Assembly: GCF_008704935.1 (NCBI RefSeq)
Contig: NZ_CP023692.1
Location: 248,001 to 312,000, forward strand
Direction of reading: 5' to 3'
DNA: 64,000 nt
Origin: Streptomyces vinaceus
GTDB taxonomy: Bacteria; Actinomycetota; Actinomycetes; Streptomycetales; Streptomycetaceae
Below the pieces are notes generated by a model. The model made no database searches, had not been told where the DNA came from, and saw only the letters and a list, made by a program, of their open reading frames with translations. Positions 1-64,000 of the stretch are shown here, piece after piece (the stretch's first letter is position 1; each line of letters starts with the position of its first letter). A program made the translations under genes and the position numbers.

Positions 1-423
1 GAGCCCGTGCTCGGCATGTTCCCCCTGGACGCCCGGGAGGCGGCGGACGGCCGGGCCAACGAACTCGTCATCGACTTCGCCGACCCCGGCTCCATCACCG
101 CCCGCTTCCTCGCCAAGGAGCCCGGCCCCACCATGCAGCTCGCCGAAGCCGACATGGTCTTCACCTACCAGAGCTCCTTCACGACCGAGAACGCCCTGGA
201 GGCGTACGAACACCTCATCCTCCTGGCCATGCTCGGCGACCAGTCCCTCTTCACCCGCTCCGACGGCATCGAACGCCTGTGGGAGGTCTCCGCGCCGCTG
301 CTGGACGCGCCGCCGCCCGTCGTCCCGTACGCCCCCGGCTCCTGGGGCCCCAAGGCCATCGACTCCCTCGCCGCGCCCTACCGGTGGCACCTGCCCGACC
401 GGGGCCTGCCCCGCGGGCGGTGA
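1..423 (+). CDS. zwf: Glucose-6-phosphate dehydrogenase, C-terminal part (gene cut by window start)
   Basis: This is the last 140 codons of a gene whose start lies outside the window; the frame is open from base 1. The residues fit the C-terminal domain of glucose-6-phosphate dehydrogenase: an ELVIDF strand, AEADMVFTYQ, the YEHLILLAMLGDQSLFTR segment, and a WEVSAPLLD...YAPGSWGP tail. The enzyme oxidises glucose-6-phosphate to 6-phosphogluconolactone with NADP+ and feeds the pentose phosphate pathway. The catalytic N-terminal half is not visible. Two sugar-phosphate genes follow on the same strand after 114 bases, so this is a carbohydrate-metabolism neighbourhood. Confidence 0.9.
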   Translation, partial: EPVLGMFPLDAREAADGRANELVIDFADPGSITARFLAKEPGPTMQLAEADMVFTYQSSFTTENALEAYEHLILLAMLGDQSLFTRSDGIERLWEVSAPLLDAPPPVVPYAPGSWGPKAIDSLAAPYRWHLPDRGLPRGR

Positions 424-537
424 GGCGACGGGCGCGTTGCTCCGAACGCCACACCCCCTCAGCCGTACGGGGTACCGCGCCCCTCCCACGGGCGCCGCGG
501 TGCCCGACGGCCGCCGCGTCCTCCTAGCCTCGACGGC

Positions 538-1281
538 ATGCTGGGACTCCCCGACCACGTCAGCGCCTGTCTCTTCGACCTCGACGGCGTGCTCACCCGG
601 ACCGCGAAGGTCCACGCGGCCGCCTGGAAAGAGATGTTCGACGACTACCTGCGCCGGCGGGCCGACGGAGACGGCTCGCCCTTCGTCCCCTTCGACGCGG
701 TGCACGACTACGACGAGTACGTGGACGGCCGCCCCCGCGAGGACGGCGTCCGCACCTTCCTCGCCTCCCGCGGCATCACGCTGCCCGAGGGCACCGGGAG
801 TGACGGCCCCGACCGGGAGACGGTCCACGGCCTGGGCACCCGCAAGAACGACCTCGTGCTGCGTGCGATCCGCGAGCAGGGGGTGGAGTCCTACGAGGGC
901 TCGGTGGCCTACGTGCGCGCGGTACGCGACGCGGGCCTGCGCCGCGCCGTCGTCTCCTCCAGTGCCAACTGCCGCGACGTGCTGGTGGCGGCCGGCATCG
1001 AGGACCTCTTCGAGGGCCGTGTCGACGGCATCACCGTCGCCGAGGAGGGTCTGCGCGGCAAGCCCGCCCCCGACAGCTACCTGGCGGCCGCCCGCCTCTT
1101 CGGCGTCGACCCGCGTGACGCCGCCGTCTTCGAGGACGCGCTGGCCGGGGTGGCCGCCGGCAAGGCGGGGGGCTTCGGTTTCGTCGTCGGCGTCGACCGC
1201 ACCGGCCAGGCCGGCGAACTGCGTGCGCACGGTGCCGATGTCGTGGTCAGCGACCTCTCCGAGCTGCTGGACCGCGGATGA
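538..1281 (+). CDS. Beta-phosphoglucomutase-like HAD hydrolase
   Basis: A 247-residue haloacid dehalogenase superfamily enzyme of the beta-phosphoglucomutase type. All four HAD motifs are visible: FDLDGVL near residue 13 with the nucleophile Asp, the SSS segment near residue 140, Lys in GKPAPDSY near residue 175, and FEDALAGV near residue 199. The family converts beta-glucose-1-phosphate to glucose-6-phosphate. Its stop overlaps the start of the GH65 phosphorylase by ATGA, which fits: the phosphorylase releases the sugar-1-phosphate and this enzyme passes it to glycolysis. No Shine-Dalgarno precedes the ATG, but TAGCCT ends seven bases before it, so the mRNA may be leaderless. Confidence 0.88.
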
Positions 1282-3695
1282 TCACTCACGAGAACTTCGC
1301 GACCGAGCCCTGGCAGCTGCGGGAGACCGCCCTCGACCTCGACGTCCTCGCGCAGAGCGAATCCGTGTTCGCCCTGTCCAACGGCCACCTCGGCTGGCGC
1401 GGCAACCTCGACGAGGGGGAACCGCACGGCCTGCCCGGCTCGTACCTCAACAGCGTCTACGCGAGCCGTCCCCTGCCCTACGCCGAGGCCGGGTACGGGT
1501 ATCCGGAGTCCGGACAGACGGTCATCAACGTCACCGACGGCAAGATCATCCGGCTGCTCGTCGACGACCACCCCTTCGACCTGCGCTACGGCGAACTCAT
1601 CTCGCACGAACGCGTCCTGGACTACCGCAGCGGGGTCCTGAGCCGGTCCGTGGAGTGGACCACGCCCTCCGGCCGGACGGTGCGCCTGACCTCGCAGCGC
1701 GTGGTCTCCCTCGCACAGCGGGCCGTCGCGGCGATCTCGTACACCGTCGAGACCCTCAACGGGCCGGCCACCGTCGCCGTGCAGTCCGAGCTCGTCGCCA
1801 ACGAGCAGCTGCCCACGGCCTCCGACGACCCGCGCATGGCCGCGGCCGTCGACTCCCCGCTGCTCCCCGAGGAGCACTACGCGCACGGCACCCGGCTGCG
1901 CCTCATCCACTGCACGTCCACCAGCGGGCAGCGCGTCGCGGTGGCGGCCGACCACTTCGTGGACGGCCCCGCGGGCACCGCGTGGGCCGCCGAGAGCGAA
2001 CCGGACGTCGCCCGCCTGACCGTGACCGCCACCCTCGAACCCGGGCAGCGGCTCGAACTCGTCAAGTTCGTGGCCTACGGCTGGTCGGCGCAGCGCTCCC
2101 TGCCCGCCGTCCGCGACCAGGTGGAGGGCGGGCTGGCAGGGGCCCGGAGCACCGGGTGGCAGGGGCTGCTCGACGCGCAGCGGGCCTGCCTGGACGAGTT
2201 CTGGTCCCGTGCCGACGTCGTGGTGGAGGGGGACGAAGAGGTCCAGCAGGCCGTCCGGTTCGGCCTCTTCCACCTCTTCCAGGCCTCCGCGCGCGGCGAG
2301 CGGCGCCCCATCCCGGCCAAGGGACTGACGGGCACCGGCTATGACGGCCACGCCTTCTGGGACACCGAGTCCTTCGTCCTGCCCGTCCTCACGCACACCG
2401 CGCCGTACGGCGTCGCCTCCGCACTCGCCTGGCGGCACTCCACCCTTCCCAGCGCGCTGGAGCGGGCCCGTCAACTGGGCCTGGAGGGGGCGGCCTTCCC
2501 CTGGCGCACGATCAACGGCGCCGAGTGCTCCGCCTACTGGCCCGCCGGTACCGTCGCCTTCCACGTCAACGCCGACATCGCCGCGGCCGTCGAGCGGTAC
2601 GTCTTCGCCACCGGCGACCGGGACTTCCTCCGCGGTCCCGGACTCGACCTGCTGGTGCACACCGCGCGGCTGTGGCGCTCGCTCGGCCACTTCGACGCCG
2701 ACGGCGTCTTCCACATCGACGGGGTCACCGGCCCCGACGAGTACAGCGCCATCGCACGCGACAACCTCTACACCAACGCCATGGCCCGGCGGAACCTGCG
2801 CGCCGCGGCGGACGCCGTCTCGCTCCACCCGGACCGGGCACCGGACCTCGGCGTGAGCGCCGAGGAGGTCGCGGACTGGCGTAACACCGCCGCGCGGACG
2901 GCCATCCCGTACAACGAGCGGCTCCGGGTGCACGAGCAGTCCGACGGTTTTACCGACCAGGAGCCCTGGGACTTCGACGGCACCTCCGAGGAGCAGTACC
3001 CGCTGCTCCTGCACTTCCCGTACTTCGACCTGTACCGCAAGCAGGTCGTCAAGCAGGCGGACCTGGTCCTGGCGATGTTCACCTGCCCGGACGAGTTCAC
3101 CGCCGAGGAGAAGGCCCGCAACTTCGCCTACTACGAGCAGCTGACGGTCAGGGACTCCTCCCTCTCCGCCTGCTGCCAGGCGGTGCTCGCCGCCGAGACC
3201 GGGCACCTGCGCCTGGCCTGGGCCTATACCCGCGAGGCGGCGCTGATGGACCTGGACGACCTCGAACACAACACGCGGGACGGCCTCCACATGGCCTCGC
3301 TCGCCGGGACGTGGATCGCCCTGGTCCAGGGCCTCGGCGGGCTGCGCCGCATCCGTCCGGCCCCGGACGCACCACCGCAGGACCGGCCGTCCGGGAGCCC
3401 GCGGGCCGGGGAAGGGGGGGCCGGGGAAGTGCAGGCCCCGGTCCTCTTCGCGCCCCGTCTGCCCTCCTCGCTGACCCGGCTGGCCTTCAACGTCCGTGTC
3501 CAGGAACGGCTGGTCCGCGTCGACATGGGCCAGTCGACGGCCCGCTACACGCTCCTGTCCGGTGAGCCCCTCACCGTGATGCACCACGGCACCCCGGTCG
3601 CGCTCGCCCCGGACGCACCGGCGGAACTCCCCGTCCCGCCCGCGCCCGACTCCCCCGAACCCCGCCAGCCCAAGGGCCGGGCCCCCGGCACCTGA
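1278..3695 (+). CDS. Glycoside hydrolase family 65 disaccharide phosphorylase
   Basis: An 805-residue cytoplasmic protein of family GH65 (maltose, trehalose and kojibiose phosphorylases), of normal length. It has an N-terminal beta-sandwich from residue 1, the [10 protein letters not shown] substrate segment near residue 360, and the catalytic region [12 protein letters not shown] near residue 482, whose Glu is the expected general acid. The C-terminal region ends in a proline-rich tail. It should split an alpha-linked glucose disaccharide with phosphate to give beta-glucose-1-phosphate. Which disaccharide is used cannot be told from sequence. It is translationally coupled to the upstream mutase by a 4-base overlap. 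Confidence 0.88.
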
Positions 3696-3723
3696 GACGG
3701 GCGGGGCGTACGGAGCCGCCGCC

Positions 3724-4401
3724 TCAGGGCCGCTCCGGACCCGCCGGCGCGGCACGCGGAGGCCACGCGGCGGGCTCCAGCAGGCCCAGTACGTAGGCGC
3801 GGGCGATCAGAGCGGGGCGGTTGGGTACGCCGAGGCGTCGGCACAGGCGGGTCACGTGGTAGTTGACCCCGTCGACGGTGAGGCCCACCTCGCGGGCGAT
3901 GGCCGACCCGGACGCCCCGGCCGCGACCAGCGGCAGGATGCGCGCCTCCTGCGGACTCAGGCCGCCCGCCGCGTCCTGTGGCGGCTCCGGCCGGCCCGCG
4001 TCCGTCTCCTCGGTCAGTGAGACCAGCAGGCGGGGGACGTCGTCCTGCGGGTCGGAGACCGGTTCGACGGTGACCTGGCCCTGCCGGGCCGTTCCCCGTA
4101 CCTGCCAGGTCACCTCGACCGGGTAGCGGGACCTGCGGCGCGAGCGCAGGGCCTCGTCCAGTCGGCGCAGCTGCCGGTCATTGGTCGGAGTGAGGAGGTC
4201 AAGGAGCCGGCGGCCTTCCAGCTTGCCCGGCTGGAGCTGCCATGCGGAGGCGAACGCCGGGTTCGCGCCGAGGATCAGGCCGTGGGCATCGCTGATCGCC
4301 AGCGCCACCGGCGCCCTGTCGAAGAGGCTGACGAATCGTGAGCGCCAGGCCGCCGCCGCCTCGTCCTGCGCGTGCCGTGACGGCTGTGTCACGGGCTCCA
4401 T
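3724..4401 (-). CDS. PAS domain LuxR-family transcriptional regulator
   Basis: A 225-residue regulator. A PAS domain spans about residues 20-130 (FDRAPVALAISDAHGLILGANPAF). The C-terminal LuxR helix-turn-helix is at about 148-205 (GLSPQEARILPLVAAGASGSAIAREVGLTVDGVNYHVTRL). This PAS-plus-LuxR layout is common for pathway and metabolite-sensing regulators in Streptomyces, such as PimM-type proteins. It is divergent from the CYP102-type P450 gene, with 151 bases between the two starts, so that enzyme is its most likely target. No operator was identified with confidence in the gap. Confidence 0.85.
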   Translation of the reverse strand: MEPVTQPSRHAQDEAAAAWRSRFVSLFDRAPVALAISDAHGLILGANPAFASAWQLQPGKLEGRRLLDLLTPTNDRQLRRLDEALRSRRRSRYPVEVTWQVRGTARQGQVTVEPVSDPQDDVPRLLVSLTEETDAGRPEPPQDAAGGLSPQEARILPLVAAGASGSAIAREVGLTVDGVNYHVTRLCRRLGVPNRPALIARAYVLGLLEPAAWPPRAAPAGPERP

Positions 4402-4552
4402 GGGCCCTCCTCTGCCACGGCCAACTGCCCCCGATCAAGACCCTGAACGCAATACACCCCTACAAGAATAGGTAGTCCTCGTCCGCGATCGGCCCGGCGG
4501 CCGCGTCACCGTGGAGACACCACGGATGACGTGACCAGAAGAGGCGGACGCC

Positions 4553-7500
4553 ATGAATGAATCGCACACCACCGGCACCGGGCCCCTCGACGACGGCGCC
4601 GCGCACCTGCCGGTCGTCGACGTGAGCGACACGGGAATGACGAGCACCCCGCTGCAGACGGCCATGGGGCACGCGCGCCGGCTCGGTCCGGTCTTCGTCC
4701 AGCGCTTCCACGACCGGGAGACCGTGTTCGTGAGCTCGGCGGCGCTCGTGGAGGAACTCTCCGACGAGGAGCGCTTCGTGAAGGGCATCGGCCCGGCGCT
4801 GGAGAACGTGCGCGAGGTCGCCGCCGACGGGCTGTTCACCGCGTACAACGACGAGCCCAACTGGGCCAAGGCGCACGACATCCTGCTGCCGGCCTTCGCC
4901 CTCACCTCGATGCGCACCTACCACCCGCACATGCTGCGGGTCGCCAAGCGGCTCATCGGCTCCTGGGACGCGCGCTTCGCCGCGGGCTCCGGCGTCTCCG
5001 CCCCGGTGGACGTCGCCGAGGACATGACCCGGATGACCTTGGACACCATCGGTCTGTCCGGCTTCGGCTACGACTTCGCCTCCTTCGAGCGTGAGCAGGC
5101 GCACCCCTTCGTCCAGGCGCTGGTGCGGGCCCTCGCCCACAGCCAGGCCAAACTCGGCCGGGTGCCCGGCGCGGACCACACCGCCGAGGACGAGGCCTTC
5201 GCCGCGGACGCCGCCTACCTGGCCCGTGTCGTGGACGAGGTGATCGAGCGGCGCAAGGCCTCGGGAGACACCTCCACAGACGACCTGCTGGGCCTGATGC
5301 TGGGCTCCCCGCACCCCCGCTCCGGCGAGGTGCTCGACGAGGCGAACATCAGGAACCAGGTGATCACCTTCCTGATCGCGGGCCACGAGACGACCTCGGG
5401 CGCCCTCTCGTTCGCGCTGTACCACCTCCTGAAGAACCCCGCGGTCCTGCACCTGGCCCAGGCCGAGACCGACGCGCTGTGGGGCGACGACCCGGACCCC
5501 GAGCCCGCCTTCGAGGACATCGGCAAGCTGCGCTACGTGCGCCAGGTCCTGAACGAGACGCTGCGGCTGTGGCCGACCGCCGCCGCGTTCGCACGCGAGG
5601 CGCGCGCCGACACCGTGATCGGCGGGCGCCACCCGGTCAGGGCGGGGCAGCGGATGCTGGTGCTGACCCCGATGCTGCACCGCGACCCGGTGTGGGGCGA
5701 CAACGTGGAGGAGTTCGACCCGGACCGGTTCGCCGCCGAGGCGGAGGCCGCCCGTTCCCCGCACGCGTACAAGCCGTTCGGCACCGGGGAACGCGCCTGC
5801 ATCGGGCGCCAGTTCGCCCTCCACGAGGCGACGATGCTGCTGGGCATGCTGGTCCACCGCTACCGCTTCCTCGACGAGGCGCGGTACGAGCTGCGCATCA
5901 AGGAGACGCTCACGCTCAAGCCGGACGGGTTCACGCTGGCCCTGGCCCGGCGCACCCCGGCCGACCGCGCCCGGGGCCGTGCGGCCCTCGGGGCGGTCCT
6001 CCCGGCCGGACACGGGGTGGAAGCGGAGGCGCCGGCCACGGGGGCCTCCCCCACCCGGGCCGTTCCCGGTACGAGGCTGACGCTGCTGCACGGGTCCAAC
6101 TTCGGCACCTGCCGCGCCTACGCGCAGGACCTGGCCGACATGGCGGCGGAACTGGGCTTCGAGACGCGGGTCGCGCCCCTCGACGACCACCGTGACGGCG
6201 GCCTGCCGGCGGACGGGCCGCTGGTCGTCGTCGCCGCGTCGTACAACGGACGGCCCACCGACGACGCGGCCGGATTCGTCTCCTGGCTGGCGCAGGCGGG
6301 CCCCGGCGCGGCGGAAGGCGTCCACTACGCCGTCCTGGGCGTCGGGGACCGCAACTGGGCCGCCACCTACCAGCAGGTGCCCACGCTCATCGACGACCGG
6401 CTCGCCTCGGCGGGTGCGGCGCGGCTGATGGCCCGGTCCGAGGCGGACGCCTCCGGGGACCTCGCGGGAGCGGTACGCGGCTTCACCGCGGGCCTGCGCC
6501 GTACGCTGCTGGAGCGCTACGGCGACCCGGCGTCGGTGGCCCCCTCCGGGGAGGCGGAACCCCCCGGCCCGGCGTACGACGTCATCGAGGTCACGGGCGG
6601 GCCGCTCGACGCTCTGGCCCGGCGGCACGACCTGCGGCCGATGACGGTGACGCACACCGGGGACCTCGCCGACCTCGGCCACCCGGCGGGCAGGTCGAAG
6701 CGCTTCCTGCGCGTCAGGCTCCCCGAAGGCGTCGGCTACCGCACCGCCGACCACCTCGCCGTCCTCCCGGCCAACGACCCCGGGCAGGTGGAGCGGGCGG
6801 CCCGGGTCCTGGGCGTGGACCCGGACGCGGTGCTGGACGCCCGGACCCGCCGCCCCGGCCGGACCGCCCTGCCGCTCGACCGGCCCGTCACCGTACGGGA
6901 ACTGCTCACCCGGTACGTCGAACTCCAGGCGCCGGTGACGGCCGGGCAGGCGGCCGTCCTCGCGGCGCACAACCCGTGCCCGCCGGAGAAGGCCGCGCTG
7001 GAACGCATCGCGGCGGGGGCCGGCGAGGCCGCGGGGGCCGATGGAGCCCGCCCGGGAAGCCTGGTGGACCTCGTCGGGGAGCATCCCGCGCTCCAGGGCC
7101 GTCTGCCGTGGCCCGTTCTGCTGGAACTGCTGGAGCCGATGCGGCCCCGCCACTACTCCATCTCCTCGTCCCCGTCGGCGGGGCCGGGGCAGGCGGACCT
7201 GATGGTCTCGCTCCTGGAAGCCCCCCACCGCTCCGGCCGGGACGGCGTGTTCCGGGGAGTGGGCTCCTCGTACCTGCACCGGGTGCGTCCCGGCGACACG
7301 GTCCTCGCCCGGGTACAACCGTGCCGGGAGGACTTCCGCATTCCGCACGACGAGCGGACGCCGGTCATCATGATCGGCGCGGGTACCGGCCTCGCGCCCT
7401 TCCGGGGTGCGATCGCCGACCGCCGCGCGCTGTACGCCTCCGGGGCCGAACTCGCCCCCGCGCTCTGCTACTTCGGCTGCGACCACCCCGATGTGGACTA

Positions 7501-7822
7501 CCTCCACCGGGCGGAGCTGGAGGAGGCCGACCGCGAGGGCGCCGTGTCGATGCGTCCCGCCTTCTCGCTGGCGCCCGAAGGCGAGGTCCGCTTCGTGCAG
7601 CACCGGATCGAGGCGGAGGGCGAGGAGGTGTGGCGGCTGATCGGGGCGGGTGCCCGCGTCCACGTCTGCGGTGACGGCTCCCGCATGGCCCCGGGCGTCC
7701 GCGAAGCCTTCCGGAAGCTGTGCGTCAAGTACGGCGGGCAGGACGCGTCGGCGGCCTCGCAGTGGCTCCAGGACCTGGTGGCACAGGGCCGCTACGTGGA
7801 GGACGTCTACGTGGGCGGCTGA
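4553..7822 (+). CDS. CYP102-type self-sufficient cytochrome P450 / NADPH-P450 reductase fusion
   Basis: A 1089-residue natural fusion like P450 BM3, of full length. The heme domain (about residues 20-480) has the I-helix AGHETTSG near 280, the K-helix ETLR near 340 and the heme loop FGTGERACIG near 410 with the axial Cys. A reductase follows. Its FMN domain starts at LLHGSNFGTCRAYAQDLADMA near 512, FAD binding is at RHYSISSSP near 867, and NADPH binding is at GAGTGLAPFRG near 943. The C-terminus ends VEDVYVGG, as in this family. Such enzymes hydroxylate fatty acids without partner proteins. The start is ATG with GAGG upstream. Confidence 0.93.
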   Translation: MNESHTTGTGPLDDGAAHLPVVDVSDTGMTSTPLQTAMGHARRLGPVFVQRFHDRETVFVSSAALVEELSDEERFVKGIGPALENVREVAADGLFTAYNDEPNWAKAHDILLPAFALTSMRTYHPHMLRVAKRLIGSWDARFAAGSGVSAPVDVAEDMTRMTLDTIGLSGFGYDFASFEREQAHPFVQALVRALAHSQAKLGRVPGADHTAEDEAFAADAAYLARVVDEVIERRKASGDTSTDDLLGLMLGSPHPRSGEVLDEANIRNQVITFLIAGHETTSGALSFALYHLLKNPAVLHLAQAETDALWGDDPDPEPAFEDIGKLRYVRQVLNETLRLWPTAAAFAREARADTVIGGRHPVRAGQRMLVLTPMLHRDPVWGDNVEEFDPDRFAAEAEAARSPHAYKPFGTGERACIGRQFALHEATMLLGMLVHRYRFLDEARYELRIKETLTLKPDGFTLALARRTPADRARGRAALGAVLPAGHGVEAEAPATGASPTRAVPGTRLTLLHGSNFGTCRAYAQDLADMAAELGFETRVAPLDDHRDGGLPADGPLVVVAASYNGRPTDDAAGFVSWLAQAGPGAAEGVHYAVLGVGDRNWAATYQQVPTLIDDRLASAGAARLMARSEADASGDLAGAVRGFTAGLRRTLLERYGDPASVAPSGEAEPPGPAYDVIEVTGGPLDALARRHDLRPMTVTHTGDLADLGHPAGRSKRFLRVRLPEGVGYRTADHLAVLPANDPGQVERAARVLGVDPDAVLDARTRRPGRTALPLDRPVTVRELLTRYVELQAPVTAGQAAVLAAHNPCPPEKAALERIAAGAGEAAGADGARPGSLVDLVGEHPALQGRLPWPVLLELLEPMRPRHYSISSSPSAGPGQADLMVSLLEAPHRSGRDGVFRGVGSSYLHRVRPGDTVLARVQPCREDFRIPHDERTPVIMIGAGTGLAPFRGAIADRRALYASGAELAPALCYFGCDHPDVDYLHRAELEEADREGAVSMRPAFSLAPEGEVRFVQHRIEAEGEEVWRLIGAGARVHVCGDGSRMAPGVREAFRKLCVKYGGQDASAASQWLQDLVAQGRYVEDVYVGG

Positions 7823-8141
7823 GGGCGGCTGTCGGCTCCGGGCGGGCGCCCCTTCCTCGGGTGGCCCGCCCGGAGCCGCCGTCGCACGTCCTCAGTGCCG
7901 TGGATGCGCCTCCTGGCCCGTACGCGGCCGGTCGCCGACCGGTCGCATTCACCCGCGGCCACCAGGCGGCCGGGGCCCGGGGCGCGACGTGTCGGACACC
8001 GGCCCTTCGGATGGCGGCACGAGGGGGGTGACGAGGCGCCCTACCGGGACCGTCCGGTTTCGGGGAGGATGACGCGGCGCACCGGAGGTCACCCGCGGCC
8101 GGTGACCCCCGCCCGGTCCCGACCGTGATCCGGAGGCTCCC
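7823..8141. other. 319-base intergenic region between the two P450 genes
   Basis: Apart from the hairpin at its left end, no gene or RNA was recognised here. The right end carries GGAGG at about 8131, which serves the GTG start of the next P450. The region is long enough for a separate promoter, so the two P450 genes are probably separate transcripts. Confidence 0.5.
7833..7878 (+). terminator. Hairpin terminator after the CYP102-type gene
   Basis: Two perfectly complementary 15-base arms (7833-7847 and 7864-7878, core GGCTCCGGGCGGGC) begin 11 bases after the stop codon. No T-run follows, which is normal for Streptomyces terminators. Confidence 0.7.
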
Positions 8142-9371
8142 GTGGCATCGCACGACGACCAGGCGCGGCGCGACGAGCTGTACCGCGATCCGTACCCGCT
8201 CTACGCACGCGCCCGGCGCGCCGAGGGGCTGCTGTACGTACCCGAGTTCGACGCGTGGCTGGTGGCGCGCGACCGGAACGTACGGGAGGTGCTGCTCCGC
8301 GCGGAGGACTTCTCCTCGGCCAACGCCCTGCTGCCGGACGTCCCCCTCTCGGAGGCGGCACTGGGCGTCCTGCCCCGGGGCTTCGGACCCCGCCCCACCG
8401 TCGTGTCCAGCGACGGCGGCGCCCACAGGCGCCTGCGGGCCCCGTTGAACCGGGGGCTTTCCGGCGCGCGGGTGGCGGCGCTGCTGCCGTACGCCCGGGC
8501 CTGCGCCGAAGAGCTGGCGGACGGTATCGCGGCGGACGGGTCCGCCGACCTGGTGGAGGCGTACGCCCGGCGGCTGCCCGGGATGGTGGTCGGGCGGCTG
8601 ATCGGGCTGGACCCGGCCGACGTACCCGCCGCCGTCCACGGCGGCTACCGGGCCGAGGAACTGCTGTTCCGCCCGCTGCCGCCCGAGGGGCAGGCGGCCG
8701 CCGCCGAGGACGTCGTCGCTCTCCAGCACCTGCTGGACCGGTACGTCCGCGACCGCCGCGCCCGGCCCCGCGAGGACATGTGCTCGGCCATGGTGGCCGC
8801 CCTGGCGCCCGGTGACGCCGAGCTCACCCTCGAACAGCGCCACGAACTGGTGACGAACCTGCAGAACCTGCTGATCGCCGGATTCCTCACCACGAGCGCC
8901 CTCATCGGCACGACGCTGCTGCACCTGCTCGGCGACGAGGGGCGGCAGTGGCGGATGCTGCGCGACGACCCGTCCCTGGTCCCGGCGGCGGTGGAGGAGG
9001 CCGCCCGCCACGACACGGCCATCCAGGCGTTCCGGCGGACCACCACCCGGCCGGTGACCCTCGCGGGGACGGAACTGCCCGCGGGGGCCACCGTCATGGT
9101 CGCGTACGCCTCGGCCAATCGCGACGAGGAACGGTACGAGCGGGCAGCGGAGTTCGACATCACCCGGCCCGGAAACCGGCAGCACCTCGCCTTCGGGTAC
9201 GGGCCCCACGGCTGTCCCGGCTCCCGGCTGGCGCGCGAGCAACTGCGCCTGACACTCGATCTGTTCCTGCGCCGCATGCCGGAGCTGCGACTGGACGAGG
9301 GCCGGCCGCGGCCACGGATGCGGCCCACGCTGATCCACCGCTCACCGCAGGCCCTGTACGTCACCTGGTGA
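8142..9371 (+). CDS. Stand-alone cytochrome P450 with atypical I-helix
   Basis: A 409-residue bacterial class I P450, dependent on separate ferredoxin partners, none of which is encoded nearby. The heme loop FGYGPHGCPGSRLA near residue 347 and the K-helix EAAR near residue 285 are intact. The I-helix reads LIAGFLTTSAL near residue 246. The usual acid of the AGx(D/E)TT motif is replaced by Leu, while both Thr are kept. That acid normally helps deliver protons for O2 activation, so the enzyme may use another proton route or do unusual chemistry. The GTG start has GGAGG 7 bases upstream. Substrate unknown. Confidence 0.88.
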   Translation: MASHDDQARRDELYRDPYPLYARARRAEGLLYVPEFDAWLVARDRNVREVLLRAEDFSSANALLPDVPLSEAALGVLPRGFGPRPTVVSSDGGAHRRLRAPLNRGLSGARVAALLPYARACAEELADGIAADGSADLVEAYARRLPGMVVGRLIGLDPADVPAAVHGGYRAEELLFRPLPPEGQAAAAEDVVALQHLLDRYVRDRRARPREDMCSAMVAALAPGDAELTLEQRHELVTNLQNLLIAGFLTTSALIGTTLLHLLGDEGRQWRMLRDDPSLVPAAVEEAARHDTAIQAFRRTTTRPVTLAGTELPAGATVMVAYASANRDEERYERAAEFDITRPGNRQHLAFGYGPHGCPGSRLAREQLRLTLDLFLRRMPELRLDEGRPRPRMRPTLIHRSPQALYVTW

Positions 9372-9376
9372 CGCGA

Positions 9377-10378
9377 CTACGCCGGCGCCGCACCACGCCA
9401 CGCCTCCAGCAGTTCCCGCTCGCGCCCGGCGCTGAGTCCGGCCCGGCGGGGCCGGTCCAGGCCTTGCTCCCGCTCCCAGCGCAGGGTGTCCGCCAGCAGC
9501 TCCGCCCGGGGCCGGTGCCGAAGGCCCGCCGCGGCGGCCGCGCGGCCGCCGCGGGCGCTGAAGCCGGCCCAGTCGGGGTCGGCCATCCACATCGCGAGCG
9601 ACTCGGGGCCCATGAACTGCCCGACCCCCTGCCCGAGCAGCCAGTCGGCGTCGGCCTTCACCAGTGGCCCGGTGTGCCCGCCGATCTCCCGCGACAGGGC
9701 GACCCACGCGTCGAACGGCACGATCGGGCCGACCGCGTCGTAGGTCCCGGTCGTGCCCATCTCGGCGCAGTCGAGCAGCCACGCCGCGAGGTCCCGGGCG
9801 TCCACCGCCTGCGTCGCGACCTCGGGCGGTGCGGGGACCAGCAGGGGCGCCAGCGGCTCGCGCGCCGCGCGGGCGGCCCAGTACCCGGTGCGGCCGCTGT
9901 GGTCACCTGGGCCGCCGATCAGTCCGGCGCGCGCGATGAGGAGCCGGTCCCCCACCGCGGCCGCCGAAGCCTCCTCGCAGGCCACCTTGGCCTGTCCGTA
10001 CTCCTCTCGGTCCACCTCGTCCCGCTCGGCCGCCGGGAGCAGCGGCGCCGACTCGTCCGCGTCCACCCGCCCGTGCGAGGCGTACGCGCTGACCGAGGAC
10101 ACGTACGACCAATGGCCCGCCCTCGCGCCCAGCGCCGCGAGTGCCCCGCGGACGAAGCCCGGCTGCCACGACACCTCCACGACGGCGTCCCAGTCCCGGT
10201 TCGCCAGGCCTTCGTACGCCGAAGGGTCCCGCCGGTCCGCGGCGACGAGCACCGCGCCCTCGGCCACCTCGCCGCTCTTCCCGCGGGCGAGGCAGGTCAC
10301 CCGATGCCCGCGCTCCAGTGCCTGCCGCGAGACCTCGCGGCCCACCCACGCCGTTCCGCCCAACACCAAGATGTTCAT
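9377..10378 (-). CDS. NAD(P)-dependent epimerase/reductase (extended or atypical SDR)
   Basis: A 333-residue Rossmann-fold protein. The N-terminus [16 protein letters not shown] gives the GGxxxxG nucleotide-binding turn. [10 protein letters not shown] near residue 92 and EYGQAK near residue 126 supply the Ser and the YxxxK catalytic pair. It is related to NAD-dependent epimerase/dehydratase and isoflavone-reductase-like proteins of actinobacteria. The substrate is not predictable. Its stop lies only 5 bases from the stop of the convergent P450, so the two may share a terminator region, but no functional link is shown. Confidence 0.75.
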
Positions 10379-10401
10379 CGGATCACTGAAACACGGACCA
10401 C

Positions 10402-10441
10402 GGGCCTGTCCGCCCCGGCTTCGCCGAGGGCAGACAGACCC
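10402..10441 (-). terminator. Imperfect hairpin between the PPOX and reductase genes
   Basis: Arms at 10402-10415 and 10428-10441 pair at 12 of 14 positions, with a small nested CGGC-TTC-GCCG hairpin between them. It lies downstream of the PPOX gene on the minus strand and probably separates it from the reductase gene. Confidence 0.45.
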
Positions 10442-10478
10442 GCCCGGGAACGGGCCTCCCTCCCGGCCGGCCGCCGGA

Positions 10479-11456
10479 TCAGTGATGCGGGGAACTCATC
10501 GGTGGCACGGAGGTCGCACCGATGGCCGCGGGGGCGCGGTCCCGGGCCGCCAGCTCACGGAAGCGGTCCCACTGCACCTTCGGCCGGCGCAGGCCGCGGC
10601 GGTCCAGGTACCGGTCGGTGGAGCGCTTGGCGCGGCGCAGGACCCGCAGCGCGTCGGTCGCCCTCCCCGAGCCCATCGGCTCCACCACGGCCGACGGCAC
10701 CAGGGTCCAACCCGTATCGGTCCGCCGCAGGTCCCCGCGGACGAGAGCGTTGTACATGTGGTTGAGCAACTCGTCGTGACGGTGCACCAGCAGCGCCGCC
10801 GGGCCCGGTGCGGGTGCGCAGTCGGACGGAACCTCCACGAGGTAGCCGTCCGCGCTCGGCATCGGCCTGGTACGGGCGAGCACCGGCGCCCCGGAGGCGT
10901 CCCGGGCCGACAGCACCGCCGTGGGGAAGCGGGCGAGCTGCGCGGCTCCGGGCAGGGGGGCCGCCCCGGTCACGGGCACCGGCGCGCCCTGCGGCGTCAG
11001 CGCGCTCAGCGGCGGCCGAACGGTCACCTGCTCCGGCTCGACGGTGATGAGCAGCCGCAGGTAGTACCAGGACATCAGCGGCCTCATGGCGGGCGAGAGG
11101 TACGCGCGGCTGTGCGGTTGCCGTTCGAACAGTGTCCGCCAGTACTCCTCGGCCCCGCGCGGGCCCGTCATGACCTGGTCGGGGCACTCGGCCCGGCCGG
11201 CCACGAACAGCTGGGGGGCCGGGTCGAGTCCGCTGCCCGTCGGATCCGAGAGGAGCAGGGCGACGCGGCCGTCGCGACGCACGTTCAGCGCCTTCTGCGA
11301 GAACGCGAGGGACGTGGTCAGCAGAAGGGTGCCGTCCTCGCGCCGCGCCACCGCCGTCGGCCACGCGAGGGGGGTCCCGTCCTTGGCGAGGGTGGCGAAC
11401 TCGCAGGTGCGGTAGGCGTCCAGGACGTCGAGGGGAGCCCGGTCCAGTACCGTCAT
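10479..11456 (-). CDS. Pyridoxamine 5'-phosphate oxidase-fold (PPOX-like) protein
   Basis: A 325-residue protein. Residues 1-130 resemble the split-barrel flavin-binding fold of PPOX and F420-dependent reductases ([25 protein letters not shown]...[31 protein letters not shown]). The C-terminal half (about 190-325) is less recognisable and holds a DUF-like region ending in a basic stretch. The cofactor could be FMN, F420 or heme and cannot be fixed by eye. The start ATG overlaps the stop of the hemerythrin gene (ATGA), so the pair is one translational unit, and a joint role in oxygen or NO-related redox handling is plausible. Confidence 0.72.
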
Positions 11457-12157
11457 CGGGCCGTCCCGCCGTCGATCGGGGCCCGCAGGGCACGGCGGTA
11501 GGCGGCGTACTGCCGGCGGCCGATCGCCTTCCACAACAGGCGTCCGATGAGCGGGGCCTTGGCGAGGAAGTAGGCCTGCTCCTGGGGTGTCGCCTCTTCG
11601 AGGAGCGAGCCGAGCGCGAGCATGAGCTTGTCCCTGGGTACGGTCTCCATGCCGCGCCGTCCGACCTCGTCCCACTCGGCTACGGTCAGGTGTTCCGCGA
11701 CCAGCGGGAGGACCAGCCGCTCCTCGTCGTCGAGGTGTTCGAGGAGCGCCGAGCGGTGCTCGTCGAGCGCCAGGGCGAGTTCCGTCGCGGCCGCCCGGTC
11801 GGCGGTCCGCTGCCACTCGGGAAGCCGGTCGGTCACCGCCGCCAGACTCCGGTCGATCCGTGCGTGCTGTTCCTCCATCCGCGCCACCAGTGCCTCGTCC
11901 GCGGCGCGTTCGCGCAGCAGCGGCCAGATCGTCTCGTCCTCGACGGTGTGATGGTGGTGCAGCCCGGTCATGTACTCGGACAGGTGTGTTCCCACCTCGA
12001 CGGCGCGGGCCGTCCGGCCGTCCGGGACGGCACGGACCAGGCGTGGCAACAAGGCCGACTCGCGGCGGAAGACACGGTGGACCACGACCATTTCGTGGGT
12101 GTGGGGACGTGCGGAGGAACTGCTGGGGGTCACGCTCTCTTGCTCCAGTGATCGCAT
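11453..12157 (-). CDS. Hemerythrin HHE cation-binding domain protein
   Basis: Up to 234 residues. A four-helix hemerythrin domain has the expected iron ligands: HTHEMVVVH near residue 20, a HHHHTVEDE stretch near 65, EEQH near 95 and HLDDEE near 140. The family binds a di-iron centre and senses or handles O2, NO or iron. The ATG at 12157 lacks a ribosome binding site. A GTG at 12133 has GGAG nine bases upstream and would give 226 residues, so the true start is uncertain. It is coupled to the PPOX gene and divergent from the SARP regulator across a short region with paired repeats. Confidence 0.85.
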   Translation of the reverse strand: MRSLEQESVTPSSSSARPHTHEMVVVHRVFRRESALLPRLVRAVPDGRTARAVEVGTHLSEYMTGLHHHHTVEDETIWPLLRERAADEALVARMEEQHARIDRSLAAVTDRLPEWQRTADRAAATELALALDEHRSALLEHLDDEERLVLPLVAEHLTVAEWDEVGRRGMETVPRDKLMLALGSLLEEATPQEQAYFLAKAPLIGRLLWKAIGRRQYAAYRRALRAPIDGGTAR

Positions 12158-12190
12158 GCGGGCAACGGAGGCCCCAGGCTGCCCGGCGCC

Positions 12191-12242
12191 ACTTGGCGTG
12201 GACTTGCCCGACCGCTCGCGGCGCGTGCAAGTGCGCTGCAAG
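12191..12242. promoter_or_regulatory. Paired 11-bp-period repeats, candidate SARP operators
   Basis: Between the divergent hemerythrin and SARP genes, GTGCAAG (12225-12231) and CTGCAAG (12236-12242) are direct repeats with a 4-base spacer. On the other strand the same spacing is seen with CAAG cores (ACTTG on the plus strand at 12191-12195 and 12202-12206). SARP proteins bind heptamer direct repeats spaced one helical turn apart, so these are candidate sites for the adjacent regulator. Confidence 0.5.
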
Positions 12243-12298
12243 CGGCGGCGCGGACCGTGCCCAGCGGGCTTCGGTTCGGCGTTTACGATGTCCTTGTC

Positions 12299-15200
12299 AT
12301 GGTCACATTGAAGGTTCTCGGCTCGTTCCGGGTCGAGGTGGACGGCCGCGCCGTCGATGCGGGCGGCCGGCTCGCCCGGATGGTTCTGGTCCAACTGCTG
12401 CTCGCCCGTGGGGCGGTCGTGCCCACGGAGCGGATCATCGAGCGGTTGTGGCCGGCGCACGTCCCTTCGAGCGCGCAGGCATCGCTGCACGCCTACATCG
12501 CACGTCTGCGGCGCGTCCTCGAACCGCAGCGGGCACCGCGGACTCCTGCGCGGGTACTGGTCAGCGCCCCCTACGGGTATGCCCTCGCCGTGGAGGAGGC
12601 CGCGGTGGACGCCTGGGTGTTCGAAGCCCGGGTCGCGGCCTGCTCGCGGGAGGAGCTGCCCGCCCGCGTCGCCGCCGAGGGCCTGGCCGAGGCGCTGGCA
12701 TCGTGGGGCGGGCAGCCGTACGCGGAGTTCCTCGACGAGCCGTGGACGGCCGGGGAGCGCACCCGCCTGGAGGAGGTGCACCGCACCGCCCGGGAACGGC
12801 TCACCGCCGCGCGGCTGGGCTGCGGGCAGGCCGCGCAGGCCCTTGCCGACGCGAGCGCGCTGACGCGGGAGCAGCCGTTGCACGAGGAGGGCTGGCGACT
12901 GCTGGCCCTGGCGCTGTGGGCCCGGGACCGGCAGGGTGACGCGCTCGCCGCTCTGCGACAGGCCCGGCGCGTCCTCGACGAGGAACTCGGGATCGAACCC
13001 GGCGTCGCCCTCCAGGAGCTGGAGCGGGCCCTGCTCCACCAGCGCCTCGGCGTGCTCCACCGGGCGACCGGGGCATACGGTCCGGCCACCGGACCCTCCG
13101 CGGTGCCCGCCTCCGGGACGGCGACGGAGCCTGCGCTGCCCGCGGCCGGCGGTGGCAAGCCGACCGTGCTGGCGGCCGACCGGCTGCTGGGCCGTGACGA
13201 GGAGCTGGCTCGGATCGCCGCCGCGGCGGACCGGGCGCGGGTCGGCCGGGCCCAGGTGGTGCTGGTTTCCGGTGAGGCCGGCATCGGCAAATCGAGTCTC
13301 CTGGAGACCGCCGTCCGTCAACTGCCTAAGCAGGGCTGGCTGGTCGGGTCCGGGCAGTGCCCGGAGACCGATGGGGCCCCGCCCGGCCGGGCCTGGTTCG
13401 ACATGCTGCCGAGTCTGGCGCGGTCCGCCCCGCCGGGTCCGTACGCCGACGAGCTCGCCCCCCTGCTGGCCCCGGGCACCGCGAGCGGCTCCGGGCAGCC
13501 CGACGGCAGCCCGGCCCGGCGCTTCCGCCTGCACAGGGCGCTGCTCGCATGGCTGCGCGACACGGCCGGGCGGCGACCGCTGGCGATCGTGCTGGACGAC
13601 CTGCACCGGGGCGACCAGGAGAGCATCGAACTGTTCCTGCTCTGCGCCGAGCGGCTGCCCGACGTCCCGCTGCTCCTGGTGGGCTCGTACCGCACCGGCG
13701 AAGGTGATCTGACCGGGGCATTGGCGCGCCTGGCCGCCCGCTCGCCGCTGCGGCTGGCGCTCGGCGGTCTGTCGGACGCCCATGCGAAGGAGCTGCTGCG
13801 GTCCGCCGCGACCGACATGAGCGACCGGGCCGCGGTGACGCTGGCCGAACGGGCCGGGGGAAACCCCTTCTACCTGCGCGAGAGTTCGCTCCTGCTGGCC
13901 GGTGAGGGCGAGGAGCAGGCGCTGGCCCGCGTCCCGCAGGGGGTCCAGGACGTGCTGCGCCGACGGCTGGCCCTGCTCGCCCCGACCGTCACGGCCGGGT
14001 TGCGGCTGGCCGCCGTCGCCGGGCGCGAGGCTTCCGTGGCCCTCCTCGTCCACGCCGCGGACGGCGATGGCGATCAGCTCCTCGACGCCCTGGACGCGGG
14101 GGTCACCGCCGGCCTGCTCACCGAGCCGCGTCCGGGTACGGTCCGCTTCAGCCACGCCCTCGTACGGGACGCCCTGGAGGCCGACCTCACCCGACTGCGG
14201 CTGGCCCGCATCCACTCCAGGCTGGGCAGGAGCCTGATCGCGCTCGGTTCGGACGACGTCGCCGCCACGGCCCACCATCTCCTGCGGGCGGCCACGGTCG
14301 TGACCGCCGATGCCGGGCCCGCGGTCCACCACGCCCGGCTGGCCTGCGAACAGGCCGTGCGCCGCTACGCCCCGCAGAACGCCGAAGCCCTCCTGAACGC
14401 CGCGCTCGGCGTCCTCGCCGACCATCCGGCCGCCTTCGCCGGCCAGGACCCCGCCCTGCTGCGCGTGGCGCTCCTGGGACAGCTGGTGGACTGCCGGATC
14501 CGGATGGGAGCCGTGGTGCCCGCCCGCGAGGCGCAGCAACAGGCCGTGCAGGTCGCCCGTACGGAGGAAAGGGCCGATCTGCTCACCGCCGCCTACACCA
14601 CATGGACCGAACCGACGCCCTGGCGCGTGCGCGCGTACGCCGCCTCCGACCCCGCGGCCGTCGAAGAGCTCGCAAAGCTGCTGGAGGGCGGCGGCCTGGC
14701 CGACCGGCAGCGGTGCCTGCTCCTCGATCAGCTCTCCGACGCACTGGACGACGCCGACCCCCGCGCCGTGGCCACGGCGCACCGGGCCGTGGAACTCGCC
14801 CGGAGCGTGGGCGAGCCCCGTCTGCGGGGTCTGACGCTGACGTCTCTGCTGCGCCGCACGGACGCCGAACTCGAACCCGACGCCTACCTCGCGCTCCATA
14901 CGGAACTCGCGGAGGTGGCAGCGGCCCAGGAGGGCCCCGAGTACTCCTGGATGGCCGCCTACACCGCCGCCCGGATCGCCGCCGCCCGCAACGATCCGGC
15001 GGAGATGGAGCGGTGCCTCGTACGGGCCGACGAGATCGCCCGCACGTACGAGCTCCAGGGCGCCTTCGCGGTGGCCAGGCTGCGCCGCCCCATGCTGGCC
15101 ATGGCCCAGGGGCGCTTCGAGGAGGCGGAGCGGGCTCTGGGTTCGGCGGTGGCGGAGCTGCGCGAACGCGGCGCCGTGGATCTCAGCGGGCTGGCGGGCC

Positions 15201-15691
15201 TGGCTGTCGGCTGCATCCGGTTGCAGCAGGGACGGCTCGCCGAGGTCCTGCCCGTACTGCTCGCGGTGTGGGAGCGGTACCAGCCGCACAACGAAGCCCT
15301 CACCGCGCTCGCGCTGCTGGCCGCGGACCGCCCCGAGGAGGCCCGCGAGGTCTTCGAGCGGCGCGTGCCGCTCCTGCCCGACTTCGCCTACCCCATACTC
15401 GCCGGACTGCGCGGCACGGCCGCCATCGCCTTCGGCGACAGGGCTGCGGCGGCCGAGGTCTACCGGGACCTGCTGCCCCTGCGCGGGCTGGCGGGCGGGG
15501 CGAGCAGCCTCAGCCTCGTCTTCCGGCCCGTGGCGCAGACCCTGGGCGAGATCGCCCGGTTCCTCGGCCGCCCGGAGGACGCCCGGACCCACTACCTCGA
15601 AGCCGAGCGGGTGGCGGACGCGTGGAACTCCCCCCACTGGGCCGATGCCGCCCGGGCCGGGCGGGCCGCGCTCGCACCGGCGTCGGCGTAG
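12299..15691 (+). CDS. Large SARP-type regulator with BTAD and AAA ATPase domains (AfsR-like)
   Basis: A 1130-residue regulator. The winged-helix OmpR-like DNA-binding domain (about 1-95, VTLKVLGSFRVEVDG...RLARMVLVQLLLARG) is followed by the bacterial transcriptional activation domain (about 96-250). The ATPase module has LLGRDEELARI, a Walker A GEAGIGKSS near 326 and a Walker B LAIVLDDLH near 428. The C-terminal 500 residues look like TPR-type helical repeats, with no LuxR helix-turn-helix. Large SARPs of this type activate secondary metabolism or development. The ATG at 12299 has no ribosome site; TACGAT ends ten bases upstream, so a leaderless or near-leaderless mRNA is possible. Confidence 0.88.
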   Translation: MVTLKVLGSFRVEVDGRAVDAGGRLARMVLVQLLLARGAVVPTERIIERLWPAHVPSSAQASLHAYIARLRRVLEPQRAPRTPARVLVSAPYGYALAVEEAAVDAWVFEARVAACSREELPARVAAEGLAEALASWGGQPYAEFLDEPWTAGERTRLEEVHRTARERLTAARLGCGQAAQALADASALTREQPLHEEGWRLLALALWARDRQGDALAALRQARRVLDEELGIEPGVALQELERALLHQRLGVLHRATGAYGPATGPSAVPASGTATEPALPAAGGGKPTVLAADRLLGRDEELARIAAAADRARVGRAQVVLVSGEAGIGKSSLLETAVRQLPKQGWLVGSGQCPETDGAPPGRAWFDMLPSLARSAPPGPYADELAPLLAPGTASGSGQPDGSPARRFRLHRALLAWLRDTAGRRPLAIVLDDLHRGDQESIELFLLCAERLPDVPLLLVGSYRTGEGDLTGALARLAARSPLRLALGGLSDAHAKELLRSAATDMSDRAAVTLAERAGGNPFYLRESSLLLAGEGEEQALARVPQGVQDVLRRRLALLAPTVTAGLRLAAVAGREASVALLVHAADGDGDQLLDALDAGVTAGLLTEPRPGTVRFSHALVRDALEADLTRLRLARIHSRLGRSLIALGSDDVAATAHHLLRAATVVTADAGPAVHHARLACEQAVRRYAPQNAEALLNAALGVLADHPAAFAGQDPALLRVALLGQLVDCRIRMGAVVPAREAQQQAVQVARTEERADLLTAAYTTWTEPTPWRVRAYAASDPAAVEELAKLLEGGGLADRQRCLLLDQLSDALDDADPRAVATAHRAVELARSVGEPRLRGLTLTSLLRRTDAELEPDAYLALHTELAEVAAAQEGPEYSWMAAYTAARIAAARNDPAEMERCLVRADEIARTYELQGAFAVARLRRPMLAMAQGRFEEAERALGSAVAELRERGAVDLSGLAGLAVGCIRLQQGRLAEVLPVLLAVWERYQPHNEALTALALLAADRPEEAREVFERRVPLLPDFAYPILAGLRGTAAIAFGDRAAAAEVYRDLLPLRGLAGGASSLSLVFRPVAQTLGEIARFLGRPEDARTHYLEAERVADAWNSPHWADAARAGRAALAPASA

Positions 15692-15700
15692 AGGTACCCC

Positions 15701-16645
15701 TCACGCCGGGGGCGCCGGCGGTGGGGAGGGTGCGGCATCGGCCAGTTCGGCCGTGAACGCCGCCGCCAGGTCGAGGAACTCCTCGGGCGAGTCCGTCGTC
15801 AACTGCAGGTCCACCAGCACCTCGTCGGTCTCCGCGGCGCACATCAGCCGCAGGTGCTCGCAGATCTGGCGTACGGTCCCGCGCTGGTACGTCCCCGCCG
15901 GGTCGGCTTCGGCCCTGGTGACGTCGGCGTTCACGCGGAACACCCGGCGCAGCCCGGCCGGGTCCCTCCCCGCCCGCTCGGCGGCCTCCACGGCGACCGC
16001 CCACAGGCCCTGGAAGTGGGGCAGCGGCATCGAGGCCCCGAGCCAGCCGTCCGCCCGTCTGCCGACCCGCTCCAGGGCGGGCCAGGTGAAGCCGCCCAGC
16101 AGGATCGGCGGCCTGGGGTCCTGAAGGGGTTTGGGCAGGACGGTCGACTCGGGGATCGTCCACAGCCTGCCGGTGTGGACGACCGTATCGGAGCGCCACA
16201 CGGCGTCGAGGACGTCGAGGGTCTCCTCCAGCCGGGCGCCGCGGCCTTGCCAGGGCACCCCGGCGGCCTGGTACTCCTCGCGCATCCAGCCCAGCCCGAG
16301 GCCCACGTCCAGGCGTCCGCGGCTGATGAGGTCGAGGGTGGTCAGGGCGCGGGCGAGCACGAGGGGCGGTTGCCACAGGGCGTTGAGCGTGCTGCTGCCG
16401 AGGCGCACCCCCTCGGTCGCCGCGGCCGCCACGCCCAGGGCGAGCAGCGGGTCGAGATGGGTGGCGTACCGGGCCGGCATCTCCTTCCCGCCGACGTAGC
16501 CCTCGGGTGGGGCGAGCGGGGCCAGGAGCCGGTCGGCCACCCAGAGGCTGTGACAGCCCAGTGCTTCCAGGGCCGCACACATGTGCGCCGTGCGGTCGGG
16601 GTCGGCGAACGGGCCGAACTGGGGCACGGAGAATCCGATGCGCAT
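15701..16645 (-). CDS. LLM-class (luciferase-like) F420-dependent oxidoreductase
   Basis: A 314-residue TIM-barrel flavin/F420 oxidoreductase of the luciferase-like monooxygenase superfamily. It has the N-terminus MRIGFSVPQFGPFAD, then LWVADRLL near residue 40, GVRLGSSTLNALWQPPLVLA near 75, GRLDVGLGLGWMREEY near 110 and PILLGGFTWPALERVGRRADGW near 180. Many actinobacterial members use reduced F420. The substrate is unknown. The ATG at 16645 was chosen because MRIGFSVP is the usual family start, and AGGA lies 9-12 bases upstream. It converges on the SARP gene, with 9 bases between the stops. Confidence 0.82.
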   Translation of the reverse strand: MRIGFSVPQFGPFADPDRTAHMCAALEALGCHSLWVADRLLAPLAPPEGYVGGKEMPARYATHLDPLLALGVAAAATEGVRLGSSTLNALWQPPLVLARALTTLDLISRGRLDVGLGLGWMREEYQAAGVPWQGRGARLEETLDVLDAVWRSDTVVHTGRLWTIPESTVLPKPLQDPRPPILLGGFTWPALERVGRRADGWLGASMPLPHFQGLWAVAVEAAERAGRDPAGLRRVFRVNADVTRAEADPAGTYQRGTVRQICEHLRLMCAAETDEVLVDLQLTTDSPEEFLDLAAAFTAELADAAPSPPPAPPA

Positions 16646-16872
16646 CGGTGGAGGTTCCTCGATCGGTACGGGCGCGGGCAGGGGTGCCCGCGCGGGAGGG
16701 CGGGGAGGGCGGCACGTCAGGCGGTCGTGCGGCCGCCGCGGATCCGGTTGGTCGTACCGTCCAGTCTTCGGAGCCCCGTTGCGCGGCACTTGCACCCGTC
16801 TTGCCCCGCCCTGATCCGAAGGACACGGCCTAGGCTTGAGGGTGGCCCTGCTCACCGGCATCGGGAGTGGAT

Positions 16873-17136
16873 GTGGGAGCGACTCTCGTGGTCGCGGCGA
16901 TCGTGATCGCCGCCCTCGTCGTCAGGAGCGCCCTCGCCGAGCTCAGGGAGCCCGGCAGCGGCCGCCGGCAGTGGATGTTCCTCACCGACCGCCGCGCGGT
17001 CTCGGCGGGGGCGTTCACCGCCCTCGCCCTCGGACTGCTGGGCTGGCGGCAGGCGGGCACCGAGGGCGCCGTATGGGCCGCACTCGCCGGGATCCTCGTC
17101 GCGTTCGTCATGGGGCAGGGCCGTCGGCCGCAGTGA
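16873..17136 (+). CDS. Small two-helix membrane protein, unknown function
   Basis: An 87-residue protein with two hydrophobic segments (TLVVAAIVIAALVV at the N-terminus, then AGAFTALALGLLGW and AALAGILVAFVMG). A basic, hydrophilic stretch lies between the first and second. GTG at 16873 follows GGGAG by five bases and is preferred over GTG at 16867. TAGGCT at 16831-16836 could be a -10 element. The gene converges on the SUKH-like gene. No family was recognised. Confidence 0.6.
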   Translation: MGATLVVAAIVIAALVVRSALAELREPGSGRRQWMFLTDRRAVSAGAFTALALGLLGWRQAGTEGAVWAALAGILVAFVMGQGRRPQ

Positions 17137-17166
17137 CCCCGGCCCCGGCGTGCCGCGCGGCGGTGA

Positions 17167-17784
17167 TCACCCGTAGAGCGAGCGGGCTCCGGGGCTGTCG
17201 CCCCTGAAGCGCTGGCCCGCGGCGATCTCCTCGCCGACGACCGACCAGAGCGTGTCCTCGTCCCGGAAGGGGAGCGGGTCGATGCCGTCGGTCTCCTGAC
17301 GGATGCGCTCGACCTCCCGCTCCAGACGCTCGAACTCGGCTTCCCCGTCGGCGTCGGCGCCGCTGAAGGTGAACTCGTCGAGCAGGCGCTGGAACCGGAG
17401 GGTGACCTGGACGAGGGAGGAGACGTCCGTGTGGAGCACGTGCGCGGTCTCCTCGTCCGGGTCGAAGGCGTGCACCGTGCCGGATCCTGGGTCGAGGGCG
17501 AGGTGGGCGTTGAGCAGCCAGCCGATGACCGGCCATCCGCCCGCGTCCTCCGGAGCGTCCTCGAACTCCTCCGCGTCGACGACCTCTTGGACGAGGGCCA
17601 GTCGGCCGGAGTCCTCGTCGGGGTCACGCAGGAAGAGCGTCCCCGTGGGGACGCCGACGGTACGCAGGAGACGCGCGCCCTCGGTGTCGGCGGCGTCGGG
17701 CGGGAAGGCGGTGGCGGGCAGGCTCGCGAGCCTGTCCTCGCCGAAGATGCAGGCGAGTTCACCGCGGTCCACGTCGAAGAGCAT
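17167..17784 (-). CDS. SUKH-4-like immunity protein
   Basis: A 205-residue acidic protein. Its order of features fits the SUKH-4 immunity family: an N-terminal PATAFP...GVPTGTLFLRD region, a central GWPVIGWLLNAHLALDPGSGTVHAFDPDEETAHVLHTDVSSLVQVTLRFQRLL block near residues 85-145, and an acidic C-terminal region. SUKH proteins neutralise polymorphic or contact-dependent toxins, often nucleases or deaminases. No toxin gene lies next to it here, so the assignment rests on pattern only. The ATG has GGAGG eight bases upstream. Tandem repeats lie just before the gene. Confidence 0.55.
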   Translation of the reverse strand: MLFDVDRGELACIFGEDRLASLPATAFPPDAADTEGARLLRTVGVPTGTLFLRDPDEDSGRLALVQEVVDAEEFEDAPEDAGGWPVIGWLLNAHLALDPGSGTVHAFDPDEETAHVLHTDVSSLVQVTLRFQRLLDEFTFSGADADGEAEFERLEREVERIRQETDGIDPLPFRDEDTLWSVVGEEIAAGQRFRGDSPGARSLYG

Positions 17785-17844
17785 GAGCGGAACCTCCGTT
17801 GCGTGGTGGCGAGAGGTGCCGCCACCGGGACGGCGTCTCAGTAG

Positions 17845-17888
17845 ATCACGGTCGCGGTGAATCACGGTCGCGGTGGATCACGGTCGCG
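17845..17888. repeat. Three tandem copies of ATCACGGTCGCG with a 16-bp period
   Basis: The 12-base core is identical at 17845-17856, 17861-17872 and 17877-17888; copies 1 and 2 agree at 15 of 16 positions. The third copy covers the stop codon of the upstream MFS gene. The array lies 61 bases before the start of the SUKH-like gene and could be an operator or a local expansion. Confidence 0.75.
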
Positions 17889-19281
17889 CCGATCGCCCCC
17901 GGGTGCGGGCCCGGGGCAGTTTGACGGTCGCGACGAGCAGGGCGACGACGAGGACGCAGCCGGCCATCAGGAACGCGACGACGGCGGCCGAAGCGGTGAT
18001 GACGCCCGCCTGGTCCGACGCGTCGGCATTGGCTCCCAGGACGGCGGCACCCACGCCGGCCAGCCCGATCGCGCCGCCCAGCTGCCGGAACGTCTGCCGT
18101 ACGACGGACGCGTCGGTGCGCTTGTCGGCGGGGACGCTGCGCATCATCTCCGCGCTCAGGGCCGGAACGGGCAGGCCCATCCCCAGCCCCGCCAGGACCA
18201 TCCCGGGCACCTGCGGGCCGTACTCGCCGCCGGGCAGCGCGAGCGTCCAGGCCACGGCTCCCCCTACGGCCAGCGTCAGGCCGAGCAGGGCGGGCACGCG
18301 GATCGATCCGGAGCGGTCCAGCAGGTATCCGGAGAGGAAGGTGCCCGCCGCGAGGGAGGTGACCAGCGGGAGCAGGCAGAGCCCGGTGTCCCGCAGCGAC
18401 AGACCCATCGCCTGGCGCAGGAACAGCGTGCCGTGCACCAGCAGGACCAGTTGGGCGGCCTGCAACAGGAACGTCAGCGCCACCTCCACGGCATAGGGCC
18501 CGATGCGCAGCAGCCTGAGGTCGACGATGGGGTGGGGGGAGCGCAGGACGAAGCGCGCGGTGAGCGACAGCGCGAGCGCGCCCAGCAGCAGCGCGGTGAT
18601 GGTCCTGCCGTCGGTGATGCCCCAGACGCCGCACTGGTAGAGGCCGAAGATGAACGTTCCCAGGGAGAGGACCACGGCGACGGGCTGCCCCAGGGTGAAG
18701 GTGCCGCCCGGGGCTTCCTTCGGCACGCGGGCCCGGGCGATCGCCCACAGGGTCAGGGCGCCGACGGGCACATTGGCGAGGAACACCGAGCGCCATCCGA
18801 GGGACTCGATGAGCACCGCCCCGAGGACGGGCCCCAGGACGTAGAAGACCTGGGCCAGGCCGGCGTAGCGCGCCAGTGCGCGGCCGCGCTCGTGCTCCTC
18901 GTACACGTTGGAGATGAGCGTCGTGGCCACGGGCAGCATCAGGGCGGCGCCCAAGCCCTGTACGACGCGCATCGTGAGCAGGTACGGTTCGGCGGCGTCA
19001 CCGCCGGGCGCGAGCCCGCAGAGTCCCGATCCGAGCGTGAAGACCACGGTTCCGAACCGGAAGGTGCGCAGGAGGCCGAACCTGCGCGAGGCCATCGCCC
19101 CGACCGGCGTGCACGCGGACATCTCCAGGCTGTAGACGAGCACGATGGCTTGCATGACGAACGTCGTCAGGTCCAGGCTCCGGGCCACCGGGTCGAGGGC
19201 GAGCGCGACGACGGTCTGGTCGAGCATCACCATGCCGCCGGCGCAGCCCATGGCGATGACGACGTAGTGCTTGCGGGGCAC
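17878..19281 (-). CDS. MFS transporter, DHA2 (14-TM) drug-efflux type
   Basis: A 467-residue polytopic membrane protein. The first helix holds MLDQTVVALALDPVA, the D1-type motif of the DHA2 drug:H+ antiporter family. A loop reading ASRRFGLLRTFRFG follows helix 2, and about 14 hydrophobic segments are visible. Such proteins export hydrophobic or cationic compounds by proton exchange. GTG at 19281 is used as start because VPRKHYVVIAMG leads directly into helix 1. No good ribosome site precedes it, and it lies only 17 bases after the GNAT stop, so coupled expression is likely. Confidence 0.85.
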   Translation of the reverse strand: MPRKHYVVIAMGCAGGMVMLDQTVVALALDPVARSLDLTTFVMQAIVLVYSLEMSACTPVGAMASRRFGLLRTFRFGTVVFTLGSGLCGLAPGGDAAEPYLLTMRVVQGLGAALMLPVATTLISNVYEEHERGRALARYAGLAQVFYVLGPVLGAVLIESLGWRSVFLANVPVGALTLWAIARARVPKEAPGGTFTLGQPVAVVLSLGTFIFGLYQCGVWGITDGRTITALLLGALALSLTARFVLRSPHPIVDLRLLRIGPYAVEVALTFLLQAAQLVLLVHGTLFLRQAMGLSLRDTGLCLLPLVTSLAAGTFLSGYLLDRSGSIRVPALLGLTLAVGGAVAWTLALPGGEYGPQVPGMVLAGLGMGLPVPALSAEMMRSVPADKRTDASVVRQTFRQLGGAIGLAGVGAAVLGANADASDQAGVITASAAVVAFLMAGCVLVVALLVATVKLPRARTRGRSARP

Positions 19282-19298
19282 GGGAGGACGGCCGCGCT

Positions 19299-19997
19299 CT
19301 ACCGTCGTCGGGGCCCGGCGTCGCGCCACATGGGCCACAGGGTCGGCCCGCCGCCGGGCAGCCGGATCTCGCCCGTCACGCGGAAGCCGAGACCCTCGTA
19401 GAACGGGATGTTCGAGATCATGCTGGACTCCAGGTAGGCGGGCTCCCCGAGCCGGTCGCAGTGGGCCAGCTGCTCCCGCACCAGCGCCGAGCCGACTCCC
19501 GCTCCCTGGAACCCGGGGTCGGTCCCCAGGGTCGGCAGGTACCAGTGCGGTGTGTCCGGGTGGGCGTCGTGCAGGGCGTTCTGGACCGCCGCCGCCCGCG
19601 CCAGTCCGCGTACGCCGAACACGTACGCGTAGCGCGGCATCGTCGCGAGCTCCCGCGCGGCGGAGGGCTGCCAGCGCCCGGGCCCCGACCACAGGGCGGC
19701 CGCCAGCAGCTGCCCACCGCTCGTCGCGGCCACCCGTACGGCGCCCGCCCGCGGCCGCTGCTGGCGCTGGAGCAGCGCGAAGAAGCGGGCGGTCCTGCGC
19801 GCCCGGCCGCCCGCGTCACCGTCGGCGATGGCGTCGGCGTCGGCGTCGGCGTCGGCATCACCGTGGGGGAACATCCAGGCCATGACCGCGTCCTCGGCGA
19901 AGGCACGGGCCAGGAGCGCCGCGATCGCGTCCGCCTCGCCCGGCCGGGCGCACCGGATGCCGTACCCGGCGGTGGGTCGTGCGGTACGTGCGTTCAT
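19299..19997 (-). CDS. GNAT family N-acetyltransferase
   Basis: A 232-residue GNAT acyltransferase with an N-terminal IRCARPGEADAIAALLARAF and the acetyl-CoA loop LGTDPGFQGAGVGSALVREQL near residue 163. The C-terminus holds FYEGLGFRVTGEIRLPGGGPTLWPMWR, a form common in Streptomyces. The substrate is unknown. A loop near residue 47 carries an Asp-Ala repeat encoded by a six-base tandem repeat (about 19830-19860), probably unstable in length. The gene is probably co-transcribed with the MFS exporter downstream. Confidence 0.82.
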   Translation of the reverse strand: MNARTARPTAGYGIRCARPGEADAIAALLARAFAEDAVMAWMFPHGDADADADADAIADGDAGGRARRTARFFALLQRQQRPRAGAVRVAATSGGQLLAAALWSGPGRWQPSAARELATMPRYAYVFGVRGLARAAAVQNALHDAHPDTPHWYLPTLGTDPGFQGAGVGSALVREQLAHCDRLGEPAYLESSMISNIPFYEGLGFRVTGEIRLPGGGPTLWPMWRDAGPRRR

Positions 19998-20192
19998 GGG
20001 GCCACCGTAGGCAGGCCGCCCGCTCGTCCCCGGCGACCGGGCCGCGGCCCCAGGTGATATCTGCCGGAATAGGCCCTACCTCCCCCCGATTCCGGTCATT
20101 TCCGGTCCTGGGGCGATGGTGCGCCTTGTGGTCGTCGTCGCCCCGTGAGGGAATGCCGCGACGTTGTCGCCTCAGGACGAGGAGTGGTGAAC

Positions 20193-20651
20193 GTGTCTTC
20201 CCGATTACGCGTAGCGCAGCACGGAGCGAGCCAAACGATCCGGCGGGGGGCGGCGGCAGCGGCCGCCGCCGCACTTGCCATGGCCGCGGCGGTCGCGGGC
20301 GTGGCCGCCCCCGCGCAGGCCGCCGCACCGGTCTGCGAGGGGACCAAGATCGACACCCTGGACTTCGCGACCGGATACACCTACCTGTACTACAGCTCGG
20401 CCACGGGCCGGAACTGCGCCTACACCGTGCCCAAGAGCGGCACGGGCACGCCCCAGCTCATCGCTGTCGGACTGTTCCGCGCCGGCGACAACCAGGGCGT
20501 CTGGGACAGCCGTGCCGACTACAAGTACTACGCCGGGCCCGTCTACCTCGACGCCCGCGGGACCTGCGTCCTGTTCAACGGCCAGGTCCGCAGCACGTCC
20601 GCCTCCTCGGGCTGGGGCCACTGCGGCGCCCTGACGGCAGGCGCGCGATGA
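20193..20651 (+). CDS. SapA-like secreted protein (spore-associated protein A family)
   Basis: A 152-residue secreted protein with a basic N-terminus, an Ala-rich hydrophobic core and a likely signal peptidase site at AQA-AAP near residue 45. The mature part has two Cys pairs and the sequence YKYYAGPVYLDARGTCVLFNGQ...SGWGHCG, which matches my memory of the C-terminal pattern of Streptomyces spore-associated protein A. GTG at 20193 is chosen because GAGGAG ends eight bases before it; GTGs at 20184 and 20187 overlap or abut that site. It is divergent from the GNAT gene across 195 bases. Its role is unknown, possibly aerial growth or spore surface. Confidence 0.6.
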   Translation: MSSRLRVAQHGASQTIRRGAAAAAAAALAMAAAVAGVAAPAQAAAPVCEGTKIDTLDFATGYTYLYYSSATGRNCAYTVPKSGTGTPQLIAVGLFRAGDNQGVWDSRADYKYYAGPVYLDARGTCVLFNGQVRSTSASSGWGHCGALTAGAR

Positions 20652-20747
20652 ACGCGGTGCGGCGGCGCTCGCGCTGACGGCCGCCGCGGCCCTCACGGCC
20701 ACGGGCACGGCCGAACCCGCGGCCCCGGCCCGCTCCTCGCCGCCGGG
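20648..20747 (+). pseudogene. Frameshifted signal-peptide remnant after the sapA-like gene
   Basis: An ATG overlaps the upstream stop (ATGA) and begins MNAVRRRSR before a stop at 20675-20677. In a shifted frame the same DNA reads AALALTAAAALTATGTAEPAAPA, a typical Streptomyces signal-peptide core. The rest runs into the convergent MFS gene. This looks like the 5' end of a secreted-protein gene broken by a frameshift and deletion. Confidence 0.4.
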
Positions 20748-22373
20748 TCAGGGGCGGGGCGACCCGGGCTGGGTCGCGGGGATGCGCTGGGTGAAGAAGA
20801 GAGCGGTCAGTGCGGCCAGGGCGAGGATCCCGAGGGCGGCCCGCAGGCCGTCGATCCGTGCGGTGGCGTTCGCGTCGAGCGCGGCCTGGGTCACGTCCGA
20901 TTTCGCACCCGCGTCTTCGAGGGCGGCGGTGAGCTGGGCGTCCGAGAGGAAGGGCGCGCCTGCCGTGAGCCGGACGTTCGCCTGGCTCTTGACCTCTTCC
21001 GGGATCACCGTGCTGTGCTCGATGGTCGCGAGGAACGACGCGGTCAGTACGGTGATGAGGATCGACCCGGCGACGGCGGTACCGATCGACGCGCCGAGGT
21101 TCGTGACGGTGTTCTGGATCCCGCCGACCTCGGCGCTCTGCTCGTCCGGGACGGCCGAGACGGTGACCGCCCCGAGCTGTGAGGCGAGCGCCCCCATCCC
21201 CAGTCCGATCAGCAGCAGTGGAACGGTGACGACGGCCGCACCGGAATCCTCGTCAAGCAAGATCAGCAGGACGACGGCGCCGGCGAACATGGACAGGATC
21301 CCGAACTTCACCACACGCCGCGGTGAGGCCTCGGGACGGAACCGGGGGATCCCGATCGCGGCGGCCAGCAGCGAGATGGAGAGCGGCAGGATCAGCACGC
21401 CGGTCTTGACGGCGGACAGGCCCAGCGCGACGGACAGGTAGAGCGGGACGACGAAGAACACGCCCATCTGCACGAGGTACTGGAAGAGGAACATCGTCAG
21501 GCCTCCGGTGAGCTGCCGGTTGCGCATGAGCTCCGGATCCACGAGCGGTTCGCTGCCGCGTGCGACCTGGCGGGCCTCCCAGCGGAAGAAGAGCCAGACG
21601 AGGAAGAGACCGGCCAGCATGAGCCAGACGACGGGTGAGAGGCCGCACCAGGACGGGGCGCCGGCCTTGGGCACGAACCAGCCCCATTCGCTGGTGCGCA
21701 GCACGCCGAAGACGAACAGGCCGATGCCCAGCGCGGACAGGACCGCGCCGAGGACGTCGATGCGCGGTCGGTGGCCGGGGGGCGCGTCGGCCATCCGGCG
21801 GCCCAGCACCAGGATGGCCAGTACGAGCACGACTTCACCGGCGAACACCCAGCGCCAGGAGAAGAACGTGGTCGCCACACCACCGATGAGCGGCCCGACC
21901 GCGATCGCGACCGCCCCCGCGGCGGCCACCAGCCCGTACGCGGCGGGCCGGCGCTCCACCGCGAAGTTCGAGGCGACGAGCGCCACGATCGCCGGCAGGA
22001 TCAGCGCCGCTCCCACGCCTTCCAGGAAGGACCAGCCCAGCAGCAGCACGGGCAGGTTAGGGGCGAGCGACGTGGTGAGGGATCCGCAGCCGTAGATGAC
22101 GCAGCCGATCATGAAGGCCCGTCTGCGGCCGACGAGCGCGCCGACCTTGCCGCCGATGATCATCAGCATCGCCATGACCAGCGTGTAGGCGGTGATGGCG
22201 CCTTGCAGACCGCTCACGGTGGTACCGATGTCCTCCGCCACCGTGGCGATCGACACGTTCATCACCGAGCTGTCCAGGGCCATCAGGAACTGCCCGGCGG
22301 CCAGCGTCAGCAGGACGAGCTGTGCGTCTTTCGCCTTCCCGCCCGTGGGGGTCCCGGGTGCTTTGGCTGTCAT
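20748..22373 (-). CDS. MFS transporter, DHA2 (EmrB/QacA) family
   Basis: A 541-residue membrane protein with about 14 transmembrane segments. Helix 1 reads GQFLMALDSSVMNVSIATVAEDIG, the DHA2 signature. The loop after helix 2 reads GGKVGALVGRRRAFMIG and helix 5 carries GAVAIAVGPLIGGVATTFFSWRWVF (motif C and the WRWIF end). A soluble insert of about 60 residues lies near the C-terminus before the last helix. The protein probably exports drugs or metabolites by proton antiport. The start MTAKAPG at 22373 is favoured because the upstream frame is low-complexity; its ribosome site is weak. It stands alone. Confidence 0.87.
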   Translation of the reverse strand: MTAKAPGTPTGGKAKDAQLVLLTLAAGQFLMALDSSVMNVSIATVAEDIGTTVSGLQGAITAYTLVMAMLMIIGGKVGALVGRRRAFMIGCVIYGCGSLTTSLAPNLPVLLLGWSFLEGVGAALILPAIVALVASNFAVERRPAAYGLVAAAGAVAIAVGPLIGGVATTFFSWRWVFAGEVVLVLAILVLGRRMADAPPGHRPRIDVLGAVLSALGIGLFVFGVLRTSEWGWFVPKAGAPSWCGLSPVVWLMLAGLFLVWLFFRWEARQVARGSEPLVDPELMRNRQLTGGLTMFLFQYLVQMGVFFVVPLYLSVALGLSAVKTGVLILPLSISLLAAAIGIPRFRPEASPRRVVKFGILSMFAGAVVLLILLDEDSGAAVVTVPLLLIGLGMGALASQLGAVTVSAVPDEQSAEVGGIQNTVTNLGASIGTAVAGSILITVLTASFLATIEHSTVIPEEVKSQANVRLTAGAPFLSDAQLTAALEDAGAKSDVTQAALDANATARIDGLRAALGILALAALTALFFTQRIPATQPGSPRP

Positions 22374-22459
22374 GGACGGAGCGTCCCACGGCGGCGGACG
22401 GGGCCGTGTCGCCTCGCCGCGCAGGTCAGCCGAGTGGCGGGAACGCGGCGACGCGCCCC

Positions 22460-24196
22460 TCAGTCGAGGCGTACCGCCACCAGGCACGTGTCGTCCTCCA
22501 GGCACGTGTCGTCCTCGTTCTGCTCGGGCGTGAACGCGGCCATGAGCCGGTCCATGGCCTCTTGCGCGCCGAGTCCCGCGCAGGACACCAGCACCCTGCG
22601 CAGCGTTTCGATCCCCTGGCCGATGTCCTCCCCGCGCCGCTCGACCATGCCGTCGGTGTACAGCAGCAGGAGGTCGCCCCGGCGCAGCGGGACGGTGGCG
22701 GTCGCGAACTCGTGTCCGGGCAGGAGGCCGAACAGGGGTCCCCGGTGGGAGGTGTCGAGCTCCGACGCCCGACCGTCACGGAGCAGCAAGGGTGCCGGAT
22801 GGCCCGCGCAGGCCCAGCGGAAGTGGCGCTCCCCGTCGATGTGGCCGATGATCCCGGTCGCCGTTTCCGCGGCGTCGTCGCCGCACACCAGCTCGTTGAG
22901 CCAGGTCGTCAGCTGTCCCGCGTGGGTTCCCGGAGCGTGCGCGAGGCCGGCGAGGGCGTGGCGCTGCTGTGCCATCCGTGCGACCGCGCCCAGGCCGTGG
23001 CCGCACGCGTCACCGATGGCGAGGAGGATCCGCCCGTCCGGCAGCCGGCGGCATTTGTACCAGTCACCGCCGACGGCGTCCGACTCCGCGGGCAGGTAGG
23101 CGGCCGCCACGGACAGTCCGAGTTCGGCGAGCTCCGCCGAGTGCGTCGGCAGGAGCGCCTCCCGCAACGCCGTGGCCACCAGGCGCTCGGCCGCCGCCTC
23201 CTTGCGCAGTTCCTCCCTCTGGCGGCGGGTCGCCGCGAGCCGCTGACGGCTGTGCACCTGGGCGGTCAGGTCGCGTGCGATGAGGTGCAGGGCCCAGGGA
23301 AGTCCGTCCCTGGCGATGACGGGGTGGCCGACCAGGTGGAGGGTGCGGATCTCCCCCAGCACGCTGAAGCGGACCTCCGCACCCGCCGGCTCCTCGCCTT
23401 CCAGGAGGGCGGTCAGCATCTTGCCGAAACGCGGTACGTCGTCCAGGAGCACGGCGTCGCACAGCTCCACCAGCGACAGCGCGCGCCCCTCCTCGGTGCG
23501 GAAGATCGCGTGCAGCCCCTCCGACCAGGTGGTGTCGCCGGACAGGAGGTCCCACGTGCCCCAGCCCATGGAGGCGATGTACTGCGCGTCGAGCGACAGC
23601 ATCTCCGTACGGTTGCGGGCGGGCCGCCACGTGACCAACACCTGGTCCCCGCACGACGCCGCGTCGTACAGCAGACGGGCGCGGTGCAGGCCGTCGCCGC
23701 GCTGCTCGGTGTAGTCGACGGCATGATCGTGCAGGGCGCGGCCGGTGGTCAGGACCTCGGCCAGGGCCTCGATCAGCCCGCCTGCCGCCGCTCCGGGCTG
23801 GACCTCCAGCAGCCGCCGCCCGATGTGCCGGTCCGGGGCGTCGAGCCACTGGGCCGAGCGGACGTGGTTGCCCGCCCGGACGGTGAAGTCCCCGGTGCGC
23901 CCGTCCTCGTCCCGTACGGGGACCAGCAGCGCGGCCGACACGGGGATCGCGGGCAGCGTGGCGCAGACGCAGGCCCACGGGTCGTGGCCGTCCTGGTCCG
24001 CGCACGCGTGCCCGGGTCCGCCGGCCGCGCCGCACGGGCAGGCCCGGGCCGTTTCGCCGTCCTGCGGACCCGGCGCCGTGGGTGCGGGGTCAGGGCGTAC
24101 GCCCGCGTCCCGGCGGGCGGCGGTGCGCAGGGCGGCAACCTCGCTCGCGACGACCTGCTTGAGCGTCTCGGGATCCTGCGCAATCACTGGTTTCAT
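22460..24196 (-). CDS. PAS-SpoIIE (PP2C-type) serine/threonine phosphatase with a Cys/His-rich N-terminus
   Basis: A 578-residue protein. Residues 53-78 hold five or more Cys and two His (CPC, HAC, H, CVC), possibly a metal or redox site. Sensor-like regions follow, including a PAS domain near 200-330. The C-terminal PP2C/RsbU-like phosphatase (about 370-578) has AVGGDWYKCRRL and AIGDACGHG, with metal-binding Asp residues, and a closing DDT motif. Such proteins control anti-sigma or anti-anti-sigma pathways. The C-terminal EDDTCL unit is present twice because of an 18-base tandem duplication. GAGG lies four bases before the ATG. Confidence 0.82.
   Translation of the reverse strand: MKPVIAQDPETLKQVVASEVAALRTAARRDAGVRPDPAPTAPGPQDGETARACPCGAAGGPGHACADQDGHDPWACVCATLPAIPVSAALLVPVRDEDGRTGDFTVRAGNHVRSAQWLDAPDRHIGRRLLEVQPGAAAGGLIEALAEVLTTGRALHDHAVDYTEQRGDGLHRARLLYDAASCGDQVLVTWRPARNRTEMLSLDAQYIASMGWGTWDLLSGDTTWSEGLHAIFRTEEGRALSLVELCDAVLLDDVPRFGKMLTALLEGEEPAGAEVRFSVLGEIRTLHLVGHPVIARDGLPWALHLIARDLTAQVHSRQRLAATRRQREELRKEAAAERLVATALREALLPTHSAELAELGLSVAAAYLPAESDAVGGDWYKCRRLPDGRILLAIGDACGHGLGAVARMAQQRHALAGLAHAPGTHAGQLTTWLNELVCGDDAAETATGIIGHIDGERHFRWACAGHPAPLLLRDGRASELDTSHRGPLFGLLPGHEFATATVPLRRGDLLLLYTDGMVERRGEDIGQGIETLRRVLVSCAGLGAQEAMDRLMAAFTPEQNEDDTCLEDDTCLVAVRLD
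22480..22515. repeat. 18-bp perfect tandem duplication at the phosphatase 3' end
   Basis: CCAGGCACGTGTCGTCCT occurs at 22480-22497 and again at 22498-22515. It keeps frame and duplicates six residues including the closing Asp-Asp-Thr motif of the phosphatase. Confidence 0.9.
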
Positions 24197-24240
24197 CGGT
24201 CCTCACCGGTCGGGATCCCTCCGGGGCCGCGCCCTCTTCC

Positions 24241-24282
24241 CAGGGCGAGCGGGCCGTCTTCCTAGGGCAGCGGGCCGTCTTC
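24241..24282. repeat. 21-bp-period imperfect tandem duplication at the DUF5709 gene end
   Basis: AGCGGGCCGTCTTC is repeated exactly at 24248-24261 and 24269-24282, each preceded by AGGGC. The stop codon (24262-24264) lies between the two copies, so one copy is coding and the other is in the 3' flank. Confidence 0.7.
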
Positions 24283-24726
24283 GGGGTCCTCGATGACGTG
24301 GACGGCGGCTTCCTCGGCCGAGGCGGCGCCCGCGTCGATGCCCACGTCGTGGGCGAGGACGGAGTTCGCGTGGGGTGTGCCGGCGACCGGCGCCAGGCGA
24401 CCGGCACGCCGGCCGCCCGCCTCCGGGTCCACGGGCTCGCCCTCGCCGTCCACCAAGTCCCCGATGCCGTCCCCCGCCGGCGGTTCCTGGTCCGGCTCCT
24501 CCCTGGCGAGACGCTGGTCAAGGCTTTCCCCGGTCCGTTGCGCCCCTCCGGTGGTGTCGTCCCCCTGCCTCGCGTGGGGCCGCTCGGGCGGCGAGTATCC
24601 CTGGTCGAGCACGGCGTCCGTGCCGGGCTCGCCGAGGCTGTCGTCCATGTCGGGCTGCAGCTCGGACGGCTCGTCCTCCGGCTGGGGCTGGTACACGTCG
24701 TCGCCGCGGGCGCCGGTGTCGCTCAT
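24262..24726 (-). CDS. DUF5709 family protein
   Basis: A 154-residue, very acidic, hydrophilic protein of a type widespread in Streptomyces. It has an N-terminal DDVYQPQPEDEPSE, a central GTDAVLDQGYSPPERP, then ESLDQRLAREEPD and a C-terminal AVHVIEDPEDG. No membrane segment or catalytic motif is visible and the function is unknown. It has probably little stable structure. It lies between the SpoIIE-type phosphatase and a DUF6480 gene on the same strand. Members of both DUF families are often noted near stress-response genes, which would fit the phosphatase, but this link is inference. Confidence 0.7.
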   Translation of the reverse strand: MSDTGARGDDVYQPQPEDEPSELQPDMDDSLGEPGTDAVLDQGYSPPERPHARQGDDTTGGAQRTGESLDQRLAREEPDQEPPAGDGIGDLVDGEGEPVDPEAGGRRAGRLAPVAGTPHANSVLAHDVGIDAGAASAEEAAVHVIEDPEDGPLP

Positions 24727-24832
24727 GGCCTGTCCTCCCTCTCCTCGCGGCGGCTGTCGGCCAGCACCGCGTGCTCTTCCCGCCCCTCCCCGGAAAAGGG
24801 CCGATCACGCGACCGGTACCCCGGCTTCCGGC

Positions 24833-25051
24833 TCAGACGTTCAGGTTCAGGATGATGGCGTAGGCGAGGAAGAACAGGGCGAACACCAGGGCGACCAGCC
24901 AGATCAACACGAGTGGCGCTGTCCCCCAGCCGCGCGACAGGGGCCTGTACGGGCCCGTCTCGGAGCCCGTGCTCGATTCCCCGGGCGGCGTTTCGCCGGG
25001 CGGAACCCATCGGCGCGGGTCAGGGCCGGAGACCGGGTTCGGTGCGGACAT
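24833..25051 (-). CDS. DUF6480 family small membrane protein
   Basis: A 72-residue protein with a Pro-rich N-terminal half (DPRRWVPPGETPPGESS) and one C-terminal transmembrane helix (APLVLIWLVALVFALFFLAYAIIL). This is the pattern of DUF6480 proteins of Streptomyces. ATG at 25051 follows GAGGAGG by six bases, a strong site. The function is unknown. The cytoplasmic N-terminus with a tail anchor suggests a membrane-associated accessory role. Confidence 0.68.
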   Translation of the reverse strand: MSAPNPVSGPDPRRWVPPGETPPGESSTGSETGPYRPLSRGWGTAPLVLIWLVALVFALFFLAYAIILNLNV

Positions 25052-25329
25052 GGAGTACCTCCTCGTACCCCCCTCGCCTCGCCCGCGAAGGCACCGGGGC
25101 AGCCCGGCTCGCAGACGCAAGAACGCGTACTCGGCACCTACCCACGCCCTCACCCCTCACTCCTCACGGGCCCGACGAGCCGTCGCCCTCGTCCGTGCCT
25201 GCGAAGACCTGGCCCGCGCCCGTGGTTCCATGGCCGCGTGGAGAGCGCCTCGCAGTACCTTCCGACCAGGGGACTCGGCCTGCCCGGCGGGCTGGAAGGC
25301 GGTTGCGGGGCGCGGGCGCGGAGCGGGGG

Positions 25330-26556
25330 ATGAGCGGTCCTCCCCTGTCCGTGCGCGGCCGTCCGTCGCGCCGCGACCGGCTGACCGGGCTGCTGCCTCC
25401 GGCCGTGGCATGGCTGATGAGCAACCTCGTCACCTGGCTGGTCGCGAGGGCTTCCGTCGCCGGCGACGGGTCCGAGGTGGCGTACTGGTCCACCGCCGGT
25501 CGGCGCCGATGGGACGCGGAGCACTACCTGTCGATCGCCAAGACCGGCTACGAGATGTTCCCGTGCCGGGAGCGCTACCCGGACTATCCCGATGTGATCT
25601 GCGGGAACGTCGCCTGGTTCCCCGGGTACCCGATGTCGGTCCGCGCCGTCTCCGCCACCGGACTCTCCTACGAGATCTCCGCCGTCGTCGTCTCCGAGGC
25701 CTCCCTCTTCGGGATCTTCGCGGTGCTCTGGTACCTGCTGGGCGCCCGGCTCACCTGGGCCACCGGCCTCACGCTCGCGATCGGCGCGGTCTTCCCGGGC
25801 GGTGTCTACTTCCATGCGATGTTCCCGATCGCCACCGGAACGCTGGCATTGCTCGTCTGCGTCGCCGGGGTGAGACGCGGCTCCTGGGGCCTTGCCGCCG
25901 CCGGTGGTTTCGTGGCCACCGCATGCCACCTGGTCGGCGCGGTCGCGGTCGGCATGCTGCTGCTCAGCGCGTTCTTCGCGTGGCAGCGGGACACGTGGAG
26001 CGTGCGGCTCGCGAAGGCCGGGGCGTCGGCCGCCCTCGCCGGGTGCGGAGTCCTGTGGACCAAGTGGCTGATGTGGCAGGCGACGGGCCGGTGGGACGCG
26101 TACGAGACGATCCAGCAGTCCAGCTACGGGCAAAGCGGTGTGCGGCAGCCGTTCGACGAGATGCGGAAGGCCTACGGTTTCCCGTTCAGCGATTGGTACC
26201 GGCCCGAGGGGCACCTGCCGTGGCTGGTGGAGCACAGCCTCGGCGCGCACCGGAGCCAGCTCTGGCTGAACGCGGCGTTCGTGCTGCTCGTGGTGGCCAC
26301 GGCCGCCGTCCGGCTCGTGCGCGACCGCCGGCTCGCCGCCGAGGAGTGGGCCGCTGTGACCCTGACGGTGGCGATCTTCCTCGTACCGTTCTTCGCCGGG
26401 GCGGAAATGTCGTGGTACCGCAACCACGCGCAGATGTTGGTCGGGCTCGTACTCGTCCGGCACACGTCCCGATGGGTCCAGGTACCGCTGCTGGCGTGGT
26501 GCTCGGTCCAGTACGCGCTTCTGGCGTCGATGTTCTTCGCCGGAGTGCTGGTCTGA
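25330..26556 (+). CDS. Polytopic membrane protein, PIG-V-like GT-C glycosyltransferase
   Basis: A 408-residue membrane protein with about nine hydrophobic segments. The first external loop carries RRRWDAEHYLSIAKTGYE, which resembles the WDAxWYxxIAxxGY motif of PIG-V-type mannosyltransferases. NVAWFPGYPMSVRAVS and a periplasmic-side loop follow. GT-C enzymes use polyprenyl-phosphate sugars on the outer face of the membrane. The acceptor is unknown. ATG at 25330 is favoured because the longer upstream frame has no membrane or domain content. The gene is divergent from DUF6480 and ends at a shared bidirectional terminator. Confidence 0.68.
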   Translation: MSGPPLSVRGRPSRRDRLTGLLPPAVAWLMSNLVTWLVARASVAGDGSEVAYWSTAGRRRWDAEHYLSIAKTGYEMFPCRERYPDYPDVICGNVAWFPGYPMSVRAVSATGLSYEISAVVVSEASLFGIFAVLWYLLGARLTWATGLTLAIGAVFPGGVYFHAMFPIATGTLALLVCVAGVRRGSWGLAAAGGFVATACHLVGAVAVGMLLLSAFFAWQRDTWSVRLAKAGASAALAGCGVLWTKWLMWQATGRWDAYETIQQSSYGQSGVRQPFDEMRKAYGFPFSDWYRPEGHLPWLVEHSLGAHRSQLWLNAAFVLLVVATAAVRLVRDRRLAAEEWAAVTLTVAIFLVPFFAGAEMSWYRNHAQMLVGLVLVRHTSRWVQVPLLAWCSVQYALLASMFFAGVLV

Positions 26557-26583
26557 CCCGGCCGCCCCGGGCCGCCCCCTACG

Positions 26584-26625
26584 GACCGCTCCGCGCCCGG
26601 AGCGGTGCTCCGGGCGCGAGCGGTC
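26584..26625. terminator. Bidirectional hairpin terminator between convergent genes
   Basis: Arms at 26584-26603 and 26607-26625 pair over 19 bases with a single bulged C and a 3-base loop. It lies between the stops of the GT-C gene and the chitinase gene and can serve both. Confidence 0.8.
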
Positions 26626-26645
26626 GGCGGGAGGCCGGCGCGTGG

Positions 26646-28325
26646 TCAGCGGTTCTGCAGGGATTTGACGTTGTCGCCGAAGGTCCAGCCCTTGGAGCCG
26701 TCCCAGTTGACCGACCAGGTCATGAGCCCCTTCAGCGAGCCGCCGTAGGCGTTCCACGCCTGACCGACCAGGCTCGGCGCCATGTGGCCTCCGCCGGCGC
26801 CGGGCTGGGCGGGCAGGCCGGGCACCTGCTTGTCGTAGGGCACCTTGACGGTGGTCCCCTGGATGGTCAGGCCGTTGTTCAGGCACGTGGTCTGCGCGGT
26901 GAAGCCCTGAACCGTGCCGGCCTGGTAGGAATCGCCGGAGCAGCCGTACATGCTGCCGTTGTAGTACTGCATGTTCAGCCACCACAGGCGGCCGTTGTCG
27001 GCGTACTTCTTGATGATCGGCAGGTACGCACCCCAGATCGACCCGTAGGTGACGCTTCCACCGGTGACGTACGCGGTCTCGGGGGCCATCGTGAGGCCGA
27101 AGCCGGCCGGCATCTGCGCGAGGACGCCGTCGATGATGCGGATCAGGTTGGACTGGGAGGCGGACAGCGTGTTGATGTCGCCGCTTCCGGACAGGCCGGT
27201 CTCGATGTCGATGTCTATGCCGTCGAAGTTGTACCTCTTGAGGATCGGGACGACCGTCGCGACGAACTTGTCGGCGACGGTGCTGGAGCTCAGGTCGATG
27301 CCGGCGGCTGCGCCGCCGATCGACATCAGGAGCGTCGCCCCGGCCGCCTTGGCCCGGCACATCTCGGCGGGGGTCGAGACCTTGACTCCGGCGTCCATGC
27401 CGTCCTGCCACAGGACGGTGCCGTCCGAGAGGATCACCGGGAAGGCCGCGTTGATGACGTTGTACCCGTGCGCGGCGATCCGGCTGTCCGTGATGGGGAT
27501 CCAGCCCATGCCGGGGTGGACCCCGTTGGAGGCGCCGTCCCAGTTCTCCCAGTAGCCCTGGAGGACCTTGCCGGACGGCCTGGGCTTCGTCGGGCAGGTG
27601 TCACCCGGCGGAGTGGTGGGCGGCGGGGTGGTGGGCGGGGCGGTCGTCGGCGGCGCCGTCGTCGGTGGGGTGGTGGTCGGCGGGGCGGTCGTCGGTGGGG
27701 TCGTGGTCGGCGGGGCGGTGGTCGGCGGCGGGGTGGTGCCGCCGGGGCCGCTGAGCGACACGTCGTCCGCGTAGTACGCGGGCTGCCCGTACCAGCCGTG
27801 GAGGTAGACGGTGACCGAGGTGGTGTTCGGCCCGGTGGTGAAGGTGAGGCCGAGCTGGCTGTACGAGGGGCTGTTCGGCGTCCACGTGGACGTCGTGCCG
27901 GTGAGGCCGGAGCCGGTGGCGCCCAGGTAGACGTAGCTGCCCTGGACGTAGGCGCTCAGGGAGTACTGGGAGTTGGGCTGCACGCTGACGGTCTGGCTGC
28001 ACTGGGCGGTGTCCTGGCCGGTCGGCGCCGCCTTGAGCGCGGAGGCGCCGGAGCGGACCGGACTGCCGACGGCCGCGGCGCCGCCTCCGGCGCACGTCCA
28101 GTCGGTCAGCCCGTTCTCGAAGCCGGAGTTGGCCACGAGGTTGGCCGGGGCGGCCCCGGCCGAGACGGAGCCGGCCACCGCGAGGCCGGTCGCGATGACG
28201 GCGACCGCGCTGACCGCGGCGAGTACGCGCCTGAGGACGGCCGGTCCCGGCGGGGTCCGGTCCGGTCCGGGGCGAGGGGGGAGACCGCCCGGCGGGCGTG
28301 AAGTACGCGACCTACGACGGATCAT
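26646..28325 (-). CDS. Secreted family 18 chitinase with N-terminal carbohydrate-binding module
   Basis: A 559-residue extracellular enzyme. A basic N-terminus and hydrophobic helix form a signal peptide ending near AGAAPANL (about residue 48). A carbohydrate-binding module (about 49-180, NLVANSGFENGLTDWTC...YYADDVSLSG) and a Thr-Pro linker of about 50 residues follow. The GH18 catalytic domain carries YNFDGIDIDIETG, the DxxDxDxE motif with the catalytic Glu near residue 370. It should hydrolyse chitin. GGGAG lies six bases before the ATG. A DasR-type site lies 134 bases upstream of the start, which supports control by N-acetylglucosamine status. Confidence 0.93.
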   Translation of the reverse strand: MIRRRSRTSRPPGGLPPRPGPDRTPPGPAVLRRVLAAVSAVAVIATGLAVAGSVSAGAAPANLVANSGFENGLTDWTCAGGGAAAVGSPVRSGASALKAAPTGQDTAQCSQTVSVQPNSQYSLSAYVQGSYVYLGATGSGLTGTTSTWTPNSPSYSQLGLTFTTGPNTTSVTVYLHGWYGQPAYYADDVSLSGPGGTTPPPTTAPPTTTPPTTAPPTTTPPTTAPPTTAPPTTPPPTTPPGDTCPTKPRPSGKVLQGYWENWDGASNGVHPGMGWIPITDSRIAAHGYNVINAAFPVILSDGTVLWQDGMDAGVKVSTPAEMCRAKAAGATLLMSIGGAAAGIDLSSSTVADKFVATVVPILKRYNFDGIDIDIETGLSGSGDINTLSASQSNLIRIIDGVLAQMPAGFGLTMAPETAYVTGGSVTYGSIWGAYLPIIKKYADNGRLWWLNMQYYNGSMYGCSGDSYQAGTVQGFTAQTTCLNNGLTIQGTTVKVPYDKQVPGLPAQPGAGGGHMAPSLVGQAWNAYGGSLKGLMTWSVNWDGSKGWTFGDNVKSLQNR

Positions 28326-28456
28326 GTGGTGCTCCCTTCCCGCCGAAGTGTCATGGGCATGACGATACGTGGGGGCATGACGCCCGGCTGGGGTGAGGTG
28401 GGGACATGGGGGGACTGCGCCGGACCGGATCGTAGGAGCGCCGGAAAGCCCCGTCA

Positions 28457-28472
28457 ATAGGTCTGGACCAAT
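28457..28472 (-). promoter_or_regulatory. DasR-type operator (dre) upstream of the chitinase
   Basis: On the minus strand the site reads ATTGGTCCAGACCTAT. The central TGGTCCAGACCT equals the 12-base repeat known from Streptomyces chitinase promoters, and 12 of 16 positions match the DasR element consensus. Only one copy was found. Confidence 0.72.
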
Positions 28473-28506
28473 GACCCGCGATTTCGCGGCGACCCGAGGC
28501 CGGACA

Positions 28507-28554
28507 AGGGGTGCACAATCGTTTACCGTGGGGGGTGAACGGTTGTGCACCCCT
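28507..28554. promoter_or_regulatory. 48-bp near-perfect palindrome upstream of the MFS-TetR operon
   Basis: Arms of 21 bases (28507-28527 and 28534-28554) with a 6-base centre. Nineteen positions are complementary and the other two are G-T pairs. The outer 12 bases (AGGGGTGCACAA) are perfect. It lies 35 bases before the MFS start and is a likely operator for the TetR repressor encoded by the second gene. Confidence 0.7.
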
Positions 28555-28588
28555 GGGTGTCCAGCCCCCTCCGCACCCCTGGAGCACC

Positions 28589-30148
28589 ATGGCCCCCGCG
28601 ATACCGGCACCCGGCCCGGCCCCCGACGACCGAGCCGCCCTCTCCCCCGCCCCCGGCACCCCCCGCAGCCGTCGCCCCGGGCTCGTCATGCCCGTCCTCG
28701 CCTTCTGCGGCATGGTCGTCGCCGTCATGCAGACCCTCGTGGTCCCGCTGCTGCCGCACGTCCCCGACCTGACGGGGGCGAGCCCGGGCGCCGCGGGCTG
28801 GCTGGTCACCATCACGCTGCTGACCGGCGCGGTCTTCACCCCCGTGCTCGGCCGCGTCGGTGACATGTACGGAAAGCGGCGCGTGCTGCTGGCCTCGCTG
28901 GGCGTGCTCACCGCCGGCTCCGTGCTGTGCGCGGTCAGCTCCGACATCGGCGTCCTCATCACCGGCCGGGCCCTGCAGGGAGCGGCGCTCGCGGTCATCC
29001 CCCTGGGCATCAGCATCATCCGCGACGAGCTGCCGGCCGAGCGGGTGCTCTCCGCCATAGCACTCATGAGCTCGACGCTCGGCATCGGTGCGGCCATCGG
29101 CCTGCCCGTCGCCGCGGTGGTCATGGAGAACTTCGACTGGCACACCATGTTCTGGGCGTCGGCGGCGCTCGGCCTCCTCGACCTGGTGCTGGTGCTGTGG
29201 ATAGTCCCCGAGTCCCCGGTGCGTTCGTACGGCCGCTTCGACCTCCCCGGCACCCTGGGGCTGACCGCCACCCTCGTCGGGCTGCTGCTCGCCATCACCC
29301 AGGGCTCGGACTGGGGCTGGAGCTCCCCCCGCACGCTCGGCCTCCTCGGCGCCTCCGTGGCCGTGGGCCTGCTGTGGGGCTGGTACGAGCTGCGCACCGA
29401 CTCCCCGATGGTCGACCTGCGGGTCTCCGCCCGGCCCGCCGTCCTGCTCACCAACGTGGCCGCGCTGCTGATCGGCTTCGCGTTCTACGCGAACTCCCTG
29501 GTCACCGGGCAGATGGTGCAGGAGCCCACCAGCACCGGGTACGGCCTCGGCGCGTCCATCGTGGTGAGCGGCCTGTGCCTGCTGCCGGGCGGCCTGGCCA
29601 TGGTGGCCCTCTCCCCCGTCTCGGCACGGATCTCGGCCGCCTACGGGCCGCGCACCGCGCTCGCGCTGGCCTCCGTCGTCATGGCCGTGGGCTACGCGGT
29701 CCGCTTCTTCACCAGCCACAGCCTGTGGCTGATCGTGGCCGGCGCCACGGTCGTGGCCTCGGGCACCGCCATCGCGTATTCGGCGCTGCCCGCGCTCGTC
29801 ATGCGGGCCGTACCGGTGGGCGAGACGGCCGCGGCCAACGGTCTCAACACCCTGATGCGCTCGGTCGGCCAGGCCTGTTGCAGCGCCGTCGTCGCCGCCG
29901 TGCTGGCCCACGTGACCTTCGTCGTCGGCGGGCGCACGGCACCGACCCTGCACGCCTACCTGCTCATCTTCCTGATCGCCGGGGGGACGGCGCTCGCCGC
30001 CCTCGTCGCCACGCTGTTCCTGCCGTCGGACCGTTCGTCCAAGCGGTCGCCGGGCCGCCGCGGGGGCGGCCGTGGTCCGCTGCGCGGCCGCGCGGGCGGT
30101 ACGGTCACGGTGTCAGCGTCCGTGACCGCCGCCCGGGAGAGCGCATGA
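28589..30148 (+). CDS. MFS transporter (drug-efflux type)
   Basis: A 519-residue membrane protein with an N-terminal Pro-rich cytoplasmic tail and about 14 transmembrane helices. Typical motifs are LVMPVLAFCGMVVAVMQTLVVPLLPHVP in helix 1 and GRVGDMYGKRRVLLASL after helix 2, which is motif A (G-x-x-x-D-x-x-G-R/K-R). The C-terminus is basic. ATG at 28589 has GGAG four bases upstream. Its stop overlaps the TetR start by ATGA, so exporter and repressor are co-translated. The substrate is unknown and is probably also the inducer. A 48-base palindrome covers the promoter region. Confidence 0.87.
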   Translation: MAPAIPAPGPAPDDRAALSPAPGTPRSRRPGLVMPVLAFCGMVVAVMQTLVVPLLPHVPDLTGASPGAAGWLVTITLLTGAVFTPVLGRVGDMYGKRRVLLASLGVLTAGSVLCAVSSDIGVLITGRALQGAALAVIPLGISIIRDELPAERVLSAIALMSSTLGIGAAIGLPVAAVVMENFDWHTMFWASAALGLLDLVLVLWIVPESPVRSYGRFDLPGTLGLTATLVGLLLAITQGSDWGWSSPRTLGLLGASVAVGLLWGWYELRTDSPMVDLRVSARPAVLLTNVAALLIGFAFYANSLVTGQMVQEPTSTGYGLGASIVVSGLCLLPGGLAMVALSPVSARISAAYGPRTALALASVVMAVGYAVRFFTSHSLWLIVAGATVVASGTAIAYSALPALVMRAVPVGETAAANGLNTLMRSVGQACCSAVVAAVLAHVTFVVGGRTAPTLHAYLLIFLIAGGTALAALVATLFLPSDRSSKRSPGRRGGGRGPLRGRAGGTVTVSASVTAARESA

Positions 30149-30780
30149 GCAGCACCGAGGACTCCCTCACCGCCGTGCCCGCCACGGCTGGTGCGGGAAC
30201 GGGCGGGGAGGCGAGTGGGGAGGCTGCCGCCGAGACCGCCGCCGAGACGGGACGCGAGGCCATCGTCCGCGCCGCCCGCCGCGCGTTCACGCTGCGGCCG
30301 TACGCCGAGGTCACGATGCGCGGGATCGCGGCCGACGCCGGGGTGAGCCCCTCGCTGATCGTCAAACGCTTCGGCAGCAAGGAAGCCCTCTTCAACACGG
30401 TCGTCGACTTCCGGGCGGCCGCCGACGAACTGTTCGCCGCCCCGCGCCCCGGCCTCGGCCGGCACCTGGTCCTGACGATGGTCGACCTGCGGGACCGGCT
30501 GCGCGGGGACCCGCTGCTGCGGGTCGTGTTCTCCCTGGGCATCGAGGACGAGCGCACCCTGCTGCGGGCGCGTTTCCGCGAGCAGGTCACCGACCGGCTG
30601 GCCACCTCCCTGACGGGGCCGGACGCGCAGCTGCGGGCCGAGCTGATCGCCGGTCAGCTGCTGGGCCTCGGGGCCACCCTGAGCCTGCACCGCCCCGACG
30701 GCGCCGGCTCCCACGCCGGCCCCGAACGCCTGGCGGACCTCTACGCCCCCGGCCTCCAGCGCCTCATCGACGGAGCCTGA
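30145..30780 (+). CDS. TetR family transcriptional repressor
   Basis: A 211-residue regulator. The N-terminal 35 residues are Ala/Glu-rich and disordered. The TetR helix-turn-helix follows at about 36-85 (GREAIVRAARRAFTLRPYAEVTMRGIAADAGVSPSLIVKRFGSKEALF). The C-terminal ligand domain is helical. It is coupled to the MFS gene and likely represses it through the palindrome at 28507-28554. Its last 17 bases overlap the end of the convergent WD40 gene of the peptide operon, so transcription of the two units meets head-on. Confidence 0.85.
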   Translation: MSSTEDSLTAVPATAGAGTGGEASGEAAAETAAETGREAIVRAARRAFTLRPYAEVTMRGIAADAGVSPSLIVKRFGSKEALFNTVVDFRAAADELFAAPRPGLGRHLVLTMVDLRDRLRGDPLLRVVFSLGIEDERTLLRARFREQVTDRLATSLTGPDAQLRAELIAGQLLGLGATLSLHRPDGAGSHAGPERLADLYAPGLQRLIDGA

Positions 30781-32476
30781 GGACGTCGCCCCGGTCCGCC
30801 GGGACCGGGTACACCGAGCCGTCGTACGAGGCCGCGAGGAAGGTGTCCGCCTCCGGCGCGTAGTGGAGGGCGGAGATGCCGGCGGTGGTCGGCTTGCCGA
30901 CGTACGGCCAGGTCCCGGTGCGGGTGTCGTAGACGGCGACCGTGCCCCCGTAGGAGCCGGTGGCCACCAAGGCCCCGTCGGCGGAGGCCGCGACGCACTT
31001 GACGGAGTGGTCGTGCGGGGTGGGCACGGCCGTCGCGCCCTCGCCGTCCCACAGCCTCAGGAGCAGGTCGCGGCTGACGCTGGCGAAGCGGCCGCCCGGC
31101 AGCGGTGCGCAGCCGTTGGCGATCCGGGTGTGCGCCTCCTCCACGCGGGCGGTCTCCTCAAGGGTGCGGGTGCTGAACCAGCTCGCCGAGGCGTCCGCGC
31201 ACACCGCGAAGATGCTCTCGCCGGAGACGGCCAGCCCCTTCACCGCGTTGGCGAGCAGCGGGAGCGTCGCCACGTGCTCGACCGTCCCGTCCGCCCGTAC
31301 GGCGAAGACGAGGCCCTCGCCCGTGTAGGCGCCCACGACGACGTGCGGTACGCCGTCGCGCTGGAAGGCGGCCGCGCAGTTCAGCGGGGAGCGGTGCTGG
31401 TGGAGCGTCTCGCCCGTGTCGGCGTCGAAGACCCGGCCCAGTTGCCCGCCGGTGAGCACCCGGCCGCCCACGGGGACCAGGAAGTTGCACAGGCTGTCCG
31501 GGCGTCCGCCCTCGGCCCCGTCGACGCGGACGACGCCCGCGTCCCCGACGGTGTAGGTGCGCCCGTCCGGCAGGGTGGTGACGGCGTTCACGCAGCGGGT
31601 GCCCTCCACCAGGTCCAGGTTCCAGGTCGCGGAGGCGGTGTCGTACGTCGCGTACGTGGAGCCGAAGGTGGCGAAGGCGAGGGTGTGGTCGTCGAGGAAG
31701 GCGCAGGAGCGGGCCCAGATCTCGGCGGGGAACTCGGCGGTGTGCAGCGGACGCAGTCCCTCGGCGGTGTCCCAGACGCGCAGGGAGCGGTCGTAGCTGA
31801 GGCTGACGAGGGCGCCGGTCGCGGAGTTGAGGACGAGGCGCTTGATGCCGGCGTCGTGGGCCGGGAAGTACTCGGTCGCGCCGTCCTCGATGCGGATGAT
31901 GGCGCCGTCGTCGTTGCCGGCGAAGACCACACCGCCGCGTGTGATCGCGATGGTGTCCGTCTCGACGCCGTCGAGGTCGATGTCGGCGGTCATCTCGCCG
32001 GTGGCGAGCGACCAGCGCTTGATCGTCCCGTCGTCGCTGGAGGAGATCAGCTCGCCGGTGGCGGGCAGCCACTCGACGGAGATCACGTCGGCGGTGTGGC
32101 CCTCGAAGCGGCGGACCACGGCGCCCGTGAAGTCGTAGACGCGGACCGTGTGGTCGCGGGAGGCGGTGGCGACCAGTTCCCGCTCCGGGTGGAAGACGGA
32201 CATCTCCACGTCGTCCTTCTGGTCTCCCAGCACCGCGCGCAGGCGCAGGTCGGGGACCGACCACAGGCGCGCGGTGTAGTCGCTGGAGGAGGTGACGAGC
32301 AGCGAGCCGTCCGGGCTGAACGCGACCTGGTTGACCAGATGGTCGTGGACGCCGCGGGCCAGGAACGTGTGCTCGGCGGCGTCCCAGAGGATGACCTGGT
32401 TGTCGTAACCGGCGGTGGCCACGTAGCGGTCACCGAAGGTGGCGACCCCGCTGATCGGGCCCTGGTGCTTGATCAC
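30764..32476 (-). CDS. WD40 beta-propeller protein (ToxC-like position)
   Basis: A 570-residue soluble protein made of WD40-type repeats throughout, for example GDRYVATAGYDNQVILWDAA, DGSLLVTSSSDYTARLWSVP, ERELVATASRDHTVRVYDF, TGELISSSDDGTIKRWSL and SADGALVATGSYGGTVAVYDTR. That gives about 13 blades, enough for two propellers. No signal peptide or enzyme domain is seen. The GTG start overlaps the stop of GTP cyclohydrolase II (GTGA), with GGAGAAG eight bases upstream. In toxoflavin clusters a WD-repeat protein (ToxC) also follows a GTP cyclohydrolase II (ToxB). It is the last gene of the peptide operon. Confidence 0.82.
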   Translation of the reverse strand: MIKHQGPISGVATFGDRYVATAGYDNQVILWDAAEHTFLARGVHDHLVNQVAFSPDGSLLVTSSSDYTARLWSVPDLRLRAVLGDQKDDVEMSVFHPERELVATASRDHTVRVYDFTGAVVRRFEGHTADVISVEWLPATGELISSSDDGTIKRWSLATGEMTADIDLDGVETDTIAITRGGVVFAGNDDGAIIRIEDGATEYFPAHDAGIKRLVLNSATGALVSLSYDRSLRVWDTAEGLRPLHTAEFPAEIWARSCAFLDDHTLAFATFGSTYATYDTASATWNLDLVEGTRCVNAVTTLPDGRTYTVGDAGVVRVDGAEGGRPDSLCNFLVPVGGRVLTGGQLGRVFDADTGETLHQHRSPLNCAAAFQRDGVPHVVVGAYTGEGLVFAVRADGTVEHVATLPLLANAVKGLAVSGESIFAVCADASASWFSTRTLEETARVEEAHTRIANGCAPLPGGRFASVSRDLLLRLWDGEGATAVPTPHDHSVKCVAASADGALVATGSYGGTVAVYDTRTGTWPYVGKPTTAGISALHYAPEADTFLAASYDGSVYPVPADRGDVLRLRR

Positions 32477-33144
32477 GCGATCTTCTCCTTCAAGCTGATG
32501 GTGTGCAGCGTCTTGTCGGCCTTCGCCGTGAGGTAAGAGATGTTGTGGGGGTTGGCGAACACCCCCGTCCGCACGGTGTTGCGGACGGCGATGCCGTGCC
32601 GGGTCAACTGGCCGCACTTGTCGGGGTTGTTCGTGAGCAGATCGACCTCGGTGATCCCGAGCGTCCGCAGCATCTGCGCCGCGGCCGTGTAGTCCCGCAG
32701 GTCGTCGCCGAGGCCGAGGGCGCGATTGGCCTCGTACGTGTCCAGGCCGTCGTCCTGGAGCCGGTAGGCGTCGAGCTTGTTGTAGAGGCCGATGCCGCGC
32801 CCCTCCTGCCGCAGGTAGAGCAGCACCCCGCCGACGCCCTCGATCATCCGCAGCGCCTCGTGCAGCTGCGGGCCGCAGTCGCACCGGGCGGATCCGAACA
32901 CGTCACCGGTCAGGCACTCCGAGTGGAGGCGGACCAGGGGGACTCCGTCGGCCGGGCGGACACCGAGTTCGAGGGCCAGGTGCTCCTTGCCGTCGGCCAG
33001 TCCGTCGAAGGTCGTCACCCGCGCGTCGAACTGGGGTCCGGTCCCGGAGCCGATCGGGACGCGCACCTCGGAGCGCACCGTGGCACGGGACCGGAGGGGT
33101 CCGAGGCGGACGGCCGCGCGGGATGTTCCGGTTACTTCTTGCAT
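32473..33144 (-). CDS. ribA: GTP cyclohydrolase II
   Basis: A 223-residue stand-alone enzyme. The zinc ligands appear as C-x10-C-x-C (SECLTGDVFGSARCDCGPQL, near residue 75). RQEGRGIGLYNKLDAYRLQD near 112 holds the catalytic Arg and Tyr region, and DLLTNNPDK near 166 follows. It opens the imidazole ring of GTP to give formate, pyrophosphate and a diaminopyrimidine phosphate. That is the first step of riboflavin and toxoflavin synthesis. No ribB, ribD, ribE or ribH gene lies nearby, which argues for a dedicated role in this operon. AGGAGG lies seven bases upstream. The start overlaps the MFS stop by 13 bases. Confidence 0.92.
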   Translation of the reverse strand: MQEVTGTSRAAVRLGPLRSRATVRSEVRVPIGSGTGPQFDARVTTFDGLADGKEHLALELGVRPADGVPLVRLHSECLTGDVFGSARCDCGPQLHEALRMIEGVGGVLLYLRQEGRGIGLYNKLDAYRLQDDGLDTYEANRALGLGDDLRDYTAAAQMLRTLGITEVDLLTNNPDKCGQLTRHGIAVRNTVRTGVFANPHNISYLTAKADKTLHTISLKEKIA

Positions 33145-34439
33145 GGTGGTTCCTCCTGGACGTTCGATGCGGGGGCGACCGGCGCGGACGGCCGGGCCCA
33201 GTCCGTGCGGCCGCGCCTCAGGTACCAGAGGGCGGAGCACGCGCCGAGACCCAGCACGAGGAAGGTCCCCCGTGCTCCGACGGTCTCGGTCAGCGCCGGG
33301 GTGACGGCGGGCGAGAGCAGCGCGGCGCCGCCGGTGATGAGCCACATCAGCCCCGAGGCGCGGCCCAGCACCGGGCCGGGCAGGTACTTGACCCGCATCA
33401 TCACGACGGTGCTCAGGACGGCGCCCTCGCCGAGCGCGCCGAGCGCGACCGCCGCGAGGAACACCTGCCACCACGGGAGCGCGAGGAGCAGCAGCGACAG
33501 GCCGCAGGCCGTCATGCCCAGCGTCAGGGAGATCCGCGGGCGGATCCGCTTGCGCTGGGCGACGAGCAGGTTGCCGGCGAGCATGCACGCGTTCATCAGG
33601 GTGACGACGGCGCTCACGGAGCGGTCGGAGAGGTGCCAGGTGTGGCCCAGCGAGTAGACGACCAGGGCCTGGAAGCCCGCGCCACAGGTGACGGCGAGCA
33701 CCACCTGCACGATGAGCATGTCGAGGACGCGGCGGTCCGCGACGATCGCCTTCCAGCCCTCGGAGAGCTTCCAGTTGCGGCCCGCGCCCGGGGCGCCCGG
33801 CAGGACGCGGGGCGGGTGCACCCCCATCGCCCAGACGGCGACCGGCGCGAAGAAGGTGGCCAGGTTGAGCCACAGCAGACCCTCGTAGCCCAGGAAGGGC
33901 AGGCACAGGGAGAAGACCACGGGGCCGACGAGGGTGGCGGCGAAGAAGAGGCTGTTGAGCGTCCCTCGCGCACGCACCGGGCAGTCGGGGAACATCCCCG
34001 GCACTCCGGTCATCCAGCCCGTCCGGTACGCGGCTCCGCCGATCGCGACGAGCAGCGCGCAGACGAAGAGCGCGGTCGTGGTGGGCGCGCCCGCGTGCAG
34101 GACGAGGTTCATCACCAGGGCCGCGGCCGCCTGCAGCAGCAGACCCGGTACGACCAGCGCCCGCGGTCCCCACCGGTCGGCCGCCCAGCCCAGGGAGGGT
34201 GCGAGGAGCATGCCGAGGGGGACCGCGGCGGCCAGCAGGGTCATGACGGCGAGCGAGCCGGTCAGCCGGTAGGCGAGCAGCGGCAACGCCGTGGCGTACA
34301 TCGCCTCGCCGATGTTGTTGAGGGCGTTTCCCGCGGCGAACACGGTGAACCGCGGGTTCTGGAAGGGCGAGGGTTCGACCACCGCATCCGAACCGGGGCC
34401 GGGTCCGGCCTTGGGCGTGGTGGCCGCGGGAGGGCTCAT
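33132..34439 (-). CDS. MFS transporter of the peptide operon
   Basis: A 435-residue membrane protein with about 12 transmembrane helices. NPRFTVFAAGNALNNIGEAMYATALPLLAY is helix 1 and LGWAADRWGPRALVVPG is the motif-A-like loop after helix 2. It resembles MFS exporters of the enterobactin/macrolide-efflux class. The ATG overlaps the stop of the upstream propeller gene (ATGA). The gene ends in TAA, uncommon in this genome type, inside the ribosome-binding region of ribA. In this setting it is the obvious candidate to export the product of the operon or to give self-resistance; that is inference. Confidence 0.85.
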   Translation of the reverse strand: MSPPAATTPKAGPGPGSDAVVEPSPFQNPRFTVFAAGNALNNIGEAMYATALPLLAYRLTGSLAVMTLLAAAVPLGMLLAPSLGWAADRWGPRALVVPGLLLQAAAALVMNLVLHAGAPTTTALFVCALLVAIGGAAYRTGWMTGVPGMFPDCPVRARGTLNSLFFAATLVGPVVFSLCLPFLGYEGLLWLNLATFFAPVAVWAMGVHPPRVLPGAPGAGRNWKLSEGWKAIVADRRVLDMLIVQVVLAVTCGAGFQALVVYSLGHTWHLSDRSVSAVVTLMNACMLAGNLLVAQRKRIRPRISLTLGMTACGLSLLLLALPWWQVFLAAVALGALGEGAVLSTVVMMRVKYLPGPVLGRASGLMWLITGGAALLSPAVTPALTETVGARGTFLVLGLGACSALWYLRRGRTDWARPSAPVAPASNVQEEPPCKK

Positions 34440-36334
34440 CGTGCGCCGGCGTTCGGGTAGTCGCCGGTGGAGGCGGGCAGCCACAGGTCGCGCACGGCGG
34501 TCAGGACGCTGTCCTCGCGCTCGCGGTCCAGCCGGTAGAGCCGGAGGAATCCGCCCCGGCCGCCGATGACGACGTACGCGGTGCCGTCCTGGCCGCGCAG
34601 CAGGGCCATGCCCTTGGGGAAGTCGGGCAGATCCTCGTGGAGCCCGAGGAGTTCACCGGTTGCGTGGTCGTACGCCGCGACCTGGAGGCCGTACGTGATC
34701 GCGACGAGGACGCCGTCGGCGATGACGCAGTTCTCACTGGTGTTGTCGAGCAGTTCGGTGAAGCGCTGGTCGAGTTGGGGCTCACCGACCTTGAACTCCT
34801 TGATGCCGCCGCCACCGGTGGCGCGTACCCGGTCGCCGTCGGTCAGGAGGCGCTTGGGGTAGCCGCCGAGTCCGGTGGTCCAGGTGGCCTCGCCGTCCGC
34901 GGAGTAGGCGGTCATCACCCCGTTGCGGGTGGCGATGAGCCGGCTGCCGTCCTCCAGGTAGGCGCTCGCCCAGGCGCTGGCGGGCAGGTCGTCGATCCGG
35001 GACAGCTCTACACCGGTCGCGGCGTCGAGCTCGATCGCGCCGGCGTTGCAGGCGACGAGCAGCCGGCCGCCGTCGGGGGACCGGCTGAGCGTGTGCGAGA
35101 CGGCGGGCATCCGCCGCTCCCACAGCACCTGGCCGGCGGCGGAGACGCGGCGTACGGTCCCCGGCCAGAAGACTCCCGCCCAGCCGTCGTCGAGGGTGAC
35201 GAGGCGGCGGGTGAAGCCGAGGCCCGAGAACTCCTGTCCGGTCAGGACGAGCGCCGGGTGGCCCGGGACCTGTTCGACCAGGCGCAGTACGGCGGTGCCG
35301 TCGTCGGTGGCCGCCAGCAGGGCGCGGTCGTCACCCGGGACGGGCTGGAGGTCCCACACGCACTGGCGCTCGTAGCCGAGCCGGGTGCGTACGGCGCCGT
35401 CCGCCGTCAGCGCGGTCACCTCGCCGTCCTGGGTGAGGGTGTAGACGTCTCCGTACTCGTCGACGGTGATGTCGATGATCTGGTGGCTGAAGCCGCCGAC
35501 CCGCTTGGCCACGCGCAGTTCGGGGTCGGTGTTGTCGAAGATCAGCAGCTCGCCGTCGAAGCCGCCGGTGTACGCGGTGGAGAAGTCGGGCGAGAAGACG
35601 AGGCCTTCGACGTCGTTGCGCGCGTAGTCGAAGCGTTCGCCGACGGTGCCGTCGAGACCGACCGTGATCACGCCGTTGGCGATGTTGCGGGTCTCCCCCA
35701 GGCCGGCGTCGCCGAGGGCCCACAGGCGGTTGTGGCGGGCGTCGTAGACGACCCGGTGGACGTTGGACGTGTCGACCTGGACGACCGTCGGGAAGGAGAG
35801 CTCCGGCAGCGAGCCGAGGTGGATGCGGCCGGAGCGGTCGGAGACGGCGTGCACGCCGGGGGCGTCGGTGCAGAACCATTCGAGCATGTCGTAGCCGTGC
35901 GGCCACTCGGTGATCCGCTCGACGGTGAAGGTCTCCAGATCGATGACGACCACCTGGAAGTACCCGTTGTTCGTGTAGAGCTTGCCGTCCCAGACGCCGA
36001 TGCCGCGGAGCATGGTGGGCGCGGGCTGCTCGCCTTCGAGGAGCAGCGAGGCGTCGGCGGTCGCGGCGGCGTCGAGGCGGTCGGAGAGCCGCAGGGTGTC
36101 GGCGTGCCAGCGGGAGATCGTGCCCGTCTTGTCGCGCGTGACGATCCAGTCGTCGACGAAGGTGACGGCGTAGATCGGGTCGCCGGCCGGGTCCTGCGCC
36201 GGGGCGGAGGAGTTGGACGAACGCAGCACGTTGAGATCGCGGTCGAGCCAGTGCAGACCGCCGCGGGCGTCCGCGCCCAGGAGGCCCCGGCCGGGACTGT
36301 TCACGATGCGGGTCAGGCGCTCCAGGTTCGCCAT
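34436..36334 (-). CDS. Large beta-propeller protein of the peptide operon
   Basis: A 632-residue soluble protein with no signal peptide. It has repeated beta-propeller blades that are not classical WD40, such as AVTFVDDWIVTRDKTGTISRWHADT, DARHNRLWALGDAGLG, VFSPDFSTAYTGGFDGELLIFD and SPDGGRLLVACNAGAIELDAATG. No catalytic motif was found. AGGGGG lies seven bases before the ATG. It is the first large gene after the three peptide genes, separated from them by 123 bases with a strong hairpin. With the WD40 protein at the operon end it makes two propellers in one pathway. A scaffold, peptide-binding or cryptic enzyme role is possible. Confidence 0.75.
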   Translation of the reverse strand: MANLERLTRIVNSPGRGLLGADARGGLHWLDRDLNVLRSSNSSAPAQDPAGDPIYAVTFVDDWIVTRDKTGTISRWHADTLRLSDRLDAAATADASLLLEGEQPAPTMLRGIGVWDGKLYTNNGYFQVVVIDLETFTVERITEWPHGYDMLEWFCTDAPGVHAVSDRSGRIHLGSLPELSFPTVVQVDTSNVHRVVYDARHNRLWALGDAGLGETRNIANGVITVGLDGTVGERFDYARNDVEGLVFSPDFSTAYTGGFDGELLIFDNTDPELRVAKRVGGFSHQIIDITVDEYGDVYTLTQDGEVTALTADGAVRTRLGYERQCVWDLQPVPGDDRALLAATDDGTAVLRLVEQVPGHPALVLTGQEFSGLGFTRRLVTLDDGWAGVFWPGTVRRVSAAGQVLWERRMPAVSHTLSRSPDGGRLLVACNAGAIELDAATGVELSRIDDLPASAWASAYLEDGSRLIATRNGVMTAYSADGEATWTTGLGGYPKRLLTDGDRVRATGGGGIKEFKVGEPQLDQRFTELLDNTSENCVIADGVLVAITYGLQVAAYDHATGELLGLHEDLPDFPKGMALLRGQDGTAYVVIGGRGGFLRLYRLDREREDSVLTAVRDLWLPASTGDYPNAGAR

Positions 36335-36378
36335 GGAAATACCCCCTGTTTTCGTTGGGTGGGCTGGATGGGACAGCC

Positions 36379-36407
36379 CCCGGGGAAAGCCGTCGGCTTT
36401 CCCCGGG
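36379..36407 (-). terminator. Intra-operon hairpin after the peptide genes
   Basis: CCCGGGGAAAGCCG and CGGCTTTCCCCGGG form a 14-base perfect inverted repeat around one base, giving a 13-pair stem with a 3-base loop in RNA. No T-run follows. It lies between the last peptide gene and the propeller gene, where it can act as a partial terminator or mRNA stabiliser and favour peptide expression. Confidence 0.75.
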
Positions 36408-36457
36408 AGACAGGTGCCCGAGGGGGTTCACCCCTCAGCTGTAATGCGGATTCCGCA

Positions 36458-36499
36458 TCAGATGTCGTGACGGACGACACGGCGAATGATCTTCTTCAC
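36458..36499 (-). CDS. Tiny peptide 3, MKKIIRRVVRHDI
   Basis: Thirteen codons starting at GTG, encoding MKKIIRRVVRHDI. AGGAGG ends exactly eight bases before this GTG, the same spacing as in the other two peptide genes. An ATG six bases upstream (36505) would give MCVKKIIRRVVRHDI but would sit only two bases after AGGAGG, too close. The core [IV][IV]RRV[IV] and the C-terminal Ile are shared with its two neighbours. The peptide is cationic, with paired hydrophobic and paired basic residues. No known family was recognised. The stem-loop at 36379-36407 follows its stop. Confidence 0.75.
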   Translation of the reverse strand: MKKIIRRVVRHDI

Positions 36500-36556
36500 G
36501 CACATCACCTCCTCCGGCACGGGGAATTTCGGGATCGATCCCGTCCGGGACGGTAA

Positions 36557-36601
36557 TCAGATCTCGTTGCGGATGACGCGACGCACGATGCTCTTGGTCA
36601 T
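36557..36601 (-). CDS. Tiny peptide 2, MTKSIVRRVIRNEI
   Basis: Fourteen codons with ATG start and TGA stop, encoding MTKSIVRRVIRNEI. The ribosome site GAGAGGTGA gives eight bases of spacing to ATG. Compared with peptide 1 the gene differs at 10 of 45 bases. V/I exchanges and synonymous changes dominate inside the core RRV[VI], which suggests selection on the peptide. It lies 65 bases downstream of peptide 1 and 57 bases upstream of peptide 3. It is far below normal gene-finder limits and would be missed by automatic annotation. Confidence 0.78.
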   Translation of the reverse strand: MTKSIVRRVIRNEI

Positions 36602-36666
36602 GGAAGTCACCTCTCTCCTGGCTTCGCCGATATACGGGGGAAGTGATCGATCCGGCCTGGCAGGGC

Positions 36667-36711
36667 TCAGATCTTGTTGTTGACGACACGACGGACGACG
36701 TTCTTCTTCAT
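36667..36711 (-). CDS. Tiny peptide 1, MKKNVVRRVVNNKI
   Basis: Fourteen codons with ATG start and TGA stop, encoding MKKNVVRRVVNNKI. AAGGAGGTGA, a near-complete match to the 16S rRNA tail, lies before the ATG with eight bases between GGAGG and the start. The pattern of paired Val and paired Arg gives an amphipathic helix with V5, V6, V9, V10 on one face and R7, R8, N11, N12 on the other. It is the first of three tandem peptide genes and starts 46 bases after the FMN reductase stop. It could be a precursor of a modified peptide, a free cationic peptide or a signal; nothing in sequence decides this. Confidence 0.8.
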   Translation of the reverse strand: MKKNVVRRVVNNKI

Positions 36712-36757
36712 GGAATTCACCTCCTTCCGCGGGCGGGTACGAGGGCCGGCCGCCCGC

Positions 36758-37330
36758 CTAGGCCGCGAGAGGGACCCGGTGGCCTCGTACGGCGGTGATG
36801 GTGGCGTCGACGAGGCCTTCCAGCTCCGCCACCACCGAGGGTTCGGTGATGGTCCCGTCGCGTCCGACCAGGCGTTCGGCGTTGCCGATGGCCACCCGCG
36901 GATGGTCGATCAGCACGGCGCCGCACCGTTCGAGCACCCTGCGGGTGTCGGACTGCGCATCGACGCCGCCGTACGTCCCGGGGGAAGCGGTGAGGAGCGC
37001 GACGGGCTTGCCGGAGAGGGAACTCGCCTTCCACGGCCGGGAGAGCCAGTCGAGGGCGTTCTTCAACGTCCCCGTCATCGCACCGTTGTAGGACGGTGTG
37101 CTGATGACCGCGGCGTCGGACGCGATGAGCAGTTCGCGTGCGGCGCTCACCGCTGCCGGCCCGGGACCCACGTCCAGGTCCTCGTTGTAGTGAGGCAGGT
37201 CGGCGACCCTTATCTCGGAGGTGTGGAATTCATCGGCACGCCGGTCGAGAATGCTGCGGATGGTGGCGAGAGCAGCACTGTTCACCGAGTGCCGACGCAA
37301 ACTCCCCGACACCAGAACGATCCTGGCCAT
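36758..37330 (-). CDS. NADPH-dependent FMN reductase family flavoprotein
   Basis: A 190-residue flavodoxin-like protein. MARIVLVSGSLRRHSVNSAAL contains the GSxRxxSxN phosphate-binding loop. STPSYNGAMTGTLKNALDWLSRP near residue 78 is the family FMN-binding segment, and LLTASPGTYGG near 113 follows. Members reduce FMN, quinones or azo compounds with NADPH. GGGAG lies six bases before ATG. It is the first gene of the peptide operon. An 8-pair GC stem (36729-36736 with 36750-36757) lies between its stop and the first peptide's ribosome site, so the peptides may be read from its transcript or from an internal start. Confidence 0.88.
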   Translation of the reverse strand: MARIVLVSGSLRRHSVNSAALATIRSILDRRADEFHTSEIRVADLPHYNEDLDVGPGPAAVSAARELLIASDAAVISTPSYNGAMTGTLKNALDWLSRPWKASSLSGKPVALLTASPGTYGGVDAQSDTRRVLERCGAVLIDHPRVAIGNAERLVGRDGTITEPSVVAELEGLVDATITAVRGHRVPLAA

Positions 37331-37802
37331 ACCCCACTCCCTACCGATCGGCGACCCTCCGTCTCCTTGGCGGTTGGCCTTCCTCGTGGGAATGAGATTG
37401 CCTCCTGGAGTTCAATATCGAGAACTTCGATTTCAGGCTGAATCAGGTCGGTGCCGAATCAGACAACGGAATCCCGCATTCCCGTCGCGGGCGGCCCGGG
37501 CGGGGAACTCCCCCGGGCCGCCCGCGCCACACCCGGCGCGTGGGCACGCGGGTGGCGGCGACCTCACCCGAGTGGACCGCGTCGCAGGCCAGGCGGGTCG
37601 TCGAGAGCGGTCCCCCACGGGGAGCCCCGCACGCCGGCGGCTCCGCCCGCGCCGGCCGTCCGGTACCGAGCCCGCGGCGCAGGGGCGTCGGGGGGTGGGC
37701 AACCGAGCGAACCGGTCATGATCGGCGGCGGCGAACGGCCGGAAACCACGCACGACCGGCCAGAAGGATCCACCATTCCGCGAGGCGCTGATGTAATAAT
37801 CC
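37331..37802. promoter_or_regulatory. 472-base divergent control region before the peptide operon
   Basis: No convincing gene lies here. The left third is AT-richer than its surroundings. It has an AGTTC-N8-GAACT palindrome at 37409-37426 and direct GAATCAG repeats at 37440-37446 and 37456-37462. These are candidate regulatory sites for the minus-strand operon. The right end has TAATAAT immediately before the GNAT start. No DNA-binding regulator is encoded in the operon itself. Confidence 0.45.
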
Positions 37803-38510
37803 ATGGAGCAGTTCACCCGTTACCTGCAAGGGGGAGACTTGCCTTTCGCGCATACGACCGAGGCCGTCCGGGCATGGGTCCACGGCTGGTCCGCCTCGCG
37901 CGGCGCAGCCGAACCCGTGCCCTACGGTTGGGGTTTCACGATCGACGTCGGCCTGCACGGACACGTCATGCGCCACGTCCTGCACTCCGCCGACGAGGCG
38001 ATCGTCCGCGAGCTCACCCGGCGGGCCACCGCACCGGGCGTCTGGTTGAAGGCCTTCGTGGCACCGGAGACGCTCGAACCCTGGCTCGCCCCCGGCTGGC
38101 ACCTCGCCGGCGGTCCCGGCTTCCTGATGTCCGCCGCTCTGCCCGCCACCCCCGCCCGGGGCCCGGGCCGCGTCCCCGAGGGCTACGAGATGACCACCTG
38201 GACACGTGGCGGCGTCACCCGCGCCCTGGTGCGGCGCAGCGCCGACGGAGCCTTCGCCGCGCGCGGCCAGATCGCCGTCACCGGCCACACCGCAGTCGTC
38301 GACCAGGTGGAGACCGACGCGGCCCACCAGCGTCGCGGCCTGGGGCGCCTGGTGATGCACGAGCTCATGGAGGCCGGCAGGGAGCAGGGAGCCGCGGCAT
38401 GCGTGTTGGGCGCGACCCCGGAGGGCCGCGCCCTGTACGAAGCGACGGGATGGCGCGTCCTGGCACCGCTCACCAGCGCGCTGCGGGGCCCGGACCCGGC
38501 CGGCGGCTGA
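37803..38510 (+). CDS. GNAT family N-acetyltransferase
   Basis: A 235-residue two-part protein. The N-terminal half (about 1-125) is a degenerate region with GWGFTIDVGLHGHVMRHVL. The C-terminal half is a GNAT domain with the acetyl-CoA loop VVDQVETDAAHQRRGLGRLVMHELMEAG near residues 163-190 and GATPEGRALYEATGWRV near 202. The substrate is unknown. An in-frame TAA six bases upstream fixes ATG 37803 as the earliest start. No ribosome site is visible, so the mRNA may be nearly leaderless, read from the TAATAAT just upstream. It is divergent from the peptide operon; a role there is possible but not shown. Confidence 0.8.
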   Translation: MEQFTRYLQGGDLPFAHTTEAVRAWVHGWSASRGAAEPVPYGWGFTIDVGLHGHVMRHVLHSADEAIVRELTRRATAPGVWLKAFVAPETLEPWLAPGWHLAGGPGFLMSAALPATPARGPGRVPEGYEMTTWTRGGVTRALVRRSADGAFAARGQIAVTGHTAVVDQVETDAAHQRRGLGRLVMHELMEAGREQGAAACVLGATPEGRALYEATGWRVLAPLTSALRGPDPAGG

Positions 38511-38544
38511 AGCGCGGTCAGACGCGCGGCCGTCCGGGCGCGGG

Positions 38545-39315
38545 TCAGCCGGTGGCCTCGCCGAGGTAGGCGGCGCGGATGCGGGGGTCGTCCAGAAGCT
38601 CGTGGGCCGGGGCGTGCAGGGTGATCCGGCCCGTTTCCAGGACGTAGCCGCGGTCGGCGATCCTCAGGGCCTGGGCGGCGTTCTGTTCGACCAGCAGCAC
38701 CGTGGTGCCCTGGGTGTTGATCTCCTTGATGATCTCGAAGATCTGCGCCACGATCAGCGGCGCCAGGCCCATCGACGGCTCGTCGAGGAGCAGGAGTTCG
38801 GGGCGGCCCATCAGGGCGCGTCCCATGGCGAGCATCTGCTGCTCGCCGCCGGAGAGGGTGCCGGCCTGCTGGGTGCGCCGCTCCGCGAGGCGGGGGAAGA
38901 GGGCGAAGACCCGGTCCAGGTCCTCCTGCCGCAGCCGCTTGAAGCGGTAGGCGCCCATGTGGAGGTTCTCCAGGACGGTCATGTCGGCGAAGACCCTGCG
39001 GCCCTCCGGCGAATGGCCGATGCCGAGGCCCACGACCGCGTGGGAGGCAATGCCGTCGACGCGCTCCCCGCAGAACCGCACCTGTCCCGAAGTGGGCTGG
39101 TGCAGGCCCGAGATGGTGCGCAGGGTGGTCGTCTTGCCCGCGCCGTTGGCGCCGAGCAGGGCGACCACCTCGCCCTCGCGGACGACCATGTCGACGCCCC
39201 GCAGCGCGCTGATCGCGCCGTACGACACGTGGAGATCGGCGAGTTCCAGGATCGTCGGCGCCGGGGGCCGGGGCGTGGCGGCGGTCCTGTGCGGGAGGTG
39301 CGTCGGCGTGGTCAT
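38545..39315 (-). CDS. livF: Branched-chain amino-acid ABC transporter ATPase LivF
   Basis: A 256-residue ABC ATPase. Walker A is GANGAGKTT near residue 55, the signature LSGGEQQ near 157, and Walker B ELLLLDEPSMGLAP near 177, followed by LLVEQNAAQALRIADRGYVLETG. The EQNA form of the His-switch region and the short length mark LivF. It powers uptake of leucine, isoleucine and valine with LivG. The start overlaps the livG stop by ATGA. It is the last gene of a five-gene operon. Confidence 0.93.
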   Translation of the reverse strand: MTTPTHLPHRTAATPRPPAPTILELADLHVSYGAISALRGVDMVVREGEVVALLGANGAGKTTTLRTISGLHQPTSGQVRFCGERVDGIASHAVVGLGIGHSPEGRRVFADMTVLENLHMGAYRFKRLRQEDLDRVFALFPRLAERRTQQAGTLSGGEQQMLAMGRALMGRPELLLLDEPSMGLAPLIVAQIFEIIKEINTQGTTVLLVEQNAAQALRIADRGYVLETGRITLHAPAHELLDDPRIRAAYLGEATG

Positions 39316-40181
39316 CGGGGCTCTCCTTGCCGGGAGTCGGTCTCGGAGGTTCCGAGGTAGGCCTCCACGACCGCCGGGTCGCGCTGTACCTCGGAGGGAG
39401 GACCGGAGGCGATGACCCTGCCGAAGTTGAGCACGGTCACCCGGTCGGCCACCGAGGTCACCAGCGGCATGTCGTGTTCGATCAGCAGCACGCTGATGTC
39501 GAGTTCACGGTTGATACGGCGGATCAGCGCGGCCAGTTCCCGCTTCTCGGTCGGGTTGGTGCCCGCCGCAGGCTCGTCCAGGAGGAGCAGCCGGGGGCCG
39601 GTGGCCAGTGCCCTGGCGATCTCCAGCCGCCGCTGGTCCCCGTACGAGAGGGAGTCGGCCCGCTCCTCGGACCGCCCGTCGAGGCCCACCAGCGCGAGCA
39701 GTTCCTGGGCCCTGGCCTCGGCGGCGCGTTCCTCCGCCTTCGCCCGCGGCAGGCCCAGCACGATGCCCAGCGGTCCGGAGCGGGTGGCGCTCTCCGCGGC
39801 GACCTTGACGTTCTCCAGCGCGGTCAGGGCGGCGAAGAGGCGGATGTTCTGGAAGGTGCGGGCCACGCCGAGCCGGTTGATGTGGTGGGGCTTGCGGCCG
39901 AGCAGGCTGTGCTCCGTACCGCCGTCGGTGCGCAGGAGTACGCGGCCCTCCTGCGGTGCGTACGCGCCGGTGAGGGAGTTGAACAACGAGGTCTTGCCGG
40001 CGCCGTTGGGGCCGATCACGGCGTGGATCTCGCCCCGGCACACCGTGAGGTCCACGTCGCAGAGGGAGACCAGGCCGCCGAAGCGCAGGGTCACTCCCGA
40101 CACCTGGAGGACGGGGGCCGGGGCGGAGCGGGCCGGGGCGGGTGCCGGGCCCGGGCGCGCCGCGAGTGTGGTGGTCGTCAT
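39312..40181 (-). CDS. livG: Branched-chain amino-acid ABC transporter ATPase LivG
   Basis: A 289-residue ABC ATPase with a 25-residue Ala/Pro-rich N-terminal extension. Walker A is GPNGAGKTS near residue 57, RTFQNIRLF near 107, the signature LSYGDQRR near 180 and Walker B LLLLDEPAAGTNP near 202, then LLIEHDMPLV. NPTEK and EHDM are the usual LivG forms. ATG at 40181 overlaps the livM stop by ATGA. It pairs with LivF as the second nucleotide-binding subunit. Confidence 0.93.
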   Translation of the reverse strand: MTTTTLAARPGPAPAPARSAPAPVLQVSGVTLRFGGLVSLCDVDLTVCRGEIHAVIGPNGAGKTSLFNSLTGAYAPQEGRVLLRTDGGTEHSLLGRKPHHINRLGVARTFQNIRLFAALTALENVKVAAESATRSGPLGIVLGLPRAKAEERAAEARAQELLALVGLDGRSEERADSLSYGDQRRLEIARALATGPRLLLLDEPAAGTNPTEKRELAALIRRINRELDISVLLIEHDMPLVTSVADRVTVLNFGRVIASGPPSEVQRDPAVVEAYLGTSETDSRQGEPR

Positions 40182-41596
40182 GATTCCTCCCGCGTACGGA
40201 CGGTGCGCCTGCGGCGCCTGGCGGGCAGGAGTCCCTGCGGGCGGTAGATCATCATGACCACCAGGAGGGCGCCCAGGTACATGAACCGGTCCTTCTGGTC
40301 CACCACGTCCTTGAGGCCGTGCGGCAGATAGGCCAGCAGTGCGGCTCCCAGCAGGACGCCGGGGATGGAGCCCATCCCGCCGAAGATCACGTAGGCGAGG
40401 ACCAGCACCGAGTACAGCAGCGGGAAGTTCTCGGGGTTGATGAACCCGACCTTGCTGGCGTAGACGGCGCCGGCGACCCCGGAGGTGGAGGCGCCGATGG
40501 CGAAGGCCATCAGCTTGTACTTCACCGTGTCCACGCCGTGCGCGGCCGCGGCGACCTCGTCCTCGCGGATTGCCTCCCAGGTGCGTCCGATCTTGGAGCG
40601 CACCAGCTTGCGGAAGACCAGCACCAGGCCCGTGATCAGGCCGATGAGCAGCCACAGGTAGTCCAGCGGGTCCAGGCCCCAGCGGTAGTGCACGGGGCCG
40701 ATGTCCACGGAGAAGTGCGGGATGCCGAAGACTCCGAGCGAGCCGCCCGTCACCGATTCGGCGTTCTTGGCGAAGAGGTAGATGATCTCGTGGAAGCCGA
40801 GGGTGACGATGGCGAGGTAGTCGCCGCGCAGGCGCAGGGTGGGGGCGCCGAGCAGGATGCCCGCGAGCAGGCACGTGAGCATCGCGACCGGGATGGACAG
40901 GAACGGGTTCAGCTCGAACGGCGGCTTGACGGGCAGTTGTCCGCTCCAGAAGGCGGTGCTGTAGCTGCCGATCGCGAAGAAGGCAACGAAGCCGAGGTCG
41001 AGCAGACCGGCCCAGCCGATGACGACGTTGAGTCCGAGGGCGAGCAGGATGTAGATGCCGACCCAGTCGACCAGTACCTGGTTGGTCGACCGGTCGAACA
41101 GCAGCGGCAGGAACACGGCCGCGGCGAGCCCGGCCACCACCAACGCCACGCGCAGCCGGGGACGGCCGTCGAGCGCCGGGCGGATCCTGGTCAGCGGAGC
41201 GGCGACGGCCCTGGCGCCGCAGGCCACGGCGCGGCGCGGGGCGGCGCCGAACTCGGCTACCGCCCACAGGGCCGCGGCCGCGCCGGTCCAGGCCCACAGC
41301 GCGGGTCCGGTGAAGGTCGTACGCAGCGAGAACAGCAGGTCGGCTCCGGATCCCTGCTCCCCCGTCATCACGGCCAGCAGGACGCCGACGGCGGTGAGGG
41401 CGCACAGCCTGCGCCAGCGCGGACGCCGGTACCAGGGGGCCCGGCGCAGGGCGGCCAAGGCCTCGGCCGAGGGGCGGGTGGGGCGGAAGGACGCGGTGGA
41501 CGCGCTGTACGCGGTGGGCTCCGTGGACGCGGTGGGTGCGGCGGGTGCCGTGGACCCGGTGGGTGCCGCCGTCCTGGTATCGCTCAGCATGCTCAT
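40178..41596 (-). CDS. livM: Branched-chain amino-acid ABC transporter permease LivM
   Basis: A 472-residue permease. The first 70 residues are a Thr/Ala/Pro-rich and basic cytoplasmic extension. Two or three extra hydrophobic segments come before the conserved core, which begins near residue 185 (YILLALGLNVVIGWAGLLDLGFVAFFAIGSYS). RLRGDYLAIVTLGFHEI near 263 and the coupling-helix region KIGRTWEAIREDEVAAAAHGVD near 345 mark LivM. The C-terminus ends RPQGLLPARRRRR. It forms the membrane channel with LivH. ATGA overlap with livH. Confidence 0.92.
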   Translation of the reverse strand: MSMLSDTRTAAPTGSTAPAAPTASTEPTAYSASTASFRPTRPSAEALAALRRAPWYRRPRWRRLCALTAVGVLLAVMTGEQGSGADLLFSLRTTFTGPALWAWTGAAAALWAVAEFGAAPRRAVACGARAVAAPLTRIRPALDGRPRLRVALVVAGLAAAVFLPLLFDRSTNQVLVDWVGIYILLALGLNVVIGWAGLLDLGFVAFFAIGSYSTAFWSGQLPVKPPFELNPFLSIPVAMLTCLLAGILLGAPTLRLRGDYLAIVTLGFHEIIYLFAKNAESVTGGSLGVFGIPHFSVDIGPVHYRWGLDPLDYLWLLIGLITGLVLVFRKLVRSKIGRTWEAIREDEVAAAAHGVDTVKYKLMAFAIGASTSGVAGAVYASKVGFINPENFPLLYSVLVLAYVIFGGMGSIPGVLLGAALLAYLPHGLKDVVDQKDRFMYLGALLVVMMIYRPQGLLPARRRRRTVRTREES

Positions 41597-42513
41597 GCCG
41601 TCCTCCCCAGCTTCGCGCCGAGGATGCCGGTCGGGCGGAACATCAGCACGACGACGAGGACCGCGAAGGCGGCGACGTAGCGCCATTCCTCGCCGAACAG
41701 CGGAACGTTGTAGGTCTCGACCAGGCCGAGGAGCATTCCGCCCAGCATGGCACCGCGGATGTTGCCGATGCCGCCGAGAACGGCCGCGGCGAAGGCGGTG
41801 ATGCCGGGGATGAAGCCCATGGTGAACGAGACCTGGCTGTTGAGTCCGAAGAGGAAGCCGGCGATTCCGCCGAGGACCCCGCCGATCACGAACGTACGGG
41901 AGACGATCCGGTCGATGTCGACGCCCATCAGGCCGGCGGCCTCGGGGTCCTGGGCGACGGCCCGGATGGCGGAGCCCAGCTTGGTACGGCGCACCAGCAG
42001 GTCGAGGCCGACGATCATCGCCAGCGCGGCGACGATCAGCAGCAGCTTGACGATGTCGACGGGTGCTCCGAGGACATGGAAGAGCACGCCGTTGTCGAAG
42101 AGCGCGGGCATGGCCTTGGGATCGCGCCCGAAGAGCTTGCCCGTGAGGTTGTAGAGGAAGAACGAGGCGCCGATGGCGCTGATCAGGAAGATCAGCGCAG
42201 GCGCGTTGCGCTTGCGCAGCGGCCGGTAGGCGACCTTCTCCAGGCCGAAGGCGGTGCCCGCCCCGACCAGGCCGGAGACCGCCAGGCCGAGGAGGACGAG
42301 CAGGACGGAGACCAGCCCGGAGGGGTGGCCGGGGGCGACCTCGGTGAGCACGATCAGCGCTCCGAAGCCGCCCAGCATGAACACCTCGCTGTGTGCGAAG
42401 TTGATCAGCTTGAGCACGCCGTAGACCAGGGTGTAGCCGATGGCGATCACGGAGTACAGCGCGCCGAGCGCGAGGCCCGGGACCAGGTAGTCGCGGAATT
42501 CCAGGAGTGTCAT
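41593..42513 (-). CDS. livH: Branched-chain amino-acid ABC transporter permease LivH
   Basis: A 306-residue permease with about eight transmembrane helices. Family features are GLALGALYSVIAIGYTLVYGVLKLINFAHSEVFMLGGF at the N-terminus, VAYRPLRKRNAPALIFLISAIG near residue 95, the coupling helix TKLGSAIRAVAQDPEAAGLMGVD near 180, and RPTGILG at the C-terminus. It is the membrane partner of LivM and lies six bases after the livK stop. Confidence 0.93.
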   Translation of the reverse strand: MTLLEFRDYLVPGLALGALYSVIAIGYTLVYGVLKLINFAHSEVFMLGGFGALIVLTEVAPGHPSGLVSVLLVLLGLAVSGLVGAGTAFGLEKVAYRPLRKRNAPALIFLISAIGASFFLYNLTGKLFGRDPKAMPALFDNGVLFHVLGAPVDIVKLLLIVAALAMIVGLDLLVRRTKLGSAIRAVAQDPEAAGLMGVDIDRIVSRTFVIGGVLGGIAGFLFGLNSQVSFTMGFIPGITAFAAAVLGGIGNIRGAMLGGMLLGLVETYNVPLFGEEWRYVAAFAVLVVVLMFRPTGILGAKLGRTA

Positions 42514-42519
42514 CGCCGG

Positions 42520-43707
42520 TCAGCCCGCGCTCACCAGTGTGTCGACGTCTCCCTTGAGGGTGATCCGGCCGCCCTTGACCTCGCTGAGGTAGATGCCGTT
42601 GCCGGCGAACTCGCCGTTCTCCTTGAACGAGAACTGCCGGGTGAGGCCCTTGTAATCGGCCTTCTTCACCTTCTCCAGGACGGCCTCGCGCCGCACGTCG
42701 CCGCCATCGCCGCCGCCGAGCGCCTTGATCTGCTCGATGATGAGGTTGGTGGCGTCGTAGGACTCGGCGGCGTAGAGGCCGGGCGCGGCCTTGTACTCCG
42801 TCTTGTAGTCCTCGGCGAACTGCTTGGTGCCCGGGTCGACGTTGGCGTCCAGGCACTGGCAGGTCAGCAGCCAGCCCTCGGCCGCGTCGCCGGCCAGCTC
42901 GGTGAACTTCTTGTCGTACGTCCCGTCGCTGGCGATCTTCGGCTTGTCGAAGCCGACGTCCTTGAGCTTCTTGGCGAACGGAGCGGCGTCCGAGTAGAGC
43001 CCGTTGTAGATCAGCGCGTCGGCGCCGGAGTGCTTCACGGCGGTGGCGGCCGCGGTGTAGTCGGGGGTCTTCGACGGGACGCTGGCCTTGACGACCTCGA
43101 CGCCGGCTTCCTTGAGCTGCTTCTCGGCGACCTTGGAAAGACCGACGCCGTACTCGCTCTTGTCGTCGACCACGTAGACCTTCTTGGTCTGGAGCCGCTT
43201 GGTGAAGTACGTGACCATGGCGCCGCCCTGGGCGTTGTCGTTCGGCACGGAACGCACGAAGGAGCGGAAGCCGAGCTCGGGAAGGCTCGGGTTGCTGGCG
43301 TGGGACACGGAGACCAGCCCGGCCTCCGAGTACAGCCGGCCCGAGGCCTTGGCCGCGCCGGAGAAGGCGGGGCCCACGAGACCGAGGACGCTCTCGTCGT
43401 CGATGAGCTTCTGCGCCGCGGCCGGGGACTGGTCAGGGGAGCCGGCGTCGTCGGACGCGGCGTACTCGACGTGGAAGGGCAGATCGCCGCGGGCGTTGGC
43501 CTGCTTGACGGCCAGTTTGACGCCGTTCTCCATGTTCACGCCGATCGCGGAGCTCTCGCCGGTGAGCGGACCCTGGAAACCGATCTTGTAGACCGCCTTT
43601 CCGTCGCTGCCGACGACGGCGGCACCGCCGCCCTTGTTGCAGCCGGTCAGCGCGGTCGCGCCCGTGACGACGAGTGCGGCGAACATGGACAACTTCCTGC
43701 GGTTCAC
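42520..43707 (-). CDS. livK: Branched-chain amino-acid binding lipoprotein LivK
   Basis: A 395-residue substrate-binding lipoprotein. The signal peptide ends in a lipobox (ALTGC, Cys near residue 23). The mature part has the periplasmic-binding fold of the Leu/Ile/Val type: IGFQGPLTGESSAIGVNMENGVKLAV near residue 42, GLVGPAFSGAAKA near 108, and KKVYVVDDKSEYGVGLS near 175. It delivers ligands to LivHM. GTG at 43707 has GGGAG five bases upstream. It opens the operon; the 211 bases upstream hold its promoter, with no clear operator seen. Confidence 0.92.
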   Translation of the reverse strand: MNRRKLSMFAALVVTGATALTGCNKGGGAAVVGSDGKAVYKIGFQGPLTGESSAIGVNMENGVKLAVKQANARGDLPFHVEYAASDDAGSPDQSPAAAQKLIDDESVLGLVGPAFSGAAKASGRLYSEAGLVSVSHASNPSLPELGFRSFVRSVPNDNAQGGAMVTYFTKRLQTKKVYVVDDKSEYGVGLSKVAEKQLKEAGVEVVKASVPSKTPDYTAAATAVKHSGADALIYNGLYSDAAPFAKKLKDVGFDKPKIASDGTYDKKFTELAGDAAEGWLLTCQCLDANVDPGTKQFAEDYKTEYKAAPGLYAAESYDATNLIIEQIKALGGGDGGDVRREAVLEKVKKADYKGLTRQFSFKENGEFAGNGIYLSEVKGGRITLKGDVDTLVSAG

Positions 43708-43918
43708 GTCTGCTCCCTGTGACTGTCCGTGGACGGGATGGATCGACAGGGGTGGCTTGCTCGACCCCCCGAAACCGCACGTGGATGGCGTGCGACTCGG
43801 GCACAGTAGTCAGCGGTGGGCCGGCCGTCCGGGTGCGCCCGCAGACCTGGTCAAGTCCCGGAGAACCGTGTCAGGTCCGGGTCGTGCGAGCGCTGCCGGC
43901 AGCGTGAAGCGTGGTGCG

Positions 43919-44929
43919 TCAGGACGAGGGCCGGTGGAGCCAGGGTGCGCTCGTCGCCCAGAACATCACGTCCGCGCCCAGGCGCCGGCCGCCGAAGTCG
44001 ACGAACTCCTCCTTGGTGTAGGGCTTGCCGGTCGAGGGGTTGGTGTACGCGAAGTCCGGTTCCTGCACCGCCATCGCGACCATCGGCAGCTGCCCGCGGT
44101 ACCGCTCGAAGAACGGGTAGGAGTTCTCCATCTGCGCCTGCCGGTTCGGCAGGACGTCGGGGCCTCCGAGGCCCACTCCGTGGGCCTTGGCGAACTCGAA
44201 GGTCCGCTCCATGTAGCCGTGGTCGTTGTTCCACTCGCCGGGCCAGAAGTTCACGTACTGGATGAACCGCGTGCGCTTGAACACCCGGGCACCGAAGGCC
44301 ATGTTGTCGAGTTCGGCCCGGAAGTACGCCTCGTCGGTGTAGCCGGTGCGGTCCTTGCCCTGATCGACCTGGGTGGCGGTCTCCGGAAGGTTCACGCCCG
44401 CCAGCCGTCCGTCGAACCGGTCGGCCAGTGCCTTGAGCAGGCTCTGGAAGCGCCGGCGCACCTCGGGTACCCACTGGGCGGCGACGGCCCCGGGTTCGCC
44501 GGGGCCCAGGCCGCTCTCGTTCGTGGTCGCCGCGGCGCCACCGGCGTACGCCGGGTCCGTGAGCAGGTAGTTCGGGAGCCGTGTGGGAGCGCTGAAGAAG
44601 CGGTCCTGTACCTGGACGAACAGGTTCTTGTGGCGTGCCCGCACGGCGGTGAGGGCCTCCTCGATCGCGGAGAAGTCGTACCGGCCCTTCTGCGGTTCCA
44701 TCGCCTTCCAGGGCACGACCACTTGCGCCCCGGCGATGTCGGGCCGGTCGAGCAGGGGCTTGACCTCGGTGTCGAAGTCCCCGATCGATGAGTAGAGGTA
44801 CTGGGCCGGGGCCGGGGCCGCGTGCCCCGGGCCGGCGGGAGCCGCCGCGGCCGCCGGCGCGAGCGTGGTGTGTGCGAGGGCCGTGGCCAGGAGTACGCCG
44901 AGCACGGCGGACAGTCGTCGGGTTGTCAT
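43919..44929 (-). CDS. Secreted glycoside-hydrolase-like (TIM-barrel) protein
   Basis: A 336-residue secreted protein with an Ala-rich signal peptide ending near residue 29 (PAAAAAPAG). The mature part looks like a clan-A-type barrel: AGAQVVVPWKAMEPQKGRYDFSAIEEAL near residue 65, RFDGRLAGVNLPETATQV near 165 with a Glu at the expected acid position, NFWPGEWNND near 228, and an AVQEPDF strand near 280. The family could not be named and the substrate is unknown. It is divergent from the CAP protein across 210 bases. Confidence 0.6.
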   Translation of the reverse strand: MTTRRLSAVLGVLLATALAHTTLAPAAAAAPAGPGHAAPAPAQYLYSSIGDFDTEVKPLLDRPDIAGAQVVVPWKAMEPQKGRYDFSAIEEALTAVRARHKNLFVQVQDRFFSAPTRLPNYLLTDPAYAGGAAATTNESGLGPGEPGAVAAQWVPEVRRRFQSLLKALADRFDGRLAGVNLPETATQVDQGKDRTGYTDEAYFRAELDNMAFGARVFKRTRFIQYVNFWPGEWNNDHGYMERTFEFAKAHGVGLGGPDVLPNRQAQMENSYPFFERYRGQLPMVAMAVQEPDFAYTNPSTGKPYTKEEFVDFGGRRLGADVMFWATSAPWLHRPSS

Positions 44930-45139
44930 GGGCGGGGACTGTACGAAGCACCCCTAAGAAGATCATAAGAGCCCTGGATCCCGGTCCGGGCAGGGCGATG
45001 GCCCACTTCGGCCCTTTGCCGATCCTGCGGGCTTCCTTAAGGGAAGTTGAAGAACCCCTCCGGATCGCCCTTTTCGCTGATCACCGGCCTAGGCTCGGAC
45101 GGACTCCCCTCCTTCCCTGCCTGATGAGGTGTTACCGGC

Positions 45140-45997
45140 ATGAGCCGCAGCCGTACTCCCGGACGTCCGTCCCGCGCCGAAGCACGACGGAGCAGGACGG
45201 TGCGCACGCGCATCGTCCTGTCCGTCACGGCAGCCGCCGCGGCGGTGGCGGTCGGCGTCGCGGTGGCCGACTCCGACGGCGCCGCCCGCGGGGGCGGGCA
45301 CACCGACGGCGCTGCCGGACCCGCGTCCGGGTCGGCGAGCGCCGATGCCGCAGCGGCGGCTCCCGCCCCTGTCTCCCCCACCGGCGAGGCCCCGGCCACG
45401 ACGAGCCCGAGCCCGTCCGGTACGCCCGGGGCCGACGCCTCCGCTTCCGCCGCTCCCGCGCAGCCCTCGGCGGCGGAGAGCAGCGTCGCGGCCAAGTCGG
45501 CGTCCGGCCAGTCCGACAAGCCCGCGCGCAAGCCCACGACCACGGGCAGCGGATCCGGCGGGTCGGGTGGTTCCGGTGGATCGGGCGGGTCGGGCGGCTC
45601 CGGCACCGTCGACGCGAACAGCGAGTCCGCCGTCCTCGCCCTGGTCAACAAGGAGCGGGCCGCCGCCGGATGCGGCCCCCTGACCTCGAACGGCAAGCTG
45701 AGCGCGGCCGCCCGGGCCTACAGCGACACCATGGCCCGCAGCGGTGTCATGTCGCACACCGGACCCGACGGGTCCACCATGACCAGCCGGGTGGAGGCCG
45801 CCGGGTACTCGTGGTCCCGCCTGGGCGAGAACATAGCCCGCGGCCAGGCCGACGCCGACGCGGTGATGGACGCGTGGATGAACAGCTCCGGCCACCGGGC
45901 CAACATCCTCAACTGCGCCTTCAAGGAGATCGGCATAGGCGTGCACAAGGGCGACGGCGGCCCGTGGTGGACGCAGGACTTCGGCGCCTCCAAGTAG
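45140..45997 (+). CDS. CAP (SCP/PR-1-like) domain secreted protein
   Basis: A 285-residue protein. A basic N-terminus and one hydrophobic helix (residues 25-42) form a signal peptide or membrane anchor. An Ala/Pro/Ser-rich region and a Gly-Ser repeat linker (about 135-155) follow. The CAP domain (about 160-285) shows LALVNKERAAAGCGPLTSN, HTGPDGSTMTSRVEAAGYSWSRLGENIARGQ, SSGHRANILNCAFKEIGIGV and WWTQDFG, which hold the conserved His and Glu residues. The function of bacterial CAP proteins is poorly known; the linker suggests cell-wall spanning. Confidence 0.88.
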   Translation: MSRSRTPGRPSRAEARRSRTVRTRIVLSVTAAAAAVAVGVAVADSDGAARGGGHTDGAAGPASGSASADAAAAAPAPVSPTGEAPATTSPSPSGTPGADASASAAPAQPSAAESSVAAKSASGQSDKPARKPTTTGSGSGGSGGSGGSGGSGGSGTVDANSESAVLALVNKERAAAGCGPLTSNGKLSAAARAYSDTMARSGVMSHTGPDGSTMTSRVEAAGYSWSRLGENIARGQADADAVMDAWMNSSGHRANILNCAFKEIGIGVHKGDGGPWWTQDFGASK

Positions 45998-46203
45998 CCG
46001 GCCCGCACAGCCCCGGCCCGGCGCCGGCGCCGCGCCCCCACGTCCTCCGCACCCGCCCCCATGTCCTCCGCACCCGTCCACGGGTCCGGAGGACGTCGGC
46101 GTTCGCCGGCCCGGGCCTCCGTACCGGTCCCTGCGGAACCCCCGCTTCCGTGGAAGGGGGGAGCCGGTGACGGGCCGCTCGGCGCGTCCGTCACTATGGG
46201 GCC

Positions 46204-46764
46204 GTGCCCCGACTCCCCCGGTACCTGCTCATATGGCTGTCGTGCACGGCCGCCAGCGTGACCGCCGTGCTCGCCACGGTCCAGTTCGTGGTCGGCTCGA
46301 CCCGGCACACGCCCCCGGTCGCACGCTCCGCCCCGACGGTCATCGAGACGCCGCCCGCATGGCAGGCGGGCACTCCGGCGCCGAGTACGGCCTCCCCGAG
46401 CGCGTCCGCGAGCCCCTCCCCCTCGCCCTCGCAGCGGCCGTCCCCCTCGGCCGCGTCCCCCACCCCCGCCAAGGCCTCGGCGGGAGCCCCCCGCACCAAC
46501 ACCTCGAAGAGTGCCCTGGACTGCGCGGAGGGCGGGGCCGGCCTGTACACGGTCCCCTCCCAGGGCGGCAAGGTCACCGTGCGGTACGGGAGCCGCGGCG
46601 TGTGCCTGATCTCCGCGGTCCCGGACCGCGGCTTCAAGACCAGCACGTCGCAGACCGCGGACGACACCCTCACGGTCACGTTCACCAGCGCCGACCACCG
46701 GTCGGTCGTGACGGCCACGATCGAGCCCTCGGCGAGGGCCAGTGTCCGCGAATCCTCGCTCTGA
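46204..46764 (+). CDS. Membrane-anchored secreted protein of unknown function
   Basis: A 186-residue protein with an N-terminal hydrophobic helix (YLLIWLSCTAASVTAVLATVQFVV) and a Pro/Ser-rich spacer of about 60 residues. A C-terminal beta-rich part contains two Cys (LDCAEGG...RGVCLIS) that could form a disulfide. No family was recognised. It lies between the CAP protein and the thiol-redox module on the same strand, so folding by that module is conceivable but unproven. Confidence 0.6.
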   Translation: MPRLPRYLLIWLSCTAASVTAVLATVQFVVGSTRHTPPVARSAPTVIETPPAWQAGTPAPSTASPSASASPSPSPSQRPSPSAASPTPAKASAGAPRTNTSKSALDCAEGGAGLYTVPSQGGKVTVRYGSRGVCLISAVPDRGFKTSTSQTADDTLTVTFTSADHRSVVTATIEPSARASVRESSL

Positions 46765-47005
46765 GCCCTGACTCCCCGCCTGCGCAACGCACTCCGGCGA
46801 AGCGGAAGCTGAGCTGTTCCTTAGGGCATCCTCAAGATCCGGCCGAGCCGGTTCCGGTGGCCCCGAGCGGTCCTATGCTCGCCTCAGCCGAGCGGCCTTC
46901 GGCACCGGGGAACCACCCCGGTCATCCGTCGGGCCGCCGGTTTCACCGAACCGGGGGGCGTCCGCCCTTCCCGCATTCCGATCCGTGTCCTGGGGTGTCT
47001 TCGCC

Positions 47006-47779
47006 ATGAGTTCTCGCATGCTCCGACCCGTCCGCGCCGACCGCCGTACGCAGCCCCCCGGCGCCGGCGCCCCCCGCGGGATACGGCTGCCGCTGGTCGC
47101 CGCGGCCGTGGTCGCGGCGGGGCTGACCGCCGCCTGCGGCCCTTCCACCGAGCCCGTCGGTTCCGCCGCGCCCTCCTCGGCCTCCGCGGCCTCCGCGTCC
47201 CCGGAGCCCTCCGCCACCGGGTCCGCCACCGCTTCACCCGAGGCATCCCCGACCGTGACCGCGTCCGCCTCGGCCTCCGCGTCCACCACCCCCCGGTCCG
47301 CCTCGTCCCCCGCCGGCGCCGGGTCCGGCGCCGCCGGTACGCCGGCCAAGTCCTCCCGTACGCCTGCCGCTGCCCAGCCGGCCGCCGTACCGGGGCCCGG
47401 GTACGACAGTTCGGCCGACGCGCAGAAGCTCGTCGACGCGGCGCTGCGCACGGCCAAGTCCGAGGGCCGGATGGTGCTGCTCGACTTCGGGGCGAACTGG
47501 TGCGGCAACTGCAAGGCGGCCGACAAGGTGTTCGGCCAGCCCCAGACGGCCGCCCTCCTCGGGAAGTCCTACCAGCTCGTCAAGATCGACATCGGCGGCA
47601 ACAGCTCCGCCAACTCCGCGCTCCTGCGCAAGTACAGCCCGTCCGGCGGCACCTACACGATGCCCGTGCTGGTCGTCGTCACCCCGTCGGGCACCGTGCG
47701 CACCGACACCCACGTCACCGGCAACCCGTCCCTGACCGCGGAGGGCATCAACTCCTTCCTGCGCCAGTGGGCGTCATGA
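47006..47779 (+). CDS. Thioredoxin-fold lipoprotein (DsbD gamma-like)
   Basis: A 257-residue exported protein with a basic N-terminus and a hydrophobic segment ending in a lipobox-like LTAACG near residue 42. A Ser/Ala-rich linker of about 80 residues follows. The thioredoxin domain has VLLDFGANWCGNCKAADKVF near residue 158, where WCGNC is the redox pair. The FGANWCxxCK form is typical of the C-terminal (gamma) domain of DsbD. ATG 47006 is preferred over GTG 46985 because the charged start of the signal sequence begins there. ATGA overlap with the TlpA-like gene. Confidence 0.78.
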   Translation: MSSRMLRPVRADRRTQPPGAGAPRGIRLPLVAAAVVAAGLTAACGPSTEPVGSAAPSSASAASASPEPSATGSATASPEASPTVTASASASASTTPRSASSPAGAGSGAAGTPAKSSRTPAAAQPAAVPGPGYDSSADAQKLVDAALRTAKSEGRMVLLDFGANWCGNCKAADKVFGQPQTAALLGKSYQLVKIDIGGNSSANSALLRKYSPSGGTYTMPVLVVVTPSGTVRTDTHVTGNPSLTAEGINSFLRQWAS

Positions 47780-48402
47780 GACGAAGGGTCCGCAGGTACG
47801 CCCTCGTCCCGGCCGGGGCCGGGCTCGCGGTGGCGGCCGCCCTCGTCCTCGCGGGCATCGCCACCCACAGCGGCGGATCCGGGACACCGGACGGGCGGGC
47901 GGGCGCCGCCGTGGGAACCGCTGCCGGGGCCGCGGCCGGAACCTCGGTCATGGACCCGGCCTCCCGGCCCGACGCGCCCGTACTGGCCGGTGAGGACCTG
48001 GACGGCAACGCGGTCAGCCTCGCCGGGCTCCGGGGCCAGGTCGTCGTCCTCAACGTCTGGGGTTCCTGGTGCGGGCCGTGCCGTGCGGAAGCCGACGACC
48101 TGGAGCGGCTCAGCCGCCGCACCCGGAGCGAGGGGGTCCGGTTCCTCGGGATCAACACGCGCGACCGGGACCCGGCCGCCGCCCGGTCCTTCGTACGCGC
48201 CCACGCCCTGAGCTTCCCCAGCCTCCCCGACCCCACCGGCGCACTGCTGCTCCGCTTCCCGCCCGCGCTGCTCAACCCGCAGGCGGTCCCCGCGACCCTG
48301 GTGATCGACCGCCGCGGACGCATCGCCGCGAGCATCGGGGGCGCCGTCACCGAGGAGCAGCTGCGGCCCGTACTCGCGCACGTGGCGCGGGAGGAGTCAT
48401 GA
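47776..48402 (+). CDS. TlpA/ResA-like membrane-anchored thiol-disulfide reductase
   Basis: A 208-residue protein with an N-terminal signal anchor (ALVPAGAGLAVAAALVLAGI). The thioredoxin-like domain has VVVLNVWGSWCGPCRAEADDLERL near residue 95, FLGINTRDRDPAAARSFV near 125 and PATLVIDRRGRIAASIGG near 173, the TlpA/ResA arrangement. It reduces disulfides outside the membrane, for example in cytochrome c maturation or protein folding. It overlaps both neighbours by ATGA, so the three redox genes are one translational unit. Confidence 0.87.
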   Translation: MRRRVRRYALVPAGAGLAVAAALVLAGIATHSGGSGTPDGRAGAAVGTAAGAAAGTSVMDPASRPDAPVLAGEDLDGNAVSLAGLRGQVVVLNVWGSWCGPCRAEADDLERLSRRTRSEGVRFLGINTRDRDPAAARSFVRAHALSFPSLPDPTGALLLRFPPALLNPQAVPATLVIDRRGRIAASIGGAVTEEQLRPVLAHVAREES

Positions 48403-49166
48403 CGCTCGCGGCCGCGGCGGACGCCACCTCCCTCGTCAACGGAACGCTCCTGATCGCGGCCCCGGTGGCGCTCGTCGCGGGACTCGTCTCCTTCCTCTCT
48501 CCGTGCGTGCTGCCGCTCGTTCCGGGCTACCTCAGCTACGTCACCAGCCTGTCGGTCTCCGACCTGGCGGACGCGCGGGAAGGGCACCGCGGTCGCACGG
48601 CGACGGGAGCCCTGCTGTTCGTCCTGGGCTTCACGGCGGTCCTGGTGTCCGGAGGCGCCCTGTTCGGCCACTTCGGCCGCGTCCTGCTGGCCCATCAGGA
48701 AGTGATCACCCAGGGGATCGGCGGGTTCACCGTACTGATGGGGTTGTCGTTCATGGGGTTCCTGCCGGGCTTCGCGCAGCGGGAGTTCCGCAGCCACCGG
48801 CGGCCCGCGCTGGGGCTCGCCGGGGCCCCGGTGCTGGGAGCGGTCTTCGCGGTGGGCTGGACCCCCTGCATCGGCCCGACGCTGGCCGCCGTCCAGGCGC
48901 TGGCCTGGACCGAGGCGAGCGCGGGCCGCGGCGCCCTGCTCATGGCCGCCTACTGCCTCGGGCTGGGCCTGCCGTTCGTCGTCGCCGCGCTGGCCTTCCG
49001 CCGCGCCCTGGACGCCTTCGGCCTGGTCAAACGCCACTACCCGTGGGTACTGCGGACCGGTGGAGGTCTGCTCGTCCTCGTCGGCGTACTGCTGGCCACC
49101 GGGGTGTGGAACGACCTCGTGTACACGCTCCAGTTGTGGAGCGCGGGATCCACCGCGGCCCTCTAG
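48399..49166 (+). CDS. ccdA: CcdA-type cytochrome c biogenesis / thiol electron-transfer membrane protein
   Basis: A 255-residue membrane protein with six helices. VSFLSPCVLPLVPGYLSYVTSL in helix 1 and VGWTPCIGPTLAAVQALA in helix 4 hold the two redox Cys of the CcdA/DsbD-beta family. It passes electrons from cytoplasmic thioredoxin to extracytoplasmic thiol proteins. The start overlaps the TlpA-like stop by ATGA, with GAGGAG next to it. This is the membrane core of the split DsbD-like module. Confidence 0.9.
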   Translation: MTLAAAADATSLVNGTLLIAAPVALVAGLVSFLSPCVLPLVPGYLSYVTSLSVSDLADAREGHRGRTATGALLFVLGFTAVLVSGGALFGHFGRVLLAHQEVITQGIGGFTVLMGLSFMGFLPGFAQREFRSHRRPALGLAGAPVLGAVFAVGWTPCIGPTLAAVQALAWTEASAGRGALLMAAYCLGLGLPFVVAALAFRRALDAFGLVKRHYPWVLRTGGGLLVLVGVLLATGVWNDLVYTLQLWSAGSTAAL

Positions 49167-49226
49167 AGCCCGTCCGGCCCGCTCCCCCCTGAAGACGGAC
49201 AGAAACAAGGAGATACAGGAACACAC

Positions 49227-49793
49227 ATGAACGCATCGCAGCACATACGGCGTTCCCGGACGGTCCGGGTCTCGGCCGCCCTCCTGTCCGCCGCCGCCCT
49301 CGCCGCGTGCGGCGGTCAGCAGGCCGGGGGCACCCAGCACCCCGCACCCACGACGAGTTTCACCGAGCAGGGGGTCACGGTCACCCTCACGGTGTCCGAC
49401 TGGCACGCATCGGCGGGCACGCTCTCCGCGGTCTTCACACCCGAGCGCAAGGGTTTCCACCTCTACAGCACCGATCTGCCGCCCGGTGGCGTCGAGGGGG
49501 TGGGCCGACCGACGGCCATGGCGGTCAGCGGGGCCGTCAAGGCGGACGGCAGGCTGACCGCCACCGCGGAGGTACGGTCGATCACCGTGCCCGGCGTCGA
49601 AACCCCGCTGCCCGTCTACCCGGACGGCCCGGTCACCACCACGCTGCCCGTACGCGCCGACGGGGACGGGGACGCGACGGCCCTGATCGGTTACGCGAGC
49701 TGCAGCATGCAGGACGGCTGTACCATTCCGGTCTCCGACCACCCGGTGCACCTGCACGTCACCGGCGCCCGCGTGACGTTCGGCCCCCACTAG
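49227..49793 (+). CDS. Lipoprotein with DsbD-alpha-like domain
   Basis: A 188-residue lipoprotein with lipobox LAACGG (Cys near residue 28). The mature part is beta-rich: VTVTLTVSDWHASAGTLSAVFTPERKGFHLYSTDLPPGG, then a strand region and IGYASCSMQDGCTIPVSD near residue 157. The last segment carries a Cys pair placed like the YQGCxxxGxCYPP site of the N-terminal (alpha) domain of DsbD. A strong AAGGAG lies before the ATG, 60 bases after ccdA. With the three genes before it, all DsbD domains are present as separate proteins. Confidence 0.65.
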   Translation: MNASQHIRRSRTVRVSAALLSAAALAACGGQQAGGTQHPAPTTSFTEQGVTVTLTVSDWHASAGTLSAVFTPERKGFHLYSTDLPPGGVEGVGRPTAMAVSGAVKADGRLTATAEVRSITVPGVETPLPVYPDGPVTTTLPVRADGDGDATALIGYASCSMQDGCTIPVSDHPVHLHVTGARVTFGPH

Positions 49794-49829
49794 GGGGTGT
49801 CCCCAGCACCCGACCCTAAGGTGTCCCCC

Positions 49830-50570
49830 ATGCCCAGCGTCCTGGTCGTGGAAGACGACCCCAGCATCCGCCAGTCACTGATCGAGGTCCTGACGGAACA
49901 CGGGTATGCCGTGCGCAGCTCGGCCGACGGGTTCGGAGCCCTGCGGGAGGTCACCCAGACTCCCCTCGACGCGGTGGTCCTCGACCTGGGCCTGCCCGAC
50001 CTGGACGGAGGAGACGCGCTGCGCATGATCCGGGGCATCTCCTCCGTACCCGTGCTGGTGGCCACCGCCCGCGACGACGAGCGGGAAATCATCAGCCTCC
50101 TCAACGCGGGCGCCGACGACTACCTGGTCAAACCGTTCTCCGGCGGTCAGCTCGTCGCGCGCCTCTCCGCCGTCCTGCGGCGCACCACCCACGTGCCCGC
50201 CACCGGACCCGCTCCGGGAACGCGCGGAGCGCCGGCGGCACGCGCCGCCCCGACGGCCGACGCACTGCACCCCACCACCGTGGGTGAACTCGCGGTGGAC
50301 CCGGGCGCGCGCACCGCGTACCTGGCCGGCGTGGAGCTGCGCCTCACCCGGCGGGAGTTCGACCTGCTCGCCTTCCTCGCCCGCCACCCCGGCCAGGTCG
50401 TCTCCAAACGCCGTCTGCTGACCGAGGTCTGGCGCGAGCCGTACGTCGACGACCAGACCGTTGACGTCCACCTGTCGTCCCTGCGCCGCAAGCTGGGCGA
50501 GCGGGCGGCGGCCCCGCGCTACCTGCTGACCGTGCGCGGGGTCGGCATCAAACTGGTGGCACCCCGTTGA
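49830..50570 (+). CDS. OmpR-family response regulator
   Basis: A 246-residue regulator. The receiver domain (1-115) has MPSVLVVEDDPSIRQSL, the phospho-acceptor Asp in DAVVLDLGLPDLDG, and Lys in LVKPF. After an Ala/Pro-rich linker of about 30 residues comes the winged-helix domain (about 150-246, ELRLTRREFDLLAFLARHPGQVVSKRRLLTEVW...VDVHLSSLRRKLGE). ATG at 49830 is the conserved receiver start. Its stop overlaps the kinase start as TTGA. The position just after a thiol-redox module suggests a link to envelope stress; this is inference. Confidence 0.92.
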   Translation: MPSVLVVEDDPSIRQSLIEVLTEHGYAVRSSADGFGALREVTQTPLDAVVLDLGLPDLDGGDALRMIRGISSVPVLVATARDDEREIISLLNAGADDYLVKPFSGGQLVARLSAVLRRTTHVPATGPAPGTRGAPAARAAPTADALHPTTVGELAVDPGARTAYLAGVELRLTRREFDLLAFLARHPGQVVSKRRLLTEVWREPYVDDQTVDVHLSSLRRKLGERAAAPRYLLTVRGVGIKLVAPR

Positions 50571-52030
50571 GGCGTTCGCTGGCCGGGGTCGCGCTGGCCG
50601 TGACCTCCATGGTCGCCCTCTCCTTCCTCATACCGCTGGGCGCACTGGTGATGTCGCTGGTCAAGGCACAGGCCGTCACCGCGGCCGAACAGCGCGCCGC
50701 CGCCCTGGCCCCCATCCTCACCCTGACCACGGACCCCTCCGCCCTGCGCGAGTCCGCCGCGAGTCTGGACCCGGCCCAGCAGCTGGTGATCCACCTGCCG
50801 GCGGACGCCGCCCCGCTCGGCAGCTCCAAGGCCCCCGCCGAGCTGCTCGAACGGGCCCAGCAGGGGCGGGAGTCCATCTCCCAGGAGATACCGGGCGGCT
50901 GGATCTGCCTGCAGCCGGTGGTGCTCCCCGGCGACCGCGTCGCCGTCATCGAGAACTTCGTTCCCGAGGAGGAACTGACCCACGGGGTCAAGGAGTCGTG
51001 GGCGGTCATGGCCTTCCTCGCGGTGGCGCTGATCGGCGGTTCCGTCCTGGTGGCCGACCGGCTGGGCTCGAAGGTCGTCAGGTCTTCGAAGAAGCTCGCC
51101 CAGGCCTCGCGCGCACTCGGCCAGGGCGATCTGGACACCCGGGTGGACCCCGTGGGCCCCAGGGAACTGCGGGACGCGGGCGTCGCCTTCAACGCGATGG
51201 CGCACCGGATGACCGAGCTGCTCGCCGTCGAGCGCGAGCTCGTCGCCGACCTCTCGCACCGGCTGCGGACGCCGCTCACCGCACTGCACCTGGCGTCCGA
51301 GCGCATGGCGGGCACCCCCGAATCGGCCAGGGTCGAGGCGGCCGTCGGTGAACTGGAGGCGGAACTGCGGGCCATCATCGCCGCGGCCCGCACCCCGCTC
51401 GCCGTGGGTCCGATGGGCCTGGGCATGCTGGGTACGGAACCCTCCACGGGCCACGACTCCGCCGGGGCGGCCGGAGCCGGCGCTGCGGCCGGCCCGCGCT
51501 GCGAGGCGGCCGACGTGGTCCGTCGGCGCACCGCCTTCTGGTCGGTCCTGGCCGAGCAGCAGAACCGGTGCTGCACCGTGGACGTGACCCAGGAACCCAC
51601 GGCCGTGGCGCTCTCGGACGACGACGTCGCCGCCGTGGTGGACGCGCTCATCGGCAACATCTTCCGCCACACCGCTCCCGGGACGCCGTTCGGCGTCCAG
51701 GTGGTGCGGACGGCCCAGGCCGTGGAGCTGGTCGTGGAGGACGGCGGGCCGGGGATCCCGGAACCGGAGCTGGCCCTCTCCCGCGGGAGCAGCACCGGTT
51801 CCACCGGGCTGGGCCTCGACATCGCGGGACGGGCCGCGTCCGCGACGGGCGGCTCGGTGCACATCGGCCGCGGCCCCCTGGGCGGGGCACGCATCACGGT
51901 GTCGTTCACTCTGGCCCCGCCGGCTCCGGCCGAACGCGGACGTCGCCTCTCGCGCCGCAGGCCGACGTGGCCGGCATGGCCTGCGTCTGCGAGGTGGCCG
52001 AGGCGGCCGAGGCGGCTGCGCGGACGATAG
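50567..52030 (+). CDS. Sensor histidine kinase (HisKA/HAMP), TTG start
   Basis: A 487-residue membrane kinase with an N-terminal helix (LAVTSMVALSFLIPLGALVMSL), an external sensor of about 110 residues, a second helix (AVMAFLAVALIGGSVLVA) and a HAMP-like segment. The H-box is ERELVADLSHRLRTPLTALHLASERM near residue 225. The ATPase domain has ALIGNIFRHTAPGTP (N-box) and VVEDGGPGIPEPE with a short glycine-rich end. A TTG start overlaps the regulator's TGA. The C-terminal 35 residues are rich in Arg, Pro and Trp and look disordered. Partner of the preceding regulator. Confidence 0.88.
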   Translation: MRRSLAGVALAVTSMVALSFLIPLGALVMSLVKAQAVTAAEQRAAALAPILTLTTDPSALRESAASLDPAQQLVIHLPADAAPLGSSKAPAELLERAQQGRESISQEIPGGWICLQPVVLPGDRVAVIENFVPEEELTHGVKESWAVMAFLAVALIGGSVLVADRLGSKVVRSSKKLAQASRALGQGDLDTRVDPVGPRELRDAGVAFNAMAHRMTELLAVERELVADLSHRLRTPLTALHLASERMAGTPESARVEAAVGELEAELRAIIAAARTPLAVGPMGLGMLGTEPSTGHDSAGAAGAGAAAGPRCEAADVVRRRTAFWSVLAEQQNRCCTVDVTQEPTAVALSDDDVAAVVDALIGNIFRHTAPGTPFGVQVVRTAQAVELVVEDGGPGIPEPELALSRGSSTGSTGLGLDIAGRAASATGGSVHIGRGPLGGARITVSFTLAPPAPAERGRRLSRRRPTWPAWPASARWPRRPRRLRGR

Positions 52031-52126
52031 GGCGGTCCTGTTTGTGGCCGACCGCCCACTGTTTGCCCGATCGGAACTGCCGTACATGTTGAAGCCGCGG
52101 TTCGACCGATCACTTTGGGGGGCATC

Positions 52127-53335
52127 ATGCGCAGACCCTTACGTGCCTGGATCCTGGTGGGCGCGAGCCTGCTCGCGGCGGGCGCCGGTCCGGCGTACGC
52201 GGCTGACACGCCGCCGGCCGGGTCGGCGGCGGGGGCAGGGGCGGCGCCCGCCGTGCGGTACACCGTGCACGACCTCGGCACCCTGGGCGGTACCCGCAGC
52301 AAAGCGACCGCGATCGAGGGCGACACGGTCGTCGGGAGCTCGTGGACGAGCGGCGACGCCGCCGAGCACGCCTTCGCCTACGACCTGCGCGGGCGCACCA
52401 TGACCGATCTCGGCACCCTGGGGGGCTCCAGCGAGGCCACCGATACGGAGGGGGACTACGTCGTCGGGCAGTCTGAGCTCTCCGCCGGGGGCCCGACCCA
52501 CGGATTCGCCTACGATCTCCGGACCCGACGCCTCGTGGACATCGGCACGCTCGGCGGCAGCGGCAGCCACGTCACCGGTCTCAGCGGCGACACCGTCGTG
52601 GGTACGTCCTCACTGCCCGGCGACGCGGTCACCCACGCGTTCGCGTACAGCCTGCGCACCCGGACGATGACCGATCTCGGCAGCCTCGCCGGCCCGTCGG
52701 GCGTCAGCGCCGCCGCGGCCGTCAGCGGTGCGACCGTCGTGGGCAGCTCCTCCCTGCCGGGCTCGCCCGCCACCCTCACGCACGGGTTCGCGTACAGCCT
52801 GCGCACCGGGAGGATGACCGACCTCGGAACCCTCGGCGGGAACTCCAGCACGGCCAACGCGGTCAGCGGTTCCACCGTGGTCGGTCAGTCCCGGACCACC
52901 GGGAACGGCCTCGCCGGATATGCCTACGACCTGCGCACCGGCGTCCGCACGGACCTGGGGTCCCGCTTCCTGACCCGGCAACTGATCAGCGGGAGCACCG
53001 TGGTCGGCGGTGACGGCCTGCTCGCCAGCTCGTTCGACCTCACGACGCACACGAGTGCCGTGATCGGCTCCGGGCGCGGTGTCACGGAGGTCAGGCAGAT
53101 CTCCGGGAACCTCATGGTCGGCGACAATTTCGCTCCCAACTCCTTCGCGTTCGTCGCCCGCGCCGACAACGGCGCGTTCGCCTACCTGCCGTCCCTCGGT
53201 GGCCTCAACTCACACGCGGCGCAGGTCAACGGCCGCGGCGTCGTCGCAGGCAGCGCGGCGCCGGCGGCCTCCGACCCGTCCAGCGCCAACGGCCCGTTCC
53301 ACGCCACGGTGTGGGTGCCGCACCCCGTGGCGTAG
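52127..53335 (+). CDS. Secreted HAF-repeat protein
   Basis: A 402-residue protein with a signal peptide (MRRPLRAWILVGASLLAAGAGPAYA-like start, cut near residue 25). The mature part is built from about six repeats of roughly 45 residues. Each carries DLGTLGG-type strands, then a V(S)G-x2-VVG turn and a THAFAY strand, the pattern of extracellular HAF-family repeats that probably form a beta-propeller. No catalytic residues can be assigned. A G-run lies just before the ATG. Its role may be binding of a surface or extracellular ligand. Confidence 0.75.
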   Translation: MRRPLRAWILVGASLLAAGAGPAYAADTPPAGSAAGAGAAPAVRYTVHDLGTLGGTRSKATAIEGDTVVGSSWTSGDAAEHAFAYDLRGRTMTDLGTLGGSSEATDTEGDYVVGQSELSAGGPTHGFAYDLRTRRLVDIGTLGGSGSHVTGLSGDTVVGTSSLPGDAVTHAFAYSLRTRTMTDLGSLAGPSGVSAAAAVSGATVVGSSSLPGSPATLTHGFAYSLRTGRMTDLGTLGGNSSTANAVSGSTVVGQSRTTGNGLAGYAYDLRTGVRTDLGSRFLTRQLISGSTVVGGDGLLASSFDLTTHTSAVIGSGRGVTEVRQISGNLMVGDNFAPNSFAFVARADNGAFAYLPSLGGLNSHAAQVNGRGVVAGSAAPAASDPSSANGPFHATVWVPHPVA

Positions 53336-53345
53336 GAGCCGTGCG

Positions 53346-54305
53346 CTAGCGCCCGCGCGCGCCGAAGGCTCCGGGCAGGGGTCCGTCCGCCCCCAGCCCG
53401 GAACCCTCCCGGGTGCGCGGGCGGTAGCGGGATACGGCCACCCCGGTCAGGCACAGCAGGCCGCCCAGCAGGGTCAGCCAGGCCGGGACCTCGCCCAGGA
53501 GGATCCAGCTCAGCAGGACGACGATGGCGGGCACGGCGTACGTCGTCGCGCCGAGCTTCCCCGCCGGCATCCGTGCCAGGGCGTAGGTCCAGGTGGTGAA
53601 GGCGAGGGCGGTCGGGACCACGCCCAGGTAGACCATGTTCAGGGTCGCGGAGAGCGGGGCCTTCGGGACCTCGGCCACCAGCTGACCGGCGAACGGCAGG
53701 CAGGCCACGGTCCCCGCGAAACAGCTGTACGCGGTGATCTGCAGCGGCGTCCCGAAGGCGAGCGCGGGCTTCTGCGCGACGACGCCCGTCGCGTACGCCA
53801 CCGCCGCGAGCAGGCACAGCACCACGCCGAGCACCGAGGTCGAGCCGTCACCGCCGGAGGACATCGACAGGCCGACGACCACGGCGCCGGCGAAGGAGAC
53901 GGCCATGCCCGTCAGCAGCCTCGGCGGCAGGGCCTCGCCGAGCAGGCGGGCCGCGAGGAGCGCCATCAGGATCGGACCGGTGTTCACCAGCAGGGACGCG
54001 GTGCCCGCGTCGACGAGACGTTCGCCCCAGTTCAGCGCGACCGTGTAGCCGCCGAACCAGACGAGACCGGACAGCAGGATGCCGCGGCGGGCGCCCCGCG
54101 GGGGCAGTCCTTCGCGGCGCACGAGGAGGATCACCCCCAGCACCAGCGAGGCGGCGAGCAGCCTGCCGAGGGCGAGGGCCCCCGGCGAGTAGGCGGCTCC
54201 GGCGCTGCGGATCGAGACGAAGGCCGATGCCCAGGCGAACACCGTGCAGCAGACGGCGGCGCCGATGAGGAGGCCGGGCGGAAGGGCACGCGAGTGGGTC
54301 TTCAT
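53346..54305 (-). CDS. EamA/DMT superfamily transporter
   Basis: A 319-residue membrane protein with ten helices in two EamA repeats (about 8-140 and 155-290). AWASAFVSIRSAGAAYSPGALALGRLL in helix 1-2 and GVVPTALAFTTWTYALARMPAGKLGATTYAVPAIVVLLSWILLGE in helix 8-9 are typical. The drug/metabolite transporter family exports small metabolites. It lies 89 bases downstream of an ArsR-type regulator on the same strand and is probably co-transcribed and controlled by it. Confidence 0.88.
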   Translation of the reverse strand: MKTHSRALPPGLLIGAAVCCTVFAWASAFVSIRSAGAAYSPGALALGRLLAASLVLGVILLVRREGLPPRGARRGILLSGLVWFGGYTVALNWGERLVDAGTASLLVNTGPILMALLAARLLGEALPPRLLTGMAVSFAGAVVVGLSMSSGGDGSTSVLGVVLCLLAAVAYATGVVAQKPALAFGTPLQITAYSCFAGTVACLPFAGQLVAEVPKAPLSATLNMVYLGVVPTALAFTTWTYALARMPAGKLGATTYAVPAIVVLLSWILLGEVPAWLTLLGGLLCLTGVAVSRYRPRTREGSGLGADGPLPGAFGARGR

Positions 54306-54394
54306 GGCTCCGACTCTACCCCTAATCCTTCGGTGTCCGCCGAAGTATTTCTGCTGCAACTTTCCGGAAGGGGCCCCGAGCCCTGGAAAGCCCT

Positions 54395-55129
54395 TCAGCT
54401 CCACGCCCGCGGGTCGAGGCCGAGCAGGTCCCCGAAGGCCCGCTCGCCCGCAGCCGTCACCAGCAGGCCCCGTCCGCCGCCCTCGGGGCGCACCACCCAC
54501 CCCTCGTCCAGGGCCCGCGCGCACAGCCGCGCCCCGACCAGACCGCCCAGATGGCGCCGGCGTTCGGTCCAGTCCAGGCATGAGCTGGCCGGCGGCCTGC
54601 GACCCGCGCCCGTCACATCGACCTCCGCCCGGCGGCACCAGTCGAGCCCGCTCTCGGTCAGCGTGAAGACGGCCTCCGTGCGCAGCAGGCCCAGGCGTTC
54701 CATCGCGTCGGTCACCGCCATGCCGAGCCGCCCCGCGAAATGGTCGTAGCAGGTGCGGGCCCGCGCCAGCGGATCGGGCGCGGAGACCACCGGCACGGCG
54801 TGCGCCGCGTCCCGGCCCGGGACGGCGTACGAGGCCAGCTCGTCCACCAGCCGGGCGGTGGCGGCGTCGGCGATGCGCACGTAGCTGTGCCGCCCCTGCC
54901 GCTCCGTCACGCAGATCCCCGCGTCCAGGAGCCGGGTGAGGTGCCCGCTGACGGTGGAGGGGGCGACCCCGGTGGTCCGGGCCAGTTCCCCCGCGGTCCA
55001 GGCCCGCCCCTCCAGCAGGGTCATGCAGATGGCGGCCCGGGTCTCGTCCGCCAGTGCGGCGGCGAGGGCGGCGAGCCGCGCGGCGGGGGCCGGCGCGTCG
55101 GCGGGCCCGGAAGCAGGTACGTGATCCAT
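54395..55129 (-). CDS. ArsR-family transcriptional regulator
   Basis: A 244-residue regulator. The winged helix-turn-helix (about 15-85) reads LAAALADETRAAICMTLLEGRAWTAGELARTTGVAPSTVSGHLTRLLDAGICVTERQGRHSYVRIA. No metal-binding Cys pair is seen in the recognition helix. The C-terminal half has DWTERRRHLGGLVGARL, as in many long actinobacterial ArsR proteins. Start MDHVPA at 55129 is used; the ATG at 55147 has no ribosome site. It likely controls the adjacent EamA transporter. Confidence 0.82.
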   Translation of the reverse strand: MDHVPASGPADAPAPAARLAALAAALADETRAAICMTLLEGRAWTAGELARTTGVAPSTVSGHLTRLLDAGICVTERQGRHSYVRIADAATARLVDELASYAVPGRDAAHAVPVVSAPDPLARARTCYDHFAGRLGMAVTDAMERLGLLRTEAVFTLTESGLDWCRRAEVDVTGAGRRPPASSCLDWTERRRHLGGLVGARLCARALDEGWVVRPEGGGRGLLVTAAGERAFGDLLGLDPRAWS

Positions 55130-55276
55130 GTTTCCAGGGTGCCTCATCGTTTCGGCATATGGCGAATGATGGAGCGGGTTCCCTCAAGAGCTGCGCTCCG
55201 TGCATCGGCCGAACCACCCGGGGCCTTCCGCTCCGACCGTGTGTGACCATCCCATGATCCTTTCGTTGTCCGCATC

Positions 55277-57238
55277 GTGGGACAACGTCAGAGACCCGGA
55301 ACCGGGCTGCGCCAGGCTGAAGCGGTCATCGTCGAGCGCTACCCCCAACTCCTGCGGCTGGCATATCTCGTGCTGCCGTCCGACCTCGACCGGCACACGC
55401 GGCTGCTGCGCGCCCACCGCGCCGTCCAGCACTCCCTGCGCGCCGCGGGCCGTCGGGCGGACCGGGGCGGGGATCCGCTGGCGGCCGTACGGGCCGAGGT
55501 GGTGCGGCACGCGGCCGGACGGCCGCGCGGACCGCTGCCGCCGTGGGTGTGGGGGCTGCGCATGTGGCCCAGCGCCGAGGGGCTCGACGAGGAGGCCCGC
55601 AGGCTCACGGGGCTGACCCCGTACGCCCGCGCCGCTTTCGTGCTGGGCCGCTTCGACGGGCTCGACGAGGAGGCCGCGGCGGCGGTGCTGGCGCGGGCCG
55701 GGGCCGGTGATCCGGCGGGCGAGGTGCGGGCGGCGGGCGCGGCCGGAGCCGGAGCCCCGGCCGGGGCCGGAGCCGCCCCTGCGGCGCCGGGAACCTCGGG
55801 CGCGGGGCCGGATCCGGGGCCCGACAGGGAATCGGTCCTGCACCCGGCGGACGTCCACACCCGTCCCACCGATCTGTTGCTGCGGCGCACCCGGGTCCGC
55901 GCCGCCTGGGGCCTCGCCGCCGTCCTGCTGCTGGCCGCCGGGCTGACCCGGGCCGGCGTCGCCGGGACGGACGCCGGGCTCCCCGCCCCCTACGCCGGAG
56001 CGCCCGTCGCCCGCGCCGCCCTCGATCCCGCGCGCCTGGTCCGAGTGCCCGCCCAGGCCTGGTCCGACACCGGCCGGGTGGACTTCACCGCCTGGCCCGC
56101 CCGCGGTCCGCGCACCGGGGACCGGGCGCTGCTCGCCCGGGCGCTGGGCGCCTGGGCCGCGCCGACCTCCGCCACGGCCGTCACCACCGCCCCCTCGACC
56201 TCGGCGGAGCCACCGGAGCACCCGCCGCAGCTGCTGTTCGCGGGGGATCCCCGGCCGGGGACGGCCGTCGTCGTGTTCCTCGACGCCGACCGGATCGTCC
56301 GCTACACCGAGCAGGGCGGCCGCCGGAGCCTCGACATCGCCCGGACCGACGACGCCGACGTCACCACGGCCGCCGCCGTCACCCTGAACCGCGAGGGGAA
56401 CACCGCCCACTGGCTCCTCGCGCCGTGGATCGCCACCGCGGGGGTCCGGGACCTCACCGCACCCGCCACCGCCGTCCGGCCCCTGGCGATCGGCCCCGAC
56501 GGGACGGTCACCACGGAACTCCCGCCCGGGACCGGGCGCGAGGCCGACTCCGCCGCGGGCCCGTCCCGGGAGCGCTGCGGGCCGCGCCCGGTCCTGGAGG
56601 TCGCCTCCTCGCCCCGGATCGTGGAGAAGCACTCCTTCCTCCTCGCCGACCTCGGCGGGCTGCTTCCCGTCCACCTCACCTACACCCCGCCCGTGGAGGG
56701 CGCCGACGTACCACCGGCCCGCCAGCCGCGCGAGGCGACGGGGCCCGCCGCCCTGGCCCGCTGGGCCCAGGAGGCCTGCGCGCTGGCTGCGACGGACGGG
56801 CGGGCGGTCCGGTCGCTCAACCTGTGGGACTTCGCCGTCACGGAGCTCCCGGAGACCCCGGGGCGGGCCGTCTGGTCCTGTACGCGGGCCACCTGGTGGA
56901 CCGGCCGGGGCGACGTCCGGATCCGGCTGCGGCCCCCTGCGGGAGACGCGTTGACCGTGGCCCAGGTCGGGTCCACCGCGGCCTGCGGCCGGTTCGGCCA
57001 GCACGTCCTCGCGGCGACGGTCTGGCGGGCGCCGTCCGGCCGGAGCTACCAACTGGCCGCGGGCAGCCGTGAGGTCGTGGAGATCAAAGCCACCGGGTCG
57101 CTCAACAGCCGTACGCCCGGCCGGAGCCTCGCGGTCGCGGCCCCCGCGGCACCCGCTCCCCCGGCCACCTTGACGGCGACCCTGCACAGCGGCGCGGTGA
57201 TCACCGCTCTCGACGCCCGGGGCGGCGGCCGGGACTGA
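55277..57238 (+). CDS. Large membrane protein with sigma-factor-like N-terminus, unknown function
   Basis: A 653-residue protein. Residues 10-140 have features reminiscent of a degenerate ECF-sigma-like helical region: an N-terminal VIVERYPQLLRLAYLVLP and LTPYARAAFVLGRFDGLDEEAAAAVL near residue 113. A Gly/Ala/Pro-rich linker, one transmembrane helix (AAWGLAAVLLLAAGLTRAG, near 215) and a 400-residue outer part with several Cys follow. The outer part has no recognised family. It could be a membrane-tethered regulator with an external sensor. GTG at 55277 is the start. The similarity to sigma factors is weak and by eye only. Confidence 0.55.
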   Translation: MGQRQRPGTGLRQAEAVIVERYPQLLRLAYLVLPSDLDRHTRLLRAHRAVQHSLRAAGRRADRGGDPLAAVRAEVVRHAAGRPRGPLPPWVWGLRMWPSAEGLDEEARRLTGLTPYARAAFVLGRFDGLDEEAAAAVLARAGAGDPAGEVRAAGAAGAGAPAGAGAAPAAPGTSGAGPDPGPDRESVLHPADVHTRPTDLLLRRTRVRAAWGLAAVLLLAAGLTRAGVAGTDAGLPAPYAGAPVARAALDPARLVRVPAQAWSDTGRVDFTAWPARGPRTGDRALLARALGAWAAPTSATAVTTAPSTSAEPPEHPPQLLFAGDPRPGTAVVVFLDADRIVRYTEQGGRRSLDIARTDDADVTTAAAVTLNREGNTAHWLLAPWIATAGVRDLTAPATAVRPLAIGPDGTVTTELPPGTGREADSAAGPSRERCGPRPVLEVASSPRIVEKHSFLLADLGGLLPVHLTYTPPVEGADVPPARQPREATGPAALARWAQEACALAATDGRAVRSLNLWDFAVTELPETPGRAVWSCTRATWWTGRGDVRIRLRPPAGDALTVAQVGSTAACGRFGQHVLAATVWRAPSGRSYQLAAGSREVVEIKATGSLNSRTPGRSLAVAAPAAPAPPATLTATLHSGAVITALDARGGGRD

Positions 57239-57318
57239 CGGCCGTGCCGCCGTTCCCCGCTGCCGCCGCGGGCCCCGCAGGTCCTGGGCCCCGCCACCGG
57301 CTCGGTCGGCTCACGCGG

Positions 57319-58383
57319 TCATGACGCGCCGGCGTCGGCGGGCCAGGACGTAGCGCGGGCAGGGGTGTTGCCGGGCTGTACGTACAGGATCTGGTCCAAG
57401 TGGCCGGGCCCCGAGGCCGGGACGACCTCGGGTGCGGTGCGGTAGCGCAGCGTGTCCCTCTGCCAGGCGTGGTAGCCGGACATCCACGCGGTCATGATCC
57501 CGACGTACGTGCCCACCGCGGCCCGTTCCGGGCGGCGCAGGCCCAGCTGCGCGCAGAGCGCGGGTACGTGCGCCGCGAGCTCCCGGAACCGCCCGACGAG
57601 CCGGTTCACGCGGTGGACGGCCGCCGTGACGGCTTCGTCGCGGTCGAGGTGGCGGGTGTGTTCGAGGACGAGGACCAGGTTGTCGACGTCGCCGCGGGCC
57701 TCCTCCTTCTCCAGCGAGTACACGTCGTTGCACATGAGGGTCACGTCGATGGCCGCCTGGCGCATGATGCGCAGCTGGGGTGCGTGGAAGGCGGCCGCCG
57801 GGACGGTGATGCCTGCGGCGCGTTCGCCGAGGGAGAGGGGCAGATCGGTGGCGGCGATGCCGCGGCGGACCTGGAGGTAGGTCGTCATGTCGGCGGGGGT
57901 TCCGCGCAGGCGCCCTATCGCTTCGTGCGCGTGCGCGGCGAAGTAGTACTCCCATTCGTGTGCGGTCCGGGCGGTCCAGGCGGGGTGGGCACCGCGCGTG
58001 CCGCGGGCCCGCAGGTCGGCGAACGCCTCCGTGCACGGGTCGCTCCCGGCGGGCGGGGCGGCGCCGTGCGCGACGTCGATCAACTGCTGGCAGACGCGGG
58101 CGGTCCGGGCCGGGTCCAGGCCGAGGGGCCCGTCGAACTGGTCGTCGAAGACGAAGAAGAAGCCCATCGCGTCGGCACACAGGTCCAGGGCCGGGCCGCG
58201 GGCGTGGGGGAAGCCGAGGGCGGCCAGGCGCGGCATGTCCCAGGAGGCGTACCAGGCGACGGCACGGTCGTCCGACACCAGGCCGTGCCCGCGAACCCAC
58301 TCCAGGTTGTGCCGGCGGGCCTCGTCCAGCCCCGGGCCGACCGGCGCGGCGGCGGGGAGGTCGAAGTCGATGTCCTGTGGCAC
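57319..58383 (-). CDS. Class I terpene (sesquiterpene-type) cyclase
   Basis: A 354-residue terpene synthase of usual bacterial length. The Asp-rich motif [11 protein letters not shown] is near residue 85 and the NSE triad NDVYSLEKE near 227 (N-D-x2-S-x3-E). Further landmarks are the Arg-containing region before the NSE motif and YMSGYHAW-type C-terminal aromatic residues. It should bind Mg2+ and cyclise farnesyl or geranyl diphosphate; the product is not predictable. GTG at 58383 follows GGGAGG by four bases and is preferred over GTG at 58413, which has none. It lies 90 bases after an SDR gene on the same strand. Confidence 0.87.
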
Positions 58384-58473
58384 GGGTCCTCCCGTGGTCG
58401 TGGGGAGCGGCACGGTCCGGCTGGTTCCGCGCCATTCGAAGGGAAAGGATTCTGCAGATGACCGCTCACGGCC

Positions 58474-59481
58474 TCAGACCCCGGCGGCGGCCGATGGCTC
58501 CTCGTTCCCGGGGGCCGGGGCGGCTGCCGGGGTCGTGAGGTCCAGCGCGAGTGGCCGCGTGCCGCCGATGCCCAGCCGGGCGAGGGAGAACGCCATGGAC
58601 GCGCCGACGCTGTCCGGCGTGTGGAACGCGTCGGTACTGCGGACCGCGGCCAGGTGGTCGCGGACCGATTCGGGGGTGTGGTCCTCCTTCCACAGCACGC
58701 CTTCGGTGGCGCCCAGGAAGATCCGCCCGACGCGGCGGCCCGCCGCGTGCAGGAGCTGGCCCGTGCACGGCACGGACTCGTGCGCCAGCAGCGCCACCAC
58801 GGAGGCCGCGTGCCGTGCGGGGAAGGCATCGGTGAGCAGGGCGGTCATCGGAGCATCGCCCTGGAGGGCCTCCAGGGACATGCGGGTGGCGGCGATCGGC
58901 ACGACCGCGTTGACCCTGATCCCGTGCGGGGCCCCCTCGGCGGCGAGCGACGTGGTCAGCCCCAGGACGGCGCCCTTGCCCGCGGCGTAGACGCTGAGGC
59001 CGGTGGAGCCGAACAGGGCGTCGGAGCAGGTGTTGACGATCCGTCCGTACCCGGACGCGACCATGTGCGGCCATGCGGCGCGCAGCATGTTGAGGGTCCC
59101 GCCCACGTGGGTGTCCAATACGCGCCGGCACTCCTCGTCGGTGAGTTCCCCGAGCGGGCGCAGGATCGATATGCCGGCGTTGTTGACCAGGACGTCCAAC
59201 CGACCTGCGGCACCCAGCGCCGCCGCGGTCAGGGCCCGGGCGCCGTCCGCGGTCGTGACGTCGTGGACGTCCGCGACCGCCTCCCCGCCGAGCGAGCGGA
59301 TCTCCTCGGCCACCGCCCGGGCGGGCGAGGACGAGGCCCCGCGCCCGTCGATCCCCGTCCCGACGTCGTTGACGACCACCGTCGCGCCCCGGGCCGCGAG
59401 GAAGAGTGCGTACTCCCGGCCCAGCCCGCGGCCGCCGCCGGTCACCACCGCCACGCGCCCCTCGAAACGGATCTCGTCCAT
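58474..59481 (-). CDS. Short-chain dehydrogenase/reductase next to terpene cyclase
   Basis: A 335-residue classical SDR with a long C-terminal extension. The cofactor turn is GGGRGLGREYA (TGxxxGxG type, near residue 15) and NNAG is near 99. The catalytic Ser, Tyr and Lys are seen in NTCSDALFGSTGLSVYAAGKGA near 148-165. It is related to HSD17B4/MFE-like SDRs. The extension of about 80 residues has no recognised fold. With the cyclase downstream it forms a small terpene unit and probably oxidises a terpene alcohol. MDEIRFEG at 59481 is taken as the start. Confidence 0.85.
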   Translation of the reverse strand: MDEIRFEGRVAVVTGGGRGLGREYALFLAARGATVVVNDVGTGIDGRGASSSPARAVAEEIRSLGGEAVADVHDVTTADGARALTAAALGAAGRLDVLVNNAGISILRPLGELTDEECRRVLDTHVGGTLNMLRAAWPHMVASGYGRIVNTCSDALFGSTGLSVYAAGKGAVLGLTTSLAAEGAPHGIRVNAVVPIAATRMSLEALQGDAPMTALLTDAFPARHAASVVALLAHESVPCTGQLLHAAGRRVGRIFLGATEGVLWKEDHTPESVRDHLAAVRSTDAFHTPDSVGASMAFSLARLGIGGTRPLALDLTTPAAAPAPGNEEPSAAAGV

Positions 59482-59607
59482 CCCGTCCACCACCCCATCC
59501 GAAGACGTGCGATTCCCGCACACCCTGCCCGCGCGGCAGGGATCCGGACAGGGAGCGCGACGGGCGGTCCGACGCATTCGCACACGCCTCGGCCACCGCC
59601 GAACGCT

Positions 59608-60594
59608 TCAGTTCGTGGCGGCCGGGGAGGAGGCCCCGGCAATCCGGAGCCGGGGTTCGCCCGTGCCGTCCGCCGGGACCGACCAGATGTCGCCGGCGCG
59701 TCCTTCGCGTCCCGGGAGGGCGTAGGCCACGGTGTCGTCGTCCAGCCAGGCCGCCTGGTCGTCGACGCTGCGCGTCTCCGCCAGCGGGTGTTCGCGCAGG
59801 TCGGCCAGGTCCAGGACGTACAGCCGCCAGGGTGCGGAGGGGTCCTCGGAGACCTTCTTCTTGAACGCGATGCGGGTGTTGTCCGGTGACAGGGAGGGGC
59901 ATTCGACGTTCTCGCGCAGGGCCTTGGCCGACCAGTCGTGCAGGTCCCCCTCGACGAGGTGGGTCCGGCCCTTCGTCGACACCGTGGCGTAGAAGCGGTT
60001 GTCGTCGCGGGCGAAGGTCACTCCCCAGTAGTTGACGTCGGGGGCGTGGTAGCGGGTCCCGTCGATGGTCAGCGGGATCTCCTCCATCGATTTGATCAGG
60101 TAGCCGGTGCGCAGGTCGAGGAGGGAGGTGCGGGTGGAGAAGCCGGTCGTGGCGTACGAGTCGCCGATCGCGAAGGCCGTCCAGGACAGGACGTTCCCCG
60201 AGGCCGAGACGCGGGCCCGGTTGGGGATGCCGGGCACGGTCACGCGCTTGACCTCGCGCAGGTGGCGGTCCAGTACGAGGGCCTGGGTGCGGGCCGGGAT
60301 GCCGGGGAGCCCGCGCAGGCACAGGGCGTGCTCTCCCGCGGCGTAGAAGCGCTCGCAGGCGGGGCCTCCCGTGGCGGGCGGCCCGCCGGTGGCGCTGTGG
60401 CGGGCGACCCGGCCGGTGGCGGAGTCCCGGTAGTAGAGCCCTGGTTCGTCCAGGGTGAACGATCCGTCCGCGGCGCCGGCCGGCCGATCACGGTGCCTGG
60501 CGTGCAGTACGTAGCCCAGGGAGCCGCCCCCGAGCAGCAGGACGGCGAGCACGACGAGGGCGAGCCGGCGCAGCTGTGGCGCTCGGGGGTTCAC
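59608..60594 (-). CDS. TolB-like beta-propeller protein, membrane anchored
   Basis: A 328-residue protein with one N-terminal helix (LALVVLAVLLLGGGSLGYVL) and an outer propeller-like part: GLYYRDSATGRVARHS, SLSPDNTRIAFKKKV (a PD40-type repeat), RLYVLDLADLREHPLAE and GDIWSVPADGTGEPRLRIAGA. No enzyme motif was found. The GTG start overlaps the stop of the MFS gene (GTGA), so it is translated with it. Function unknown; possibly an accessory surface protein of the exporter or phosphatase encoded upstream. Confidence 0.72.
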   Translation of the reverse strand: MNPRAPQLRRLALVVLAVLLLGGGSLGYVLHARHRDRPAGAADGSFTLDEPGLYYRDSATGRVARHSATGGPPATGGPACERFYAAGEHALCLRGLPGIPARTQALVLDRHLREVKRVTVPGIPNRARVSASGNVLSWTAFAIGDSYATTGFSTRTSLLDLRTGYLIKSMEEIPLTIDGTRYHAPDVNYWGVTFARDDNRFYATVSTKGRTHLVEGDLHDWSAKALRENVECPSLSPDNTRIAFKKKVSEDPSAPWRLYVLDLADLREHPLAETRSVDDQAAWLDDDTVAYALPGREGRAGDIWSVPADGTGEPRLRIAGASSPAATN

Positions 60595-61880
60595 GGGGCC
60601 TCCGGGGTGGTGTCGAGGTCGGGTGCGTGGGCGGGGGCGGCGGCGGTAACGGTGACGGCGGGGGTGGCGAGGGTGGGCAGGATGCGCCAGGCCGCGGCGA
60701 GCGCCGCCGCCAGCGCGAGGGCCGCCGCCCACAGGGCGGGCCCTTGGCCCCAGAAGGTCCAGGCCGCTCCGAAACCGGCGGCGCCGAGCAGCCGGGCGAG
60801 TGCCTGGCCGGTCTGGAGCACCGCGAGCCCGCCGGCCCGGCGGTGCGCGGGAAGTACGGGCCCGGCCAGAGCCATCAGCACCCCGTCGGTGGAGGCGTAG
60901 AAGACGGCGAGCAGGCCCAGCACCACGGCCACGGTCGGCCGGGTCACGGGAAGCAGCAAGGCGGCGTACGCGCCGAGCAGCGCGGCGTGCCCGGCGAGGA
61001 ACGGCAGCCTGCGCCCGAAACGGTCGGCGACGCGGCCGGCCGGGACGGCGAGCAGCAGGTACCCGGCGGCGGCGCCGAGCGGCAGCAGCGGGAACAGGGC
61101 GGCCGGCAGGTCGAGGGCGCGCTGGATGAGCAGGTAGAGGAAGGAGTCGCCGATGGTGGCGGCTCCGAGCAGGCAGGCGGCGTACAGGATGCGGCGGAAG
61201 GCGGGGTCGCGAAGTGCCGTGTGCTGGAGGGGTGTTGGCCGGACCGGCGGCGTTCGGGCCCCGGAGGGGACGTACAGGACGAGCAGGAGCACGCCGAGCA
61301 GGCCCGTGCAGAAGCTGACGGCGAACACCGCGTCGTAGGCGTCGGCGGTCGCCCACAGTACGGCGAAGGCCGCGAGCGGGCCGAGCAGTGCGCCGGTGGT
61401 GTCCATGGCCCGGTGCACGCCGAACGCCCGGCCCAGGGTCTCCGGCGGGCCGCTGAGCGAGATCAGCGCGTCGCGCGGGGCGGTGCGCACGCCCTTGCCG
61501 AGACGGTCGGCGGCGAGCGAGCCGGCGATCCCCGCCGTGGCGCCGTCGGCGAGGAGCAGCCCGAGCCGGGAGAGGGCGGAGAGCAGGTAGCCGGCGCCGG
61601 CGACCCTCTTGTGGCGGCCCCCGCGGTCGGCGAGCCGGCCGCCGAGGAGCCGCACGAGGGCGGTGGCTCCGTTGAACATGCCGTCGAGGAAACCGAACTG
61701 GAGGGGCGAGAGCCCAAGGCCCAGGACGAGGTAGAGCGGCAGGACGGCCGTGACCATCTCGGAGGAGACGTCGGTGACGAGGCTGACCGCGCCGAGCGCG
61801 ATGACGGTGGCGGGGACGCGCCGCCGGATCCCGAGGGGGCGGGGCGGCGCGTCCGGGCGGCCGGTGTGGGCCAGGTACAT
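60591..61880 (-). CDS. MFS transporter
   Basis: A 429-residue membrane protein with 12 helices. The N-terminal part, LGAVSLVTDVSSEMVTAVLPLYLV, and the motif-A loop GGRLADRGGRHKRVAGAG are typical. DRLGKGVRTAPRDALISLS near residue 127 marks the YfiS/fosmidomycin-resistance-like subgroup. The ATG overlaps the metallophosphatase stop by one base (TGATG) and the stop overlaps the propeller gene start (GTGA), so all three genes are coupled. Confidence 0.85.
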   Translation of the reverse strand: MYLAHTGRPDAPPRPLGIRRRVPATVIALGAVSLVTDVSSEMVTAVLPLYLVLGLGLSPLQFGFLDGMFNGATALVRLLGGRLADRGGRHKRVAGAGYLLSALSRLGLLLADGATAGIAGSLAADRLGKGVRTAPRDALISLSGPPETLGRAFGVHRAMDTTGALLGPLAAFAVLWATADAYDAVFAVSFCTGLLGVLLLVLYVPSGARTPPVRPTPLQHTALRDPAFRRILYAACLLGAATIGDSFLYLLIQRALDLPAALFPLLPLGAAAGYLLLAVPAGRVADRFGRRLPFLAGHAALLGAYAALLLPVTRPTVAVVLGLLAVFYASTDGVLMALAGPVLPAHRRAGGLAVLQTGQALARLLGAAGFGAAWTFWGQGPALWAAALALAAALAAAWRILPTLATPAVTVTAAAPAHAPDLDTTPEAP

Positions 61881-63235
61881 CAGTGGCAGCTGTACTTCGG
61901 GCCGGTGTCCTTGACCCCGTCGGTGGCGACGTAGGTCCAGCTGTAGCCCGAGTCCGTGAAGTCGAGCTTCAGGACCCCGTACTGGCCGCTGATCCGCTTC
62001 TGGCTGTTGGGCTGCACCTGCTCGATCGGGTAGGGCTCGGCGCCGCCCATGCCGCCGACGATCTCCACGATCCCGTCGGCGGCCGCCTTGCCGTCGGGGT
62101 TCTGCGGGGCGAACCGCTCGTAGTGGTGGTCGTGTCCGTTCAGGACCAGGTCGGCCTTGGCGGCGTAGAGGATCTTCCAGACGGGTTTGGAGACGGGGTC
62201 GTTGCCGTGTCCGCCCGAGGAGTACAGCGGGTGGTGCCAGTAGGCGGCGATGCACTGCTTGGCGTTGGCGGCGAGGTCGGCCTTGAGCCAGTCGATCTGG
62301 GCTGCCTGGTCGAAGGCGTTGGAATCGAGCGCGATGAAGTGCCAGTTGCCCTCGTCGAAGCTGTAGTAGCTCTTGCCCTGCGGGTAGGCCACGCTCCCGA
62401 AGTACGCCTTGTATCCGGCGAGGGAGCCGGCCGGGTCGTAGGTCTCGTGGTTGCCGGGTACGGGACGGGTCTTGGCCTTGAAGGCGCCCCAGCTCTTGTC
62501 GTAGTAGGCGCGGAAGTCGGCGATCCGGGCGTCGTCGTACTGGTTGTCGCCCATCGTCAGGTAGAACTTGGGGTCGATCTGCCGGGCCAGCGCGGCCGTC
62601 TTCGGGTGCGCGCAGCCGCTGTCCGAGGCCGTGCACTGCGCGGCGATGTCACCGGCCGCGACCACCGTGAAGGCTCCGCCGCCGGGGGGCGGGCCGCCGT
62701 CCACGGTGCCGTACACCTCGGCCTCGAAGAGGGAGTAGCCGTACGCCGTGCCGCGCGCGGTGCCGTACACGCGCAGGTACCTGCCCTTGCCGGAAAGGCC
62801 GGTGAACTCGTCGGTGCCGCCGTTGCCGGCCTTCTCCTCGGCGATCTTCGTCCAGGTCGTTCCGTCGGCGGAGACCTCGATGCGGTAGGCCTTGGCGTAC
62901 GCGGACTCCCAGGTCAGCTTGGTCCGGGAGATGGTGGCGGCGGCTCCGAGGTCGACGCGGATCCACTGCGGGTCCTGGCCCTCGGCGCTGGCCCAGCGGG
63001 TCGAGGCCGAGCCGTCGAAGGCGTTGGCCGCGCCGAGGGAGGAGCTCTCCGCGGAGGAGGCGGTGGCGGGCTTGCCCCGTGAGATGAGCGGGTCCGCGGC
63101 GGCTCCGGCCCGGCCGGGCCAGGCGAGGAGGAGCCCGGCGACGAGCGCGAGCACGGCGGCCAGGGTCGCGAGGAGGAGCGCGGGCCGAAGTCGGCCGCTT
63201 GCTGCGGGGGGTGGGGTGGAGGCGTACAGGTGCAT
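61880..63235 (-). CDS. Secreted metallophosphoesterase with F5/8-type (discoidin) domain
   Basis: A 451-residue exported enzyme. A signal peptide or anchor (LLLATLAAVLALVAGLLLAWPG) is followed by a discoidin-like carbohydrate-binding domain (about 48-178, SAESSSLGAANAFDGSASTRWAS...WIRVDLG). The calcineurin-like phosphoesterase part (about 190-451) shows the metal motifs AGDIA, MGDNQYDD, GNHETYD, YWHHPLYSS and GHDHHYER. It resembles purple-acid-like phosphatases of Streptomyces and likely releases phosphate outside the cell. It opens a three-gene coupled operon. Confidence 0.9.
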   Translation of the reverse strand: MHLYASTPPPAASGRLRPALLLATLAAVLALVAGLLLAWPGRAGAAADPLISRGKPATASSAESSSLGAANAFDGSASTRWASAEGQDPQWIRVDLGAAATISRTKLTWESAYAKAYRIEVSADGTTWTKIAEEKAGNGGTDEFTGLSGKGRYLRVYGTARGTAYGYSLFEAEVYGTVDGGPPPGGGAFTVVAAGDIAAQCTASDSGCAHPKTAALARQIDPKFYLTMGDNQYDDARIADFRAYYDKSWGAFKAKTRPVPGNHETYDPAGSLAGYKAYFGSVAYPQGKSYYSFDEGNWHFIALDSNAFDQAAQIDWLKADLAANAKQCIAAYWHHPLYSSGGHGNDPVSKPVWKILYAAKADLVLNGHDHHYERFAPQNPDGKAAADGIVEIVGGMGGAEPYPIEQVQPNSQKRISGQYGVLKLDFTDSGYSWTYVATDGVKDTGPKYSCH

Positions 63236-63491
63236 GCCTGGACTCCTATGCCTGGGAACGGCGAGAGCTGGACACCGGTGCGGAGAGCGCCGTCCCCGGG
63301 CCGTGGGAGCGAGCAGGGGGCAGCGTCACGGCGGCCGGGTCAGAGCTCTCGCTGAGCGCGTCATGCCCATGACACTGGACACCGCGCCGAGCCGCCGTCG
63401 GGGAGCGTAGCGGATAGGAAAGTTTCCTACCAGTGGCTCGACGCGACGGCCCCGCGACGGTCCACAGCGGCGGTCCGCCCGTGGGGGGCCG

Positions 63492-64000
63492 TCAGGCCAG
63501 CCCGGCTCCGATGGCGAGGCGTACGGCATCGGCCCGGCTGCGGAGGTCCGCTTTGGCGAACAGGTTGTTGATGTGGGTCTTGACGGTGGCCTCGCTGACG
63601 AAGAGCCGTTCGGCGATGGCCCTGTTCGGAAGGCCCTCGCCGATGAGGGCGAGGACCTCCCGTTCGCGGACCGTCAGGTCCCGCGGAAGCGGCACCGCCT
63701 CGGGCCGGTGCATGTGGACGGCGGCGAGGAGGCGGGCCTGGACCTCGCGGTCGAGCACCGACTGCCCGGCGGCCGCGGCCCGGATCGCCCGGGCGATGTC
63801 CTCGCGGCCCGCGTTCTTCGTCAGGTAGCCGCGGGCTCCCGCGCCCAGGGCTCCCAGGATCGAATCGTCGTCGGCGAAGGTGGTCAGGACGACCACCGCC
63901 ACGCCCGGATGCTCCGCCGACAGGCGCCGGGTCGCCTCGGTTCCGTCCATGCCGGGCATCCGCAGGTCCATGAGCACGACGTCCACCGGGCCCGCGGCGA
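63492..64000 (-). CDS. NarL/FixJ-family response regulator, N-terminus cut by window end
   Basis: The C-terminal part of a LuxR-type response regulator; the frame stays open to the right edge. The receiver part holds the phospho-acceptor Asp in VVLMDLRMPGMDG, T in VVLTTFADDD and Lys in GYLTKNAGREDI. The helix-turn-helix (LTVREREVLALIGEGLPNRAIAERLFVSEATVKTHINNLFAKADL) fills the C-terminal 60 residues. The first 25 or so residues and the partner kinase, usually upstream, lie outside. Its target is unknown. Confidence 0.9.
   Translation of the reverse strand, partial: AAGPVDVVLMDLRMPGMDGTEATRRLSAEHPGVAVVVLTTFADDDSILGALGAGARGYLTKNAGREDIARAIRAAAAGQSVLDREVQARLLAAVHMHRPEAVPLPRDLTVREREVLALIGEGLPNRAIAERLFVSEATVKTHINNLFAKADLRSRADAVRLAIGAGLA

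What the first reader, a model, noticed from the sequence alone, without database searches (positions are those of the whole stretch)
36458..36711. Three tandem genes for 13-14-residue cationic peptides with a shared core
The minus strand carries three consecutive tiny genes encoding MKKNVVRRVVNNKI, MTKSIVRRVIRNEI and MKKIIRRVVRHDI. Each has a strong ribosome site with the same 8-base spacing and a TGA stop. The core [IV][IV]RRV[IV] and the final Ile are conserved, while the DNA differs (10 of 45 bases between the first two). This implies paralogous peptides under selection. They lie at the head of an operon with an exporter, so they may be precursors of a modified peptide, antimicrobial or signalling peptides. 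I recognise no described family.
Basis: partly seen in the sequence, partly recalled or inferred. Interest (0 to 1): 0.93.

Follow-up and report, generated by a model that had tools for sequence, protein, structure and literature searches.

The report
Tiny peptide precursors for toxoflavin-type enzymes
Three 13-14-residue peptide genes in a Streptomyces operon belong to a peptide family, found in actinobacteria and firmicutes beside one dedicated propeller protein and mostly beside relatives of toxoflavin-making enzymes, and they are likely the raw material that those enzymes would turn into a still unknown natural product.

Summary
The three tiny genes are real and at the stated places. Of 39 distinct loci carrying the downstream "prop1" double-propeller gene, 27 have tiny peptides of this kind (12-18 residues, 1-5 copies). 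Nine more end a larger, poly-Asp-bearing frame with the same motif, two are unreadable, and one lacks it. Loci with a ToxC-like gene but no prop1 in the stretch fetched give 1 chance-like hit in 19. Aligned on a shared Arg, 43 of 47 rows have Ile or Lys seven residues later. The family reaches Paenibacillus and Cytobacillus. Usual neighbours are GTP cyclohydrolase II (26 of 33 loci), a WD40 protein (29; 14 of them close to proteins named ToxC), an FGE-domain protein (24), flavin reductases and MFS exporters. Best reading: tiny ribosomal precursors of a new peptide natural product class. Prop1 is the likely peptide partner, and toxoflavin-type enzymes would join a GTP-derived heterocycle to the peptide instead of glycine. 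The precursor role rests on comparison alone; the chemistry is inferred and untested. Ten paper searches gave no description of it.

The parts
36667..36711 (-). tiny peptide gene 1, MKKNVVRRVVNNKI
   Evidence: kept in L037 (MKKNIVRRVVNNKI) and L038 (MKKNVVRRVINSRI)
36557..36601 (-). tiny peptide gene 2, MTKSIVRRVIRNEI
   Evidence: kept in L037 (MTKGIVRRIIRNEI) and L038 (MTKGIVRRVTRNEI)
36458..36499 (-). tiny peptide gene 3, GTG start, MKKIIRRVVRHDI
   Evidence: kept in L037 (MEKIVRRVVRHDI) and L038 (MKKIVRRVVRHDI, twice)
36380..36406 (-). strong stem-loop (12 bp stem) between peptide 3 and prop1; hairpins of unrelated sequence lie at this place in relatives
   Evidence: gap MFE -61.5, z -4.9; z of -2 or lower in 17 of 19 gaps folded
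36758..37330 (-). NADPH-dependent FMN reductase family gene, first gene of the operon
   Evidence: Pfam PF03358; relative in 13 of 33 prop1 loci
34436..36334 (-). prop1, 632 residues, predicted double beta-propeller, the gene that tracks the peptides
33132..34439 (-). MFS exporter, start overlaps prop1 stop
   Evidence: Pfam PF07690; start placed
32473..33144 (-). GTP cyclohydrolase II (ToxB-like; label recalled)
   Evidence: tblastn 60% to the L060 protein (PF00925); start placed
30764..32476 (-). WD40 double propeller, relative of proteins named toxoflavin biosynthesis protein ToxC; GTG start overlaps the GCH II stop

Best explanation
The three tiny genes encode members of a conserved short-peptide family that travels with the prop1 double-propeller gene, and they are likely ribosomally made precursors that prop1 would bind and that toxoflavin-type enzymes would modify into an exported natural product. 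Shown here: the frames, their conservation in actinobacteria and Bacillota, their near-exclusive link to prop1 in the loci examined, their usual company (GTP cyclohydrolase II, WD40 protein, FGE-domain protein, flavin reductase, MFS), and the same motif as the tail of a larger frame in other loci. Inferred: GTP cyclohydrolase II makes a diaminopyrimidine from GTP. The WD40 (ToxC-like) protein, with an FGE-domain protein (next door in most relatives, elsewhere in this genome), forms an N-N link as proposed for the toxoflavin type, but onto an amine or guanidine of the peptide instead of glycine. The shared Arg and the Ile/Lys seven residues later mark the site or the recognition element. Prop1 is the adaptor that brings the peptide. 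The flavin reductase supplies electrons, and the MFS protein exports the released product. The stem-loop after the peptides would keep the precursor in excess over the enzymes.
For: (1) Peptide or tail in 36 of 39 distinct prop1 loci: 27 tiny, 9 tails, 1 absent (L034), 1 contig edge (L045), 1 run of N (L056). Control: 1 of 19 loci with a ToxC-like gene and no prop1 in the stretch fetched. Fisher p 5e-11, computed after the fact. (2) Six distinct loci found after the motif was written all carry a member on reading: L132, L133, L134 tails; L136 two peptides; L137 and L138 one each. The strict expression alone caught only L136. (3) With the rows anchored on the Arg, position +7 is Ile or Lys in 43 of 47, even in 13 rows where more residues follow. 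(4) Same motif in Paenibacillus (L061, L062) and Cytobacillus (L063). (5) Copy number 1-5, with identical repeats in L029, L040 and L106 and diverged ones in the window. (6) Over 33 prop1 loci: WD40 29, MFS 26, GCH II 26, FGE 24, FMN reductase 13, flavin reductase 12. (7) Nine of the 120 listed relatives of the window WD40 protein, at 60-73% identity, are named ToxC by a source. (8) The window-type genomes whose operon lacks FGE (G000, G071, G697) each have an FGE relative of 54-56% elsewhere. (9) PMC9911603 section 11 proposes that the WD40 and/or FGE-like protein of the pseudoiodinine cluster joins the pyrimidine to glycine with an N-N bond. (10) Cytobacillus L063 adds an MNIO-family protein, a known RiPP modification family.
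Against: No translation, modification or product has been shown. The 39 loci are not independent: several are close relatives of each other. No RiPP recognition domain, peptidase or peptide transporter was found among the window operon proteins scanned. GCH II was not detected in 7 of 33 prop1 loci, of which only L043 clearly ends at a contig end; L042 has the peptide and prop1 but neither WD40, GCH II nor FGE within 21.9 kb. Fifteen of the 29 WD40 matches are at 24-29% identity only, so their ToxC kinship is weaker, though seven of them share the invariant columns of alignment A4. The window operon lacks an FGE gene, and no control was run for how common FGE relatives are in genomes without this operon. 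The +7 residue is Ile in 23 of 47 rows, which offers no side-chain amine, so the attachment site is unclear. pN/pS of 0.48 is only moderate constraint.
Confidence: 0.55

Rival explanations
1. The peptides are not substrates but tiny subunits or activators: they bind prop1 and switch on or stabilise the enzyme complex.
For: Close tracking with prop1, a shared Arg, and invariant acidic residues in 26 aligned prop1 proteins such as E102, D188, D241, E243, E534, E567.
Against: Up to five copies, and diverged copies within one genome, are odd for a subunit. The motif at the end of a larger frame with a poly-Asp linker looks more like a carried substrate.
Confidence: 0.2
2. They are leader peptides of a transcription or translation attenuator that senses arginine or an intermediate before the propeller gene.
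For: A hairpin separates the last peptide from the next gene: z of -2 or lower in 17 of 19 gaps folded, against simple shuffles; the tiny peptides are Arg-rich.
Against: Amino acid conservation across phyla with the +7 Ile/Lys position kept; in L048, L049 and L058 the peptide lies between GCH II and WD40 inside the gene row; nine loci carry the motif as the tail of a larger frame (six measured, 186-279 residues from stop to stop; three), which no attenuator needs; by eye the hairpins share no sequence and mostly lack a T run.
Confidence: 0.08
3. They are stand-alone cationic antimicrobial, signalling or toxin-like peptides that happen to lie in a metabolite operon.
For: Short and basic; an exporter is in the operon.
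Against: 1 hit in 19 related loci without prop1; the tail forms follow a poly-Asp stretch and are not cationic; the tiny forms are too short to hold a usual signal sequence; MFS proteins usually move small molecules (general knowledge).
Confidence: 0.07
4. The peptides serve as a reusable scaffold on which a small molecule is built and cut off, as in PEARL or PQQ pathways, so the final product keeps few peptide atoms.
For: Conserved decapeptide with variable flanks; a carbon-nitrogen hydrolase in 9 of 33 loci could release a product.
Against: No PEARL-type ligase or radical SAM protein among the proteins of prop1 loci that were scanned; other neighbours were not scanned. The hydrolase was not detected in the window-type loci.
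Confidence: 0.1

Closest known systems
Toxoflavin (tox) biosynthesis, ToxB/ToxC/ToxD (gene labels ToxB and ToxD recalled)
   Same: GTP cyclohydrolase II, a WD40 propeller with relatives named ToxC, and in 24 of 33 relatives an FGE-domain protein.
   Different: No ToxA methyltransferase or ToxE deaminase among the operon genes; extra prop1; ribosomal peptide genes. The glycine donor proposed for the related pathway (PMC9911603) would be replaced by a peptide. Tox operons of Burkholderia were not fetched for comparison.
Pseudoiodinine psd cluster of Pseudomonas mosselii (PMC9911603, passages and section 11 seen)
   Different: The passages name seven genes, two of them methyltransferases, and mention neither a peptide gene nor a second propeller.
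RiPPs in general (short precursor beside modifying enzymes and an exporter)
   Same: Small conserved precursor-like genes, several copies, hairpin after them, one locus with an MNIO enzyme.
   Different: No leader of usual length in the tiny forms (12-18 residues in all), no RRE domain or peptidase among the proteins scanned, modification untested.
PQQ (PqqA, recalled) as a very short ribosomal precursor
   Same: A peptide of about two dozen residues or fewer as raw material for a small molecule.
   Different: Different enzymes; no radical SAM or PqqD-like partner among the proteins scanned.
Bufferins and other MNIO RiPPs (PMC12452194, passages seen)
   Same: MNIO gene next to prop1 in Cytobacillus L063 only.
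   Different: No conserved Cys in the peptides; no MNIO match in the other 32 loci.

Membership tests
RiPP | ribosomally encoded precursor gene conserved beside the enzymes | tested here: met
   36 of 39 prop1 loci carry the motif; that it is a precursor is inferred
RiPP | post-translational modification of that peptide | not testable with these tools
   needs mass spectrometry
RiPP | known RiPP-modifying enzyme in the cluster | tested here: not met
   none among the window operon proteins scanned; MNIO only in L063, 1 of 33
RiPP | leader and core parts | tested here: inconclusive
   shared decapeptide with variable N-terminal part and, in 13 of 47 rows, 1, 3 or 4 further residues; tail forms have a long N-terminal part
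toxoflavin-type (ToxBCD) cluster | GTP cyclohydrolase II | tested here: met
   window 33144-32473
toxoflavin-type (ToxBCD) cluster | ToxC-type WD40 protein | tested here: met
   nine of 120 listed relatives, at 60-73%, named ToxC
toxoflavin-type (ToxBCD) cluster | ToxD-type FGE-domain protein in the cluster | tested here: not met
   not detected in the window operon; found elsewhere in the genome and beside prop1 in 24 of 33 loci
toxoflavin-type (ToxBCD) cluster | ToxA methyltransferase and ToxE deaminase (recalled) | tested here: not met
   the operon's genes are FMN reductase, prop1, MFS, GCH II and WD40; the rest of the window was not scanned for them
attenuator leader peptide | short frame first in the operon, directly before a terminator | tested here: not met
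   hairpin present but an FMN reductase gene precedes the peptides, and the peptide sits inside the gene row in L048, L049, L058
PEARL scaffold peptide | LanB-like peptide aminoacyl-tRNA ligase in the cluster (recalled) | tested here: not met
   none among the proteins scanned; not every neighbour was scanned

The most novel reading that the evidence does not exclude
A new class of ribosomal peptide natural products in which toxoflavin-type enzymes, led by two double-propeller proteins, weld a GTP-derived pyrimidine to a decapeptide motif through a nitrogen-nitrogen bond. This would make peptide-borne azapteridines from genes of only 12-18 codons, too short for ordinary gene annotation. Here a peptide has replaced glycine as the substrate, and a form carried on a larger protein and a leaderless form coexist in nature.
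Probability: 0.3. Interest if true: 0.95.

Novelty: new variant of a known kind. Interest (0 to 1): 0.82.

Why it matters
Frames this short fall below the length limits of usual gene finders (general knowledge), and the listed relatives of the neighbouring propeller carry only generic names such as BamB-like or WD40, so this cluster type would not be recognised as peptide-based. If the peptides are substrates, it links two fields kept apart so far, ribosomal peptide products and GTP-derived azapteridines. It would also give a genetic handle on how ToxC/ToxD-type proteins form N-N bonds, because a peptide substrate can be varied by mutation. It also predicts which of the ToxC-like clusters in Streptomyces make peptide products: those with prop1.

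Tried and rejected
Attenuator reading: considered because of the hairpin, lowered because of gene order and the tail forms. Possible prop1-like gene in L096 without a peptide: tested with BLASTP and hhalign, not a relative. Structure route: both propellers were predicted well (mean pLDDT 90.2 and 92.4) but the 50 Foldseek matches listed for each were generic tandem WD40 proteins, so no active site could be read from them. Profile comparison of the two propellers suggests distant common origin (probability 98.3), which repeat proteins can also give without it. Codon-position counts over all distinct 12-14-mers (1342/1255/1617) mix orthologues with paralogues and were not used. A class-wide draw gave 16 of 394 genomes with a match, of which only the window's own and one other Streptomyces were strong; the rest were weak partial propeller hits and were dropped. 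Literature: ten listings for combinations of fervenulin, toxoflavin, RiPP, GTP cyclohydrolase, WD40, FGE, PepSY and related words showed no description of this peptide family. Most subscription papers are not in that library, and Song 2023 (Org Lett 25:2918, cited in PMC12154649 for ToxC) was not seen at all.

Results against my own tests: of the six new loci, the strict expression caught only L136. L137 and L138 each miss it by one position, and my expression for the tails was written one residue too short and caught none; those five were found by reading the upstream DNA. The Arg is the anchor of the 47-row alignment, so its presence in every row is by construction; only the other columns are informative. 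Rows left out of the 47: repeats of a sequence already entered (copies in L041, L044, L057, L136 among them) and one L038 frame with a weak ribosome site. One short contig with a ToxC-like gene (L082, 3.4 kb) was scanned with a looser motif, without a hit, and left out of the 19.

Full report
What is there. The minus strand of the window carries three tiny frames with good ribosome sites at 36711-36667, 36601-36557 and 36499-36458. They follow an FMN reductase gene (37330-36758) and precede a strong stem-loop (36406-36380) and four genes: prop1 (36334-34436), an MFS protein (34439-33132), GTP cyclohydrolase II (33144-32473) and a WD40 protein (32476-30764). The last four overlap at their starts and stops, so one transcript is likely. 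The genome is a Streptomyces: its genus-mate G071 has a contig of the same length (126,142 bases) and prop1 identity (94%) as the Streptomyces roseus record found by name.

Relatives. Prop1 has a match in 10 of 295 genomes of the genus (the window's own included, one a weak partial match), 10 of 293 of the order (own included) and 27 named loci in genome contigs, among them Micromonospora, Pseudosporangium, Actinokineospora, two Paenibacillus and one Cytobacillus. In a class-wide draw only 2 of 394 genomes had strong matches, both in the genus. A search of 5.8 billion proteins gave 76 clusters at E up to 1e-60, with generic names or none. The close named relatives Streptomyces roseus (L037) and S. 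flavotricini (L038) keep all three peptides with amino acid changes, and the spacers between the genes differ in length (42-161 bases in the window, L037, L038 and L041).

Counts. I took 33 distinct prop1 loci: the window, L037-L063, L029, L034, L102, L106, L112. A strict scan found 46 tiny peptides in 24 of them, 1 hit in 19 loci with a ToxC-like gene but no prop1 in the 12-20 kb fetched (18 and L118 of the window's genome), and 1 hit in 998,681 bases of reversed sequence. Of the nine without a hit, six (L046, L051, L052, L054, L055, L060) have directly upstream of prop1 a frame that ends in a poly-Asp stretch and a tail such as GPDRDGVNPSK. That frame has a PepSY domain in L055 and resembles the L055 protein in L051, L052, L054 and L060; L046 gave no such match. 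L045 is cut by the contig end, L056 has a run of N, and L034 has a distant prop1 (33-37%) with none of the usual neighbours. Six further loci found later (L132, L133, L134, L136, L137, L138) all carry a tail or tiny peptide on reading; two more fetched with them repeat known loci. Together: 27 tiny and 9 tails in 39 loci. The motif was shaped on the first loci, the strict form caught one of the six new ones, and several of the 39 loci come from close relatives, so the p value of 5e-11 is only a guide.

The motif. I aligned 47 rows on the Arg, so the Arg column is full by construction. Position -1 is Val/Ile in 42 and Asp in 5; position -2 is Pro in 28, Ile/Val/Leu in 18, Gly in 1. Position +7 is Ile in 23, Lys in 20, Arg in 2, Val and Gln once each. 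In 34 rows +7 is the last residue; in 13 rows 1, 3 or 4 residues follow. Pooled pN/pS over 18 pairs is 0.48, computed on very few sites and with six pairs from within one genome.

The company. Over the 33 loci, tblastn at E up to 1e-6 found WD40 in 29, MFS 26, GCH II 26, FGE 24, FMN reductase 13, flavin reductase 12, carbon-nitrogen hydrolase 9, PALP 3, MNIO 1. Of the 29 WD40 matches 14 are at 61-100% identity to the L044 protein; 15 are at 24-29%, seven of which were aligned in A4 and share its invariant columns. Nine of the 120 listed relatives of that alignment, at 60-73% identity to the window protein, are named toxoflavin biosynthesis protein ToxC; most of the others are called WD40 repeat protein or have no name (2291 matches, 120 shown). 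In the 17 aligned proteins His 4, 44 and 127 are invariant, which would suit a metal site (inference). In the 15 of 16 FGE-domain proteins where the GGSF motif was found, none has two Cys in the 26 residues from it, so they are probably not formylglycine-generating enzymes (the need for that Cys pair is recalled). The window operon has no FGE gene. Its genome has an FGE relative (55%) in another cluster with GCH II, a WD40 protein (27%) and a methyltransferase (L118), and the sister genomes G071 and G697 likewise have one elsewhere; genomes without this operon were not checked for comparison.

Prop1 marks the peptide clusters. In Streptomyces, 27 of 392 genomes have the ToxC-like gene at E up to 1e-60. 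Loci without prop1 have other genes nearby: PALP and an ATP-grasp amino acid ligase in L098, a glycosyltransferase and a nucleoside hydrolase in L114, a methyltransferase and a GDSL lipase in L104. This suggests one heterocycle-forming core with exchangeable partners, the tiny peptide plus prop1 being one of them (inference from three loci looked at in detail).

Mechanism. PMC9911603 (passages and section 11) proposes for pseudoiodinine that the WD-40 and/or FGE-like protein conjugates the GTP-derived pyrimidine with glycine through an N-N bond, and reports that mutants of these two genes are rescued by 1,6-didesmethyltoxoflavin. PMC12154649 (one passage) calls ToxC a new oxidase family proposed to facilitate N-N bond formation. 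By analogy I propose that here the peptide takes the place of glycine and that prop1, perhaps a distant sister of ToxC (hhalign probability 98.3), presents it. Which atom of the peptide is used is open. A hairpin after the peptides in loci of both phyla (17 of 19 gaps folded have z of -2 or lower) fits a precursor made in excess.

Certainty. Shown: frames, conservation, linkage, tail forms, neighbours. Strong inference: the frames are translated and act with prop1. Weaker: substrate rather than activator. Weakest: the N-N-linked heterocycle on the peptide.

Noticed in passing
G000:C1:3349500-3369400 (L118), outside the window: The same genome holds a second cluster of this enzyme type (GCH II 71%, FGE 54%, a WD40 protein at 27%, PALP, methyltransferase, 2-oxoglutarate oxygenase) without prop1 or peptide.
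   Followed up: partly
L063:10903-12470: In Cytobacillus firmus the prop1 gene is followed by an MNIO-family (MbnB/TglH/ChrH) gene and a further gene without a Pfam match.
   Followed up: partly
L046, L051, L052, L054, L055, L060, L132, L133, L134: Frames with a poly-Asp linker (PepSY-like in all but L046, by Pfam or by similarity to L055) end in the same motif that elsewhere is a free 12-18-residue gene.
   Followed up: yes
L029:9089 and 9294; L137 near 9088: Peptide variants MRKIVRRCPWPWIS (two copies) and MRKIVRCTPWPWIS have an unusual Pro-Trp-Pro-Trp tail yet keep Ile at +7.
   Followed up: no
L034:8560-10338: A distant prop1 relative (33-37%) stands without GCH II, WD40, FGE or peptide.
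   Followed up: no
L098 and L114: ToxC-like clusters without prop1 carry PALP plus ATP-grasp ligase, or glycosyltransferase plus nucleoside hydrolase, hinting at further product types.
   Followed up: partly
window 38545-43707: A branched-chain amino acid ABC transporter gene row lies upstream on the same strand as the peptide operon.
   Followed up: no
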